From Diphasiastrum complanatum (Eukaryota > Streptophyta > Lycopodiopsida > Lycopodiales > Lycopodiaceae), in NCBI GenBank assembly GCA_029204225.1, contig CM055095.1:46114010-46178009 (forward strand): a stretch of DNA of 64,000 nucleotides, given 5' to 3'. Each line of letters starts with the position of its first letter. Position 1 is the first letter of the stretch. The notes under the pieces were generated by a model. That model made no database searches. It saw nothing but the letters and a program-made list of their open reading frames with translations, and had not been told where the DNA came from. The position numbers were made by a program, and so were the translations under genes. Positions 1 to 64,000 of this stretch are shown in pieces.

Positions 1-2663
1 AAAACCAACCAACAAGATCCGCAAAAATGATTCAAATATCTAAACCTTAGGTAACCAAAACCAACAACCAACGAGAGAGCCAACAAGCTAGATTCCCGAC
101 AACATCACATTCCATGGAACATGAATTTATTATTCTACATCTACTACAACAACAATCATGAAAAAAACAAACACGTCCCAACCAATTTTACGTGTTAAGA
201 CCCAAATGAGAGTTTTGAATCATAAAATAATAGAAAGTTCCTTCGCTTTCGTGAAAATGGAATAAAATCATCTTATGTGCTCCACTTACCACATCTAGCT
301 TGAAATAAAAAGCACGTCAAAAAATTCCATTGCAATATCATAGAACAAAGCATGAAGCAAGAATCTTTGACAAGCCTTTAGGAACTTAACAAGCTAAACT
401 GGATGTGGATGACGAGTCAATATGAGACTTTCTACTCCATTCTTAATAAGGGGTAAAATATATACTTCAAAGATCCTATTAACTTGCAACCATGGCCAAA
501 ACACATTGTTTGAATAAGATTACAAAGACCAGAGTCTAATGTGCCTTTGATACGATTTGCATAGTACAAATGAAATGGTCTGTGCCGAACTTATTACTAT
601 GACTTCTAGATGTTCTCCACTTTTGATGGTCACACACAGCTTCTTGCTTGTATCCGGCCTAATCGCTGTTTCTATGTCCTTGCCTGTCTTCACCTTTCTA
701 AAAAGTACTTGACAATTGCCGGTATTTTACATCATCACTTTTATAATATTACGCTAGATCTCAATCTATGCACAAAATTTTCTAGTATTGAAGATTGTAA
801 ATTGTATGAAACTAAGTTTTGTGCCAGCAAGCTCTCCCCCTAAACTTTTTGCCTCCTCGAATTTATTCCTTGGAGATTGTACCTTGATTTATAGGTCAAT
901 ATTTTCACTTGGTTCTATGACCTACATAATGTGGAAAATGATCTTTACAAAATGATTAGTAGAGATCATTTCATATCAGTATGGAGGCCAAGATCAGGCT
1001 AAGATCTCCAGCCCTTATTCAGAACTAGTGATTTAGGGGTCCCAGTCCACTGTTTGTTTGTTTTTGTTTTTGTTTTTGTTTTGTTTTTTTTGGGGGGGGG
1101 TGGCAGGTTGTGGTATGTCCAATTGTTAATGCAATATAAGCAAAACCCCAAACTGGAAATTGAGGCCCCACTTGCAATGAGTGCATGTCTGTTAGTCTAC
1201 TGAATGGGTGCATTAACTAAATTCAGGCCCCATAAGATTTTGGTTAAGGCACAATTAGTTGCACTTCTAGAAAGACGGCTGTCCTTTAATCACAGTTTCC
1301 TATGGCCTATCCTGCATCTTCTTCCCTTCCTCCCTCCTTCCTGCTAGCTCCATTCCTCTCAGCACGACCCCCCAATTGCACACAAAGCTGATCACAGTTC
1401 GTTCCCTCGTTGCCCCTGCTAGGCCCTGTGAAGTCCTTCCACCCCATGTGCCTCCTTCGTCCCTGCACACACCTTCTTCCTCGTAGCCTGGAGATAGAAC
1501 TATTAAGTTAAAGTAGCTAAATATGTCAAGTTAGAATCGTACTTAATACATTATGTTAGTTAGTGCACCCCCCTAACTTTAACTTTTAACACAATTAGGT
1601 ATCTTTAAGCAAGGCCCAAAATCCCACTAAGTAGTCAACTGAAGAACTTGAAAGAAAGAATAGCAATACAATAATTGTCGTTTTTGATAGCTGGCGCATA
1701 GCAATTCAACATAGTTTAGATAGTGATGAGCAAATCAGTTGGATTCATTGATTCCTTGCCCATCAAAAAATACTAAAAATTGAACTTTATAAGCAATTTC
1801 AAGTGGGCAGACATACAAAAGGTTCGATATTACAAAAACAAAAGATTGTTACATGTATTTATGGGGTACTCTGGGTGTATAACGGGAATGCAATGAACAC
1901 TGGCTAAACCCTAGTTTGTGAGATCACAAGTATTTGTTGCTGATGTGACATCTTACAGCTCATAACAACAACAAAAAAGGCTAATTTCGCCAGTACTTTT
2001 GGCCTACAAAGAAACTCAGACATGAAGGATAACTACAGATTTCTTTTGAATTCTATACAGATCACAAATGGTAAATGTGAACCTTTATATGTCACTCGAA
2101 TTGCACGAAATAAAAAATCTTTTCTAGGGTACTGATTTTTCAAAAGAAGTCAGAAGCTCATAAATTGTCAAGAAAACCAGATAGTTTCATGATGAGTTTT
2201 TAGTCTTTTGCCTTAGAATTGCAACTCCCTAAATGAGACAACCTAAATTAAGAAGATTAGAGCTCCGCTTGAGGAAATAACGCCACAATCATAAATGTTT
2301 CCTCTGAGAAAACTTAAGCCAGACGTCAACTTGATTATACTTCTTCTTAGCATTAAATAGACCCTGCAAACCAATATCTGATTGATTGATGAAACAGTGT
2401 CATTGCTGCCAACTTGAAAGCTTTCTCCAATGCTCCACATTTGGAAAAAAAAAAAAAAAGGTCAGCCGTTTGGGTATTTGGGATTGAATGCTAGTTGAAC
2501 ATCTTTAGTCAGACTGTACAGTCAAACTTAAACTAACCTCTCATGTACACACTTGAATGAAACTTGGTTTGACAAATCCCAGGGCTTCATATTGTACACT
2601 ATAAAATGTTGCAAGGAAATAACAAAGAATATATAAAGCAAAGCCATGTAACTCGGTATGGAC
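1..2663. other. Non-coding stretch downstream of RABF1
   Basis: No ORF here resembles a known protein and I see no RNA gene. The stretch is AT-rich with short homopolymers, such as a G run near 1091-1100 and an A run near 2443-2459. The part just below 2664 must contain the 3' UTR of RABF1, which is transcribed leftward. I see no canonical AATAAA on the minus strand close to the stop, so the poly(A) site is not placed. Confidence 0.6.
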
Positions 2664-2711
2664 TCATGGCTTCTGGGAGGGTTGGACCCGAGTTAGCCTT
2701 TTGGCAATTTC
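2664..2711 (-). CDS. RABF1: RABF1 exon 8 (C-terminus without cysteine)
   Basis: The exon follows TTTTTTGTAG and encodes [15 protein letters not shown] then TGA. EIAKRL matches the last helix of ARA6 (E-I-x-K-R-L). There is no C-terminal Cys motif for prenylation, which is the hallmark that separates RABF1 from RABF2. Confidence 0.9.
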   Translation of the reverse strand, partial: EIAKRLTRVQPSQKP

Positions 2712-5700
2712 CTACAAAAAATAACAAGATGTCTCAGAAAATACATTCAACATTAATCCTCACCTGTGCTACCAGCATTAAAAAGTTCTTAATGGTAAAA
2801 ATAAAACTTCCTAAGCTCCAAGCCAACAACAAATTCAAGAATTTCAGGAGTATCTGTCAGTGAGTTTATTTTTCATGTTCTTAGTAACACGTAAATACAA
2901 GAAAACCCTGTTTATAAAAAACATGAAGAATCATATTAGTGATAGTCTAAGGTTGCCAGGTCGTAATGAACTTTGAGCCCTCGCCTTAAGTTAGTGCTTC
3001 TGTGCCATAAAAAATGTAGTAGAGACTTGGGCTCATATAGCACGTATTTGAATCAAAGAGGGATTCTTTCTCACTGAGGTAAGTGAAGAGGAAGAATGGC
3101 ATAAACAAGAACGTGATCGTCTTACCTCAAATAGCTCATTGACATTGTCTGCCGTCTTTGCTGAAGTTTCAATGAAGAACATGCCATTGTTATCCGCATA
3201 ATCCTTCGAAACCTTTTCAGTGAAACATGTATAGAAATCATCTTGAATGGAAGAACATCATATATGGTGCCATACACAAACATTAAAACTTGAAAGATTA
3301 TTTGAATGCATGCGCTCTACAACTTCACAAGAACAGATTCTGAAAAGTAAAGGAAAGCTTAAAACAACTTCGAGTATGTAACTACAAGTTTCAACGTACG
3401 TCCAATTCTACTTACTTGCAACTGCGTAAGGATTATGAAAGCATATCATTGCTACCACTCATAAAGAGCTACCTTTACCAGGATTAAGGAGTGGTCTACC
3501 TTAAACAAGAAATGATTGTTACCTTAAACAAGAAATGTTTCTGATCATTAAAATGTTGCTTAGCAGCTGGCTCAGCCAACAGGCACGCGGGTTATTAATG
3601 CAAGGGTGGGTTTGTCTGATCACTAAGTGTACAACATTGGATTATCAGTACAGTCGAGTAACTGGCCCTAGAACATGCAGTTTGAAATGTTTCAAGAGAG
3701 ATCAAAATAACCCTTGAAATTGTCCTTTGTTTCCAAACTTTTTATGTAAGAATTTTTAGCAAACCACCATATGTATTTAAGTAACTCTTTCCCTAGATTT
3801 ACATCAACATGGCGTCAAACTCATGGAGGAAAGTCCACAGATAATAATCACCACCAAGTTAATGGGCAGGATAAGCTGACCACAAGTCATTTTCACGTCA
3901 TTGGTGCAATCAATTCAGGACCATACCATGGAGGCTAGCAACATGTGTTTCTCACGAAAAACACAGTAAGGAGATGAACAAATATACTAATATTGAGTTT
4001 AAATCAGACTAAAAAGGGTAAAATATAGGACCCCACAAAATGTTAGACCATCATCCACAGCACACTATACGCTACGGCATTCCCATTCACATCATCTGGT
4101 CCCAAGGGAAAGAGTGAGGAACATAATTGAAGAAATATGCCCACTAGAGTTGCAAAACTGCATGCATGAAAAATACACCAAAATTATTGAAGGAACAGTC
4201 TGAGCCGACAATATTTAACAAACACAGAAGAGTAGAAAAATCAAGAAAACGGCAGGCTACAAATTACCTCCTGGAGTACTTCCCGAGAATCATGGAGATC
4301 AGCCTTGTTTCCAACTAGAGCCATGACAATGTTTGGACTTCCATGCTTCTGAAGCTCCTATTTGGGAAAAGTTCCATGAACATTCTACCAAAGGTATTAG
4401 GACATGTGAAGTCTTGCAATCCAAGCATTGAGGCAAACGATAGATCGGTAAACAAAACAGGAATATCACAAATTCACAAAGGCAAAAGTGAACCTTACCA
4501 ATTAGGACATTTAAAAATCACAAAACTAGTACTTGACACCCAGTGCACTAGGCAAAAGACTGCTAAGATCTAGATTAGGAATACATTTACATTCAGAAAG
4601 AGGGTGCAAAAGTTAATCTGGAATATTTCCTACAACGCTCTTGTATCTGATTTTTTGAGAAAATTAACATGATTACTGGTTTTTTAGTGCTTTGGTATAC
4701 AATCCTAGATATCAGGGCTCTTTATTTCAATACAGCCAAGCATAATGAATCGTCACCTAATTCCAATACCAACCAACTGAACTTCTAAAGATATTGACCT
4801 CATGGTTTCTTGAAGTAGTTGTGAACATTTCCTCAAGATAAAGGCATATACAAGTAGCAAGTGTCAAAATTGATGTTTCTCATATTTGTTTTCTTTCAAT
4901 CCATCCATTATTACAAATAAAAAGGTTCTCATTGTGTCCCTGAAGATAGGTTACAAACTGAAGCCATAATCAGGTCAAATTCAGGGTCTCTGAAAACGCT
5001 AAATAGGGCTATGAGCCTCATCTAAAATAGGGTGAAGGTACAGAACTTAGAATAGTTACATAGGTCAGATTAACGTCAGCTAGAGTCAATGTTTGAGTTT
5101 CTGCTTGAAAGAAGCTTCAGTATCATAATTAGGGTCCTATTTCCAAATGACGTTTATAAAGCTTACTATACCCAAGTCTCAAAATATCTATATCCATAAT
5201 GTTTAAGCTTGAACAAGACAAAAAAAATAAAAAAGCTTCAATACCATGGAGTCCACCCACAAAGTATCAGACCATCAACTCTATTCTAGCATCCTTAGTT
5301 TGGACCAAATTACTCATGCCATCAGTGCCCAAGAGTAGGTGCATGCCACATAAAGATATGTCCAAATTGGCTTTCATACATTTAAAAAAATGATCGATGC
5401 TTATCAGGAGGGTAAGAGCAAAGTTCAAACACAACAATGATCAAGAGTAAAACTGAATAAAAAAGCCAATCAAATGATATCACACAACATAGGAGTATTG
5501 CACATTATCACTTTAGCTTCCTCAAACAAAACAAAACCTAGAGAATGTAGTTGGTATCTGTTTGTAAGATCTTATCCTTTAAGTAGTATTTCCCAGACTC
5601 ATATCATATATGTGACATAACACAACTTGAGGGTTGCAAAGAGTGTCAACTGAAGCAACTTCAACTTGCTTTTACTTTCATTCAAGGGGGAGGGGGGATC

Positions 5701-8700
5701 TTGTGCATAGGAACGTGTGAAGGGCACGAGTGCTGATTAAAAGTGTGTGAGTTGCCAGTATCCACCAAAGCCAACCAGAATTTGCAAACAATCTTGACTC
5801 ATGAGGGACACTTAATAGGGTTAAAGCGTCACATACACATGTACAACATGCCAAAGAAGCATAGCACTCAGGACCATCAACCGAAGTTGACATCACATGC
5901 CCCATCTACAAGTTCTGCATGCAAGATTAAAACTGATGCATCCTCGGCATCAATGTCTAATACATGTAGTCAAAGTGAGTCAGGTACACTAGGAAGCACA
6001 AGGATCAAGACTTGAAACGAGATTTTTTGTTCTAATCCAACTCATCAAGAGTATACTTTGAATGAAAACAAGTTAAGGGTTGGAAGTATTGGACAATCGT
6101 CCCAAAGAAACTAAGACTGAAATAGGCTATATATGTGTAAGCCTAAAAGCCTTGGCGGCGGCTTGAAATACAAAGACAATATAAGGCTATTGAATTGCAT
6201 GTAAATATGCTCCAAAGATTAATGTAAGCATCATGGCCTATTTCAAAGTAGTAAGAAGCCACCACATCATATCTCAAGACCTTGCAATCCAATGGCAATA
6301 CATTCAAGACTGAACTATCAAGCAGTTAAGCATGGAAAAGCATATGACTTATGAGAGCTTAGGGAATCAATCGACATACTCTCGAACTCATACTATCACA
6401 AATTTCAGAAAGCTATATTGTTCTTGAGTCATCCACTCAATGTCGAGCATTGCTTGTCGTAGGTGCTTAAAACTTTACTGGCTTGAATGTCTATTGATGT
6501 CTTTGTGCTCTCCACCATGTCTGAGCCTTATGTTGCATATATATGGCTGCCAACTATACATTCATAAAAAAGTTGGATAGGCGCAACATGGTGGATCTAG
6601 GCACTAACACAACAAAACACTACCTAATAGGAGATTCCACACAACATCATAGGCATAGATATATATTACCAAACAACACAACTGTATTAGGCACACAACA
6701 CAAGTGCAAAATATACCTTGATCTCCACCAACACTTGTTGAAGTTCCTCCATCCAACACAAGGTCTCTAGGGTTGTACATAACACAACTATACTTATTGA
6801 ATGTTATCCAACGCATAATGTAAGCCTCAACGGCATAGTTCTGTTGTTGAATGACAACGTACCTAACTTTAACTGATTATTTCTAAACTCGTTGCAACCC
6901 GTTTTGGTCAAAACGGGTTTCTGATTCTGAGGCCCTATTATACTTTTGAGTATTCTGAAGTTCCTGAACAGTGTTTTGCATCCTTCAAAGCAGTCAAGGT
7001 TCTTAACTTACCATTTTCTATCCTCCCATAAGGTAATTATTGTTTGTATCTCATCCGTATGTGCCCTTAAATAACAAAGATTTAATGCACATCTTTTCTA
7101 GGAGCTCCATAAATCTTCTATGTTTTAGCTACTGTACAGTAGGAAGTAGCTCTTTACCCACTGCACAGTTTCATCAAATGCAATAGAAGGATAGCTTTCT
7201 AACCAGAGGTCAGAATAGGACTTGTACAAATATACTACATTCACATGGCAACGTTTGATCTCTCTGCTTGAGAGAGAAAAATTTGGCTAACTCTTTCACT
7301 ACAGAAAAACTTAGCTGCAAATATTATCCTTACACAGAAAAGAAAAAATCTACCTAAATGAGGATAGAAGTTGGAGCTAATGCTTCTATAGCTTTGTTGG
7401 AAGGTCAGTCAATTAGCTTCATACGCAGCTGGTGTGAAAGTCCATTGAACTTAGAGTGCAGGAAAAAGACCAAATCTCTCTATCCAGGATTCAAGCCATC
7501 TTAATAAGAGCTTCAAGAGCATTCGAAATTTAGTGTGTGCCATTTCCTATCACATTAATGTGATTGTTTTATCATCATAGATGCTACCTTGAGAAACATT
7601 GCAGAAATGAATATGAATTAACCATTGGCAGGACACAATTTAGTGAAAATGAGGCTGGTAATCAGATGACAGCTATCTTCTTGCAAAACATATTTACTCA
7701 TGTCATCAGGACGATGTATATACTATAAAGGAATGAACGGTGATTAGACCTTGACATTGAAGTAACTTTAGCAAAAAAGTAATACCAGCTCCTCACCTTG
7801 ACCCAATATTGAGCTTTCTGAAATGAATCATTGCTTGTTATATCATAGACAACGATTGCTGCAGATGCTCCACGGTAGTAAAGGGGTGCCAGAGAAGCAT
7901 ATCTGCAGACAACTCCACACAATGATATTGTCATCCTGAGAAACTACCTCTAATACACACAAAAGTTAGATACAGTATATGCAAAGAGCATAGGCAAGTT
8001 GGTTATAAGACGAACAAACAAGAAGACAATTTTGTAACCCAAAACAAAAAATTATCAATTTTTTCCAAAATCTCCTGCAGAAACTGATGTTAGGAACTTA
8101 TGGGAATGGCCAAATGACAATACAAAGGGCTGACAAAAATTGTAAAGACAAACAGAACCTTTCTTGACCAGCTGTATCCCATATCTCAAACTTCACGGTG
8201 GTCGAGTCCTGTAGGGCTATGGTTTGTGATAGAAAAGATGCTCCAACTGTAACCTGCAAATATCAGTAAAAATTTTCAAAAGAAGAGCAGATGCAATCAA
8301 AATAGAATAGAAGCTGCACAAAGTAATAACTAGAATGACATAAAGATTTGGTTATTCCCAATACTAAGACTATATTGCTGCCCCATAGACAGAAATATTT
8401 TGCTTCGTGAGCTGGAAAGGTCATGGATGTACCTTGGAGGACGGATCAAATTGACCTCTCACAAACCGTAAAACAATGCAACTTTTGCCAACTCCAGAGT
8501 CCCCCAAGAGAACCAACTGCAACACAGCATCTGTTAATCTTCTCACAGAATTGATAGTTTCACACGTGCAATGAACAGAAAGATGTAATATAAGTAAAAT
8601 ACACACAATTGTGTAGCTGCCATGAGTGAGACTCCAAATAAGCAATTAATAAGATGTCCTTGTTGGTTATCATTACTTCTTGGTCACTGGTCAGCACTGG

Positions 8701-11700
8701 GTCTACCTCAGAGAATCCCAATTCTCTCAAACTGCAGATAGCAACTTATGCTTGGGTATTGTTGAGACCATAATTCTTGCAAGCAGAGAATTTTTTTTTT
8801 TTGTTATGGGTTCAATATGGACTTTGTAATTTTTTTTTCTGGTTGCATGTAAGTTACGAATAGAGCCACAGCTGATCCAGAGCTAAGCTATGGAAGCATC
8901 ACATAAGCAAGACTTAAGCTATGAAAGCAACACATAAGCAAGACTTAACCCTAGAAAGCAGGAAAGAGAGAGATTAAGGAGGCTAAAGAGAGAGAGATCA
9001 ATATCATCAGCTGAATAACAAATGACACAGTTTCCCTACTTATAGCCAAGAGGAAGCCCTAAAAGGAAGCTTTCGGTGGCTAGGGCCCAACTGGGAGGGA
9101 AAATAGTGCACCCTCCAAGAAGGCCCCCACTCTCCAGTAATATGTCCAAATGGCCTAATAATGAATAATAAGGCCAAAGGCCAACCATATAGTCTAAGTG
9201 TCACTAATGAATAAAAAAGGGCCCAAGGCCTGCTTATGCATAAAGTAAAGTAAATGTAAATGGACGCGGTGAATGTAATGAGCCGAGTCCATAACTCTCC
9301 CTGGCACAAAAGAAAAAGACCCAACTGCCGAAAAGAAACTGGATCAAGTAGCAGCAAGCCCTGGTGCATCAACAGCTAGAACAACATCTGATGTAGAGGA
9401 ATCAACAAGTGCAGCAAGAGCACGAGCCTGATCCGCAAGTGATGGTGTATGATAAAAGCCATCAATAGGCTCCCATGTGGCCTCCTCAATAGGACGACCA
9501 TCCCACTGGACCAAAAACTGAATCTGCCGGCGGCGTCGACTATGGTATAGACGAACCTGTAATATAGCAGCAGGTAAAAATGGAAATAACTCTGGAGCAG
9601 TAGGAAACTCAGCATCACAAGGAGCGTCATCCTCAATAGCAGCACGTAATAAACTGACATGGAATACATCACAGGCGCATGTGGAAGCAGGAAGCTGTAA
9701 GCGATATGTAACTGGACTAAGAACCTCCAAAATGCAATAAGGCCCATAATAACGTGGTGCAAGCTTTTCAATAGAAGCATGACCCTGGACAAAATAATGA
9801 CGTGCAAACCGTAGGCGTAGATAAACCATATCTCCAAGCTGAAACTCAACATGGCGGCGGTGACGATCAACTGAGGTCTGATAACGCTGCTGAACATGCA
9901 AACCTCAAGCTATTGCGGATTTAGGCAAATTTGACGATGCCAGGCTGTTGATCAATGTAAATATGGCTTATCCAGAGTTATTCAGTCTTTATGTGGATTG
10001 GGAGCGAAATCTTGCAGATTATTTTGCGGAGATTCGACACAATCTGCAAGACAGAAGGAAGTCATTTCGCTCTCGAGCACCTGATAGAAAAGATGCAAGT
10101 GTGACAGGTGTATCCTCAGGAGGGAGAGGAATGCCAGGTAAAAGAGGTGCATAGCCATGAGATAATAAAAATGGTGAGACACCTGTGCTGGTACTAACAA
10201 AGCTATTATAGCTATACGCTGCTAAACATAAATACTGATCCCAATCCTTCCCTGAAGGAGTAACAAAATGGCGTAAATAATCCTCAAGGATCTTGTTAAC
10301 GACCTTAGACTGCCCATCAGAAGTAGAATGATAAGCAGAACCCATAAAAAGCTGTACATCCAATATACGCATAAGCTCAAGAATATAGATGTAAACTTAC
10401 TATCCCGATCAGAAAGGATAGTACGAGGAAATCCATGCAGGCGGAAACTCTCTGATAGGAACAAACGTGCACACTGCTCTGTTGTGATAGTACTGCGAAC
10501 TGGTATAAAATGTCCCTGTTTCGAGAACCTGTCAACTACCACCATACATGAATCGTGACCACGCTGGATATGGGGAAGGCCAAGGATAAAGTCCATAGAT
10601 ATATCAGTCCATTGGCGATGATGAATAGGCCAACTCTGGAGCAAACCAGCAGATTTAGCACGGGAGTACTTATTACGAAGACAAAAAGGGCTGGTACGAA
10701 TAAGTACAGCAAGCTCAGATCGAAGAGAGGGCCAATAGAAATGGTCTTTGAGACGAGCATAAGACTTCTGAAAACCAAAGTGACCCCCAACAGGAGAGGA
10801 ATGCGCATCCGACAACAATCGGGAACGGATACCCAAGGAACTAGGAATACAAAGAGAATCATAACGATGAAGACGGTTGTCAACAATGGAGTAAACCTGA
10901 TGAGGAGAAACAGGTGGGTCAGAACTATAAACATCACAAAAATCAGAACATGTAAGGTATGCTGCAGGTAGATCATCAAACCATGGAGGAATAGTAGAAA
11001 CGAGTGTATTCAACAAAGCTGGAAGACGAGATAATGCATCAGCAGCAGTGTTAGCACGACCAGGACGATACAATATGGAAAAATTAAAAGACTGTAAAAA
11101 CTGCAACCAACGAAATTGACGATCACTAAGGTCACGTTGAGAAAACAGATAACGTAAAAACTGGTGATCAGTAATAATGTCAAATGGAACTCGATACAGA
11201 TAATGACGCCACTTCTTAAGAGCATAGATAATAGCAAGAAGCTCTTTCTCATGCACAGAATAACGTTGCTCATAAGAGCGAAGACGACGCAACTCATAAG
11301 CAATAATACATTGTGACTGGCGAAGTAAAGCACCCAAACCAACATTACTAGCATCAGTCTCAACAAGAAACTTCTGATCAAACTGTGGTAAACACATAAC
11401 GGCAGCATCAACAACAGCACGACGAAGAGTATCAAACGCTAACTGACAATCAGAAGTCCAAAGAAAAGTACTAGACTTCTTCAAAAGTGCATGAAGAGGA
11501 GCTGCAATAGTGGCAAAATGAGGAACTGGACGACGAAGGTGAGTGGCTAACCCAAGGAACATACAAACATGATGAATATCAGTTGGTATAGGCCAATCCT
11601 GGATGGCCTGAACCTTATGAGGGTCCAGACGAGTGTGTCCATTACAAACAAGAAAACCAAGAAACTCGATCTCAGAAACAGCAAAAGAACATTTAGACAA

Positions 11701-14700
11701 CTTAGCAAATAACTGGTGATGTACAAGTAACTGAAATACAGAGGAAAGATGGGAAACATGCTCAGCAAGAGACTGACTAAAAATAAGAATATCATCAAAA
11801 TAAACCAAGACACAATGACCAAGAAGCGGACGCATGACGTTATTCATCACATTCTGGAACGTAGGAGGGCCATTAGTAACACCAAAAGGAAGCACACGAA
11901 ATTCATATAAACCAAGATGAGTACGAAAAGCAGTCTTATGTTCGTCAGAAGGGTGCATCTTGATTTGGTAATATCCAGAACGAAGGTCTACCTTGGAAAA
12001 GATTTTAAAGGTACCGAGCTGGTCAAAGAGGTCATCCACAAGGCAAGCTGAGCATGACAAGTAGCAGGAAGTAAATCAGTGGAAGGCTTAGAGGATAGGT
12101 CAGGCTCATCAGAAATATGAATGTAGATAATCAGAATCATTTGGAGTAGTGCCCGCATGGTGAAAAATAGCAGTAGTAGTAGGGAGAGGCTGACGGCAAT
12201 CACGGGCAAAATGGTCAAGACTCTTACAACGAAAGCAAAGACACTTCTGCTGAAGGTCAGCGAACTCTGCAGACGTGTAACGTCGGACAAAAGCAGGTCG
12301 AGGAGTCGTAGGACGAGGAGACGAAGGGACAACGGAGAGAGCTGGAACAGAAGGGGCAGGTGTAGGGGTGGACGTAGCGGGAAAAGATGAAGCAGAAGGA
12401 CGGGGTCGGGAGAAGCGGGAAGGAAGGGTGTCAAAGTACTTATGCTGTAAAGTACTGGCAAGAGACATCGCCTCAACAAGTGTGGGAGGACGGAAGGAAG
12501 AAACATCATAACGTAAAGCACCACGAAGCCCAGCAATGTAACGAGAAATAAGCTCAATGGGCTGTAGATCTGTGAAAAGATAAGAAAGCTCCATAAATTG
12601 ATCTGTATAAGAAGCAAGATCACTAGTCTGAGTGAGACTACGGAATGTATCACGTTGGCGGTTGAGCCACTGAGGATCAATCATAGCATGACGGAGACGG
12701 AGGTCACGGCGAAAAGTATGCCATGAATGAAGCCCTTCCCAATCAGGATCAGCTCTATAAACTCGCCACCACGTGGCGCACGTCCATCTAAATGTAAAGC
12801 AGCCAACTGGATCTTTTGAGGATTAGTCTTAGGGTAGATCTGGAAATATGTGTCAAGCTTAGCAAACCAATTCTCCAATAAGTTCCCGTCAGAGGAACCG
12901 GAATAGGTAGCAAGTTGTACCCTATCACGAAAGTCTCGAGCAAAGTGTGGCTCAGGAAGTGGGGGACGTGAAAAGAAACCAGGAGGAATGGACGGTCCAC
13001 CACCAGGCTGACTAGCAGAGGAAGATGGAAATCCAAATGGAGGGGGAGTCCCAAATGAAGGAAAAACAGGAGCTTTACCAGGACCATGAGGCTGTAAAGA
13101 ATCAATCGTGACTGCATAGTAGCAAAGCCGGTCATAACGGTATCGAAGCGAAGAACGAGGCCAGAAAGGGTCTCATCCATGCAACGAAACTGATCGGATA
13201 AGGTTTCCTGAGTAGTCTCACTCGGGGTAGGTGAATGAGCCATAATGATAGTGGAAGGAATAGACAAAAACTTGAGAGAGCGGACTCTTGTCGTCACCCC
13301 AAATTAGTCTATTAAAACCACTATTATCACAACTAAGAAAGGACAGCAATCAGCAATGAAAAAAGTGAAAATGAAGGCTGTAAAAATGCGCTGGACAGCC
13401 AGGAGGCAAGTGACAAATTGGAATATCAAACGGAGTCAAAATTTCGTGAAATTTGGTTGAGGATGGGCGATGGACAGCCTACAAACAAGGTGTGAAAAAT
13501 GGCTGCAAACGGAGACAAAAACGGACGAAAGTGACAAGTATGAAGCGGCTGGACAGCCTGCAAACAGAACGGACGAAAGAGGTGAGGGAATTGGGCGCTG
13601 GAGAGCCTGCAAACAAGCTGGAAATGGGTGATGGAGCGCCGGAAATAATCTGCCCAAAAAAAAAAAAATTCCGGCTGCCAAATTTAGCGGAAGTACTTCC
13701 GCTAACTATCTGCTAAAGCTCCACCAAAGAAAATGCTCTGATCCTCCTCCAAACTGTGCTGAATGTTGCTGAAGCAAAGAGACGAAAGCCCTCAGCAAAG
13801 AGAGAAAAATCAGCAAGGAAAATGGGCATCCAATCAGAAAATCAGATCTCAAATTCAGCAATCAGGAAAGTGCTCTAATACCAAGTTACGAATAGAGCCA
13901 CAGCTGATCTAAAGCTAAGCTATGAAAGCAGCACATAAGCAAGACTTAACCCTAGAAAGCGGGAAAGAGAGAGATTAAGGAGGCTAAAGAGAGAGATCAA
14001 TATCATCAGCTGAATAACAAATGACACAGTTTCCCTGCTTATAGCTAAGAGGAAGCCCTAAAAGGAAGCTTCCGGTGGCTAGGGCCCAACTGGGAGGGAA
14101 AATAGTGCGCCCTCCAAGAAGGCCCCCACTCTCCAGTAATATGTCCAAATGGCCTATTAATGAATAATAAGGCCAAAGGCCAACCATATAGTCCAAGTGT
14201 CACTAATGAATAAAAAAAGGCCCAAGGCCTGCTTATGCATAAAGTAAAGTAAAGTAAATGTAAATGGACGCGGCGAATGTAATGAGCCGAGTCCATAATT
14301 ATGTAGATTCGTCCTAAGCTTTACACAATGATGTTAATGAGGATTAGGATCCATTTCTCAAGAGCAAGAAAGGTGAATTAAGAAAGAAGGAGTTGAAAGA
14401 GGTCAAAAGCAACTCAAGGAAGGTAGATACAACTCTAATCTTGCTGGCTCTTCACAATCCAAATGGTATTGTCCATGCCTGCCATAAGGAATAAGAGAAA
14501 GCAAAGAGAGGGATGCACGACCACCTCCACCTGTTCTTCTCATGAAACCTAAGCATAGGAGAGGCATGCTTCCCTCTCCATGCTTGCCTACACACTGCCA
14601 AGTGGCTTTGCCTTGCCACCAAGGCCTCCACATCACCAATCCAAACCACCTGCCAGCTGGCAGCCAGATTCCACCCCCCCCCCCCCCCCCCCCCATCCTC

Positions 14701-16107
14701 TTCGCTGGACTACCCTACTCCAAGGGCTGCCACAGGCAGAAGGCCTTCGCAGGGGTCCCGCTGGTTTTTTTTCCAACTTTCCACGCTGGGGGGCCCACAG
14801 AACTACTGTCCGCTACTTTCAATCTGAGCAGAACTGCTGCCCGCTGCAGCCTCCTCACGAAGATCCTTGATCTTCGTCAAGTGATTGGTCACTTGATCCC
14901 CTTCTTGCAGCTTCAACAAAGAAAGTTGGTTTCTGAGATACACCACTCTTGCTGGATTTTTGACTCTATACATAGTATAAAGTGTATCCCACGCACTTTT
15001 AGATGTCTTACAAGACCCAATATGAGGTAAGATAGATCTTTTCACCGCAAGAGCAACCATAGAATGTGCTTGTGCATCCCTTCTATCCCACTTCTTTTGT
15101 TCTTCCGAAGATGTAGAAGATGATGATGATGATCCATGAGGTGTAGTAGGTGCCAAAGAAGGAGGCCTTTCCTCATCACCAATGACCAAATCCCACAGCC
15201 CTTTCGCAATGAGAAGATTCTTCATCATGTAACTCCACAAGGAGTAGTTTGTGCCATCCAACCGATCTTCACTAAACAAAGAACCGATAGCTTCCGATTC
15301 TTTAGCCATTACCTCCAACAGAATTTCAGCTTGTCGTAGATAGGAAAGAGAGCCTTTCCAAAACCAAATCTACTCAAAAAATTTGCAGCAAACAAAGAGC
15401 TGAAAGTAGGAGCATAAGATGTCTTTCAATCTGCAACCAAAGTGCCCAAAAGATAATGGATAAACGGCTGTCTTTTTGCACAAAAAAACAGCTTCTTGAA
15501 AATTAGGTTAGCTTCGATTGAAGCCTACACCGAAACCCAATTAAGAAGCCAAATAGTGTGATCAACACACACTCCAATAGGGCAATTGAAAGCACCCTAC
15601 TGCTTGCTGAGAATCTGCAAATTTCCAGCCACAAGTTGACCTAAGCCTGAATAGGGTTTGCTGAATTTTGGGCGCCCTCCTACACAAATGCAAACCTGAA
15701 AACAAAAACAGCAAGATAACGAGACACCACAACCAAAAATCAGTAGCAGATTTTTGGGCGCCCTCCTCCAAACAAAACTAGCTAAAAAGTGGTTGCATAA
15801 AAATCAGATTTGAGATTCTGATTTTTGGGTGCCACAAATTGCTCCTCCAAGATCTCTGATGGGCGCCCTCCTTCAACCTAAAAAGAGACAAAAAAAAGCT
15901 GATCCAAACTCCACAAGATCAGCAGGATGCTGAAATTTCAAAACAAAAAATAGAGAAGCTCCTCTTCTAGTAGGGCGCCAGCATGCAAGCTTGCTGCAGA
16001 TCCGGTAGCTCTGATACCATGTAGGAAAGCAAGAGTCAAGTCACCAAGATCTAGTTATCAATCAATCTCCACAGAAAACAAGAGAGAAGAGGCTGGGCGC
16101 CCAACTC

Positions 16108-16142
<35 letters not shown>

Positions 16143-19100
16143 ACAGCAACAAGAGCAATGGAGAGCAATGCTTAGCCAAAATGGAATACACAATGAGCAT
16201 CTAAGTGTTGGAATATCAATCCACACTCTAGAGAGAACTATCAAACAGGGCGGATAGCTCAGTGGTAGAGCATTCCATCCGCTATGAGGGAGGTCCTGGG
16301 TTCAAATCCTAGTCTGTCCATCCATATTATGATTTATGGATTTCTAACATGGTATCAGAGCCAAGTTAGACCTAACAGTTCATGGTGTCAAAGCCATGGT
16401 TAGGTGGCCCAAGTTGTGGGGCAGGTGACAACTAGGACCCCAACCAAGTGTGGCTTGAGGGGGGGTGTTGGAATATCAATCCACACTCTAGAGAGAACTA
16501 TCAAACAGGGCGAATAGCTCAGTGGTAGAGCATCCCATCCGGTATGAGGAAGGTCCTGGGTTCAAATCCTAGTCTGTCCATCTATATTATGATTTATGGA
16601 TTTCTAACACTAAGTACTCTACCTGGATGTGGCCAAATGCCACCAAACCCTAAGGTTAATCACTTACTAAATGTAGGCCACCCCCAAAGGTCAAGATAGG
16701 GCCCCTAAACAAAATTAGACCCCTAAGGACCCACGAGTCAGTACATAACCAAAATTGGGTCCAACTGAACTTAAGACAAACTTAAGATGGCCTAAATAAC
16801 TAAATACCCATGGTTACACAAATCTCGACCTTTTGGGTCAAAGTAACCTATGGATTAACTTTAGCATGGTCATTTATTTCTAACAGAAATGAGGGCCAAA
16901 ACAGTGATTGAGGGCCAAAAACAATGAAATAGGTTTTGCGAGGAAAAGGGTCCAAAAAAAAAATTAATTAATTACAAGAACTGTACCACGGTTCATGAAC
17001 CGTGGTACGGTTCACCCAACGGTCACAAAGGTTGCAAGGATGAATAGAATATTAGAGCCTTAGTTACAATACCAACTAAATTATCTCCCGGAAATGTAAC
17101 ATACAAGTTCCTGTATTGCTAAGACCACTATTTTATGTTACAATCAAGACCTCAAACTCTACATGATGTACATATCACATTATGAAAAAAAGCTCATACT
17201 AATAGGCCAAAGATCATGAAATTGAGATATATATGGACCATGAGTCTACATTTGTTAATGGTTGTTGATTGGACAATTTATTTTGGAGTCTTGTGCCAAT
17301 CATTTGTACTTTGGAACTTATTGAAAACACTTATGAAATATGGTCATTATTAGTGCCTAGTCTTTACTCATACAACCTAGACCTACCTCTTGGACTAAAA
17401 CAGTATAAGCAAGCTTTGGGTGGTCAGATGATTGTTTCGTTTCTTAGGTTCTAACTAGACGTAGTTATATTAGTTTAGCATCAAATAGTTTATTCAGACT
17501 TCTCTCTCTACTTTGTCTTTTGTGTTCAATGTTTTATTCATGACTTGTTGTGAAAGCACTTTTCGACCAATTTACATTCTAGATTTCCAACTTTCATTAG
17601 TTTTTGGGATCTCATCTTTTCTGTACTCTTCTTATTCCTTCTCTAGGCACTTTTCCATCATGGTTCTTCCTCCAGTAGGCTGCTTTGTGACTTGTAAGCC
17701 AGACCTTCAACAATCAAGATACTACACATCCAAATTTTAGATCATATTTGGCATTGTCTATTTTATCAATTTTTGGATCTAGAATCTTTTGACATTTTCG
17801 GTCTTGCTACAGTAGGACATTGTCATCATGTCTGATTTTACAGATGTTGCTAGATGCAGGAGGAATATGTTGTTGAGACATAAAGGCTTGATGAAGATAG
17901 TCAACTTGCTGATAAGAGATTTGAATCTCAAACGCAAAGACATGTAGCTGAGACACTAAGATTGCAATTGAGAGACAAAGATTAGCATATGAAAGTTCAC
18001 CCACTTATTGAATTTAACCCAAAGGATTAGTTGAGGCCCATGCACAAACATCTGCAACTGGGATAGAGGTACATTTTGAGGAGTCATAAAATGTCTAGAC
18101 AAGGTACAGGCACAAAAAATCAATGTTATGAGGCCCATGCATGTACAAATGAGACATGGGCATATATTCATTCATAAGATCTTTTGTCTCTTGCAACTTG
18201 GGCAAAGGCGCATGTTCCTTTTGTGGTTCTTATGCATGATAGTGTTCCAATTGGCAACAATGATGTTGCAGCTTCTCAATCAGTATACGACATTGTTCAT
18301 AAGACTCGTCCTTTTGTTACGTGATCTTGGTTATCATGACTGCTCAATCCTATTGAAGGGTCCATGCGTATAATGGTAGAACATTCAAGTTCTACTCGGT
18401 TACTTTTCTCTCTTTTTCAATATATGGAGCAGTTTAAAGGTCATTGGTTTTGACTTTACTGAAGTCGATTAATAGTGCCACCATATGCTATAACCGGTCC
18501 ATATATTTTTCTTTTGTTCTGTGTGCAATTTAAAATTCAGTTCTACTTGACACCCTTCAGATATCCTAGGATTTCTTTGCACCTCTGGATCCACTTCTTC
18601 ACATTGCCCTTTAGCTCTTCTAGTCTACCAATTGGCATGGAGTTTCTTTGATAGTATTGCGTCACTTTACCACATTAAGATGATAATCATGATCTGTTAG
18701 GATGGCATGTGTTCTCATCATAAGTAACGCAACTTTTCTATGATGCTTTGCTTAAATTGTTCACATGATGATTTTCTTCAACATCCCTAGTCCATTCATC
18801 TAGCATGGTGATCTCAACAAGAAGGTATTAAGTAATTAATCCAATTTCTTTGCTTCTACTGCAACATAAAAAATTTGGGCAACCTCTACTCTATATGTGT
18901 TCGATGGTGTTCTATTCTCGCTTTTGTAGCTTCTTCTTTGATGTATCCAAATGTTTCCATTTTCATCACCTTCATTATATTGGCACCTAACTACATGGTC
19001 TTTTTGAGGAAGGAGGCAGAGTTATAGGCCAAATATAATGGACATGGACAACTTAGAACTATATGGACAATGGGTCTACACTTGTTTTTATTTCTCATTT

Positions 19101-22100
19101 GGGCCATATAGTTCAAGCCTTATGCCCATGTTTTGTTATATATGATTTGATACAAGCAATTACAAGTCATATGGTCATTATTTTGTCATAGCCCTAACTC
19201 ATGGACTCTTGTCCAAACTTGTCAACTGAGAGTGGTGGGATGATTGATGAGTTGCTAAGTTTGAAGCAAACTATCTACTGACAATAAAAAAGGACCACAA
19301 AACTTGAGTTTGATTTGTCTTAGAGGTCTCACTAAAAAGGAATTTCACTCCACCGAGTTTCTTCAACAGTCGAAATGTAGAAACACTAGGATATCTTGAG
19401 ATCCAGATAGCAACTTATGCTTTGGTATTCAAATTGTATGTAGTGTAGATTTTGTTTGCGTTTAGAGAACCTTGAACTTAATTTATGGAACACGATGCGG
19501 ATCACATTCTAGATCACGAGTTGCAACTATGGTTTCAGCATTTCACTTGAAACAAGTAGTCTAAAATGGGTTTGGTCAATTGAGTCTCATCCTCTCTGAA
19601 CAACTTTAACTTGAAATACTACATTGTGCTTAACATGAGATTCTTGTTGTAACCTTTAGAAAACTACAAACAAGACTCGAAACTTCTTACACATGTTTAG
19701 ACATAATGTATCTTGTGATTGTGAATTGAAACTACATCCAAACCATCTCAAACTACTTGATTTCTTTTCTCATAGCACGAATGTATATGTCTCATTGTCT
19801 TTGTTGTTCCAACATTCATGCAACAATAATGAGTAAATCAACAATTTCCAAAAGGTATGAAGCAAAACTTGTGCTCTCATTATAAATAGGAAGGCCACCA
19901 AGGCATAACATGAGAAGTACTTTTCAAATAAAATGTTAGCAATCCATAACAAAAATTGAAAGCAATCACCTTTATCCTTAAATGTTTAGAATCAAATCCA
20001 CCACCAATGTCGTGATTGTTTCCGTTCAAAGCATTAGAGCCTTTAGCTGTGAAAACATCCTCATAATTAGAAGGTTGGACACTCTAAAGTCATAAAATGA
20101 ATAAGAAAAACAAATTTCCAAGAAGTTCTTGGAGATGCCATTTATCGTACCAAATAAGTCATGTAAATGAGATGATGGGACATGCATTTCGCAATTGTCA
20201 ATTTTTTGAACATAAGAAGTCAGCGACCAAGACCAAAGTTTTCATGCTCTAAAAATTATCAAGAAAAAATTTCTAACTTTTATATATGTCTTTCATAAGT
20301 TGCTTCACAAAAGTGACACTTTTCAACATCGACTTTTTCATCCTATGAATCAATAATAAAAGATCAAATTTTACAAAGGTCCAACTGACAAAAAAAAATG
20401 TATCAAAAAACAACAGACGTTTAACTAAGTGAGCACATTGGAACAACTCAAAGAGTGTGACAAGTAATTGCAGCATTATTTTATAAGAATGACTTGTCAA
20501 GAATATCCTTTGGCAATGTCTAGTTTTTCCTATTTGCTTGTAACTCTCTTCTCTTTGGTGCATATCTAGATCCCCAAAATCGACAATATTATTGTTTCCA
20601 ATCCCTCACCCCTCACCACTCTCTATTCTTTCCTTGTGAGTTGATATAATAATCTTTCTTTTTGCTCCTTTGTTTGTAGTCTCACGTTGAAGCTTGAGGA
20701 GGTGGATTAGGAATTTAGAAGAGCAAACAAGGTCCCATAAGCATCATTTGCACTCAATTGAATAACTAGAAGCCTGTTAAAAAATTGAGTAACCTCAAAG
20801 TAACATAAAGGAAAAGGGTAGGGTCAGGGTTAATGTTTCTCCAAATATTTGATTCATACAATCGTGTTACTTTGCTACTAAGAATTATAATCTAATTTTG
20901 AAGTTGTTTGAGCTAGAAAATAATAATCATGTTGTGTCTCATTCCATCAAGTATTGTAAGTTGTTTGAGCTAGAAAATAATAATCACATTCCATTCTATC
21001 ATGTTGACGCAAAACCATAGATTGTCGACGAGGTCGAAACATCATGTATTAATCAAATAATCAAAGAGATGAAAAATCGTGACTGTCAAGATCCTAGTCA
21101 TCTATGTGTGACAACAAGCTAGTCGGCAAGTAGCCGGAGCGACTGAGCAGGTCACAGGTCCATGGTGGGGCAAGGGGCTGGTACCCTATGAGTCACTCAA
21201 AAGTCAAGGGTCACAAAAGGCATGCATGCCAAGTGGACTGATCACCCACCAGTGGTTGCCATGAGTCCGATAACAGGAATAGTAGGTCGGACTCAAAGGG
21301 AGGGTGCCTATTTCATTCAACACACCAGCCTTCATGGTTTGACAAGCTTGGAAAGATAGGCTTGTAACAATTCAAAGAGGGTTGGAGAAAGAAAATGTTT
21401 GTGGGAGTGCCATGTGTAGAAAGAGAAAGATACGTGCCACTATTGTGCTGCCACATAAGCAAACGCACCCTTTTTGTGAGGCGGCCACATCAATTTTGTT
21501 GGCAAGGATTAATGGGCAGGAAAACGTTACAACTGGGCAATGCACTTTTGTAGGGCAGCACAATTTTTTTAAAAGAAAAACACTCAAATTTGCACCTGCA
21601 AGCCATCACACCTTGGAGCAGAATATTGGCCACTCTCCTAAATCACTGCCTAGGAAGGGGCCAGCCAGGAAATTTTGGCAAGGAATGACCTTTTTTTTTA
21701 ATTCCAAATTTTTGAGCATTGTTTAGGTCTTTGAACATTGATAGAACCCTAGTTATTTACCATTTTAGCCTGAAATTTGACACAAAGACTCCTTACCAAG
21801 AGGGCAACCTACTATGGATATACCTTCCGCAAATTTTCAGACCTAGTTGCAAAAAATTACATCCGATTAGGGCCGATTTTAACTATTTTTGGAGCTGAAA
21901 GTCCGAGTTTTGCTGCAGCCCTTGTATCTCCATATATTTAAAGGCTTAACATGATTTATCGCGTTCGAGTGCTGATTGGGAGTCACAAAAGGATCCTATA
22001 CAGATGTAGCAGACTTTGAAGCACAAGTCCACATCTCCTATGACTCGTTGTGCATATCAGAAGTCTCCCGTCAACTGATACGCATGATGGAGAGATTGGA

Positions 22101-24269
22101 ACGTCGTGACCTTATCGTCTTATTCAACATCAATTCCTTGCATAACATTATAGATTCGCGTGCAGCGAAAAAACTTAACTTGAATATTGTATCCTTAGAT
22201 AACCGATGTACAGTTCACATGCCGAATGGTAAAGGCACATAGGTTGGGGATAATAGAGTCTCGTAGGCACCTTTATCTATTTGGGCATTACTTCTAGCCC
22301 TGACTGCAATGAGACGTGAAGCAAAACGTCCAACAGAAAGGGTCCCCAATCAGGTCTTGGAAGACATAATTCGAGCTTATGCAAGTGGTACGCAGACAAA
22401 CTATGCTAACCATTTACCCTTGGTAGAGTTTGCACAAAATGATGAGTCGGTAGCCCTTTCCACGCCATGAGGTATTCCTAGACGACACGATTTCAGAATC
22501 GTCTCTACCTCTGCTCTAAGATACGATCTAGCCCATGGTCCACCACATCTCTCCTGGAGTGCAACCATGCCACCTACCAAGTTATCACCGTCATGCAAGC
22601 ATTTTTTTTAAACAAGTTACGTGAAACACTGGATGCACCTGGCATCCCTCAGGTAGTTGTAGCTTATAATTTACCTCACTAACCTTCTTGATAATTAGTC
22701 CACATCCACATTTTTGAAATGATAGTATGTATGGATATTGGCTTCAGTGAACAAGGGAGACTTACAAACAGCTATATAGAAACTTGGGTTCGTTAGTGTT
22801 GTGAATGTGATTTGGACCCTTTATTATGATAAATAAAATTATCACAGACTTATCTCTTATGAATTAGCATTCTGGTCATCTACTATTGAAAAGACTATTA
22901 TTGGGCAGCTAAAAATAGGCATAGATTTGAAGCCTAAATTGGATCGTATCAAGGGTCTTTAAAGTTTATAAAGTAGGAGTAAGTAAGGTCAAAGTTTGTA
23001 TATCTCCTTCCAAGAATCTTAAATATCACCATTCTATCGAATACTTGCAACTCTTCTCGATCAATGAAGTTGTCTTTCTTTCTCTTATCTCTCTCCCTAA
23101 ACAGGGAATTTGACTAATATTATAAATACATTAAGCTAATCCAAACGCCTTGTAACTACTAATAAAATTGAGTGATCTTATCTAACCCAAGAGGCCCAAT
23201 CACACGGTCTACTGACAAATGATGATAAATGAAGTGTTGGAAATCAAGTGTTATGTTTGTCATATCGGTAACTAAGGGCATGTGCCAATTGCCTTCAATA
23301 CTAATCATCGAACGGAGCACCACATAAACTAACGATTTGTCATCATTCTCCAAGTTTTCTTGATCCATACAAGACAAGTCATTAAGGACAAATAGAATCT
23401 TATGAAAATATACACTCACTTTGAGAGCGGAGAAAAAACTATTCTCTATAAAACTTCCTCCGACAAAAACCAACTCTCTCCACAAATGATTTCACCACAA
23501 CAAATTGCAAGTTTGGAAAGGCCCCGAACTTGTTACACTAAAGCTGCACCCCATGAATGACCTATTTTTGAGCTGAACTACTTCTCATATAAATTTGAAC
23601 TCCCTGAATCTCTCAGTGGGGGGAGTTGCTCCACATTGGCGAGGTGACCTAATGAGAGCAAGCTTAGAACAAACAAGTTTCTTAAGCTTCACGGTTCTCT
23701 GCCGATGGTAAAGAGCTCAAAAGCCATCTTCCAAAGATAAAATTCTATTTTTGCACAAAGGTGACATGCCCTTTCTAGCCTGACTATAATTCAACAGATC
23801 GACTCATGACTACTTTCCAGTTGCAAATTTCAATGAAATAATCTTGGATGGGGCTTGTTCCAGGATCTTGTGTATAAGCTATTCAAAGATAATTGCTCTT
23901 TCGACAGGGCATTCCGAAGAAAGAAATCAAGACTCGCATCCCGAACTTGTGAACGTACAATTTGCAGAGAAATCGGGAAGCTCATAAGTTGAATAAAGAC
24001 GAAGCCAGAATAGCCACTACACGAATTTTCTAAATGGTAAATGAAATAAAAGAAGCCGCAGAATTGTAGAATTCTTACTAAGATTCTAGCTTCTCAAACT
24101 CGTAATGTAACTTTTCCCACTACCCCTGGTGCCGGCTTAAGACATCATGACCGACGACCTACTTATTTCTTCAATCCGCAAGGATGAACGTATACAAAAA
24201 TCAAAATAGTGTAGCAAAAGTATAAGAGAAACAAAATCAATCACCGGAATTGGAGGCAGCACATCCCAT
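2664..24269 (-). CDS. RABF1: RABF1/ARA6-type Rab5 GTPase, intact 8-exon gene
   Basis: Plant-specific Rab5-class small GTPase that acts in endosome-to-plasma-membrane and vacuolar trafficking. Exons on the minus strand are 24269-24245, 20046-19970, 8516-8433, 8253-8159, 7902-7797, 4357-4268, 3212-3126 and 2711-2664. They total 612 nt, or 203 residues plus TGA, against about 202 for Arabidopsis ARA6. Every junction has GT-AG and matching phase. Residues 39-46 are the P-loop GDSGVGKS; 63-69 VTVGASF is switch I; 87-93 WDTAGQE carries the catalytic Gln; 146-149 NKAD and 174-178 ETSAK bind guanine. The protein starts MGCAAS, the N-myristoylation/palmitoylation signal typical of ARA6, and ends RVQPSQKP without the prenylated cysteines of other Rabs. 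The 25-nt first exon is the least certain part, but its phase and motif fit. Introns 1, 2 and 5 measure 4.2, 11.5 and 3.4 kb. Confidence 0.93.
3126..3212 (-). CDS. RABF1: RABF1 exon 7 (ETSAK)
   Basis: Twenty-nine codons contain [20 protein letters not shown], the G5 motif and following helix. The donor GAG|GTAAGA is strong. The acceptor CTGAAAAG has few pyrimidines but gives the right phase and the expected sequence. Confidence 0.95.
4268..4357 (-). CDS. RABF1: RABF1 exon 6 (NKAD)
   Basis: Thirty codons begin [20 protein letters not shown] and carry the G4 guanine-specificity motif. The acceptor is AAATAG and the donor is GAG|GTAATT. Confidence 0.97.
4358..7796 (-). other. RABF1 intron 5 (3.4 kb)
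   Basis: GT-AG intron with no recognisable gene, transposon domain or RNA gene. ORFs at 5678-5905, 5743-6015 and 6543-6816 are short, unlike any family I know, and most likely chance. Confidence 0.8.
7797..7902 (-). CDS. RABF1: RABF1 exon 5 (switch II and YYRGA)
   Basis: The exon encodes [20 protein letters not shown] and continues to QKAQYWVK, a near-exact match to ARA6 at this position. The acceptor is CTGCAG and the donor is AAG|GTGAGG. Confidence 0.97.
8159..8253 (-). CDS. RABF1: RABF1 exon 4 (switch I, WDTAGQE)
   Basis: The exon encodes [17 protein letters not shown], then [12 protein letters not shown], and the first two bases of the Arg codon completed in exon 5. The acceptor is TTTGCAG and the donor is AAAG|GTTCTG. 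Confidence 0.97.
8433..8516 (-). CDS. RABF1: RABF1 exon 3 (P-loop)
   Basis: Twenty-eight codons start [18 protein letters not shown] and end DPSSK. This is the G1 P-loop and first helix of a Rab5/ARA6 GTPase. The acceptor is TTGCAG and the donor is AAG|GTACAT. Confidence 0.97.
8852..9296 (-). repeat. 3' LTR of the chromovirus
   Basis: On the minus strand it begins AGTTATGG and ends CGTAACT, so the element ends with AGTTA/TAACT rather than TG/CA. It holds an internal duplication of about 28 bp that the other LTR lacks. A purine tract (CCAGGGAG on the minus strand) lies just inside it. Confidence 0.92.
13884..14300 (-). repeat. 5' LTR of the chromovirus
   Basis: A 417 bp copy of the 8852-9296 LTR. 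The adjoining minus-strand sequence at 13872-13883, TTGGTATTAGAG, resembles the initiator-Met tRNA primer site. Confidence 0.92.
14674..14694 (+). repeat. Homopolymer run of 21 C
   Basis: An uninterrupted C tract in intron 2 of RABF1, between the chromovirus and the copia fragment. Its length may be imprecise in any assembly. Confidence 0.85.
16206..16349 (+). repeat. 5' LTR of the tRNA-bearing TRIM
   Basis: It starts TGTTGGAATATC and ends TTTCTAACA, with perfect TGTTAG-like inverted ends. The tRNA-like sequence begins 42 bases into the LTR. Confidence 0.95.
16248..16320 (+). tRNA. tRNA-like sequence in the TRIM 5' LTR (probably not a decoding tRNA)
   Basis: Seventy-three bases fold as a tRNA. 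The acceptor stem GGGCGGA pairs at all seven positions with TCTGTCC (two G-U pairs). The D arm is GCTC-AGTGGTA-GAGC. The T arm is CTGGG-TTCAAAT-CCTAG with five pairs, followed by discriminator A. Box A TAGCTCAGTGG (16255-16265) and box B GGTTCAAATCC (16299-16309) are canonical, and U8, A14, G15, G18, G19 and A58 are present. The anticodon arm is poor: one mismatch and C rather than U at position 33 in the best fold. It is therefore more credible as an internal Pol III promoter or tRNA relic than as a translating tRNA. Confidence 0.8.
16466..16609 (+). repeat. 3' LTR of the tRNA-bearing TRIM
   Basis: A 144 bp copy of the 5' LTR with five substitutions. It follows the purine tract directly. Confidence 0.95.
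16508..16580 (+). tRNA. tRNA-like sequence in the TRIM 3' LTR
   Basis: A second copy of the tRNA-like module, exactly 260 bases downstream. Boxes A and B are unchanged, and pairing is slightly weaker than in the 5' copy. Confidence 0.78.
16615..19969 (-). other. Remainder of RABF1 intron 2
   Basis: After the copia LTR ends at 16885 there is about 3.1 kb of AT-rich sequence with no protein or RNA family I recognise. A 24-base stretch at 19408-19432 (CAGATAGCAACTTATGCTT core) recurs near 8732-8760 at the other end of the intron. Confidence 0.7.
19970..20046 (-). CDS. RABF1: RABF1 exon 2 (variable N-terminal linker)
   Basis: Seventy-seven bases follow a TTTTCACAG acceptor and end AAG|GTGATT. 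The exon encodes a Gly/Asn-rich linker that ends in SKHLRIK. In ARA6 the sequence (S/A)K(N/D)LR(V/A)K directly precedes the LVLLGD strand of the GTPase fold, and exon 3 begins exactly there. Confidence 0.9.
20893..20990. repeat. Tandem duplication in RABF1 intron 1
   Basis: The string AAGTTGTTTGAGCTAGAAAA and its flank occur at about 20901 and again at about 20960, a period near 60 bp repeated twice. Confidence 0.75.
21976..22600 (+). mobile_element. Ty3/gypsy scrap (protease-like and integrase-like pieces)
   Basis: Near 22110-22200 the translation [13 protein letters not shown] resembles the flap side of a gypsy protease. Near 22320-22470, [15 protein letters not shown] and [12 protein letters not shown] match the integrase core end (usually RVNQVLEDMLRAY...LPLVEFAYN). 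Reverse transcriptase is missing between them. It is an old, internally deleted fossil inside RABF1 intron 1. Confidence 0.75.
24245..24269 (-). CDS. RABF1: RABF1 exon 1 (MGCAASNS)
   Basis: The exon encodes MGCAASNS plus one base of the next codon and is followed by the donor G|GTGATT. Gly2 and Cys3 match the myristoylated and palmitoylated N-terminus of ARA6 proteins. The context AGAAGATGG is favourable for initiation. Exon 2 starts with CT, which completes a GCT codon, so the phase agrees. The exon is short, so the call rests on the motif, the phase and the position upstream. Confidence 0.78.
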
Positions 24270-26130
24270 CTTCTCCTCTTCGACACAGCAGCTCGGTGAT
24301 ATTAATATGACAAATGGATCCCAATCCCTCGCTTTGTTCTGATAACAATCTTGACCAAAATCGGGCAGTGCAGATCCTTTTAGGGTATCACAGAAGGTGG
24401 ATCAAACCATGAGCGTGCAAGAAAGAACAGCAGAGGAAAGCAGAGGCAAATGGTTTGTGAAGAAAAAAGAACTCTGCTTAGGGAAGGAGACTAAATGGCA
24501 GGGCACCTACTCCTCAAGAAAGGGTTGGTATGATTTTTTATTCACATGAGGGGGTAAAGGCATATGGGAGGACTTCACACTTTTAAGGGCCCTCCTCAAG
24601 GCCCAAAAAAAACATAAAGCTCGGTCGGACATTCAAGGTCTTTCTCGGCTTTAAAATACAAAGCAAAATGTTTGGTTTAATGGTTTTGGGACACTTGTTA
24701 TCTATGATTCCAAAGCCCACGGGCTTTTTGGGCATAATATCTTTTATGCTCCACATCCCATGGGCCTTTTGTGTAAACTAGAAGTGGAGACAAATATGCC
24801 ATATAATGCCCTAAAAATGAGCTAAAAGACTTTGGTCAAGTTTTTATAGTATCATAGCTAGTCAAGGCTAGCACATTGTTTGGTAAGAGAGAAATACATG
24901 CCACTTTGACACATGCCCAAATTTAGTCATTGCATACTACAAAAATTATTTTCATAATTAAAAGGGTTGTTTCACAATCCACCGAACCACACCTTGGTGT
25001 GGTGGGGTGTGCACTTAGTGGGCCTTAGGTCATTGGAAGCACCTCCTTGTCAACCAAAAATTACTACATTTTCATATTGTGGATGTTAATTATGGTTTTA
25101 TTTGTCCATAGTTAGGAATCCAAAGTATTCAACTTGTCTTATCTAGAAAACTGACAAAAACTCCATCATGTGGAAGAGTTAGCCCTCATATGCTTTCATC
25201 GGCACCTAAATCTTGTGGTTGAGCAAATTGTTAGGTGTTGGATTTGGCTCATCGAGCAAAGTTCATTATAAGTGAGCTCATAAAATGGCTTGTGAATACC
25301 GATTGTCAAATGTTCACAAAAGTTTAGGGAAGACACAATTGTCAAACTGAGTCGAGCAACATCATGGTCAGTAGGCTTGACTAAAGTCCTTTATTCTAAC
25401 TTGTAGAATTGGGTTATTTTGAGTAGTCATTTTATAAACTTGACTTAATCAAGACAAGTTTAGAAAAACTTGATTGAATCACATAGTGTGTGGCAAAGAA
25501 GATATGAGTACAAGATGAAAGTAAGTTTGTATGATGCTGGTGTTGGAGATATGGCAAATGCAATTGTACAAAGTGCTAGAGAAAAAATAATTTCTTGCAA
25601 GTCGGTATGTGGGTGAGAGCTAGCAAGAGGTCATCGATTGAGGGTGTGTCATTTAGAAAGTCTGTAAGAAACTTTGGTGAAAGCGTATTATGATATAAAT
25701 ACTAGTGGAGTCACAAAACAAAATTATAGGCAAAAAAAACCACGCACATAATGAACCCCGGGCTAGTTAAAGAAGGAGATTGATTTCCCAATACTTGTGC
25801 TCCCCCTTTCTGAAGGATCTTCGTCGTGACTGGGGTACTTCTTATGTGTCAAAATATTGGAAAAATCTATCTAATGTTGTGAGTAGGAGTCCTAAAAATG
25901 CCAAAGATGAATTGAGCTCTTTTGGCTTAGTAAAGACCCATCTTAGAATAAAATATTCAAGGTAGGTAGAAGTAGAAACTCGAGCTACCATAGGAATTGC
26001 CATTTGTACTTTGCATGTCACATTTAATGCATGAAAAGTCTAGGTAGCACAATTAGACATAGTGAGGTGGTTTGAATAAGTCTAGATAGCTTGAGAGGTG
26101 GATTCATAACTCCAATTCAACTCAAAGTAG
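24270..26130. other. Upstream region of RABF1 and spacer
   Basis: The first few hundred bases right of 24269 should hold the RABF1 5' UTR and promoter, which is transcribed leftward. I see no clear TATA on the minus strand near the start. The rest has no recognisable gene; an ORF at 25780-25965 has no family I know. Confidence 0.6.
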
Positions 26131-26145
26131 GAGGAGAGTCCATGG

Positions 26146-26155
26146 ATCTATATAT
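26146..26155 (+). promoter_or_regulatory. TATA-like box in a presumed copia 5' LTR
   Basis: CTATATATAT lies about 540 bases before the primer site at 26695, a normal place for the U3 promoter of the downstream copia element. The start of the LTR is not resolved. Confidence 0.4.
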
Positions 26156-26694
26156 ATGTGATGTACTCTCATTGAGAAAATGATGAAATTTGTGTGTAAT
26201 GCAAATTTGGAGACAAGCCCTTTGTGCCCTCTCTCTCTACTCGAGTTTTGTACTTTCATATTCTCTCTCTAGCCGAGCTGAGGCATTTATTATGCTTAGT
26301 TTCATGTTTTGTTGACAGATCTTGCTTGTAACACAATAATATTTCTTGTATGATCAGCTTTCCTATTGTCAATCAATGCTAGTCTGATCTTTATGGTATT
26401 ATTGGGCTTAGGAGATCAAAAGTACATGTGTAGGGCGTCCCACACGTGTGAATTCAACATTATGATTGAGTTAAAATAGCAATGATCGACTTATACAGTG
26501 CTTTCTTATTTCGACGGCACCACATGTGCTTAGTTCTAGAGTTATTCTTTTACGCGCCCTTTGAGTGCTTTTAAGCAACTGATCTTTGGACTTACTTATC
26601 AGTTGAATATACAGTTTGTTGAGAGCAATTCTGCACTTGACGTTGTGCTATGGTGATTGATCCGGTCGGGTGTTTAAACTGTGTTTTCTTAATT

Positions 26695-29600
26695 TGGTAT
26701 CAGAGCCTCTTGGTGGCTTGAATCACCGGACAAGAACAGAGAGCTGCGAATTCACGACGGTTTGTTGGCTAGGAAGCACAAACCCGAGTCTGTGGGCAGA
26801 TAGTTGGTAGTTGGTGACGAAAAGCATTTCGAAAAGCGACGCCAATTTGGCTTTCAATTTGGCGAAAGAGTGGCGGGTGGCCTGGTAAGCCAAAAATTGT
26901 AGGTCATTATTTGTGATTTCTGACATCACGATTGGCTTCGGCTTACGTTTTATAGCCTATAGCACAAACATCAATGAGGCAATTTTGGACGATGCAAGCA
27001 AACTTGATGGGGCTTCTAACTACAACATCTGGAAATTCAAAATAAAGGGCATTTTGATGGAGAAAGAGTTATGGGAGATTGTGACAGGTATTGAAATCTG
27101 ACCAAATACCACTCCAGGTGATATGAGAGCCTTTGATAAAAAAGCGTAGAGAGCATTGTCCTTAATCAATCTTTTAGTGAAAGACCATGTAATCACTCAT
27201 ATAAGTGATGCCACGATGGCTAGGGGAGCTTAGGAAGCTCTTAGAATGCAATTTCAAACTTGCAATCCAGCTCAGGCCATGTTCTTGAAGTCGAGATTGA
27301 ACATGGTAAGGATGGAAGAAAGCGAATCAGTGGGATCTTTCTTCACAAGGATAAAGGAGCTGAGAGATCAACTTGTGGCGATTGGAGAACCAATCAGGGA
27401 TGTTGAATTGGTACATACCACAATGAGCGGTGTCTCGGAAGGGCTACAGATGTTTGTGAGCGGCATTGCTTCGAGGGAGAGATTGCCTACTTTTGAAGAC
27501 TTCCACGGAATCATGTTGTAGGAAGAGCAGCGTCACGAAGCGGTGAAGTCAAGGCAAACGCCACAGGAGGATCAAGCCTTCCTTGCTAAAGGCAAGCAGA
27601 AAGGATGGAAAAGGGTTCCCAAAAAAATCCAAGGATGATGATGACGAGGGAGAGTCGTCATCAAAAAGAAAAAAGAAGAAGAAAGGCAAATGTTACTATT
27701 GCCACAAACCGGGTCATTGGGCACGCGAATGTTAGAAGAAGAAAGCGGACATAAAGGCGGGAAAAGTGACTCAACAAGGAAACATTACCAAAGATGATGG
27801 AGAAGATGACGAGACAAGTGTCTTCTCATCGGCATTGGCATCCCAAGTTGATGATGGTGCCAAATAGTTCATATATTCAGGTGCCACAAGGCATATGACC
27901 CGGAAATGTGATTGGTTTGAGAAATTCTCACCAATCCATGATGGGAATAAGGTCACTCAAGCCAATGGGGAGGAATGCCAAATACAGGGTGTGGGCAATG
28001 TACCTGTACAGTTTCCTGATGGTAAAATCAAGAACATCCCTAATGTGCTTTATGTTCCTGGACTCAAAAAGAGTTTGCTTTCTGTTGGTGTAATGGCAAA
28101 TCAACATCTTAAGGTTGAATTTGTCAAGGATGGATGCCTTATGAGGGATATGAACCACAACTATAAAGTGGTGGTGAAGGGTTATAGAGATAGTAACTGT
28201 GGCCTTTATAAATTGGATGCTGCAATGAGTCTAATGGTGGTGCCAAGTATTATGTAATCTTCATTGATGAAGTGTCTAGATATTGTTGGATGTATCTCTT
28301 GTCTAGCAAATCAATGGTGTATGATTCTTTTGTAAAGTTCAAGACTCTGGTAGAAAATCAACTTAGTACCGAGATTAAGGTATTAAGGAGTGATAATGGA
28401 GGTGAATATATCTCCAATAAGTTGATTGACTTTTGTAGTTCTAATGGCATAAAGAGGGAGTTGTCATGTCCATACACCCCTCAACAAAATGGAGTGAGTG
28501 AGAGGAGAAATAGGTCTCTTTGTGAGTGTGCTAAGGCCTTAAGGCTAGATGCTTCTCTATCCAAACCATTTTGGGGTGAGGCAATAAGCAACCACTTGAT
28601 TGCAAGTGGGTGTTTAGATTGAAGTATAATGAAGATGGATCAATAAGTAAGCATAAAGCTATACTTGTAGCCAAAGGTTTTTTACAAACCAAAGGCATTG
28701 ATTATGATGAGACTTTTGCTCCTGTGGCTAAGCTTGTTACTATCAGGTTGATCATTAGTCTTGCTACAACCTTCAATTGGGAGCTATTCCAACTTGATTT
28801 CACAAATGCTTTCCTCAATGGTTATTTGCAAGAAGAGATCTACATGAGGCAACCCGAGGGCTTCATCAAGGCAAAGCATGAAGGAAAGGTGTGTTTCTTG
28901 AAGAAAAGACTTTATAGGCTCAAACAAGCACCTAGAGCGTGGTACTCTAGGCTAAACTCTTTTCTCATTTCCATCAATTTTGTAATGAGTGCTTATGATC
29001 CACCATTGCACATAAAATTTCATGATGGCAAGATCATTATTCTTGTTTTGTATGTAGATGACATTATCTTGAGTGGTAACGATCTAGATGGAATTAGAGA
29101 TGTAAAAATTGCTTTCGCAAAGAGTTTAAGATGGTAGATCTCGGCCTATTAAGCTTCATTCTTAGAATAGAGGTTATTGGAGGATGTGATTTTAGCTTTA
29201 TTTGTCAATCTAAATATGCTACATCCATCCTAGATAGATTTGGAATGAAGAATTGTAACGGCATTGAGACACCAATGGAGCAACATGTAAAAGCATCTAT
29301 TGATGGTGATGAAGCATCCTTTGAGGACATCACATTATATAGAAGGCTTATTGGCTCCTTGATTTATTTAACTATAACTAGACTTGATCTTAGTTATAGC
29401 GTTGGAAAGTTAAGCCAATTCATGCAAAGTCCTCTAGTTTCACATTGGAAGATGGCCAAACGAGTTCTTAGATACATTTCCCAAGAATTTTAGCATTTTG
29501 TATAGAGGGACTAAATTTGGCCTAAGAGCCTATAGTGACTCGGATTTTGCAAATGGCAAAGTGGATAGAAGATCAACAAGTGCTTTTGCCACCTTTCCAT

Positions 29601-30709
29601 GTGATGGAGTAGTATCATGGCTTTCCAAAAGGCAAGATACCATCTCCTTATCTTCCACAGAATCCGAGTACAAGGCCTTGACATTAACATGCAAGGAGGT
29701 CTTGTGGCTCAAAAGGCTATTGGTAGAGCTTCATGTCATGGAGGAGGAGATCCCTATCATCTATTGTGACAACCAATCAGCCCAATCACTTGCAACTAAT
29801 CCTACATTCCATGCAAGGAGCAAACACATCGAGATTGCTCATCATTTCGTGAGGGAGAAAGTGCAAGCCAAAGAGATCAAGCTCCAACACGTGTCATCAT
29901 CAAGTTGCTTGACTGATTTGTTTACTAAATCTTTACCTAAAGATTCACTTGTCAAGCTTAGATCTTCGGAGTGATTGATAAAAGTATTGTTGTTTCCAAG
30001 GCTAGATTTGAGGAGGAGTGTGAAAAATTGCCTACATTGGCAAATCTAGCCATGTAGAATATTGTATATGTTGTCAATATTGTTTTGTTAGTCACTTGTA
30101 TGGCCAAAATGCCACTTGTCAATCCACACCTAATGTAGGTTACCACGAGTCAAGAGAAGTGGTTGTGTCCATTTGGTAGTGATTCCTACTTTGTAGGATC
30201 TAGACCTTGATTTATGATGAGATTTGTACCTACCATGCACCTACCAAGCATGACTTTTGGATCTAGGCTAGGGTTTTCACTTTAGGTCAAGAAAGTTGAG
30301 TCTACTTCCTTATTACATCCTGGATTTTCACCTAACTTTGCAAAGGAAGTCCTTTTACTATGTATTTCCATTCTCCATAGTGAGGAGATAGAAACTTTTT
30401 GGAGCCTCAAGGAGAAACTCGGATTTTCTCTCATTGTATGATGATAGTGATTGATTCCAATGAAACTCAGCTTTGGCACACATTAACCTCTGTCTACAGG
30501 TTGTACAACAACCTCATTTTCACACGTGTGAAGTTGGATTTCAGTTTATGATACATGCTTTGATTGTCTCTACTTGTTTTCTATCAAGCTGCTAAACTAG
30601 ATCTTGTTTTTGGTTGACTAGTATCTGATAGATTGTTAATCAAGCACACAATCAACCTTGTGGATCATTCAAAGATCCATTTATGGTCCTTAGTATTGTA
30701 CTTTCAACA
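26695..30709 (+). mobile_element. Ty1/copia element, degraded, plus strand
   Basis: Primer site TGGTATCAGAGCC starts at 26695. In order follow a gag region (26985-27740) ending in a zinc knuckle CYYCHKPGHWARE, a protease/pre-integrase region to about 28250, integrase core (28260-28600, SDNGGEY and PYTPQQNGVSERRN), reverse transcriptase (28610-29490, YVDDIIL) and RNase H (29498-29974). A purine tract AGGAGGAG (30011-30018) precedes an LTR-like end that starts TGTGAAAAAT (30019) and may finish near 30709. The presumed 5' LTR does not match it, so the ends may be composite. It has roughly seven or more interruptions and internal losses; a fossil. Confidence 0.88.
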
Positions 30710-32000
30710 TTAATGACCACCACTATTTAAGAGGTCCAGTTTCTCTTGTTTTTGCGTTGGTACTTGTTTGCATAGACCAAACATTTCATACCTGTCTTGG
30801 ATGACGCATAATATTGTTATTAAAGGTTCGTGTGCAAGACACATTATTTGCACGAAACCACATCATTTGGTTGGTCTCATCATTCACATGTTTTCTTTTT
30901 CCAAAGAAGCAAAGTGCTATAGTAGTTGATATTGGTTTGTTGCACATGTCATGTTCAATAGCACTTTTACCGTGGCACTTAAGATGACTACCTAGATGCA
31001 TTCTTTTGATTGCCCACCAACTGTCATTTATTGTGTGCTCCATTATTGAATTCGCTTATTGAATTTATGAATTGGTGCTTATATTTGATTGCAGTGTAGC
31101 CATATTACTTGTTGTCTTTGAAGGAGGGAATGTCTTTTGCCTATATGTCAAAATGTACTCCACATTTGGATGATGTCACCCATTATCATGATTATTCTCA
31201 TGCCTATTGCCCACACCATCTATTGTTGTCACCACCACCACCACCCTACCTTCCATATGTCTGTTTGCCATTATACCAATGTTCATCTGAGAAATCCCCA
31301 ATTTTTTCAAAGCCTGATAGTTTTACCGAAGTGGCTAAGAGATCATTGCAAATGTCTTGCGGAGACCAAGTACCACCTACAATGGTTGATTAGCCAAAAG
31401 AAGATCTAAGAAGCATGCAAAGTAGCAAAAAGAAACAAAGCAACGAAGCCAAAGAGGAAAAGACACAACTTAAGCAACAATGGAGTCAGATTGATCTTGA
31501 TCAAAAGAAACTCTCTTGAGCAATGATAGTTGAATCCCCTCCTATGAAGCCCGAAGAGATCCAAAAGTAACGGATCAAATGAAGAAATAGCTGCAGAAAA
31601 GAAAAAGATGAAGACAACCATGAACCAGCAGAATAAAGCGAGCTCCTCACCCAGCAAGTGGTGGCCAAAGCTCGACTTTGCAAGGGTCCAAGGTTGCAAC
31701 TGTAGAACTATCGGTTCCTTCATCCTTCCACCAAGTCCCTATCCAACCCATCCCCCCAAGTCTGCTTCTACCACTAATTTGTCGATGAGTCCATTCCCTT
31801 GAAAACTGATAACCAAGATTTGTGCAACCCATCGAGGAAAGAGCATCGACAAGACTGGAATTTCAACTGAGAGAAGAACTGCGGAAACGCCTAGAAGCAA
31901 AATAGAGGATACAAACCTCCCAGAAGTTAGTACCTACCAAGAAACCAAAGATGAAATCATCAATGGCTAATACAAGTAAAGACACGAGCAAAGCACTCAA
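30710..32000. other. Spacer without recognisable gene
   Basis: An ORF at 31109-31393 has a CCA-repeat stretch coding PPPPP and no family I recognise. A lysine-rich reading continues past its stop to about 31480 but decays. I call no gene here. Confidence 0.6.
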
Positions 32001-32834
32001 TGTTGGAATGGCAAAGTGGAGCCACAGCCCACGCTCAAAGAGATCCCATAAGTAGAAGTGAGACTTTGTTCAAAGTGGATATAAGTGGTAAATGTCCAAG
32101 TGTTTAATGTCCCCTAGTACTAGCCCTTCCGGGGTCAAAGGGGAATGACGGTGGGTGGCTAGGCGGTGGGGATGGGATCCCGCACGCGGCCCGCAGGCAC
32201 GCACGACGTGCCACATCGTCTACTGGACCGCTCTCCACTGCCGAAAAACTCTGAGTTGGTATCAGAGCAAGTGTTATGGTCCTGAACGAGCAAGTGGGAG
32301 TTTCCTTCGCCTTGTGCTCGCTTGAGTGGGGGTGTTGGAGGATGCAAGCTACGCACAAAGCAGCTGCGTCCGAAAAGGCACAAAAAAGAGTGCATTCATC
32401 CCATAAGCAAATGGAGACTATAACAGAACCCACATATAAGCTCATTGTAGACAATGTACCCTTGTCCCCTGGTACCAGCCCTTTTGGGGTCAAAGGGGAA
32501 TGATGGCGGGTGACTAGGGGTGGGGATGAGATCCCGCACGCGGCCCGCAGACTCAGAGTTTGTCGATAGCAGACAAACTACAAACTCTGAGTCTGCGGGC
32601 CGCGTGCGGGCTCCCATCCCCACCCCTAGTCATCCGCCATCATTCCCCTTTGACCCCAAAAGGGCTGGTACCATGGGACATTAAACACTTGGACATTGAC
32701 CACTTATATCCACTTTGAACAAAGTCCCACTTCTACTTATGGGATTTCTTTGAGCGTGGGTTGTGGCTCCACTTTGCCATTCCAACACTCCCCCTCAAAG
32801 TGGGGCACGGGTCACGTTGTCTTCTCTAATACCA
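32001..32834. mobile_element. Miniature LTR (TRIM/SMART) pile with tail-to-tail LTRs
   Basis: A plus-strand LTR (32001-32256, starting TGTTGGAATGG) is followed by primer site TGGTATCAGAGC (32257-32268), a 55 bp spacer, purine tract GAGTGGGGG (32324-32332) and a second LTR starting TGTTGGAGG (32333). On the minus strand a third LTR runs from 32787 down to about 32551, with purine tract TGAGGGGGAG (32797-32788) and a primer-site-like TGGTATTAGAG (32834-32824) outside it. The second and third LTRs meet tail to tail. No coding sequence is present. Confidence 0.8.
32463..32680. repeat. Large inverted repeat, arms about 101 nt, loop 16 nt
   Basis: Arms at 32463-32563 and 32580-32680 are nearly perfect reverse complements. 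They come from the ends of two LTRs in opposite orientation. A third, direct copy of the arm sequence lies at about 32109-32208. Confidence 0.85.
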
Positions 32835-33647
32835 TGTTGGGAAAGTCGAAGGAGAGAGAGTGTGTGTGTGAAAATAATAGCATCAGAAACTTATCAGAGA
32901 TAGACAAAGTAGATGCCTTGTGCATTGATTCTTTTGTGTTGTCAGTAACAGGTTCATAGCTTTTAAGATTGAATTAGCTTTGTAGAGCATGCGGTTTCGT
33001 CTGCTATTGTCTTGTGCTCCACAACATTATTGACATGTATATTTTGCTATACTTAATCTGATAATAGCTCTGTTTTGTTCTGCGTTCAGATTTGTGTCAA
33101 TTTGCTATGTTTTTCTACATTTTGTCTGACTCTCTTATTGCTCAAAGTCTTGCCTTTTGTGACCAATTCGCGACTAATTATTAGTCGAGATCAGTCTAGC
33201 TCTTCGCGAATCATTCGCGACTAATAATTTGTCTAGCTGTTCACGACAAATTATTCTTCTGATGTTTTGTTGCTTAATGCTTGGCTATGTAATCAGATCG
33301 ACCGTGATTTCTATCACTAACGTTCTGTTCACGCGAACACCCTGACGAAAAGACACGAACACGAAAAATTCGCAAAAGAAATTTTTTCGCAAAAGTCAGA
33401 CGACAAGAAAGTCAAACGACTCGAAGCGACACAAAAAACGTCGCGACATCTTTTTCTGCCCTCACGCTCCAAAAAGGACCAGCGAGATCATGCAAGTACC
33501 CAGAAGTACAGATCTGATAGCATGACATCAACAGATACACTCTAGGTCATGGCTATATGCCATTCTTATAATTTGTAGATGTGCAATCTCACATGCATGT
33601 AGGTCGTGGTAGATCACTGGAAGATCCTCAAATGTGCATTTTTAACA
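32835..33647 (+). repeat. LTR-like segment ending at a primer-binding site
   Basis: It ends TTTTTAACA at 33647 and is followed at once by TGGTTTCAGAGCT (33648-33660), as at the 5' end of a plus-strand LTR element. The left limit TGTTGGGAAAG at 32835 is uncertain, because it also abuts the minus-strand primer-like site at 32824-32834. No internal coding region follows. Confidence 0.5.
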
Positions 33648-33705
33648 TGGTTTCAGAGCTAGATCCATGCATGCTTGAAGTTAGTTCATCATGAAGCAAG
33701 TTTTG

Positions 33706-34347
33706 ACTCTGATACCATTGTCAAGTCCTTTTCTGAGGATCCAACTACAATGCCGAAACCAAGAGACACAAAGGGAATGGATGGTTGATCAATTCAACCC
33801 AACCAAACCTAGATCGATCGATGTAGCCCCCAAGCTATTATGGAATGCTTGCCATGTTTCAAAAATGGAAGGAGTCAGAGAGCACTCCAACAACATGTAG
33901 CTATTGTCCACTAATCCAAGCTCTCCCCAAAGGGAGTCTATAATTATACACTCCAAGGCCCTCCCTAGAATAAGAGTAAATTGAGACACGTCTAGTGGGA
34001 CACATCAATAGCCTAATTGGGCCACATCAGCCACTTTTCAATGAGTCAATACTAGTCCATATAAATCCACCATCATGGGTTTTAGGCCTCCAACCATTAA
34101 TTATGAGTTTTTGCCATGAGGGACCCAACCCCTCATAATCATAATTAACTTATATATTGAAGTAGGCCTTCTGACTCCCTTAGGAGATATAAATTCAGGG
34201 AGCTAGGAAATTTCAAAAATAGATGCCTACTTCAAACAACTCATTCTACAATGTATTTGGAGCTCCAAAGACTCTTGTTACTTCACAATTCTCTAAGCCA
34301 TAAAATCCAATGAGTGGTTTAAGGGAGAAATGTTAATAATCCCAACA
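33706..34347 (-). repeat. Copia-like LTR with primer site, minus strand
   Basis: The LTR 33719-34347 reads TGTTGGGATT...GACTTGACA on the minus strand. Outside it the minus strand carries TGGTATCAGAGT at 33717-33706. It is a 5' LTR whose internal region is lost. Its right end touches the decayed gene at 34374. Confidence 0.65.
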
Positions 34348-34373
34348 TAGATTCTATTGTAAAGCTAACTCGG

Positions 34374-35721
34374 GTGCACCCAGTGTGCCTCGAAAGATTT
34401 GGAGGGGTTACTCATCCCACATTCTCTTCAATAACTCATCTAGTTACACGGATATGCAATGGGCATACTGGATTACTAGGATATTGTGACAGATTGCAGA
34501 ACCATGGAAATCCATTTTCTATGAAAAAAATTCACTTTTTAGAATGTGAGTTGATACGCATGTCCTCTTATTATCAAAAAAGAGATTGTCATGTCCAAAA
34601 GACTTTAGAGGAAAATGAACAACTTAAAAGAAATAATGAATGATTACAGAAGCTAACATTCGATATTAAATCAGAACTAGAGCAAATGCAATCAATCTTA
34701 CAATCTATTCGTATAGAAAACTTACAAATACTGAAGGATGTGGAAGTCGCTAAGAAGAAGGAGGCTAGGAGTAAAAAGCGAAAGTGACAAAGTTGCAAGG
34801 ATATTCAAACTCTTTCAAAAGGAGGTTATTGAAATAGAAGAATTCGTGCATTCAAGTAAGCATATTATGATTTTTTGTAACTTGATCAATGACATATGGT
34901 TTTATTTCAGCTCCTGTAATATTCTGCTATTATATGGTTTTTTTGTAGATTTGCAAATTTAGTAGCTCATCAGAATATTAAGGACAATGCTTTACTTGGA
35001 ATGTCGTTGGGCTCAATATTGGCAGGCAAATCCACTGAGTGTATGAACAATAGGAGTTCCAATGTAAAGTGCAAAATTGTAGAGTCTTTGACGCTGGACA
35101 TTCAGAAAATTTTAGATAAGACTATACTTCAGGGTGCATGTGATTTTGCAAGTATTAGCAGAGAAGCATATGCAACAATATTTCAACTTATTAGAGAAGC
35201 TTTTAAGCAAGTTCGAATTAGAAAAGTCCCTATCCCAAGGTCATATCACTTGAAGACAGAGAGAAATACATTAAACATAGGTATGCATAAGATCATTGGT
35301 AACCCATTTCATATTGAGGAAGTGTATGAAACTGATGGAAGATCAATATCTTATAATTCATCAAACAACTTCTTTGTTGATCTAAATCCCTTGCTAACAT
35401 ACATGGTCACATTTTATGATATAACTTTTGAAAAGGTCAATGGTAAAATAATCATAGTACTTAAGTTAGATAAGTCAGAGATTGTGAAAGGGCAGAAGAT
35501 GGAGAGAGTTAATATAACTCTCTTGAATGGTGCACTATCACAAACAGTGGACCAAAGAGACTTCAGACTTAGTGTCCAGTCCGAAAATGATATATGGTGG
35601 TTGGCAGCATTTCAGGTAATTTTTCTCACTATTAGATTAAATTCAATGGATAGTAATCGTTACATCGCTTTTGCTTGTTGTAGCAGAAACTCCGAGGTGA
35701 ATAAAGCTGTTCTTCCGGAAA
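34374..35721 (+). pseudogene. Unrecognised spliced gene, decayed at its 5' side
   Basis: I do not recognise the family. The 5' part reads as a charged helical protein with coiled-coil character (TLEENEQLKRNNE, then DIKSELEQMQSILQSIRIEN). It contains an in-frame stop at 34641 and a frame change near 34770. An intron may run 34856-34948 (GTAAGC to TTTTTTGTAG), but the frames on its two sides do not agree. The main open stretch runs on from FANLVAHQNIKDNALLG at 34950 through to about 35614, where CAG|GTAATT looks like a donor. A short last exon after TTGTTGTAG near 35684 gives KLRGE and a stop at 35699; reading through instead ends at 35780. The left side is cut by an LTR at 34347. Confidence 0.5.
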
Positions 35722-35881
35722 GTCACATCCAAGTGATTCATTCAATGCTCCCTGAAAAGGTTCAGATCTTCAAGTCTTGAGAAGTGGGCATAATCCTCTA
35801 TATTGCTATTTCTGAAGCCTGTGGAAAAGTGTTGGCAACCTCATGATCATCTTCCCAAACCTTCATCAGAAATCCTTGAGC

Positions 35882-36052
35882 CAGTAGAATCGTAGAGGAC
35901 AGTAGTAGATTACATAAATAAACTATAAACAATCTAACTGCCAGAAAACAAGAAGAGAGCTCGCGCGCTTGAGTAGAATTGTGATTCGTAGAAGACAGCA
36001 GTAGATTACATTCAAATAAATAAACTATAAACAATCTGATTGCCAGAAAACA

Positions 36053-36053
<1 letters not shown>
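35882..36053. repeat. Tandem duplication, about 90 bp twice
   Basis: GTAGAATCGTAGAGGACAGT at 35885 and GTAGAATTGTGATTCGTAGA at 35972 begin two related units, each continuing through AAACTATAAACAATCT and GCCAGAAAACAAG. A GA tract follows the second. Confidence 0.75.

Positions 36054-36126
<73 letters not shown>
36054..36126. repeat. (GA)n microsatellite, about 73 bp
   Basis: Pure GA dinucleotide tract. The apparent Ser/Leu ORFs across it are repeat artefacts. Confidence 0.97.
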
Positions 36127-36129
<3 letters not shown>

Positions 36130-36756
36130 TCAGCAGTGATGGAAAAAATGCATTTCTTGAGTTTTGATTGGGCCACGTTTGCCCTAGAACTATTTGATGG
36201 GCATTTGAAGTGGGAGTGAAGGGCAAACACATGGATTTTAGAAAGAGAACGTGTGCTATTCGAAACTTCCAGAAAGAGAGTTTTCTAGAGAGAGAGAGCG
36301 GGCCAGCGATGGATCCAAAGAGTTCTATTGAGATAGAGAGGGATTAGAGAGAGAGTTGTAATGCGAGTTGAGAGAGAGAGAGAGAGCGTGATGGCATCTC
36401 GAGGTCTCAAGCTCTGTTCTGTTCTTCCTCGTCCCTCTCTGGTGTTTGGATATGAGTGTTTGATTTTCCTCGAAAGCTGAAAAGAATTGGAAAGATAGCG
36501 ATGGCATCATTGTATCTGGGCAGCGACGGAGATTTCTGTCTCTGGCTGGTGAGCAGCAGCTGCAGCAGAATAGAGATCTCCTCAAGGAGAGAGAGGAGAA
36601 AAGCGAGAGAGAGGAGAAAGAAAGGGAAGCGATGGAAAGATCGATCCAAGGAGAGGAGGAGAAGGACAATTTGCTGGATGGATCGATGCTGAAGAATACG
36701 TGTGAGTGATGGAGGATGGAGGCGCGAGAGAGAGAAGAGAGAGAGAGATGTCGAGT

Positions 36757-36762
<6 letters not shown>

Positions 36763-36816
<54 letters not shown>

Positions 36817-36916
36817 GGAAGCGCGAGAGAGAGGGGGAGAGAGTGTTATTTAGGGTTAGGTTATTTTAGGGTTAGGGTTTTTAAGGGTTTTGAGAGGAAA
36901 AGTAGCAATAATGTGA

Positions 36917-36966
<50 letters not shown>
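36763..36966. repeat. Two (GA)n tracts flanking telomere-like motifs
   Basis: GA tracts lie at 36763-36812 and 36920-36966. Between them, 36848-36890 holds three TTTAGGG/TTAGGG-type units, resembling the plant telomere repeat TTTAGGG or the telo box (AAACCCTA on the minus strand). This is 0.7 kb upstream of the NLR start and could be its old promoter or 5' leader. Confidence 0.8.
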
Positions 36967-36969
<3 letters not shown>

Positions 36970-37641
36970 GGTATGACCGTGACAGATGCTTGGAGAAAAA
37001 ATCAGGTGAACCGTCAATTACGTGAGGTAATGGCCAATTGGTCGGACCATTATCACAAATAATCCGGTCCCCGGACAGCTCGTGGACTCCGCCACTCCAC
37101 TGCTGCCGGGTCCTAGATTATTTATGGTAATGGCCCTCCCAATAATGGCCATTACCTACTACTTAATTGATATTTTTGTCATTCATTGCTCCTCCATGGA
37201 GTCTGATTCTTCTGCCCAATGCCAGCTTTCTTTCGCTAAACAATATCCACACATACATACATACTTGATAATACACAACCAACTAGATCAAGAGATACTT
37301 TGTAGATGACGGCTGTTTCCAGTCCTTCTGCAACCTGGTAGACTTGTGGTGGTGGAGATGGCAGAATCTAAGTGGTGTTGTGATATTTCTAGTGACCGCT
37401 AAGGAGCTGCATCAGACTTATTAGTGCGTTGAAGTTTATCACTACGGATCTGTCCAAGCTGTTTTCGTTGTAGATTTGCCATTTCATTTGGAAGCACGGG
37501 ACACCTGCTCATGCTGATGCAGCAAAGTTTCGGGCTTTGATCTGTTTTCAAAGCCCTATCTAGCGGCTGAAAACATCCATTGTAGGTTTCCTTGTTCATT
37601 CAAATCTGTAAATCGTGGTCCTGAAGGTATAGCGATTTAAA

Positions 37642-38931
37642 ATGGTGGACCCTGTGTTTGTGAGCATAACTGGGGCAGTGATCGCAGAGTTATTCGGTAG
37701 GGTTATCACGGCTGCAGAAATTGCTATCAGATGCAAGCATTTACAGCAGCCTTCAATCATGCAATTAAATGTTCAAGTACTTCCCCAAGTGCTGGTTCAA
37801 CACACAATTGGTTGCTTAGCCTCAGGGAAACCTTGGAAGATGCAGAGAAGGCCGTGAATGATTGCAGTGATCAGCCACTGTTGAATCCGTGGTCAAGATA
37901 TCAGATGGCGACCAGAATCGTTGAGATAACAGGTCGTTTAGGCGACCACTGCCAGCAAGCAACTCTAGTGACGCTGGGTGTTACTGTGTCACTGGCCCAG
38001 GAGCTGGAGGCCACAAGGAAGGAGATGCAAGAGGGGCTGCAGCGACTGGAGCTCTCAATGGCCACAAAAAACTCTCTTAGTTTCAAGTTTAATGCAGAGC
38101 GTGCCTTTTACCTGATCAAAACTCAAGTGGATAAATTGTCAACTTGGGTCAGGAACATTGGTGATGGAAGGCCAGGGGCATCTTCATCTCCATCTTTAAC
38201 CATGTTAGAAGATGGTGTTGAAAAATCGGCACATATGCAACCAGTCCCACAATTCGTGTTCGGCATGGAAAGACTGACTAAGCAGCTGCAAGAGTTGGTT
38301 TTGCCAACTAATAACACTGAACATAGATGCAAATGCATTGGAGTATGGGGCAGGCAAGACGTTGTTGGTTCAAAGAGTTTACAACAGCACAGAGCTGAGA
38401 AACTCTTTCAGGGAAGACTCAATGTATTGGCTGACAGTGGGGCAAAAACCTTCCATTCGAGCATTGTATGTCGCTTTGAGCAAACATTTTAATCTTCAAT
38501 TTGAGGATAATACTTCCCAAGAGGAATTAAAAATTATGTTATAGAAGAAAATGTTTCTTGTCCTAGATGATGTATGGGACGAAGGTGTATCGGAGCGGCT
38601 AGAATTAGCCAAGGGAGCAGGGAGTGTCACACTAGTGACCTCTCAAAATCGTCAGGTCCTTCAAAAGTTGAGTGAAACTGAGGTGATCGTGAGCCTTCTA
38701 TCTAAAGAAGATAGCTGGAGCCTTTTTTGTGTGCATGCTTTTGGTGGGGTTGGAAAGATCCCTCCAGAGTTCCAATGTTTGGCCAGGTTGGTGGCTGATG
38801 AATGCAAGGGCCTCCCATTGGCCCTAAAAGTATTGGCAGAGCAATGGTGGGAAAGCATACTTCTAATGAATGGCCTATCGAGCTGGCCAAATTGAAAAAC
38901 TCACAAATGCCCAGCAATTATGTGGAGAAGG
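37642..38931 (+). pseudogene. RPW8-type NLR pseudogene, N-terminal and NB-ARC part
   Basis: Relic of an intracellular immune receptor of the RPW8-NLR (helper NLR) type. It starts MVDPVFVSITGAVIAELF. The segment SLRETLEDAEKAV to MATRIVEITGRLGDHC matches the RPW8 four-helix domain. The NB-ARC domain follows: FVFGMERLTKQLQEL, P-loop GAGKTLLVQRVYN (38350), kinase-2 MFLVLDDVWDE (38551), and CKGLPLALKVLA (38810). Breaks seen are a frame change near 37735, one at the P-loop near 38345, an in-frame TAG at 38542 and a frame change near 38845. Reading then continues AMVGKHTSNEWPIELAKLK until a copia element interrupts at 38932. The 3' half is at 45395-46689. Confidence 0.88.
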
Positions 38932-39134
38932 TGTTAGAATGAATCACAGCGAGGAAGATGACAACATAAAAGGCAAAATCTACGAACACTCAATTGACCA
39001 ATCATAAAGCAAAATCACACACACATACAAAAGCGATATCTTAATTACCAAAAGCGTAATCATAGCCTTACGAAGCATGTACATATATCAGCATGCTAGT
39101 GTCATGCCAAGATTCTATATAATGTGCAATATGA
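38932..39134 (-). repeat. 3' LTR of the copia in the NLR gene
   Basis: 203 bp. On the plus strand it begins TGTTAGAATGAATC and ends GTGCAATATGA. A purine-rich GGAATGGAGG lies just inside on the minus strand. Confidence 0.9.
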
Positions 39135-42022
39135 CCTCCATTCCTGCATATGAAGATGCTGCCCTGGTTGTCGTTGAAGATCTTCATTCATTTTGTCGAG
39201 ATGCCTATCTCGTGACATAGACTCTTGATCCAAACATACTCCCTAGCACTATGACATATCCCCATTAGTTCCGCTCCAGTTGAGGAGAGAGCCACAAATT
39301 TTTGCTTACTACTTGCCCAGCTTACAGCTCCTCCGCCCATCATGAAGACGAACCCACAGGTGGATTTCCTGTCATCTGTGTCACCTGCCCAATCAGAGTC
39401 AACAAACCCCTCAATGTTTTCAAAAGGAAACATGTATTCCAAGCCAAGTCCAATGGTTCCCTTTAAGTATCTCAGAACTCTTTTGGCTGCTTGCTAATGA
39501 TCGATGCCTGGGTCTTCCAGATACCTGCTGAGTGATCCAATTGTCGTGGCTATATCTGGCCTAGTGCATACCATAGCGCACATCAACGATCCCACTAGGC
39601 TTCTATATGGATATCGGTTCATTTTTGCTCTATTAGACTCAGTTTGTGGTGACATCTCTTTGCTCAATCATATTCCCTGTTCTTGTGGAGTTCCAATGGG
39701 ATTGCAATTTTCCATCCCAATTTTTTTGAGCATATTAATGATGTACCTTTCCTGCCTTAGGTGGATAGATTTTCTGATTTTGTCTCTTTCAACTTGAATT
39801 CCTAGGCAATAATGTAGCTGCCCCATATCCTTGATTTCAAACTCAGTCTTCAATCCCGCCTTACAGGACTCCAGCCTTGAAATGTTGTCGCCAATCAAAA
39901 TTATATCATCCACATAAAGTGCTATGACAGTGATTTCCAAATGAGATCTCCTGACGAATATGCTCTGATCTGAGTTGCATTTCTTGAAATTTCGTTCATG
40001 AAGGTATATTTCAATTCGTTCATACCAGACTCTGGATGATTGCTTTAATCCATATAGGGCTTTGTTGAGCTTGCAGACCATGCCCGACCCTTCTGCAAAT
40101 CCGTCTGGTTGTTTCATATACACGGCCTCACTTAGTGTCCCGTTCAGGAATGCAATTTTGACGTCAAGCTGATGAATCTCCATGCCATTGGCAGTTGCGC
40201 ATGCAAGGATTATGCTAATCGATCCAATTCTAGCGACTAGGGCAAATGTTTCATCAAAGTACCTTCTGTTTGCGAGCATCCTTTGGCTACTATCCGTGCC
40301 TTATATCTCTCCACATTGCCCTCTGCATCATATTTTAATTTATAAATCCACCTGCAGCCAATGGCTCTCCTCCCTTCTGGTAGGTGTACCAGATTCCACG
40401 CATTGTTCTTCTTAATCGACTCCATTTCTTCTGTCATTGCATGGAGCCACTCATTCCAGTCTCCCCTCTCTTGAGCTTCCCAGTAAGATCCTGGCTCTTC
40501 ATCTGGTTCTTGACTCATGAACATCATCTCATCGCTTTGTGGAGCTCTCTTTGCCTTGTTTGGCCTTGCCTCAGCAATTGTCTCTGGTCTCTCCCGATTG
40601 AACTTGATCTTGAGCCTTGGTTGCCTCACTGTATCAAGTTCTTCGTTCTCTTCTGCATCAAAAAATTCTTTCCCCGTGGACATCTGACCATCAATGCTCT
40701 CATCATGGGCATGATCCTCCGACGATACGTTGTCTTGGGATGTATTGGAGCTCGAAATGCTAATGACCTTTGTAGGAAACACCATGCCCCCTTGAGTCCA
40801 TGATTAGAACCAGAATTGGAGGTGGGTTTTACCACCACTGTGGGATCTTCATCAAACACGACATCCCTTGCATTGATGAACTTTTTTGTAACAAGATCAA
40901 AAAGCTTATATCCTTTAGCTCCTTCCGGATATCCTACAAACTTAGCATTTTTTGGATTTGGGATCAAGTTTCTTCCGATTTTCTTTGGGAATATATATGT
41001 ATGCAGTGCAGCCAAAACCCTAAAGTGATCTACTCTTGGCTTATGTCCATACCACATCTCGTGAGGGGTTTTTCCTGCCAAGACCTTTGTTGGAGATCTG
41101 TTGATTATGTGACATGTAGTTGCAACAGCCTCTGCCCATAGATACTTAGGTAGATTATTCTCCTGCAACATACAACGAGTCATTTCCATCAGCATTCTGA
41201 TTTTTCTTCCGCCAAACCATTCTGTTCAAGAGTGTATGGGACAATAAATTCTCTCAAGATACCATTTGTTGTAAAGCTACCTTTACAAGCTTTACTTATG
41301 GCGCCATCGGTGCCAGCTATGTCCCCGGCGCCAGCAGCGCCCCTGCTCCCGGCGCCACTGTGACCAGAATCCAGCCGGCGCCAAGTTCCTATGGCTGAAA
41401 ATCTTTGATCGGTTCTAGCGAAGTCCAGAGAGCTCAGATCGATGTGCAATCACCTCACACGATCTAGGCATGATTAAAGGAAGCCTGGGGATCAATAAAA
41501 TCTAGAGAGAGAAAATGACTTTCTAGAAAGAGAAAATCCTAGAGAGAGAAAAACGTGCTTTACCAGCTTGGGTAGAGTGCTTGGTATGAGGGGGGGTGCC
41601 GAATCACACCAATACTATATATAGGGGAGTGCGAGTTGCGACTCAGGGCGAGCTCCAACCAAGTCTCAGCCTCCCTTGCTGGAATGTTGTCATGGCTCTC
41701 GCCTTGGCATGCTAGCGCCCCGGAGACTAGGGTCGGTCACACACTCGAAATGTAACCTTCTCAGATTTATCAATAAAGTGGGATTTTCCTCAAACTGACT
41801 CTGATTACCTTCTGGGTTTCAGTGTTCGGTAAAAGCGCCATTTGTAAGGCCGCTTTCAAAATTTTTAACTTGGCACATAGCTGAGGGTCGTATCCCGGGA
41901 CGCCAGCGGTATGCCGTCGGGACCATTCGGTCCATGGCGCCAGCGGTATGCTGTCGGGACCATTTGATCCAGGAACTGGTTGTTTCCATATCTGTTGCGA
42001 CTTGTGGTTCTGAGTGTTCCTT

Positions 42023-42405
42023 GCATGAACGTGAATGGGTTAAGCTCTTGGGCAACGGGCTCTAACTTGTCGGCTGAGTTGGATGGCTTGCTTGGGTGGA
42101 TGTTACCTGTTTATGGCTGTCCAGTCTGGCGTGGCGCCAGGTTGGCTTCCAGCGCTCGTGACGAAGCTTTCAGTTGGTTAAGTCTGATGTAAGTAAGACC
42201 GCTTGCTTGGAATGGATGTTACTCGTTTGTAACGAAGCTTCGAGTTGGTTAAGTTTGATGTATGTCGGGCGGCTTGCTTGGAGGGAAGTCACCCACATCG
42301 GGACCCCCGATCTGGCATGGCGCCAGGTTGGATCTCAATGTTGGTTTTCGGAACTTCAAGTTGGTTAAGTCTGATCGTTGTTGGCGAGTTGGCTGCTTGT
42401 ACGTC
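42023..42405 (+). repeat. Degenerate direct repeats in the nested element LTR
   Basis: The motif AGTTGGTTAAGTCTGATG followed by GGCTTGCTTGG occurs at about 42169, 42242 and 42358, with a weaker copy at 42027. The pair GCCAGCGGTATGCCGTCGGG recurs at about 41901 and 41939. Confidence 0.7.
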
Positions 42406-42570
42406 AAGTGGGTTTGGATGGCAAGAGTTGAAGGCTGGGAAGCTAAGTCATGGTTCCCGGCTCCCTTTGGGATGCCTGTGCTACATGTGGTATCAGAGCC
42501 GACTGGCCAGTCAGCTATGCGGATCTCACGGAAATGGCCACCGTTTGGGGTTTATCTAGACAACTGTTGT

Positions 42571-42965
42571 GCAAGGTGCTGCCCACAGTGTAAGCACGGG
42601 TGCGTCCATGGTCGGGGTGGTCGGCAGAACGGGGGACTTGATGAGTCAAGGTGCTGCCCTTGAGGTGTAAGCACGGTCAGTTCTCGCGGTTCGGGCCTGG
42701 CGCTGTCTGCACGTAGGACGGATGAGGCAAAGTGCTGCCTAGGGAGGTGAAAGCACGGTCTGTACCTTGTGGGGTGCGGGGCGACATGTTCCAACCTTAC
42801 GGGTTAACCATTGATACAGAGATGCTGCTCGAATTCGGGTGTAAAGCACGGGTGGTTAGCTGCCGGTGCGGGATAGCTGCCGATCGTTTAGCTATAGGGG
42901 CTATCGACCAAAAAGTGGTGGGGCGTGACTGAGGCAATGTGCTGCTTAATGGTGAAAGCATGGAT
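42571..42965 (+). repeat. Five degenerate repeats with small GTGCT...AGCAC hairpins
   Basis: Units at about 42571, 42646, 42727, 42817 and 42934 share the pattern CAA-GTGCTGCC, 10-15 bases, then GGTGTAAAGCACGG. GTGCT and AGCAC are complementary, so each can form a short hairpin. Spacing is about 75-115 bp. They lie just after the primer site of the nested element. Confidence 0.75.
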
Positions 42966-45002
42966 AGTTGGAGGGGTGTCCTATGTGGGCTGATTCCGTG
43001 ATCGATTTGTATGGGCGCGGCCAGGCAAAGGTCCGTTGGCAGGACCATCTCAAAGGGGGACCTTGTCTTTGTTACTTGTTAGTAAACCTGCCTGAGTGTC
43101 TTACTTGTATGTATTCGTGGTGAGTCTTAGTACTCGTGCTTTGCCTGGTTTGCATGATTGCTTGTGATACAAGGAACTGATGGCTCGAGAAGGAACCTTT
43201 TCTTTTGAAGGCTGATACCATCAAACAAAGAGGACTACAGAATCTGTGGGGCGGATTCAGTGGATCTTGTTGGGTGTATCTCTGGAAAGCGTTCCCTATG
43301 TTGCTTCCCAAAAATACACACATCACATTTGTCAATCCCCTCCTTGACATCGTAATCGAACCTCCTTAGCATCTCGTCATTCGCCAAGGTTTGGAGACTC
43401 GCATCCAAGATGCCCCATCCGCCTGTGCCAAAGATTGTTGGTTTTGTTGGAGTCCACCGTCAGACATGCCATAGATCTTTTGTCAGCTCCTCCTTGTAGC
43501 TGATACAAACCTCCTATCCTGAATCCAATGCCGATTGGTTCGTCATCCGTCTGAATGCTGCACCCTTCTTTTTCGAACAACACATGATATCCAGCATCTG
43601 TAAGTCTGGCTACCGACATCAGGTTCTTGGCTAAATTAGGAACATGTAGGACGTCACATAGGTTCACACTCCTGTCTTGCACAAGCCATATGCAAACGGA
43701 GCCTCTCCTTATCGCATCAATCATGCCTTTATCCCCCATCATGATCTCCTTACCGCTGAGCATCTGATAGGTGATGAAGGCATCACGATTATTTGTCATA
43801 TGGGACGAAGCTGCAGAATCAAGATACCAGTATGGGTCTGCGTCAACGATTTGTCTCTTGGCTTTCAACTTTACGTCGATGATCTCATTAGAATCATACG
43901 ATATGTCATATGACTGGGTGTCAGATAGTTCCAGGGAGTTCCAACTCTCCTTAGCCATCATAGCAAATACATTTGTGGTCTCCTGCACTTCATCAGCTAA
44001 GTTGGCTTGATCTGGACTCCTCCTCTGCATGTCAGCTTTCTTTTTGTTGCATTCACGAGCGAAGTGCCCTAGCCGACCACAGTAGTAACACTTCTTGTCA
44101 GATTTCTCTGGCCATCCTTTCTTCTTGAAGTCCTTCTCTTGCCGACTCGATTGCCCTCCTTCTGTAATGGGTCTTTGGTTCTTGATTCCCATCTTCTTGA
44201 AGCCACTCAAGAGTGCCATTTCATCCTCTGCTGGATTAACCTTCCGCCTACTTTCTTCCTGAATGAGCCTCCGAGTGATAAACTCCATGTCCAGTTTATC
44301 CTCTAACTCATCGAGCATCATGACCAGCAAATCCTAGCTGGATGGGAGACTCGTGATCAGATTGTATATAAGCTATTGCTTGTCAACCACCGCACCGACT
44401 GCGATTAGCTGTCTTCCAATGTCCTTAATGTTCTCCACATGGTCTCTCATTGAATCACCCTCACTCATCTTGGTGTTCGTCAGCTGCCTCTGCAACATCA
44501 GAATGCTTGAGAAACCTTTAGCTTGAAAGCTACCAAGAAGCGCATCCCATACCCCCTTTGTTGTCTCCTCATCTCTCACTAATGAGATCGCGGTCTCACC
44601 TAAGCTCAGGCACAACATCATGTGTGCTTTCGCAGCAATCAATTCGGCCTGCAATGCGTTCTTCACCCGACCCTCTTGATCCAGGTCAGGAGTCTCCTCA
44701 CCTGATACAACGCCCGAGAGGCCCTTGTTTTTCAGCAAGATCTTCATCTTCCAACTCCACGAGCAGTAATTGTCAGCCTCTAGCCGATCAATCATCTTGT
44801 TCTCTGTCGACGCTTCTAGTGCCATCTTCTCCGATTTGTAGGAGCTTCAAACGATTGTCACTTTATGCAGATTGACCGATCGCACGAGTTCACTCGTGTC
44901 AGCAAAAGGTAGAATCAGCAATCGATGCTGCTCTGATACTGCTCGATCCAAGATAGTATGTGATCCTGGATTCTTCCTTTACGTACGTGGGCCCATAACC
45001 AT

Positions 45003-45205
45003 TGTTAGAATGAATCACAGCGAGGAAGATGACAACATAAAAGGCAGAATCTACGAACACTCAATTGATCAATCATAAAGCAAAATCACACACACATACA
45101 AAAGCGATATCTTAATTACCAAAAGCGTAATCATAGACTCACGAAGCATGTACATATATCAGCATGCTAGTGTCATGCCAAGATTCTATATAATGTGCAA
45201 TATGA
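45003..45205 (-). repeat. 5' LTR of the copia in the NLR gene
   Basis: 203 bp copy of 38932-39134. The minus-strand sequence just inside it, TGGTTATGGGCCC, would be the primer site but is not the usual initiator-Met type. Confidence 0.9.
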
Positions 45206-45394
45206 TGACTATCATATTCACACCTACGTATTCACACTTATCTAACGTGGCATCAAGCATGCCAAGAAAACTTTGGCTAATCCTACGTATTCTAGATACA
45301 TGAGAGATACATTCGCGATGAGCCATGTGACTGGAGACGGTTAGTAGTGACCGTTGGTGTCATGTGACATGGACACCAACAAAAGGAGATTTTA
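45206..45394. other. Non-NLR sequence between the copia LTR and the NLR 3' half
   Basis: These 189 bases belong neither to the LTR nor to the NLR reading. They could be a former intron piece or a second small insertion. A TG...CA block (TGACTATC to CACCAACA, 45206-45379) is compatible with a short solo LTR, but no duplicate or target duplication supports it. Confidence 0.4.
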
Positions 45395-46689
45395 AACCGC
45401 CTTGAGCTAAGCTTTAATTATTTGGACAATTTTTACCCCCTAGCAAGGAGTGATTCCTCTACTTTGCTGCCTTTTGTGAGGATCATGTAGTATAAAAAGA
45501 TATTTTGTTTGATCTTTGGATAGGAGAGCGCATGGTGGGAGATTGTGGTGATGACCCTGAGGATGATGCATTCTAGTTGTTGGGCCTTTTGATAGGTCGC
45601 TCATTGATTGAATTGCACACTTCCAAACTTTATGGAGATCACAACAAATATTTCAAGATTCATGATGTATTGCGAGACCTTGCCCTCCACATATTGGGAC
45701 GGAATAGAGCAGAGCACGAAAGGTCTTCCCTTTTTCAGGCTGCGAAATATCTAAAACAGTTTCCTTCCGAGTGGATGACAGAGAGTAGAGGTTGTTCACT
45801 TGCAGCACACAGACTTTCACTAATGGACAATCAGGTCACACAACTCCCTTCGTGCACCCGACTTACGCACTTTGCTTCTTCATTACAACCCCCTGAAGTC
45901 TTTGCCCATTGGTCTTCTTGAGGGTCTGGGAATGATCTTGGACCTAACTCATACTGATATAAAGTCCCTGTCAAACAGCATTGGCAATCTCAAGCTCCTA
46001 GTGCACCTCAACCTTTCCAGATCTCGAATAAAAAAATTGCCAAATTCTGTTCGTTATCTTAGAAGGCTTGAGATAATCTATCTGTCGGATTGCTCTGACT
46101 TGAAGTGCTTGCCTGCTGGGTTCACAAAATTGAGCTCATTGAAATCTCTGGATTTAAACAGATGTCATGATTTTATATGGGAGGAGAGCAGAGCGCTCCC
46201 AAAGTGCTCTTTGATTTCAAGGTCGTTGCTGATCAGAAAGGCTTCATTGGAAGACATATGCCACCTGTCCTTGTTTACCCGTGGCCTTGTCACTATTGGT
46301 GAACTTGAAAATGCTTCAGGTTAAGGGATTCGACCAGTCCGTGAGGTTACCAAATGAGATGCAATCTTTGGTAGAGCTCCGGGATATGGAACTTCATGGC
46401 TGCAGTAAGCTGGTTGAGCTGCCAGAATGGATCAAATCCTTCAAATATCTTACACGCCTCTCACTGGTGTCGTGTAGGAATCTGTCACATCTTCCTGCTC
46501 TGGATTCGCTTCCCATGCTTTCTCGAGCTAGACCTGAGCTGTTGCACCCACCTTCCTACATCATTCGGCCGTGCTGGTGCCTTTCCCGTTCTTGAGATTT
46601 TTTGGTTGGATAATTGTCATCGGCTGCTGGCATTTCCTGCTCTACAACCAGGGGCCATGCCAAAGCTCTTGGTCCTTAATCCATGTTGA
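45395..46689 (+). pseudogene. RPW8-type NLR pseudogene, ARC2 and LRR part
   Basis: Continues the NLR of 37642-38931. It starts RLELSFNYLDN, then FLYFAAF-EDH, DLWIGERMVGDCGDD, and the MHD-region reading YFKIHDVLRDLALHILGR (45650). Leucine-rich repeats follow: IKSLSNSIGNLKLLVHLNLS, IKKLPNSVRYLRRLEIIYLS, LKCLPAGFTKLSSLKSLDL, then further repeats to about 46689. In-frame stops occur at 45451, 45493 and 45574, and the frame changes near 45890, 46300 and 46520. With the four breaks upstream and the copia insertion, the gene is dead. Confidence 0.88.
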
Positions 46690-47289
46690 ATCCAAATGTT
46701 TGCTGACTAAATGTGACAAGGACATTATCATACATAATGTCAAAAGTATATGGTGTCTTTCTATGAAACAAAATATTAACATGATGAAAAATTATATATG
46801 TGTCCAGTGGATGATGGTGAGAGCTAATCATACATCAATCAATCTATTTTAAATAGGGAGTTTGCGTAGAATACCCATTATAATCAAAAGTCTATTGGTA
46901 GGTTTTGCACCAAGTGGATTAAATTTGCAACAAGGGCCACCATCACAAATAAGGTCCACTTATCCAATCAACCTCCACAAAGATTGCTTGATCACTATTA
47001 CAATTGCAAAATTTTAAGACATTATTCAGTTTAGTGTCATGAACCAAAAAGACAAACGAGATATGTATATCTTTGTGCAAATTGCTTCATGCCAAGGCAT
47101 GTTACAATTGACTATCCTTCATGCTCAAAAGTCCTCAAAAGTTACACTGTTTTTTGACTTTTTGAGACCCTTGTCTAATTCTAACCAAACTTCATAATAG
47201 CATTAGGACATCTTCTTCCTATTCTTGCATTAAAGCAGTCTTCATCATGCATGTGCTCCTATGTCCAATTATAGGTCTGGGCCCCCATA
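46690..47289. other. AT-rich spacer, possibly part of a gypsy 3' LTR
   Basis: No gene seen. The minus-strand LTR that begins at 47408 must extend leftward into this stretch, but its end is not identifiable without the partner LTR. Confidence 0.45.
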
Positions 47290-47489
47290 TGATTATTAAT
47301 TACTTAACATGCCAAGCCCAAAATGACGAGGCATATATACACCTGGAGTGACCGGTTATCCACATCAGGAATTAATCCGATTCCCTTATACAGGACATGG
47401 ACGTAACATTCTTCCCCCCTTAAATCAGTTTTGTCCTCAGAACGAGTAACTAGGGAAGACCCAATTTGTATGCTTTTAACTTTTCCCAT
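47290..47489 (-). mobile_element. Ty3/gypsy 3' end: last codons, purine tract, LTR start
   Basis: Minus-strand reading SSLVTRSEDKTDLRGEEC, followed by a purine tract AAGGGGGGAAGAA (47421-47409) and an LTR start TGTTACGTCC (47408), is the typical junction at the 3' end of gypsy elements. A TATATA box lies inside the LTR near 47334. The rest of the element to the right has decayed beyond recognition. Confidence 0.6.
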
Positions 47490-48769
47490 GAATCATTATC
47501 CTCAATTTGACCAACCAACCTAAGCAAGCACATAGAGATAGAACAATTTCTCAATTGTTTATCTCTGATCCTGAGTACTCATGGGTCCAATGATACAATG
47601 AGCGATAAATCCTCCAAATGGACAAAATCTTCAATACATCTAACTGTCATCATCATATAAAGTAAGTTTACATGATACACTAGATGAGCAGTCAACCAAA
47701 CCTGAAGATTAAGTTTAAAAGCTAACTAATCAATCATTTAACTTTCACTTTTACCCTGAAAATCAATTTTTAGTCTGAGTCCAATATCAAATAAGTACTT
47801 AGAGACGGAATAATTCTCAAATTCATTATTTCTACATTGAAATACTATATTGACCTTTAGAAGTACACTAAGAGATAAATTTTTCCATTGGGTTTGATTC
47901 TCTCCAATCTATTAACATCACCTTCATGTAACCTCAATTTACATGAGTCATTGGGTGAGTTCTCAACTTACATTAGAGATCAAAAGTTAAAGATTCAAAA
48001 CAATTATAGTCCAAGACTATCCACAAATACTTGTAGACCTATCATAAATGCTTCAGTCCCAAGTACCACAAATACTCTCTTGAGTTAAGTACTCTATTCC
48101 TAGCATCATATGCCAAAAAATAGCAACCATTCAATCTTGATAAACTTAACTGCTCCTAGTTAACCGGAGAATTTAGGCTGAAAAACAGTACACAAGCATT
48201 CCTTGACTACAATCTGTAAAGGTAAGCAAATTTCTCATAAGTAAACAATTACTTAATGAAAATGCTTGTGAGATCCAAACAATCTCAAGTTTGTACACAA
48301 ATTTAGAGTTCAAATAACAGATCTAAATTTTAACTCCACCAATTGATCAAGAATTACGAAGTTGCATATAAGCTCATGCATCAATATGTGACTATCTTCT
48401 TCTACTATGATGACAAAGTCAATTTCGCTGGCATCATTATGCACAATTGACATTTTGCATATCAAGTTCCACCCTCATAGCCACATTGAAGCACAAAGCT
48501 CCTAAGTTTTGGAGCTTGTGGGCTACGAGCTGTCTATTGTAATTACGTACTAGTAGATATCACTTGCTTATTATGTTTGGTTTTTTAGCATCTTAAAAAG
48601 CAGAATATTCATGTACTATTTTCCAAATCCCTTTGCTAGGTTTTCCTCTCCTCAAGCTGCGTTTGCCAGCCATCACCTCATGCTCCACTTTATGGTTGCC
48701 ATGTGGTTCAGTCAAGGTCAAAGTGCTCATTATGTTTCATAAAATACATGTGAAAAAAGTCAAAGGTAC
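47490..48769. other. Spacer without recognisable gene
   Basis: AT-rich, no protein family, RNA gene or clear repeat seen. Confidence 0.6.
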
Positions 48770-48915
48770 CTTATGCAATGGAAGGTGCCGAGCACCGGAC
48801 ACTCTACCCGATAAGTATTTCCAGAATTTTTAGACGAGGCCTAGAGCCTAAAAATTCTGGAAATCCGGCTTACTGGTGGGCAGAATGTCCTATGCTCGAC
48901 ACCTTTCGTAATACA
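48770..48915. repeat. Foldback hairpin, arms about 60 bp with perfect 17-bp inner stem
   Basis: Inner arms ATTTCCAGAATTTTTAG (48817-48833) and its exact complement (48848-48864) enclose a 14-nt loop. Outer arms also pair imperfectly: AGGTGCCGAGCACCGGACA on the left against AGGTGTCGAGCATAGGACA from the right. It looks like a small foldback or MITE, or a hairpin RNA locus. Confidence 0.75.
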
Positions 48916-49330
48916 TATAGGATTTGAGCCTAGGTCTCCATTCCGTCTTATCTAATGGAGGACTATGTACAATACTTACACGTCACATCAAGGTACAATC
49001 ACATAAATACTCATGGTCAAATTAAATACTATAGGTTCCCAATTACAACCATAATATGAAGACCAAAGTTCCCATGTTTTGGAGCTTGTTGGCTTTGAGG
49101 TCTCCCTTAGTGTTGTTGCTTTAAGATAGTGCCATGGATTTGTGCTTGGTCCAATTATCCTATGCCACATGAAGATTCATAATTGTCTAATTGTTTTTAT
49201 TAACTTACATATCAAGTCGATTTCGTACCACCTCACTTAACATCCATACGTATGTCCTCAACAATGCGAAACATTTTTGCTGACCTCCTATGGCCTCACG
49301 CACACACTACAAGACTATTTAGAAGTTTGG

Positions 49331-49331
<1 letters not shown>

Positions 49332-49378
<47 letters not shown>
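49332..49378. repeat. (AC)n microsatellite
   Basis: About 47 bp of AC dinucleotides, beginning just after TTTGGAT. Confidence 0.97.
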
Positions 49379-49380
<2 letters not shown>

Positions 49381-49509
49381 CCCGTCCCAAGTGCATAGTA
49401 ACACAACAACACTTTTAACTAAACAATGAGGGGATCTAATTCATATTGAAAATGTACATATGGCATGATGAGCTTGATTGGTGATTTGAATTTTGATGCT
49501 CACTTGATA

Positions 49510-49745
49510 AAAATGTTCCGTAAAATCATTTTTTGCTTTTTCATGAAGAAAAAGAAGGCGCCTCCCACAACAAAATTTGTGCCTTTTTTTCTTTCCGAGA
49601 TGGGAAGGTGCATGTAAAATAATTTTACATAAAAAAAAAAGTTTTCACACCGCGGAAGGTCATTTCCTTGGGCATTCCGCCGTGGGAAGGCCTTTTGTCT
49701 CAGGCTATTACCCGTCAGGACCCTTCTGAGGTGGAATGACCTTGG
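49510..49745. repeat. AT-rich/GGAAGGTGC dispersed repeat, copy 1
   Basis: It shares GTAAAATCATTTTTT, a GTGCCT/GCGCCTC CACA motif, AATTTGTG and GGAAGGTGCATGTAAAA with 60565-60745. It is followed by CGCGGAAGG-type sequence in both places. No coding. Confidence 0.6.
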
Positions 49746-50035
49746 ACTCTTGAGGTTGACCTTCAGGTTTCATGTTCCATGCATGTAATTAAGAAATGTG
49801 AGATAGTTCTCCAAAATAATGTTGTGATCTTCTTCTCACTTCAAATAAAGATGACTCATGAGGGTGTACTTGCTGGTTGTTGCATTGTAGTACTAGTGAT
49901 GGTGGATAGGTTAGGTTAGGCTGGCACTCCAAACGGTGAGAGCAACCCACCCACGCACGGGAGAGCCCACCTCCATCATCACTTAATATCTTCACATGGC
50001 TCCATCCCTCACTCACTCCCTTCTTGTGCCTTTCT

Positions 50036-50056
50036 TCTCTCTCTCTCTCTCTCTCT
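50036..50056. repeat. (CT)n tract, possible core-promoter element
   Basis: CT-rich tract about 1.3 kb before the coiled-coil gene exons. CT/GA tracts often mark plant core promoters and 5' leaders. AAACCCTGG and TTTAGGGTTTT follow at 50100-50127. Confidence 0.5.
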
Positions 50057-50578
50057 TTCTATTATTTTTCCACCTTTTTGTTTCACCGTTTATTTTTCGA
50101 AACCCTGGTCTTTCTTTAGGGTTTTTTCAGCACACGTACTAACACTTGATTTCAGAAAAACCTTTTTTCTTTTCTTCAATCTCTGCAAATTTAGCTTTGC
50201 AGTCAGCTTTATGATTTCGCTTTTGGAATCTGATGGGGGCCCTCGCTAAGCACATGTACTGGCTTCATTTCCCAAAACTTTTTTTCTTTCTCGAACTTCT
50301 GAAAATTTAGGTTTGCAGTCAGTTTCATAGAGACGTTACTTTGCTCTCAAAATTTGATAATGGGCCATTTGCAGAGCCGACGTGGCATGTCTTAGTTGTC
50401 TAGCCAAACCGGCTCATGTCGGTCAACTGATTCTTAGGGTTCTTGGAAAAGCATTCAGACCGGCGCTTGCCAGTCAGCCTACTTTTAGGGTTTTGAAACC
50501 TCGCAACGACGATGTGGATGCTCTTCTCACCTTCTCACCACAGCAAAATGGGCAGGCAGTGCTTTGAAGATGCAGAGC

Positions 50579-50621
<43 letters not shown>

Positions 50622-50848
50622 CTCATCGTCTCATCGAGTCTGTGCTTTCCTTGGATCCACTGTCTCTCTATTTGATCCACAGTTTGTCTACCAGCTGCAC
50701 TGCCCACCTGTTCTTTCACTCTGAAGGCTCAGGCTCAGCTCAAGGAGCTGGTAGAGGTAAAATGCTTGCTATGTAGCAGACTTTGGCTACAAGCTGTGAA
50801 AGCAAGCACAGTTTTGAGTTTGATGTCTGATAGGACCTCATTCTGCAG

Positions 50849-50947
50849 GGAATTGTTGATTTTGAGATTAATGCAGCCCTCTGTGGGAGAGTGAGAGGAA
50901 CATTGAAATGTATAAGTCGAATGGTGGAAGCAATGCTTGGTGTTTAG
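50849..50947 (+). CDS. Possible exon of a small protein (low support)
   Basis: After the acceptor TTCTGCAG the sequence encodes GIVDFEINAALCGRVRGTLK, twelve more residues and TAG. A candidate upstream exon ends ...LKAQAQLKELVE at 50756 with donor GTAAAA and matching phase. I know no family. It may instead be part of the 5' leader of the coiled-coil gene. A CT tract (50585-50613) lies upstream. Confidence 0.25.
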   Translation, partial: GIVDFEINAALCGRVRGTLKCISRMVEAMLGV

Positions 50948-51304
50948 CTCTGTCAATCTGTACCTACTTTAGTTCTAGCTGCTAATGGCAGTAGAGACAT
51001 TGTAATGGCTGAGTGAAATCTGAGTAGCGATCCGGGTCTTTTTGCACTTTGACAAATTGTCAAAATCATTTCGGAAGTTGTAAATCAGACTGCCTCAGAA
51101 CTCGAAGTCACTAGCATTTGTCATTCACTGTTGAAATTGCTCATCTGGTTTCCATCTTGAATGTACTTCAGCATTTCAGAGTGAACATTTACTCATTTTT
51201 CTGATTCAATTGAGCATGCCGGATGCGACCAAGTGGTAACTGTGAGAGTAGATCTACCCATGAAGCTTGATCCACCCCTCACATGAGGTCATGATCGCAC
51301 AAAT

Positions 51305-51673
51305 ATGCAGACCTGTAGCGGCATTAAGGAGAATTCAAAAGCGGCAAGCTTAACTCAGAAAAGACCTGGATCGCTTACTTCATCAGAGATGCGGTGGAAA
51401 CTTTACAACAATCCATACTATTATGCCTGTGTAGCAGGGGCAGCGAAGCATCGTGCAGCATTAGGCCACGAGGGACCTACCTGTGCGAGCGCACCAGTGG
51501 ATCGGTGGGAGCTAGACGAAATTCATGCTCAAACTCCATTTGATATCAACAAAAATGAATTGTGGCAGAATTCTCATGACCGTACTCTAAGGACTTTCGA
51601 GTCAATAAAAATGCATCATTTGGGAATTGAGAGCTTCCCTTGTTCTGCAGCGATGAAAGAAGGCCTCTGCAAG
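51305..51673 (+). CDS. Coiled-coil gene, penultimate exon
   Basis: The exon reads SSEMRWKLYNNPYYYACVAG and DRWELDEIHAQTPFDINKNE, a low-complexity-free region that ends GLCK at the donor. The 5' limit is uncertain. Confidence 0.6.
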
Positions 51674-52966
51674 GTAGAATTTTCCTTAGTCTCGATTCTC
51701 TAAGCTTCTGTTCTTAATTTCTCTTGGTATGTCCTCAATAATTGTGTGGCTCATGGCAGTCCAAATCCTGAGGTCAAGTACAAGAAAGTAAGTCTTAACC
51801 AATGTGCCCTCTCTACGCTCCTGTTTTGATTTTGTCCTTTATGTCTTCATTTGTGAGGCTGATTGGAGTCGAATTCCTGCCCTCAGTAGAAATAAGGCTT
51901 TACCACTATGCCGCTTATTGGAGGAGAGTTTCTATTCCATTGCCTTTTTGTGCTTCGTAGATCAATCAATGCCACTTATCATTCCACTCAACCTAGACAA
52001 TAACACGTCTTGTTTATTCTAGGCTACTTTCATATTCTCCTTAAGCGCCTTCCAAAGATTGTTCTGCAACCACTGACGCAGGAGGCAGTCACCTAATATT
52101 TAATGCCTATGTCCTCCAATTAAGTTGACGAGGACTTCGTTTCCTTTACTTGTGGTCAGAAGTTCCACTCCAATCTAGTGAACACATCAATATATAAAAG
52201 AGAAACATTTGAATTCAATGAGCAGCTGTTTTGTTTCTGCTTGTTTTTGTGGCGTACGTTATTTCAGGATCTAAGCAAAGGGATCCCAGCAGCGTCCAGG
52301 AGATCTTCCAAAAAGTTTTCTAAATCAGTTCGCAAAAATGTGGATCAATTGCGCCTTGTGAGCGATTCTGTTATGGTGAATGCGATGCAAAGAGAGCTCC
52401 AGAAGGTGTGGGTGCAAGTGCAGGAGCTTGAGGAAGCCTGCATCTGGGCTCGCATGGAAATCAACAATCTACATTTAAGAGTGGACAGCAAGGGGAAGTC
52501 GTGGCCATCTAAGGTTTACACAAAATTTGCAGCTAAAGTTCTGTCTCTCAAAGAGGATGCTGCACAAGAAAGCCAATCACAGCAGCAGCTTCAGATGCAT
52601 ATCAAGAGACTTGAAAAACAACTAGCTGAGTCGAAGGCAGCTCTGATCAAAGCCAAAAAAGATATGATCAAAGAAAGAAAAGGCAGAGAGGTACTGGAGT
52701 TGGTCTGCGCTGAATTAGCACGCGAGATCCGACAAGATAAACTGGATCCGGATAAGCTGAAGCAAAACCGCCCACAATCCAATCATCAAGCAGAAACAGA
52801 GGGCAAGATCCTGCGCATGAGCGAGGAGTGGCGAGAAGAGAAAGTGCAGGTAAAGGTAACAGAAGCAAAGTTCGAGGTAGCACACGACAATCTGAGCATA
52901 GGTTCATTTGAACAGAAAGTGAAGGGCTTTTTAGCAGCTACCACAAGAAGAGGAAGAAGGTTTTGA
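51305..52966 (+). CDS. Coiled-coil protein of the At5g41620/At1g64180 type, 3' exons
   Basis: Two exons: 51305-51673 and 52268-52966, joined phase 0 across a 594-bp GT-AG intron (AAG|GTAGAA to TTATTTCAG). The C-terminal exon is a long coiled coil: MQRELQKVWVQVQELEEA, HIKRLEKQLAESKAALIKAK, then VLELVCAELAREIRQDK and SEEWREEKVQVKVTEAKFE. This order matches plant proteins annotated as USO1-like or branchless-trichome-related. Their function is poorly known, with links to microtubules and cell shape in Arabidopsis. The KLAATLWEL N-terminal motif of that family is not seen, so upstream exons are missing from this model, and ATG at 51305 is only the first in-frame Met. The 3' exon shows no break; the stop TGA is at 52964. 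Confidence 0.75.
52268..52966 (+). CDS. Coiled-coil gene, last exon
   Basis: The exon starts DLSKGIPAASRRSSKKFSKS after a strong acceptor and runs 232 codons to TGA. Heptad-rich Glu/Lys/Leu sequence dominates from residue 35 of the exon to the end. Confidence 0.8.
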   Translation, partial: DLSKGIPAASRRSSKKFSKSVRKNVDQLRLVSDSVMVNAMQRELQKVWVQVQELEEACIWARMEINNLHLRVDSKGKSWPSKVYTKFAAKVLSLKEDAAQESQSQQQLQMHIKRLEKQLAESKAALIKAKKDMIKERKGREVLELVCAELAREIRQDKLDPDKLKQNRPQSNHQAETEGKILRMSEEWREEKVQVKVTEAKFEVAHDNLSIGSFEQKVKGFLAATTRRGRRF

Positions 52967-53888
52967 TCCAAAGGTAAAAGCTGAATTGTTGCAGTTTAGG
53001 ATGAGGGTTTTGCTAAAAGATAAAGCTGAATTGTTGCAATTTATTATGAGGGTTTTACCACAACCATGTGAGCTGATTGGGAGTAGCAAGTAGTAGCTCT
53101 GATCCCAGTATTGAAAAGGATTAGATTTCATGGAGAGCTGAATTTATAGGTACTAGGTTACATATGAATTAAGTGGCAAATATGGTTCAATTTTCATCAA
53201 AGGCTAGTTACTTACGGAGACTTTCTTGTGAAACACCAGTTCCAATTTACATGATGTATATGGCCATGTGCGCAATCAAATCTAACGTCATTGAACTATA
53301 CATGTTGGAGAAAATTTCCGTAGAATGTCGCACATGTAACAAGTTGCAAATATGAGATGGTTATTACTTTTGCAAGAATTTGATTTTCGTGTGGTGATAC
53401 ACAAGAGGAATTAATATTACATGGCTAATCATGTTATGTAATTCAAAACACTAATAGATCTTTAGGCAAGGTGCAACAACAAAAACTAATATTAAAGGCA
53501 AGAACCTATTGGAAATCGGATGACTCTTCGGTGCATGAGCTACGTCTACGTCTATCGGATTCGAGCTATCTTCGATAATTTGATGGTAGCTCTATTTGAT
53601 CCAAGCTTCAAAGTCGCGAGGATCGATATGTAGACACACACGAAATCATTCAATTGCAAAAACGTATAAAAGAAATCAGATAAAGAGCATTACAATCAGC
53701 ATACACTATCACTCATATAAAGTCATTCAATCTACTTTATTTGCAAACCTAGACTCAAACGAAACAGAGAATTATGCAAGCGACTCAACACGACAATGCA
53801 CAGTATGTATTGGAACAAATTCAATTACTTCGAAAGAGTGTACATGTCCAAATGCTTGAAAATGCACGATCTCTCTAAAACAGTACTT

Positions 53889-53958
<70 letters not shown>

Positions 53959-54297
53959 AATAGAACACCCTACTTCGCATTAATTCATAGAGTCGTGGGA
54001 TGATCAGATTATTCAGTGATGCGCTATCGAATATGTATATACATGAGAGTTGTACAATTACATGTATGCTTAATTAATTCATTTACAAGATGAATTAAGA
54101 CACTATGTTCCACTATTGTCGACATAAGGAGTTTTGCTATTCAATAAACCTTTAGTTATACATCGATTCTGCAAGTAAGCTGCTATAAAAAAAACATGTT
54201 GCCAAAAGGATTTAGGCAACAATGCATGAGTGATCATGCACTTGGTAGATTCGACTAATGTTTAGTTCTTTCTCTCTTGCAAGTCCATTGGACTGAG
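52967..54297. other. 3' flank of the coiled-coil gene and spacer
   Basis: A short direct duplication (AAAGCTGAATTGTTGCA at about 52976 and 53023) follows the stop. A GA tract lies at 53891-53954. No gene seen. Confidence 0.65.
53891..53954. repeat. (GA)n microsatellite
   Basis: About 64 bp of pure GA dinucleotides. Confidence 0.97.
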
Positions 54298-54976
54298 TGT
54301 GAAAAATGCATCAAAATAAACCCATTTGATCCTAGAAATGATGGAGAAAGCACTTCCTTAAGATCCAAACAAGATCTAGAAGCTAGATTACTGATCAATG
54401 CATTGATTCCAAGCTTATCTTGGCTTGAATTCTATGAATTAGCTCCAAAACTCTTCACACGTGTGAATGTACGGCCTGCTGCAGCCTGTGTACTGTACCT
54501 GCAACTCCAAACTCATTCAATGATCACAAAAAATCATATGCCAATAGTACTCATCAATCAAATCATAGACTCAAACTAGTCAAGAAGGAAAATCTCGATT
54601 TTGCTCATAATTGGATGGAAATCCCATCACATATTTATACATGTAGAGTTTGGATCTGAGCATATTAGGGCTTCTATGTATTCATCACAACCTAACCCTA
54701 ACATCTAACCTAAAGATCCACTTGATCCACCCTATTCAGGGTCAATACCTCGAGATCAAAAAGCAATAAAAAAATTGCTATTTTAAGCTCCTATTTGTTC
54801 TCTACCCTATCTATGCACTCTTTGGCCACATTCCAAAGGTACCATTCCAAATCTAGGTTAATTATTTGACTTAGAATAGGGTATCCTATGCTTTTGGCAT
54901 GTGTGACATCCCACATCATGGCCTCAAAGTCGTTTACAAGTGGAATTTATGCAAACTAGCTTGTGTAAATTTAACA
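54298..54976 (-). repeat. 3' LTR of the gag-only copia
   Basis: On the plus strand it starts TGTGAAAAATGCATC and ends AAATTTAACA. It carries the palindrome TTCACACGTGTGAA at 54454-54467. Confidence 0.88.
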
Positions 54977-55900
54977 CTCCTACTCACAACTAGTTTGAAG
55001 ATAACGTAGACTTGCTTATCAACCCTAGGGCTGATCTTAACTTCACAAATGTAGCTCTTTGAAGCGGTTTAGTGAGGATATCAACAACACATTCAGTATC
55101 CTTCTTTGGCTTGCTCAACCTTGGACTTGAAGATCAAGAAGAATCTTCACCTTTTCTTGAATGCAACACCTTTGCCTTTGGATTTTCTCTTGCTCTTGGT
55201 GAAAAGAGCCTTGTCATCTCCATCATTGAGGGAGAGCTTCCCCATCCTTGGCATTGATGTGAGTTCTCCTACTCTTCTCGGCCATGAGGACTCCTTGGAG
55301 ATCTTCAAGTGAGGCAACTTGCCCATGATTGCATAGCCTTGCACCAAGTTAGCAAAATCCACACTTAATCCATTCAAGATTAGTTGAACAAGTTCACATT
55401 CCTTAATGGAATCTCCTATGTAAGCAAGCTCCTTGTTTAAGTCCTTAACTCTCAACACATATGAATGACCACTCTCTCCTTTAGCTTGAAGAAATTGAAG
55501 GATTTGATTCTTCAAGGATAGCAACCTTGAAGACCCCAAAATTGACTTTCTGAGATCTCAATAAGTCTACAAACGACCTATAACAATACCAAAGATAAGG
55601 ACCTACCTTTCTTTTGATTGAATGAAAACTATTCCTTGTGATTGTCTCCACAAATCGAGTAGCATCAATATGAAGAAAGTGCAAAATACTTGCTATTTTG
55701 ATCCAATTGATAAGAGATGACCAAAACTCGTATTTTGAAGCAAAAAAGCCTGTAAATAAAAAACCATTAGATCTCTCTTCACTCAAATTAATCAAGGATT
55801 GAAGGTACTAATCATAGATTATGTCTAGATAGCAATCAATACTCGAATCGATGACTCTAGCATGAAATGAAGCTCATTTCTTGGAATGGCTTTGATACCA

Positions 55901-56549
55901 TGTGAAAAATGCAGCAAAATAAACCATTTGATCCTAGAAATGATGGAGAAAGCACCTACTTAAAATCCAAAGAAGATCTAGAAGCTAGATTACTAATCAA
56001 TGCATTTATTCCTAGCTTATCTTGGCTTGAACTCCATGAATTAGCTCCAAAACTCTTCACACGTGTGAATGTACGATCTGCTGCTACCTGTGTACTGTAC
56101 CTACAACTCCAAACTCATTCAATGATCAATCAAATCATAGACTCAAACTAGTCAAGAAGGAAAATCTCGATTTTGCTCATAATTGGATGGAAATCCCGTC
56201 ACATATTTATACATGTAGAGCTCGGGTTTGAGCATATTAGGGCTTCTATGTATTCATCACAACCTAATCCTAACATATAAGCTAATTATCCAGTTGATCC
56301 ACCCTATTTAAGGTCAACACCTCAAGATCCAAAAACAATGAAAAGATTGCTATTTTAAGCTCCTATTTTTTTCTCTACCCTATCTATGCACTCTTTGGCC
56401 ACATTCCAAAGGTACCATTCCAAAGATAAGTTAACTATTTGACTTAGAATAAGGTATCATATGCTTTTGGCATGTGTCACCTCCCACATCATGGCCTCAA
56501 AGTCATTTACAAGTGGAATTTATACAAACTAGCTTGTGTAAACTTAACA
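55901..56549 (-). repeat. 5' LTR of the gag-only copia
   Basis: 649 bp copy next to the primer site, with the same palindrome at 56056-56069. Confidence 0.88.
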
Positions 56550-57345
56550 CTAAAGAGAATAGGAACCATCGAATTGTTGTTTGATACCATTTGTCGAACA
56601 ATACTCCTTGAATGCATTGGATATGCATTCACCACCATTGTCGGTTCTGAGAGCTTTGATCTTTCTTCTAGGATGTAGCTCAACATAGATTTTGAAGAAA
56701 TGGAAGGCTTCAGATTTGTGCTTTATAAAATAGATAGGAGCTCTTCTCGAATAATCATCAATAAATGTAATAAAGAATTCAACACCAAGTAATGATGGTG
56801 TCTGCAATGGGCCAAATATATCTGAATGAAATATGTCTAATATATTTCTAGATACATGTTTTTGATTCGACTTAAAAGCAGCTTCTAGTTTGTTTTTCTA
56901 TTATACAACTCTGGCAGGCTGGAGGATCGATAGTTCAATAATAAAAATCAAGAACTAAACAATGCTTAGACATACTTGCAATAAATACATGATCTAAGTG
57001 CCCAAGTGTATAATGCCAAATCAATTCTTTATTAATCAAAATTGAGCTACTTAAAGCATGATCAGTGACATAATAGCAATGAGTAAGTTGATAAAGATAT
57101 CTTTGTCTTTTTTCAAGTACAAGGATCCTCTTCTCCTTATAAATTTTTTTACAAGAATCTGATTCGAACTCTACTTTGTGTCCTAAATCAGTAATCCTGC
57201 TGATAGACAATAGATTGGTTGCTAGATTTGGAACATACAATACTTTTGGAATGAGTTTGGACTGTCCATTTTGAAAACTCAGCTTGAGAGTATCTTCACC
57301 TTAGATCATGTGTGAGCTGTAGAATCTTATTCTGTTCAAGATTTT
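56550..57345 (-). mobile_element. Ty1/copia relic: pre-integrase and integrase
   Basis: Minus-strand readings VPNLATNLLSISRITDLGHK (about 57235) and WHYTLGHLDH belong to the protease/pre-integrase region. FFITFIDDYSRRAPIYFIKH (56790) and ALRTDNGGECISNAFKEYC are integrase core. It is a degraded fragment, possibly the host of the adjoining gag-only copia. Confidence 0.85.
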
Positions 57346-58680
<1,335 letters not shown>

Positions 58681-58890
58681 TATTATTCAAGGAGACAATT
58701 GTCCAACAAGATGACCCAAAGAGAACCATGTATAAGCATGAAATGAGATAGGAGATAGAGAGAGATCTTCTCTTCCCACAAGTTACATCCTTTTATAACA
58801 AGTTCAAACCTAATTTCAAACTTTGGTTTCCCTCCATAATGAAAAACCCTACTATTTTTGTGACTAGATTCAATGTCTCTACTATTCAAA

Positions 58891-59287
58891 TTGAATCTAC
58901 CAAAAACTTGTGTACTTCACTTTCCCACACTTTCCAAAAGTGTTTATTCAAATGCTTTTGGATTAATATAACTTTGAAAAGTCAAACTCTAAGTCTAATA
59001 TGAAATTGACCTCAATTGCCAAATAAACAAATGTAGCAAATTTGACTAAACTAGTTGAAATCTTTCACAGGCAAGTCTCTGCATGTCCAATTGAATCTAC
59101 CAAAACCTCGTGTACTACACTTTCCCACACTTTTCAAAAGTGTTTATTCAAATGCTTTTAGACGAATATAACTTTGAAAAGTCAAACTATAAGTCTAATA
59201 TGAAATTGGCCTCAATTGCCAAATAAACAAATGTAGCAAATTTGACTAAACTAGTTAAAATCTTTCACAGGCAAGTCTCTACATGTC
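58891..59287. repeat. Tandem repeat, 200 bp period, two copies
   Basis: TTGAATCTACCAAAA begins units at 58891 and 59091. The two copies are about 95% alike and end with CTTTCACAGGCAAGTCTC. No coding. Confidence 0.9.
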
Positions 59288-60560
59288 TACACATCTTTTT
59301 AAATTTTGATTTTTTCAGAAACTCCCTTTGACCAACTTGAACTCATAGTTCCAAAGTGATTGCCCCCCCCAATCTTCTCATGCCATGAGGCAATAATCAT
59401 TTATAGCTATGTGCAACTATTTTTTCATTGGATTCCACATATCCGTTCAGGTGGAAGCCATTTTCCAGCAAGGACAAATAATGTAATTTGAAGGATTTGT
59501 GCAGGTTGATAAACGAAAGAGAAAATTGCAATTTAGAAAGATAATGAAAAAAAAACCCATTTTTTTGCCCATATTCACCCAAAAAACACATTGGTCTTTG
59601 AGAGAATGATCACAATGCTATGGTGGCAAAGCTATAAAAATCCAATGCTATGGTAGGACCTCAAATTGGCTCCCCCTTTGGCACCTTTGTGTGAAAGCCA
59701 CCATAAGAAAGAAGATGAAGTAATATATGGAGTTTGGGGCCCTATCCGTTGGTCTCTCAATATAGACCTGTACCTTGCACAATGTGATGCCTTTGGAAGG
59801 AAAGGCCAAAAAGGTACCATTCAGCCATGTTCAGTCTTGATGGCCCGCGATATCTTTGTCACTTTGTGATTTATTAGGTGTCAAAAATGCAAAAAGAGGA
59901 AACGATTCCTGGCTCTACTCATAAAGTGGGTAGTAGGGGACGGCTCACGGAATTCGTTCAAGTACAATTGTATCCACAATATCAAAGACTTCATGTTCTT
60001 CCTCAGAACCTTCTCCTCACATCTCTTATGGTACTGAATTCCAGTGTTTTATTAGTACATGTTCTTTTGATTGTCACAAAATACACTCTAGCATCTACAG
60101 TACAGGTCGAGACCCACAAAGCTAAACTCACGATTCACTTGTAAAAAGTAATAAGAATCCATGTTATGTTGCCTCTTTGGCTCTTTGTGTGTGTATAACG
60201 TTTTCAAATTTAATGCTGCACAGTAAATTCTTGTTACTCAATTAGCGCTTGGGTACATCCAAAGACCACATCAGCTTACTATACGACCTTGAAGAGCCGT
60301 TAAATCCAGTCCCTAAAGACTTCATTGGCCAGCGGCAAAATTGCTTATTATCTATCAGAATATGCACAGAGTTGCTTGGGATGATCAATTTAGTCAAAGT
60401 TAAGATCTATCCACTTTTCAGTTTATATCTGTATTTAAGAAAACGTCAGTTGAAGCATGTTAATGTTAATGTTAATTGCAAAGTTAATGTTTACGAGAAT
60501 GCATATCTAATATGGGCTTTACGCGTAAGTCTAGAATCCGAGGCTACCGACGCTTTTTAT
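59288..60560. other. Spacer without recognisable gene
   Basis: ORFs at 59666-59869, 59878-60144 and 60249-60683 match no family I know. I see no RNA gene. Confidence 0.6.
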
Positions 60561-60564
60561 TTCG

Positions 60565-60880
60565 TAAAATCATTTTTCAAATTTTTACAAAGGAAATGGT
60601 GGTGCCTCACACAATGTAATTTGTGGGGCAAATTTTTTTTGCAAGCACCTTCCGGCCTTCCGGAGTTCGGAAGGTGCACGTAAAAAAATTTGTCATAATT
60701 TTACACGCACCTTTCAACGGAAGGTGCATGTAAAAAATTTTTTACTCAAAAAAAAAGAAAAAAAATGTGAAAAATGAATTCACGCGGCGGAAGGGCCGGC
60801 TCCTCGGCCCTTCCACCCGGGGGCGCAGCATCCTTCCCCGGGCGGAAGGGCCGAGGAGCCGGCCCTTCCCTCCCCTTACA
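60565..60880. repeat. Dispersed repeat copy 2 with a GC-rich inverted repeat
   Basis: The AT-rich part (60565-60745) resembles 49510-49690. It is followed by perfect 26-nt inverted arms at 60789-60814 and 60844-60869 (GGAAGGGCCGGCTCC outward), separated by 29 bases. Each arm is itself partly palindromic. The GC content contrasts sharply with the flanks. Confidence 0.8.
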
Positions 60881-61069
60881 GTTCAGATTCTGCAGTGACA
60901 CTGATCAGTTAATCTTATCGCAAGTCCGAACATTAGGAAATTAGATGGACGAGTTTTTCGTGGTACATTTCCAAATTCTTACTACCTGTTTTGCCAAGAT
61001 CTCGATCGGATAGGGAAGCGAGTATTCATTCGTGGTACATTTTCAAATTCCAGATTCACATTTTTTTTG

Positions 61070-62285
61070 TATTCTTGGCAAACATGCCATATTTACCAAA
61101 TTCCAAGCCTCCAAGGCTAAAGCCATATTGGAATTATTCGCTAGATTTATGTGGTCGTATGAAAACACATTCACTTGATGGCTAATTATTTTATCAATTT
61201 CATTGATGACTAATCCATGAAGACTAATGCCATGCTATTTTTTATGCATTTTCTTGTTCCAAAGAATTAAGGACTTTCAAAGGTGCAGATTGAAAAAAAA
61301 AAAGTGAAAGCATTTCATATTGATGGAGGGAAAGAGTTCATATCAACTACCTTTCAACAAACGGGATCGAACATCAATTCAAAGCTAGCTATTCTCCTCA
61401 ACAAAATGTAAATCTCCTGCTTTTATTATCGAAGGATGGGAAAATCCATCAATGTACATAAAGATGGAAGTACATAGAATGATAATGTGTCGAATGGCAA
61501 GTGTTATAAAGTTAAAAAAAACTTAGGAATACATAAAATAATAAAAATAGTTACTCAAAACCTACTGCTTGATATAAGTCACTAACTAGAATATTGTCAC
61601 TAATAGGTAATGCATGAAGCTTTGAAGCAACCGCTCTTGTAAATTGAGCTCGTCAAAGAACTGAAAGCACTTAAGAACGTCGCAATGCAACAGAAGTATG
61701 TTGAGGATAGAAAGATACAAAATGGGATAGTTGAGAAGAAGAACAAAACCTTAAATGGAGCCAATCAAATTTGTGTTATTGAATGCTTACTTCCTAACAA
61801 ATTTAGGGTTGAAGCTATTTCTATAGCTTGTTACTTACAAAAGCATTCAATAACATGACACCTCAAAAAGCTTGGTCAAACTATAAATATAAGCCAAGAA
61901 TCAAACATATGAGAGTATTTAGCTACATGTAATATGCCCAATTTCCACTCCTGTTATCAAGAAATAAACTCCATATTACAAGTATAAAATGCATATTCAT
62001 TATAGTGCAAGGCCTATAACATGTATGTTTTAATAAGTGATAAAACATTTGTGTGTCAAGACACTATTATTTTGGAAGATATATTCTTACATGAGTTCAA
62101 AGGCAAGTGAAAGAATTGTTCCAAAAAATTTGTGATTCTATCACATAGGCGAGCAATACTCAACGTTCACAAAATGTTGATGAACTGTTTAAATTCCAAC
62201 ATTTATAACACCAATATCAAATTCAGATGATCACACAACACCTAGAAGATCAACATGTGAGAAACATCCACCATAAAGGTTTACA
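61070..62285 (+). mobile_element. Ty1/copia integrase relic
   Basis: Scattered readings along the plus strand match the integrase region in order: LDLCGRMKTHSLDG (61140), FHIDGGKEFISTTFQ (61315), SYSPQQN (61390), RVEAISIACYLQKHS (61810), and TPRRSTCEKHPP (62240) from the linker before reverse transcriptase. It is an old fossil with many interruptions and insertions between the conserved words. Confidence 0.75.
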
Positions 62286-62439
62286 TTGTTGGATTTATCC
62301 GAATAATTGATGTGAGAGTTGGATTCTTTCGAATAATGGATCTTAAATCTACATCCATTAATCTATCTAGTTATGTAGTTTTACTCATGCTTTTACACAG
62401 TCTACAAAAATACACGGGAGCAACTAACAGTCGGATTTG

Positions 62440-63700
62440 ACAAATTGAAGGTGCTTGAACTATCGAATGTTAATAGAACTTGTTTCCACTCGTTCTAAAA
62501 CTAACGACTTGCCAGACCTTAGACTTGGTCATGAGAGAGTTTTATGGCCCAAAATCAAGCCATATGTCAAGTCTTATGTGGTTAAGTATAAATCTTGTCA
62601 GCTAGCCAAAGCCAAACATTTGAAATTGGAGGGTTGTTACATCCCTTAGATATCTCTCAAAAGAGATGGGAAAGTATATCGATGGATTTTGTAGTTGGAC
62701 CTCCTAAACCCAATGTCAAAATAATTTTATTTCAGTTGTAGTGGACAAGTTAGCCCAAATCTTTGTGGAAAGATTATTCAAATTGTATGGATTGCCAAGT
62801 GATATTATTAATGATAGAGATCCTAAGTTTATAGGTCCTTTTTGGTTAGCTGTACCCCATAAGCTTGAAATCTCATTTAGTTTTAGTTCTACTGACCATT
62901 TTATATCATAGGGATAGACTGAGATAACTAATCAAACTATGGAAGCAATGTTGAAGACATATGTGTCTCAATGGCAGTCTCAATGGAAGGACTACATTCA
63001 TTCAATTGAGTTTGCTTAAATTAGTAGGACACATTGAATTGCTACAAGTTGTAGTTCGTTTATGCTTATGTATGGTTTTCAACCTAGATCTTTGGTTAAT
63101 ATAGAAACCGAATATATTAAGATCCAAAAAGTTGCTAATTTTCTATATGATATGCAAGAAATGCTACAATTGGCATGTGATAGTATATGTAGTCTCAGGA
63201 CAAAGCTAAAACCTTATGATCTTAAGAGATCTCCTAGAGATTTGAAAGTTTACGACAAGGTGTATCTTAGAATTCCAAAATATTCTAGGATTATGCATAC
63301 GAGAAAGCATTATAAGTTGTCTACTATGTATTGTGGACTATTTTGGATTAAAAACAAAATTAGTTTTTAGCTTCAGAACTTGTTCTTCAGGTTAAGTCTA
63401 CTGCTCATCAAGTATTTAATGTAAGTTGGTTGAAATTAAATTTGTATAAAGGTGATACAGTTGAATCTCATGAAGATCTTACCCATTTGAAAGATTTATC
63501 GTTGAGTGTACGTTTGGAACCAGAAAGAATACTCAAAACCAGATAGATAGTTGAAAACATTCTATCTCTAAGTGCTTGAAGCAATGGAAATGATGCACTA
63601 AGGATAATGATTCGTGAGTGAAAGTATAAAGAAGAATTTACTTATGTTCCACTTGTGAGGACAAAAGTAGTTCAAGGAAAGAAGTATATGACATTTATGT
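62440..63700 (+). mobile_element. Ty3/gypsy integrase to chromodomain relic
   Basis: Plus-strand readings include LRLGHERVLWPKIKPYVKSY and CQLAKAKHLK (62520-62630, the HHCC end), a central core around 62660-62960, then FMLMYGFQPRS (63060), LKVYDKVYLRIPKYSRIMH (63240) and a chromodomain-like LSVRLEPERILKTR (63500). Reverse transcriptase lies outside or is lost. It is heavily interrupted, a fossil. The order matches a chromovirus of a different lineage from the one at 8852. Confidence 0.8.
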
Positions 63701-64000
63701 CAAGTTCAAAGGATTTGGAATAATCCTTGACATGGACATTCGAAACTCCAGTGTAAGAGTTTATTAGTTATGCCTCATCATTTTGAACCAGACTAAAATT
63801 GTAATTAATAACCTTGTGGGGGCCTAGGCACTACAATTAGGACATGTGGAGTAGTGCATGGTGATTGGCAGGTTTTATACATGTTGAGGAGATCAAAAGA
63901 AATTGCATAAGGATTTAGTAAAGGATTAGGGTCCTAGAAGGAATATTTCTAGGCTCCAGGAGTTAAAATAACCTACCAAAACTTGTTCTCCTCAAGTTTC
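63701..64000. other. Right edge, nothing recognised
   Basis: No gene. It may contain the end of the gypsy relic to its left. Confidence 0.5.

Follow-up and report, generated by a model that had tools for sequence, protein, structure and literature searches.

The clubmoss Diphasiastrum complanatum carries a numerous family of miniature LTR retrotransposons (TRIMs) in which both LTRs contain a tRNA-like module. By its structure this TRIM is a further family of the Helenus type and not a new class. One complete copy lies in the window analysed here, a stretch of 64,000 nucleotides (64 kb) from the D. complanatum genome. Elsewhere in the genome, the family forms tandem arrays, nests with diverged relatives and, in nine loci, chimeras with foreign LTRs. 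The chimeras are joined exactly at the primer site, and suggest that the TRIM shares reverse transcription with Copia elements.

The window copy is 404 bp long and occupies positions 16206–16609, coordinates that the initial annotation had given exact to the base. The parts it had listed (144-bp LTRs, primer site, purine tract and CTAAG duplication) were all present. The 5' LTR (16206–16349, + strand; ends TGTTGG...CTAACA) is identical to the 3' LTR (16466–16609, +) at 139 of 144 positions, leaving five differences. Between them is a non-coding internal region of 116 bp (16350–16465, +), copies of which were found genome-wide. It begins, directly 3' of the 5' LTR, with the primer binding site TGGTATCAGAGCC (16350–16362, +), which we take to be of the tRNA-iMet type, and ends, directly 5' of the 3' LTR, with the polypurine tract GAGGGGGGG (16457–16465, +). 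The element is flanked by an identical 5-bp target-site duplication, CTAAG, at 16201–16205 and 16610–16614 (both +). With two LTRs, a length below ≈1 kb, no coding sequence, a primer site, a polypurine tract and a target-site duplication, it is a TRIM by the usual definition.

The tRNA-like module is 73 nt long in each LTR, at 16248–16320 in the 5' LTR and 16508–16580 in the 3' LTR (both +), and may resemble plant tRNA-Cys. Both modules were called by ARAGORN and by the Rfam model RF00005, the latter with 47.2 bits (E = 5.8e-7) for the 5' module and 45.1 bits (E = 2.2e-6) for the 3' module, in a search over the whole 64-kb window at a curated cut-off of 29 bits. Judged from the sequence, the tRNA resemblance of the two modules is not due to chance. 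ARAGORN and Rfam found no further tRNA-like sequence in the 64 kb, and no second copy of the TRIM was found elsewhere within the window. The 5' module contains an A box, TAGCTCAGTGG (16255–16265, +), and a B box, GGTTCAAATCC (16299–16309, +), and a CAA motif lies 6 to 4 nt upstream of its start (16242–16244, +). The seven-pair acceptor stem described previously is present in the 5' module, where two of the pairs are G-U, but not in the 3' module, where an A-C mismatch takes the sixth position and five pairs remain in the fold of minimum energy.

The window copy is an ordinary insertion into an LTR of a Copia family, Copia A, that also hosts one of the TRIM chimeras described below (locus L079). 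The Copia A LTR is on the minus strand: the TRIM lies between two parts of it, of which one (16610–16881, −) matches the host LTR of L079 at 96% and the other (16022–16206, −) at 88%. The LTR is followed by the Copia A primer site (16008–16019, −) and the start of the Copia A internal region (14851–16020, −), which matches the sequence downstream of the TRIM unit in L079 at 94%.

Copies and arrays in the genome

The genome of D. complanatum, a lycophyte, comprises about 1.745 Gb. A search with the whole element as query gave 1240 first-look candidates, the best 40 of which were scored. These yielded 49 matches, some of them overlapping inside arrays, and 47 of the 49 were nearly full length with 94–100% identity. 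Because this query itself contained the module, a second search was added with the internal region alone, which lacks it; this gave 1128 first-look candidates, from which the best 40 were scored and 30 loci were fetched, several of them also in the whole-element set. In both searches, the scored matches are the best matches to the window copy and not a random sample of the family. No TRIM copy was present in eight arbitrary 10-kb stretches of the genome, one of which was 60% N, and an exact-pattern search of viral_contigs and genome_contigs, both poor places for a plant element, gave no matches.

Inspection of 35 single-copy loci left 31 distinct copies after four that shared flanks had been dropped. 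The loci in question form the pairs L001/L002, L004/L005, L007/L008 and L021/L037, which have target-site duplication and flanks in common and are segmental duplicates or haplotig remnants; the 31-copy set omits L002, L005, L008 and L037 as well as the array loci L009–L013. A perfect 5-bp target-site duplication was found in 26 of the 31, and the mean difference between the two LTRs was 2.48 per 144 positions (1.7%) in the 27 copies with LTRs of equal length. The duplications and the number of candidates bear out the multicopy nature of the element.

In all 30 loci from the internal-only search, at least one family LTR adjoins the internal region. The module, scored by pattern at the A-box zone, was present in 46 of the 49 adjoining LTRs of these best-matching loci. 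(Each locus contributed its own count, although L071 and L072 belong to a single array, as two of its internal copies, and L057 and L058 are a duplicate pair.) Of the three LTRs scored as module-less, two are matches of just 17 bp and 24 bp, and the third is a decayed LTR with 75% identity. The tRNA-like module is a family trait and not the property of one accidental copy; the initial annotation had named a lack of the module in most copies as grounds for giving up the idea, and the opposite was found among these best-matching copies. A tRNA gene that had fallen into a single copy was considered separately and is ruled out by the same 46 of 49 LTRs.

Several loci contain tandem arrays, with internal regions alternating with LTRs. 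Three LTRs and two internal regions are found at L009 (target-site duplication GTGGT) and at L011 (GTCTG), and five LTRs and four internal regions at L010 (TAATA); the arrays L012 and L013 lack a matching duplication. Arrays of this kind are already known in TRIMs (PMC4717578) and in Cassandra (PMC7215508). The array at L009, which belongs to the same family as the window copy (family 1), is nested inside an LTR of a diverged second family, which in turn lies inside a remnant of an older third family. Family 2 has an LTR of 150 bp, an internal region of 73 bp and the target-site duplication ATTCT, while the recognised parts of the family 3 remnant are a tRNA-like stretch, an LTR end and a primer site.

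Chimeras with Copia elements and their origin

In nine of the 30 internal-region loci (L051, L059, L060, L062, L070, L073, L076, L078 and L079), the sequence to the left of the internal region is a foreign LTR end and not the TRIM LTR. (Two other loci among the 30 are irregular: L056 has an inverted family LTR, and the left side of L064 is ambiguous.) The foreign LTR end (..CTAACA, ..CTACA, ..CTATA, ..TTCACA or ..TTAACA) is joined to the TRIM internal region precisely where the primer site begins. The fused unit is 260 bp long and consists of one internal region and one tRNA-bearing LTR. To the right of the TRIM LTR, a second primer site, TGGTATC..., follows in six of the nine loci (L059, L060, L073, L076, L078 and L079). 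By similarity, the hosts fall into four LTR families. L059 and L060 match each other throughout (95.9%) and were therefore counted as one event.

Two of the host elements were followed to their far ends. The first (L073/L082) is a 6.7-kb Copia element with CTAAG on both sides and LTRs that are 99.5% alike over a 657-bp match. It has a stop-to-stop frame of 1322 aa, and the 1283 aa that were scanned contain Copia-type gag, integrase and RVT_2 domains. The second (L079/L081) is a Copia element with a broken frame and GACTG on both sides. At L059/L083, a second copy of the host LTR was found downstream (95.8%), and no long open frame was found there. L078 carries the L079 chimera as far as the stretch extends, but its upstream sequence is unrelated and the first bases of the host LTR are absent; it may be a truncated copy rather than a clean second insertion of the L079 chimera. 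At L062 and L070, the 260-bp unit sits behind a Copia 3' LTR, itself preceded by the Copia purine tract and the end of the Copia internal region, and closes with a clean TRIM LTR end. Up to that point the two loci resemble each other, whereas their right flanks are unrelated, and the fused form is therefore present at two places.

We consider it probable that the family is a young, multicopy TRIM of the Helenus kind that is transcribed by RNA polymerase III and mobilised by Copia, and that its arrays and chimeras arise when the second strand transfer goes astray. The structures, their duplications and the coding capacity are direct observations. The involvement of Copia proteins is read from the primer-site chimeras with coding Copia elements, and we likewise infer the particle, strand-transfer and polymerase III steps. 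In this model, polymerase III would read the A and B boxes of the 5' LTR, starting near the CAA upstream of the module, to give an RNA that runs from the module through the remainder of the 5' LTR and the internal region into the corresponding part of the 3' LTR; the module would act as a promoter and not as a tRNA. Copia proteins would package the RNA, an initiator tRNA would prime the first strand at the primer site, the purine tract would prime the second strand, and Copia integrase would insert the product with 5-bp duplications. When the transfer goes astray, a plus strand whose terminal primer site was copied from the tRNA would pair with the primer site at the end of a different minus strand packaged alongside it. 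Extension across the internal region, LTR and tRNA copy of that strand would then add one extra 260-bp unit, and a single process would cover single copies, arrays and chimeras. Several points count against this explanation: there is no T-run terminator, the module is conserved no better than the remainder of the LTR, the B box is worn in families 2 and 3, L078 is not a clean second insertion, and DNA recombination is a conceivable source of the chimeras.

For Cassandra arrays, LTR recombination is indeed one of the two routes that have been proposed (Kalendar 2020; PMC7215508). In the present family, one-LTR circles of 260 bp (internal region plus LTR) might enter integrated elements by recombination at their primer sites. 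Such circles would supply a unit of exactly one LTR and one internal region, their joints would fall on the common primer site of 12–13 bp, as observed, and the 5' joints could also be made in this way. The 3' joints of L062 and L070, however, are not easily produced from circles, because a chromosome should have no primer site behind a Copia 3' LTR. Furthermore, the units at these two loci end cleanly at the TRIM LTR with flanks that are unrelated between the loci. A DNA origin of the chimeras is, on balance, unlikely.

The preferred explanation, an astray second strand transfer, can be taken one step further, although here the case is close to evenly balanced and the proposal correspondingly tentative. 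A polymerase III-driven TRIM and several protein-coding Copia families with the same tRNA-iMet primer site might routinely recombine during the second strand transfer, and the fused Copia would transpose with a second promoter. Within a Copia particle, a plus strand with the primer site at its end would capture a TRIM minus strand, and a unit of one internal region and one tRNA-bearing LTR would be written into a coding Copia element, or into the TRIM itself to give an array. If this is true, the chimeras would directly document, at the molecular level, the autonomous elements that mobilise a TRIM, and would reveal how coding retrotransposons can acquire a polymerase III promoter.

The tRNA-derived module

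The tRNA-derived module is probably an internal promoter. In the 62 LTRs of the 31 distinct copies, the A-box pattern was retained in 60 and the B-box pattern in 57; the boxes were sought at fixed positions, and LTRs with indels therefore score as misses. A CAA lies within 10 nt upstream of the module in 60 of the 62; in plant tRNA genes, CAA at this place is described as a start-site motif (PMC11700998). The module thereby retains the 5'-side requirements of polymerase III. No TTTT was found in any of the 62 LTRs or anywhere in the window element, and the first TTTT 3' of the latter is at 16831. The element thus has no ordinary polymerase III terminator, and polymerase III would need to terminate weakly or beyond the element. 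Transcripts that run on past the 3' LTR could presumably still be replicated, because first-strand transfer to the 3' LTR can take place upstream of the RNA end.

Variation between copies was compared in 40 LTRs from 20 copies. In these, 41 of 48 variant cells at LTR positions (53 when gap columns are included) fall in the module. Variants per cell numbered 0.050 at its CHG sites and 0.025 at its CG sites, compared to 0.004 at A/T sites; at CHG sites of the internal region the figure was 0.075. The variation is concentrated in the module because of its CHG and CG sites, a pattern that the decay of methylated cytosines would give. Selection and polymerase III mutagenesis were considered as causes of the excess and rejected, as CHG and CG decay suffices and the internal region behaves likewise.

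The module might alternatively be a passive passenger, a tRNA gene or SINE that landed in the LTR of an ordinary TRIM and was copied to both LTRs, with transcription by RNA polymerase II. An LTR without a T-run terminator and a module no better conserved than its surroundings are what this would predict, and so is the wear of the B box, which has departed from GGTTC in both the family 2 and family 3 remnants. The tRNA-like stretch, however, persists in both diverged relatives at L009, with Rfam tRNA scores of 50.3 bits in family 2 and 34.0 bits in family 3. Family 2 has the A box intact and family 3 has it with one changed base, and BLAST matches between the LTRs of families 1 and 2 are confined to the module and its immediate surroundings. 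Together with the CAA start motif at its expected place, this makes a passenger improbable.

The initial annotation had correctly placed a tRNA-like module with A and B boxes in each LTR, but its term "tRNA gene" is too strong, because the ARAGORN anticodons of the two window modules disagree (Ser gct and Thr ggt) and position 33 is C. A canonical tRNA anticodon loop requires U33, whereas C was found at this position in 39 of 40 LTRs from 20 of the 31 distinct copies, as it is in the window. The anticodon call changes from copy to copy, giving Thr, Ser, Ile, Pro and Arg isotypes within family 1, and in most of the copies displayed, Rfam aligns the anticodon arm only as a four-pair stem with a loop of 11 nt. 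A disagreement of isotypes is also reported for many Helenus elements (PMC10886601). That the module encodes a functional tRNA, and that the family spreads tRNA genes, is thus very unlikely, even though both Rfam and ARAGORN call it; by its sequence, the module looks like a polymerase III promoter and not a working tRNA. Finally, an assembly artefact or a single local duplication, for which the four duplicate or haplotig locus pairs might speak, is refuted as the source of the family by 31 distinct loci with differing flanks on many chromosomes.

Comparison with known retrotransposons

Helenus was described by Kojima (2024; PMC10886601) as TRIMs with tRNA-derived sequence in their LTRs. The initial annotation knew of no described tRNA counterpart and considered that the element might be new; Helenus, named in 2024, is exactly such a class. 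It is defined by structure, several origins are thought likely by its author, and its transcription by polymerase III is a proposal, not a demonstrated fact, in that paper. Its reported hosts are fungi, animals and a single plant, Selaginella moellendorffii (Table 1 of PMC10886601). (The name Helenus is also used in a meeting report citing PMC10886601 and in a butterfly genome paper.) The clubmoss TRIM has tRNA-derived sequence in both LTRs. For the Helenus box patterns TRGCY...YGG and GGTTC, the window copy has TAGCT...TGG and GGTTC, as read by eye, and the 5-bp target-site duplication of plant and fungal Helenus is found in 26 of 31 copies. The clubmoss TRIM belongs to Helenus, an assignment made by structure, with Helenus-1_SMo of S. 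moellendorffii set beside it by description.

Helenus-1_SMo has an LTR of 120 bp, an internal region of 85 bp and a 5-bp target-site duplication (PMC10886601). The two elements share tRNA-like LTRs with A and B boxes, a primer site, a polypurine tract, a 5-bp duplication, the lack of coding sequence and a similar size, and the disagreeing isotype calls of the clubmoss TRIM are also a Helenus feature. They differ in that the clubmoss TRIM is found in Lycopodiales, has an LTR of 144 bp and an internal region of 116 bp, and has a primer site of the 3'-end iMet type. The available text of the Helenus paper mentions tandem arrays for zebrafish LTR-11_DR and does not mention Copia chimeras (PMC10886601). 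The present results extend Helenus, as described there, to a second lycophyte order, with a numerous, arrayed family and at least one diverged relative.

The analogy to Cassandra that had been drawn at the outset holds, with a module that is tRNA-derived according to Rfam and not 5S rRNA. Like Cassandra, the clubmoss TRIM has captured a polymerase III-type promoter in its LTR, has a TGGTATCAGAGC primer site and forms tandem arrays (PMC7215508). Unlike the clubmoss TRIM, which is 404 bp long and has no T-run, Cassandra carries 5S rRNA, measures 565–860 bp and has a reported polymerase III terminator; its transcription by polymerase III is referred to as validated (PMC10886601). A search of the whole window at Rfam curated cut-offs found tRNA only and no 5S rRNA-like sequence, and the identity of the element with Cassandra was rejected on these grounds.

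Ordinary plant TRIMs, including those of Selaginella and TA-TRIMs, are similar in size and have 5-bp target-site duplications (Gao 2016; PMC4717578), and their arrays likewise consist of three LTRs with two internal regions or five LTRs with four. No tRNA module is mentioned for them, and the word tRNA is absent from the main text of that paper. Among TRIM papers judged by title, there was no second report of a tRNA-bearing plant TRIM beyond Helenus, and among the template-switching papers listed as matches, again judged by title, there was none of TRIM–Copia primer-site chimeras, although such chimeras may already be in print elsewhere.

The chimeras are most similar to the template-switch complexes of Triticeae, in which two parents were also fused during reverse transcription and the product is flanked by a target-site duplication (Sabot and Schulman 2007; PMC1950507). 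In those complexes, the switch is described as occurring in the first (minus-strand) jump between LTRs, whereas the joint in the clubmoss is at the primer site and connects a TRIM to a coding Copia element. This set of recombinants is unusually informative. The autonomous partners of Cassandra have been called unknown (Kalendar 2020; PMC7215508), and interactions between TRIMs and autonomous elements are said to need verification (Gao 2016; PMC4717578). In the clubmoss, the primer-site chimeras name candidate partners, one of them with a 1322-aa frame and 99.5% identical LTRs, and the question becomes testable.

Rearranged and duplicated copies

In two chimeric loci of the host genome, L059 and L060, an internal region plus LTR of the 404-bp TRIM is fused to the LTR end of another element at the primer site. 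To the right of the TRIM LTR, the truncated primer site TGGTATCAGAACA occurs twice in a row in L059 and once in L060, followed by TGGTTC. These rows look as if strand transfer had stuttered. Inverted arrangements were also found. At 1243–1389 of L009, an LTR of the 404-bp family adjoins an inverted tRNA-like module of the second, diverged family, and the interval matched Rfam MIR831 with a score under the cut-off for that model. Inverted TRIM LTRs arranged in this way could give rise to a hairpin RNA. L056 has an unusual palindromic layout: to the left of its internal region, and fused directly onto it, lies an inverted LTR of the 404-bp family.

Four pairs of distant copies (L001/L002, L004/L005, L007/L008 and L021/L037) share their target-site duplication and flanks within each pair, and some are inverted on one chromosome. 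These pairs are segmental duplications or assembly haplotigs.

Coding elements of the window

A Gypsy element (8915–14253, minus strand) has LTR-like repeats 5 kb apart that are 97–98% alike, and a 617-aa pol frame with RVT_1, RNase H and integrase. A Copia element (38932–45205, minus strand) has 203-bp terminal repeats, 98% alike, and Copia-type pol fragments. Leucine-rich-repeat frames at 45824–46595 (plus strand), the first with a Pfam match, resemble a plant disease-resistance gene; a frame at 37701–38492 had no match in the Pfam search.

A second TRIM-like structure

A TRIM-like structure larger than the 404-bp TRIM lies at 32002–32838, with a primer site at 32257, a purine tract and LTR start at 32322–32338, and a long inverted partner. 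ARAGORN and Rfam searches of the whole 64-kb window gave no tRNA-like match within it. It provides a useful tRNA-free contrast to the tRNA-bearing TRIM.
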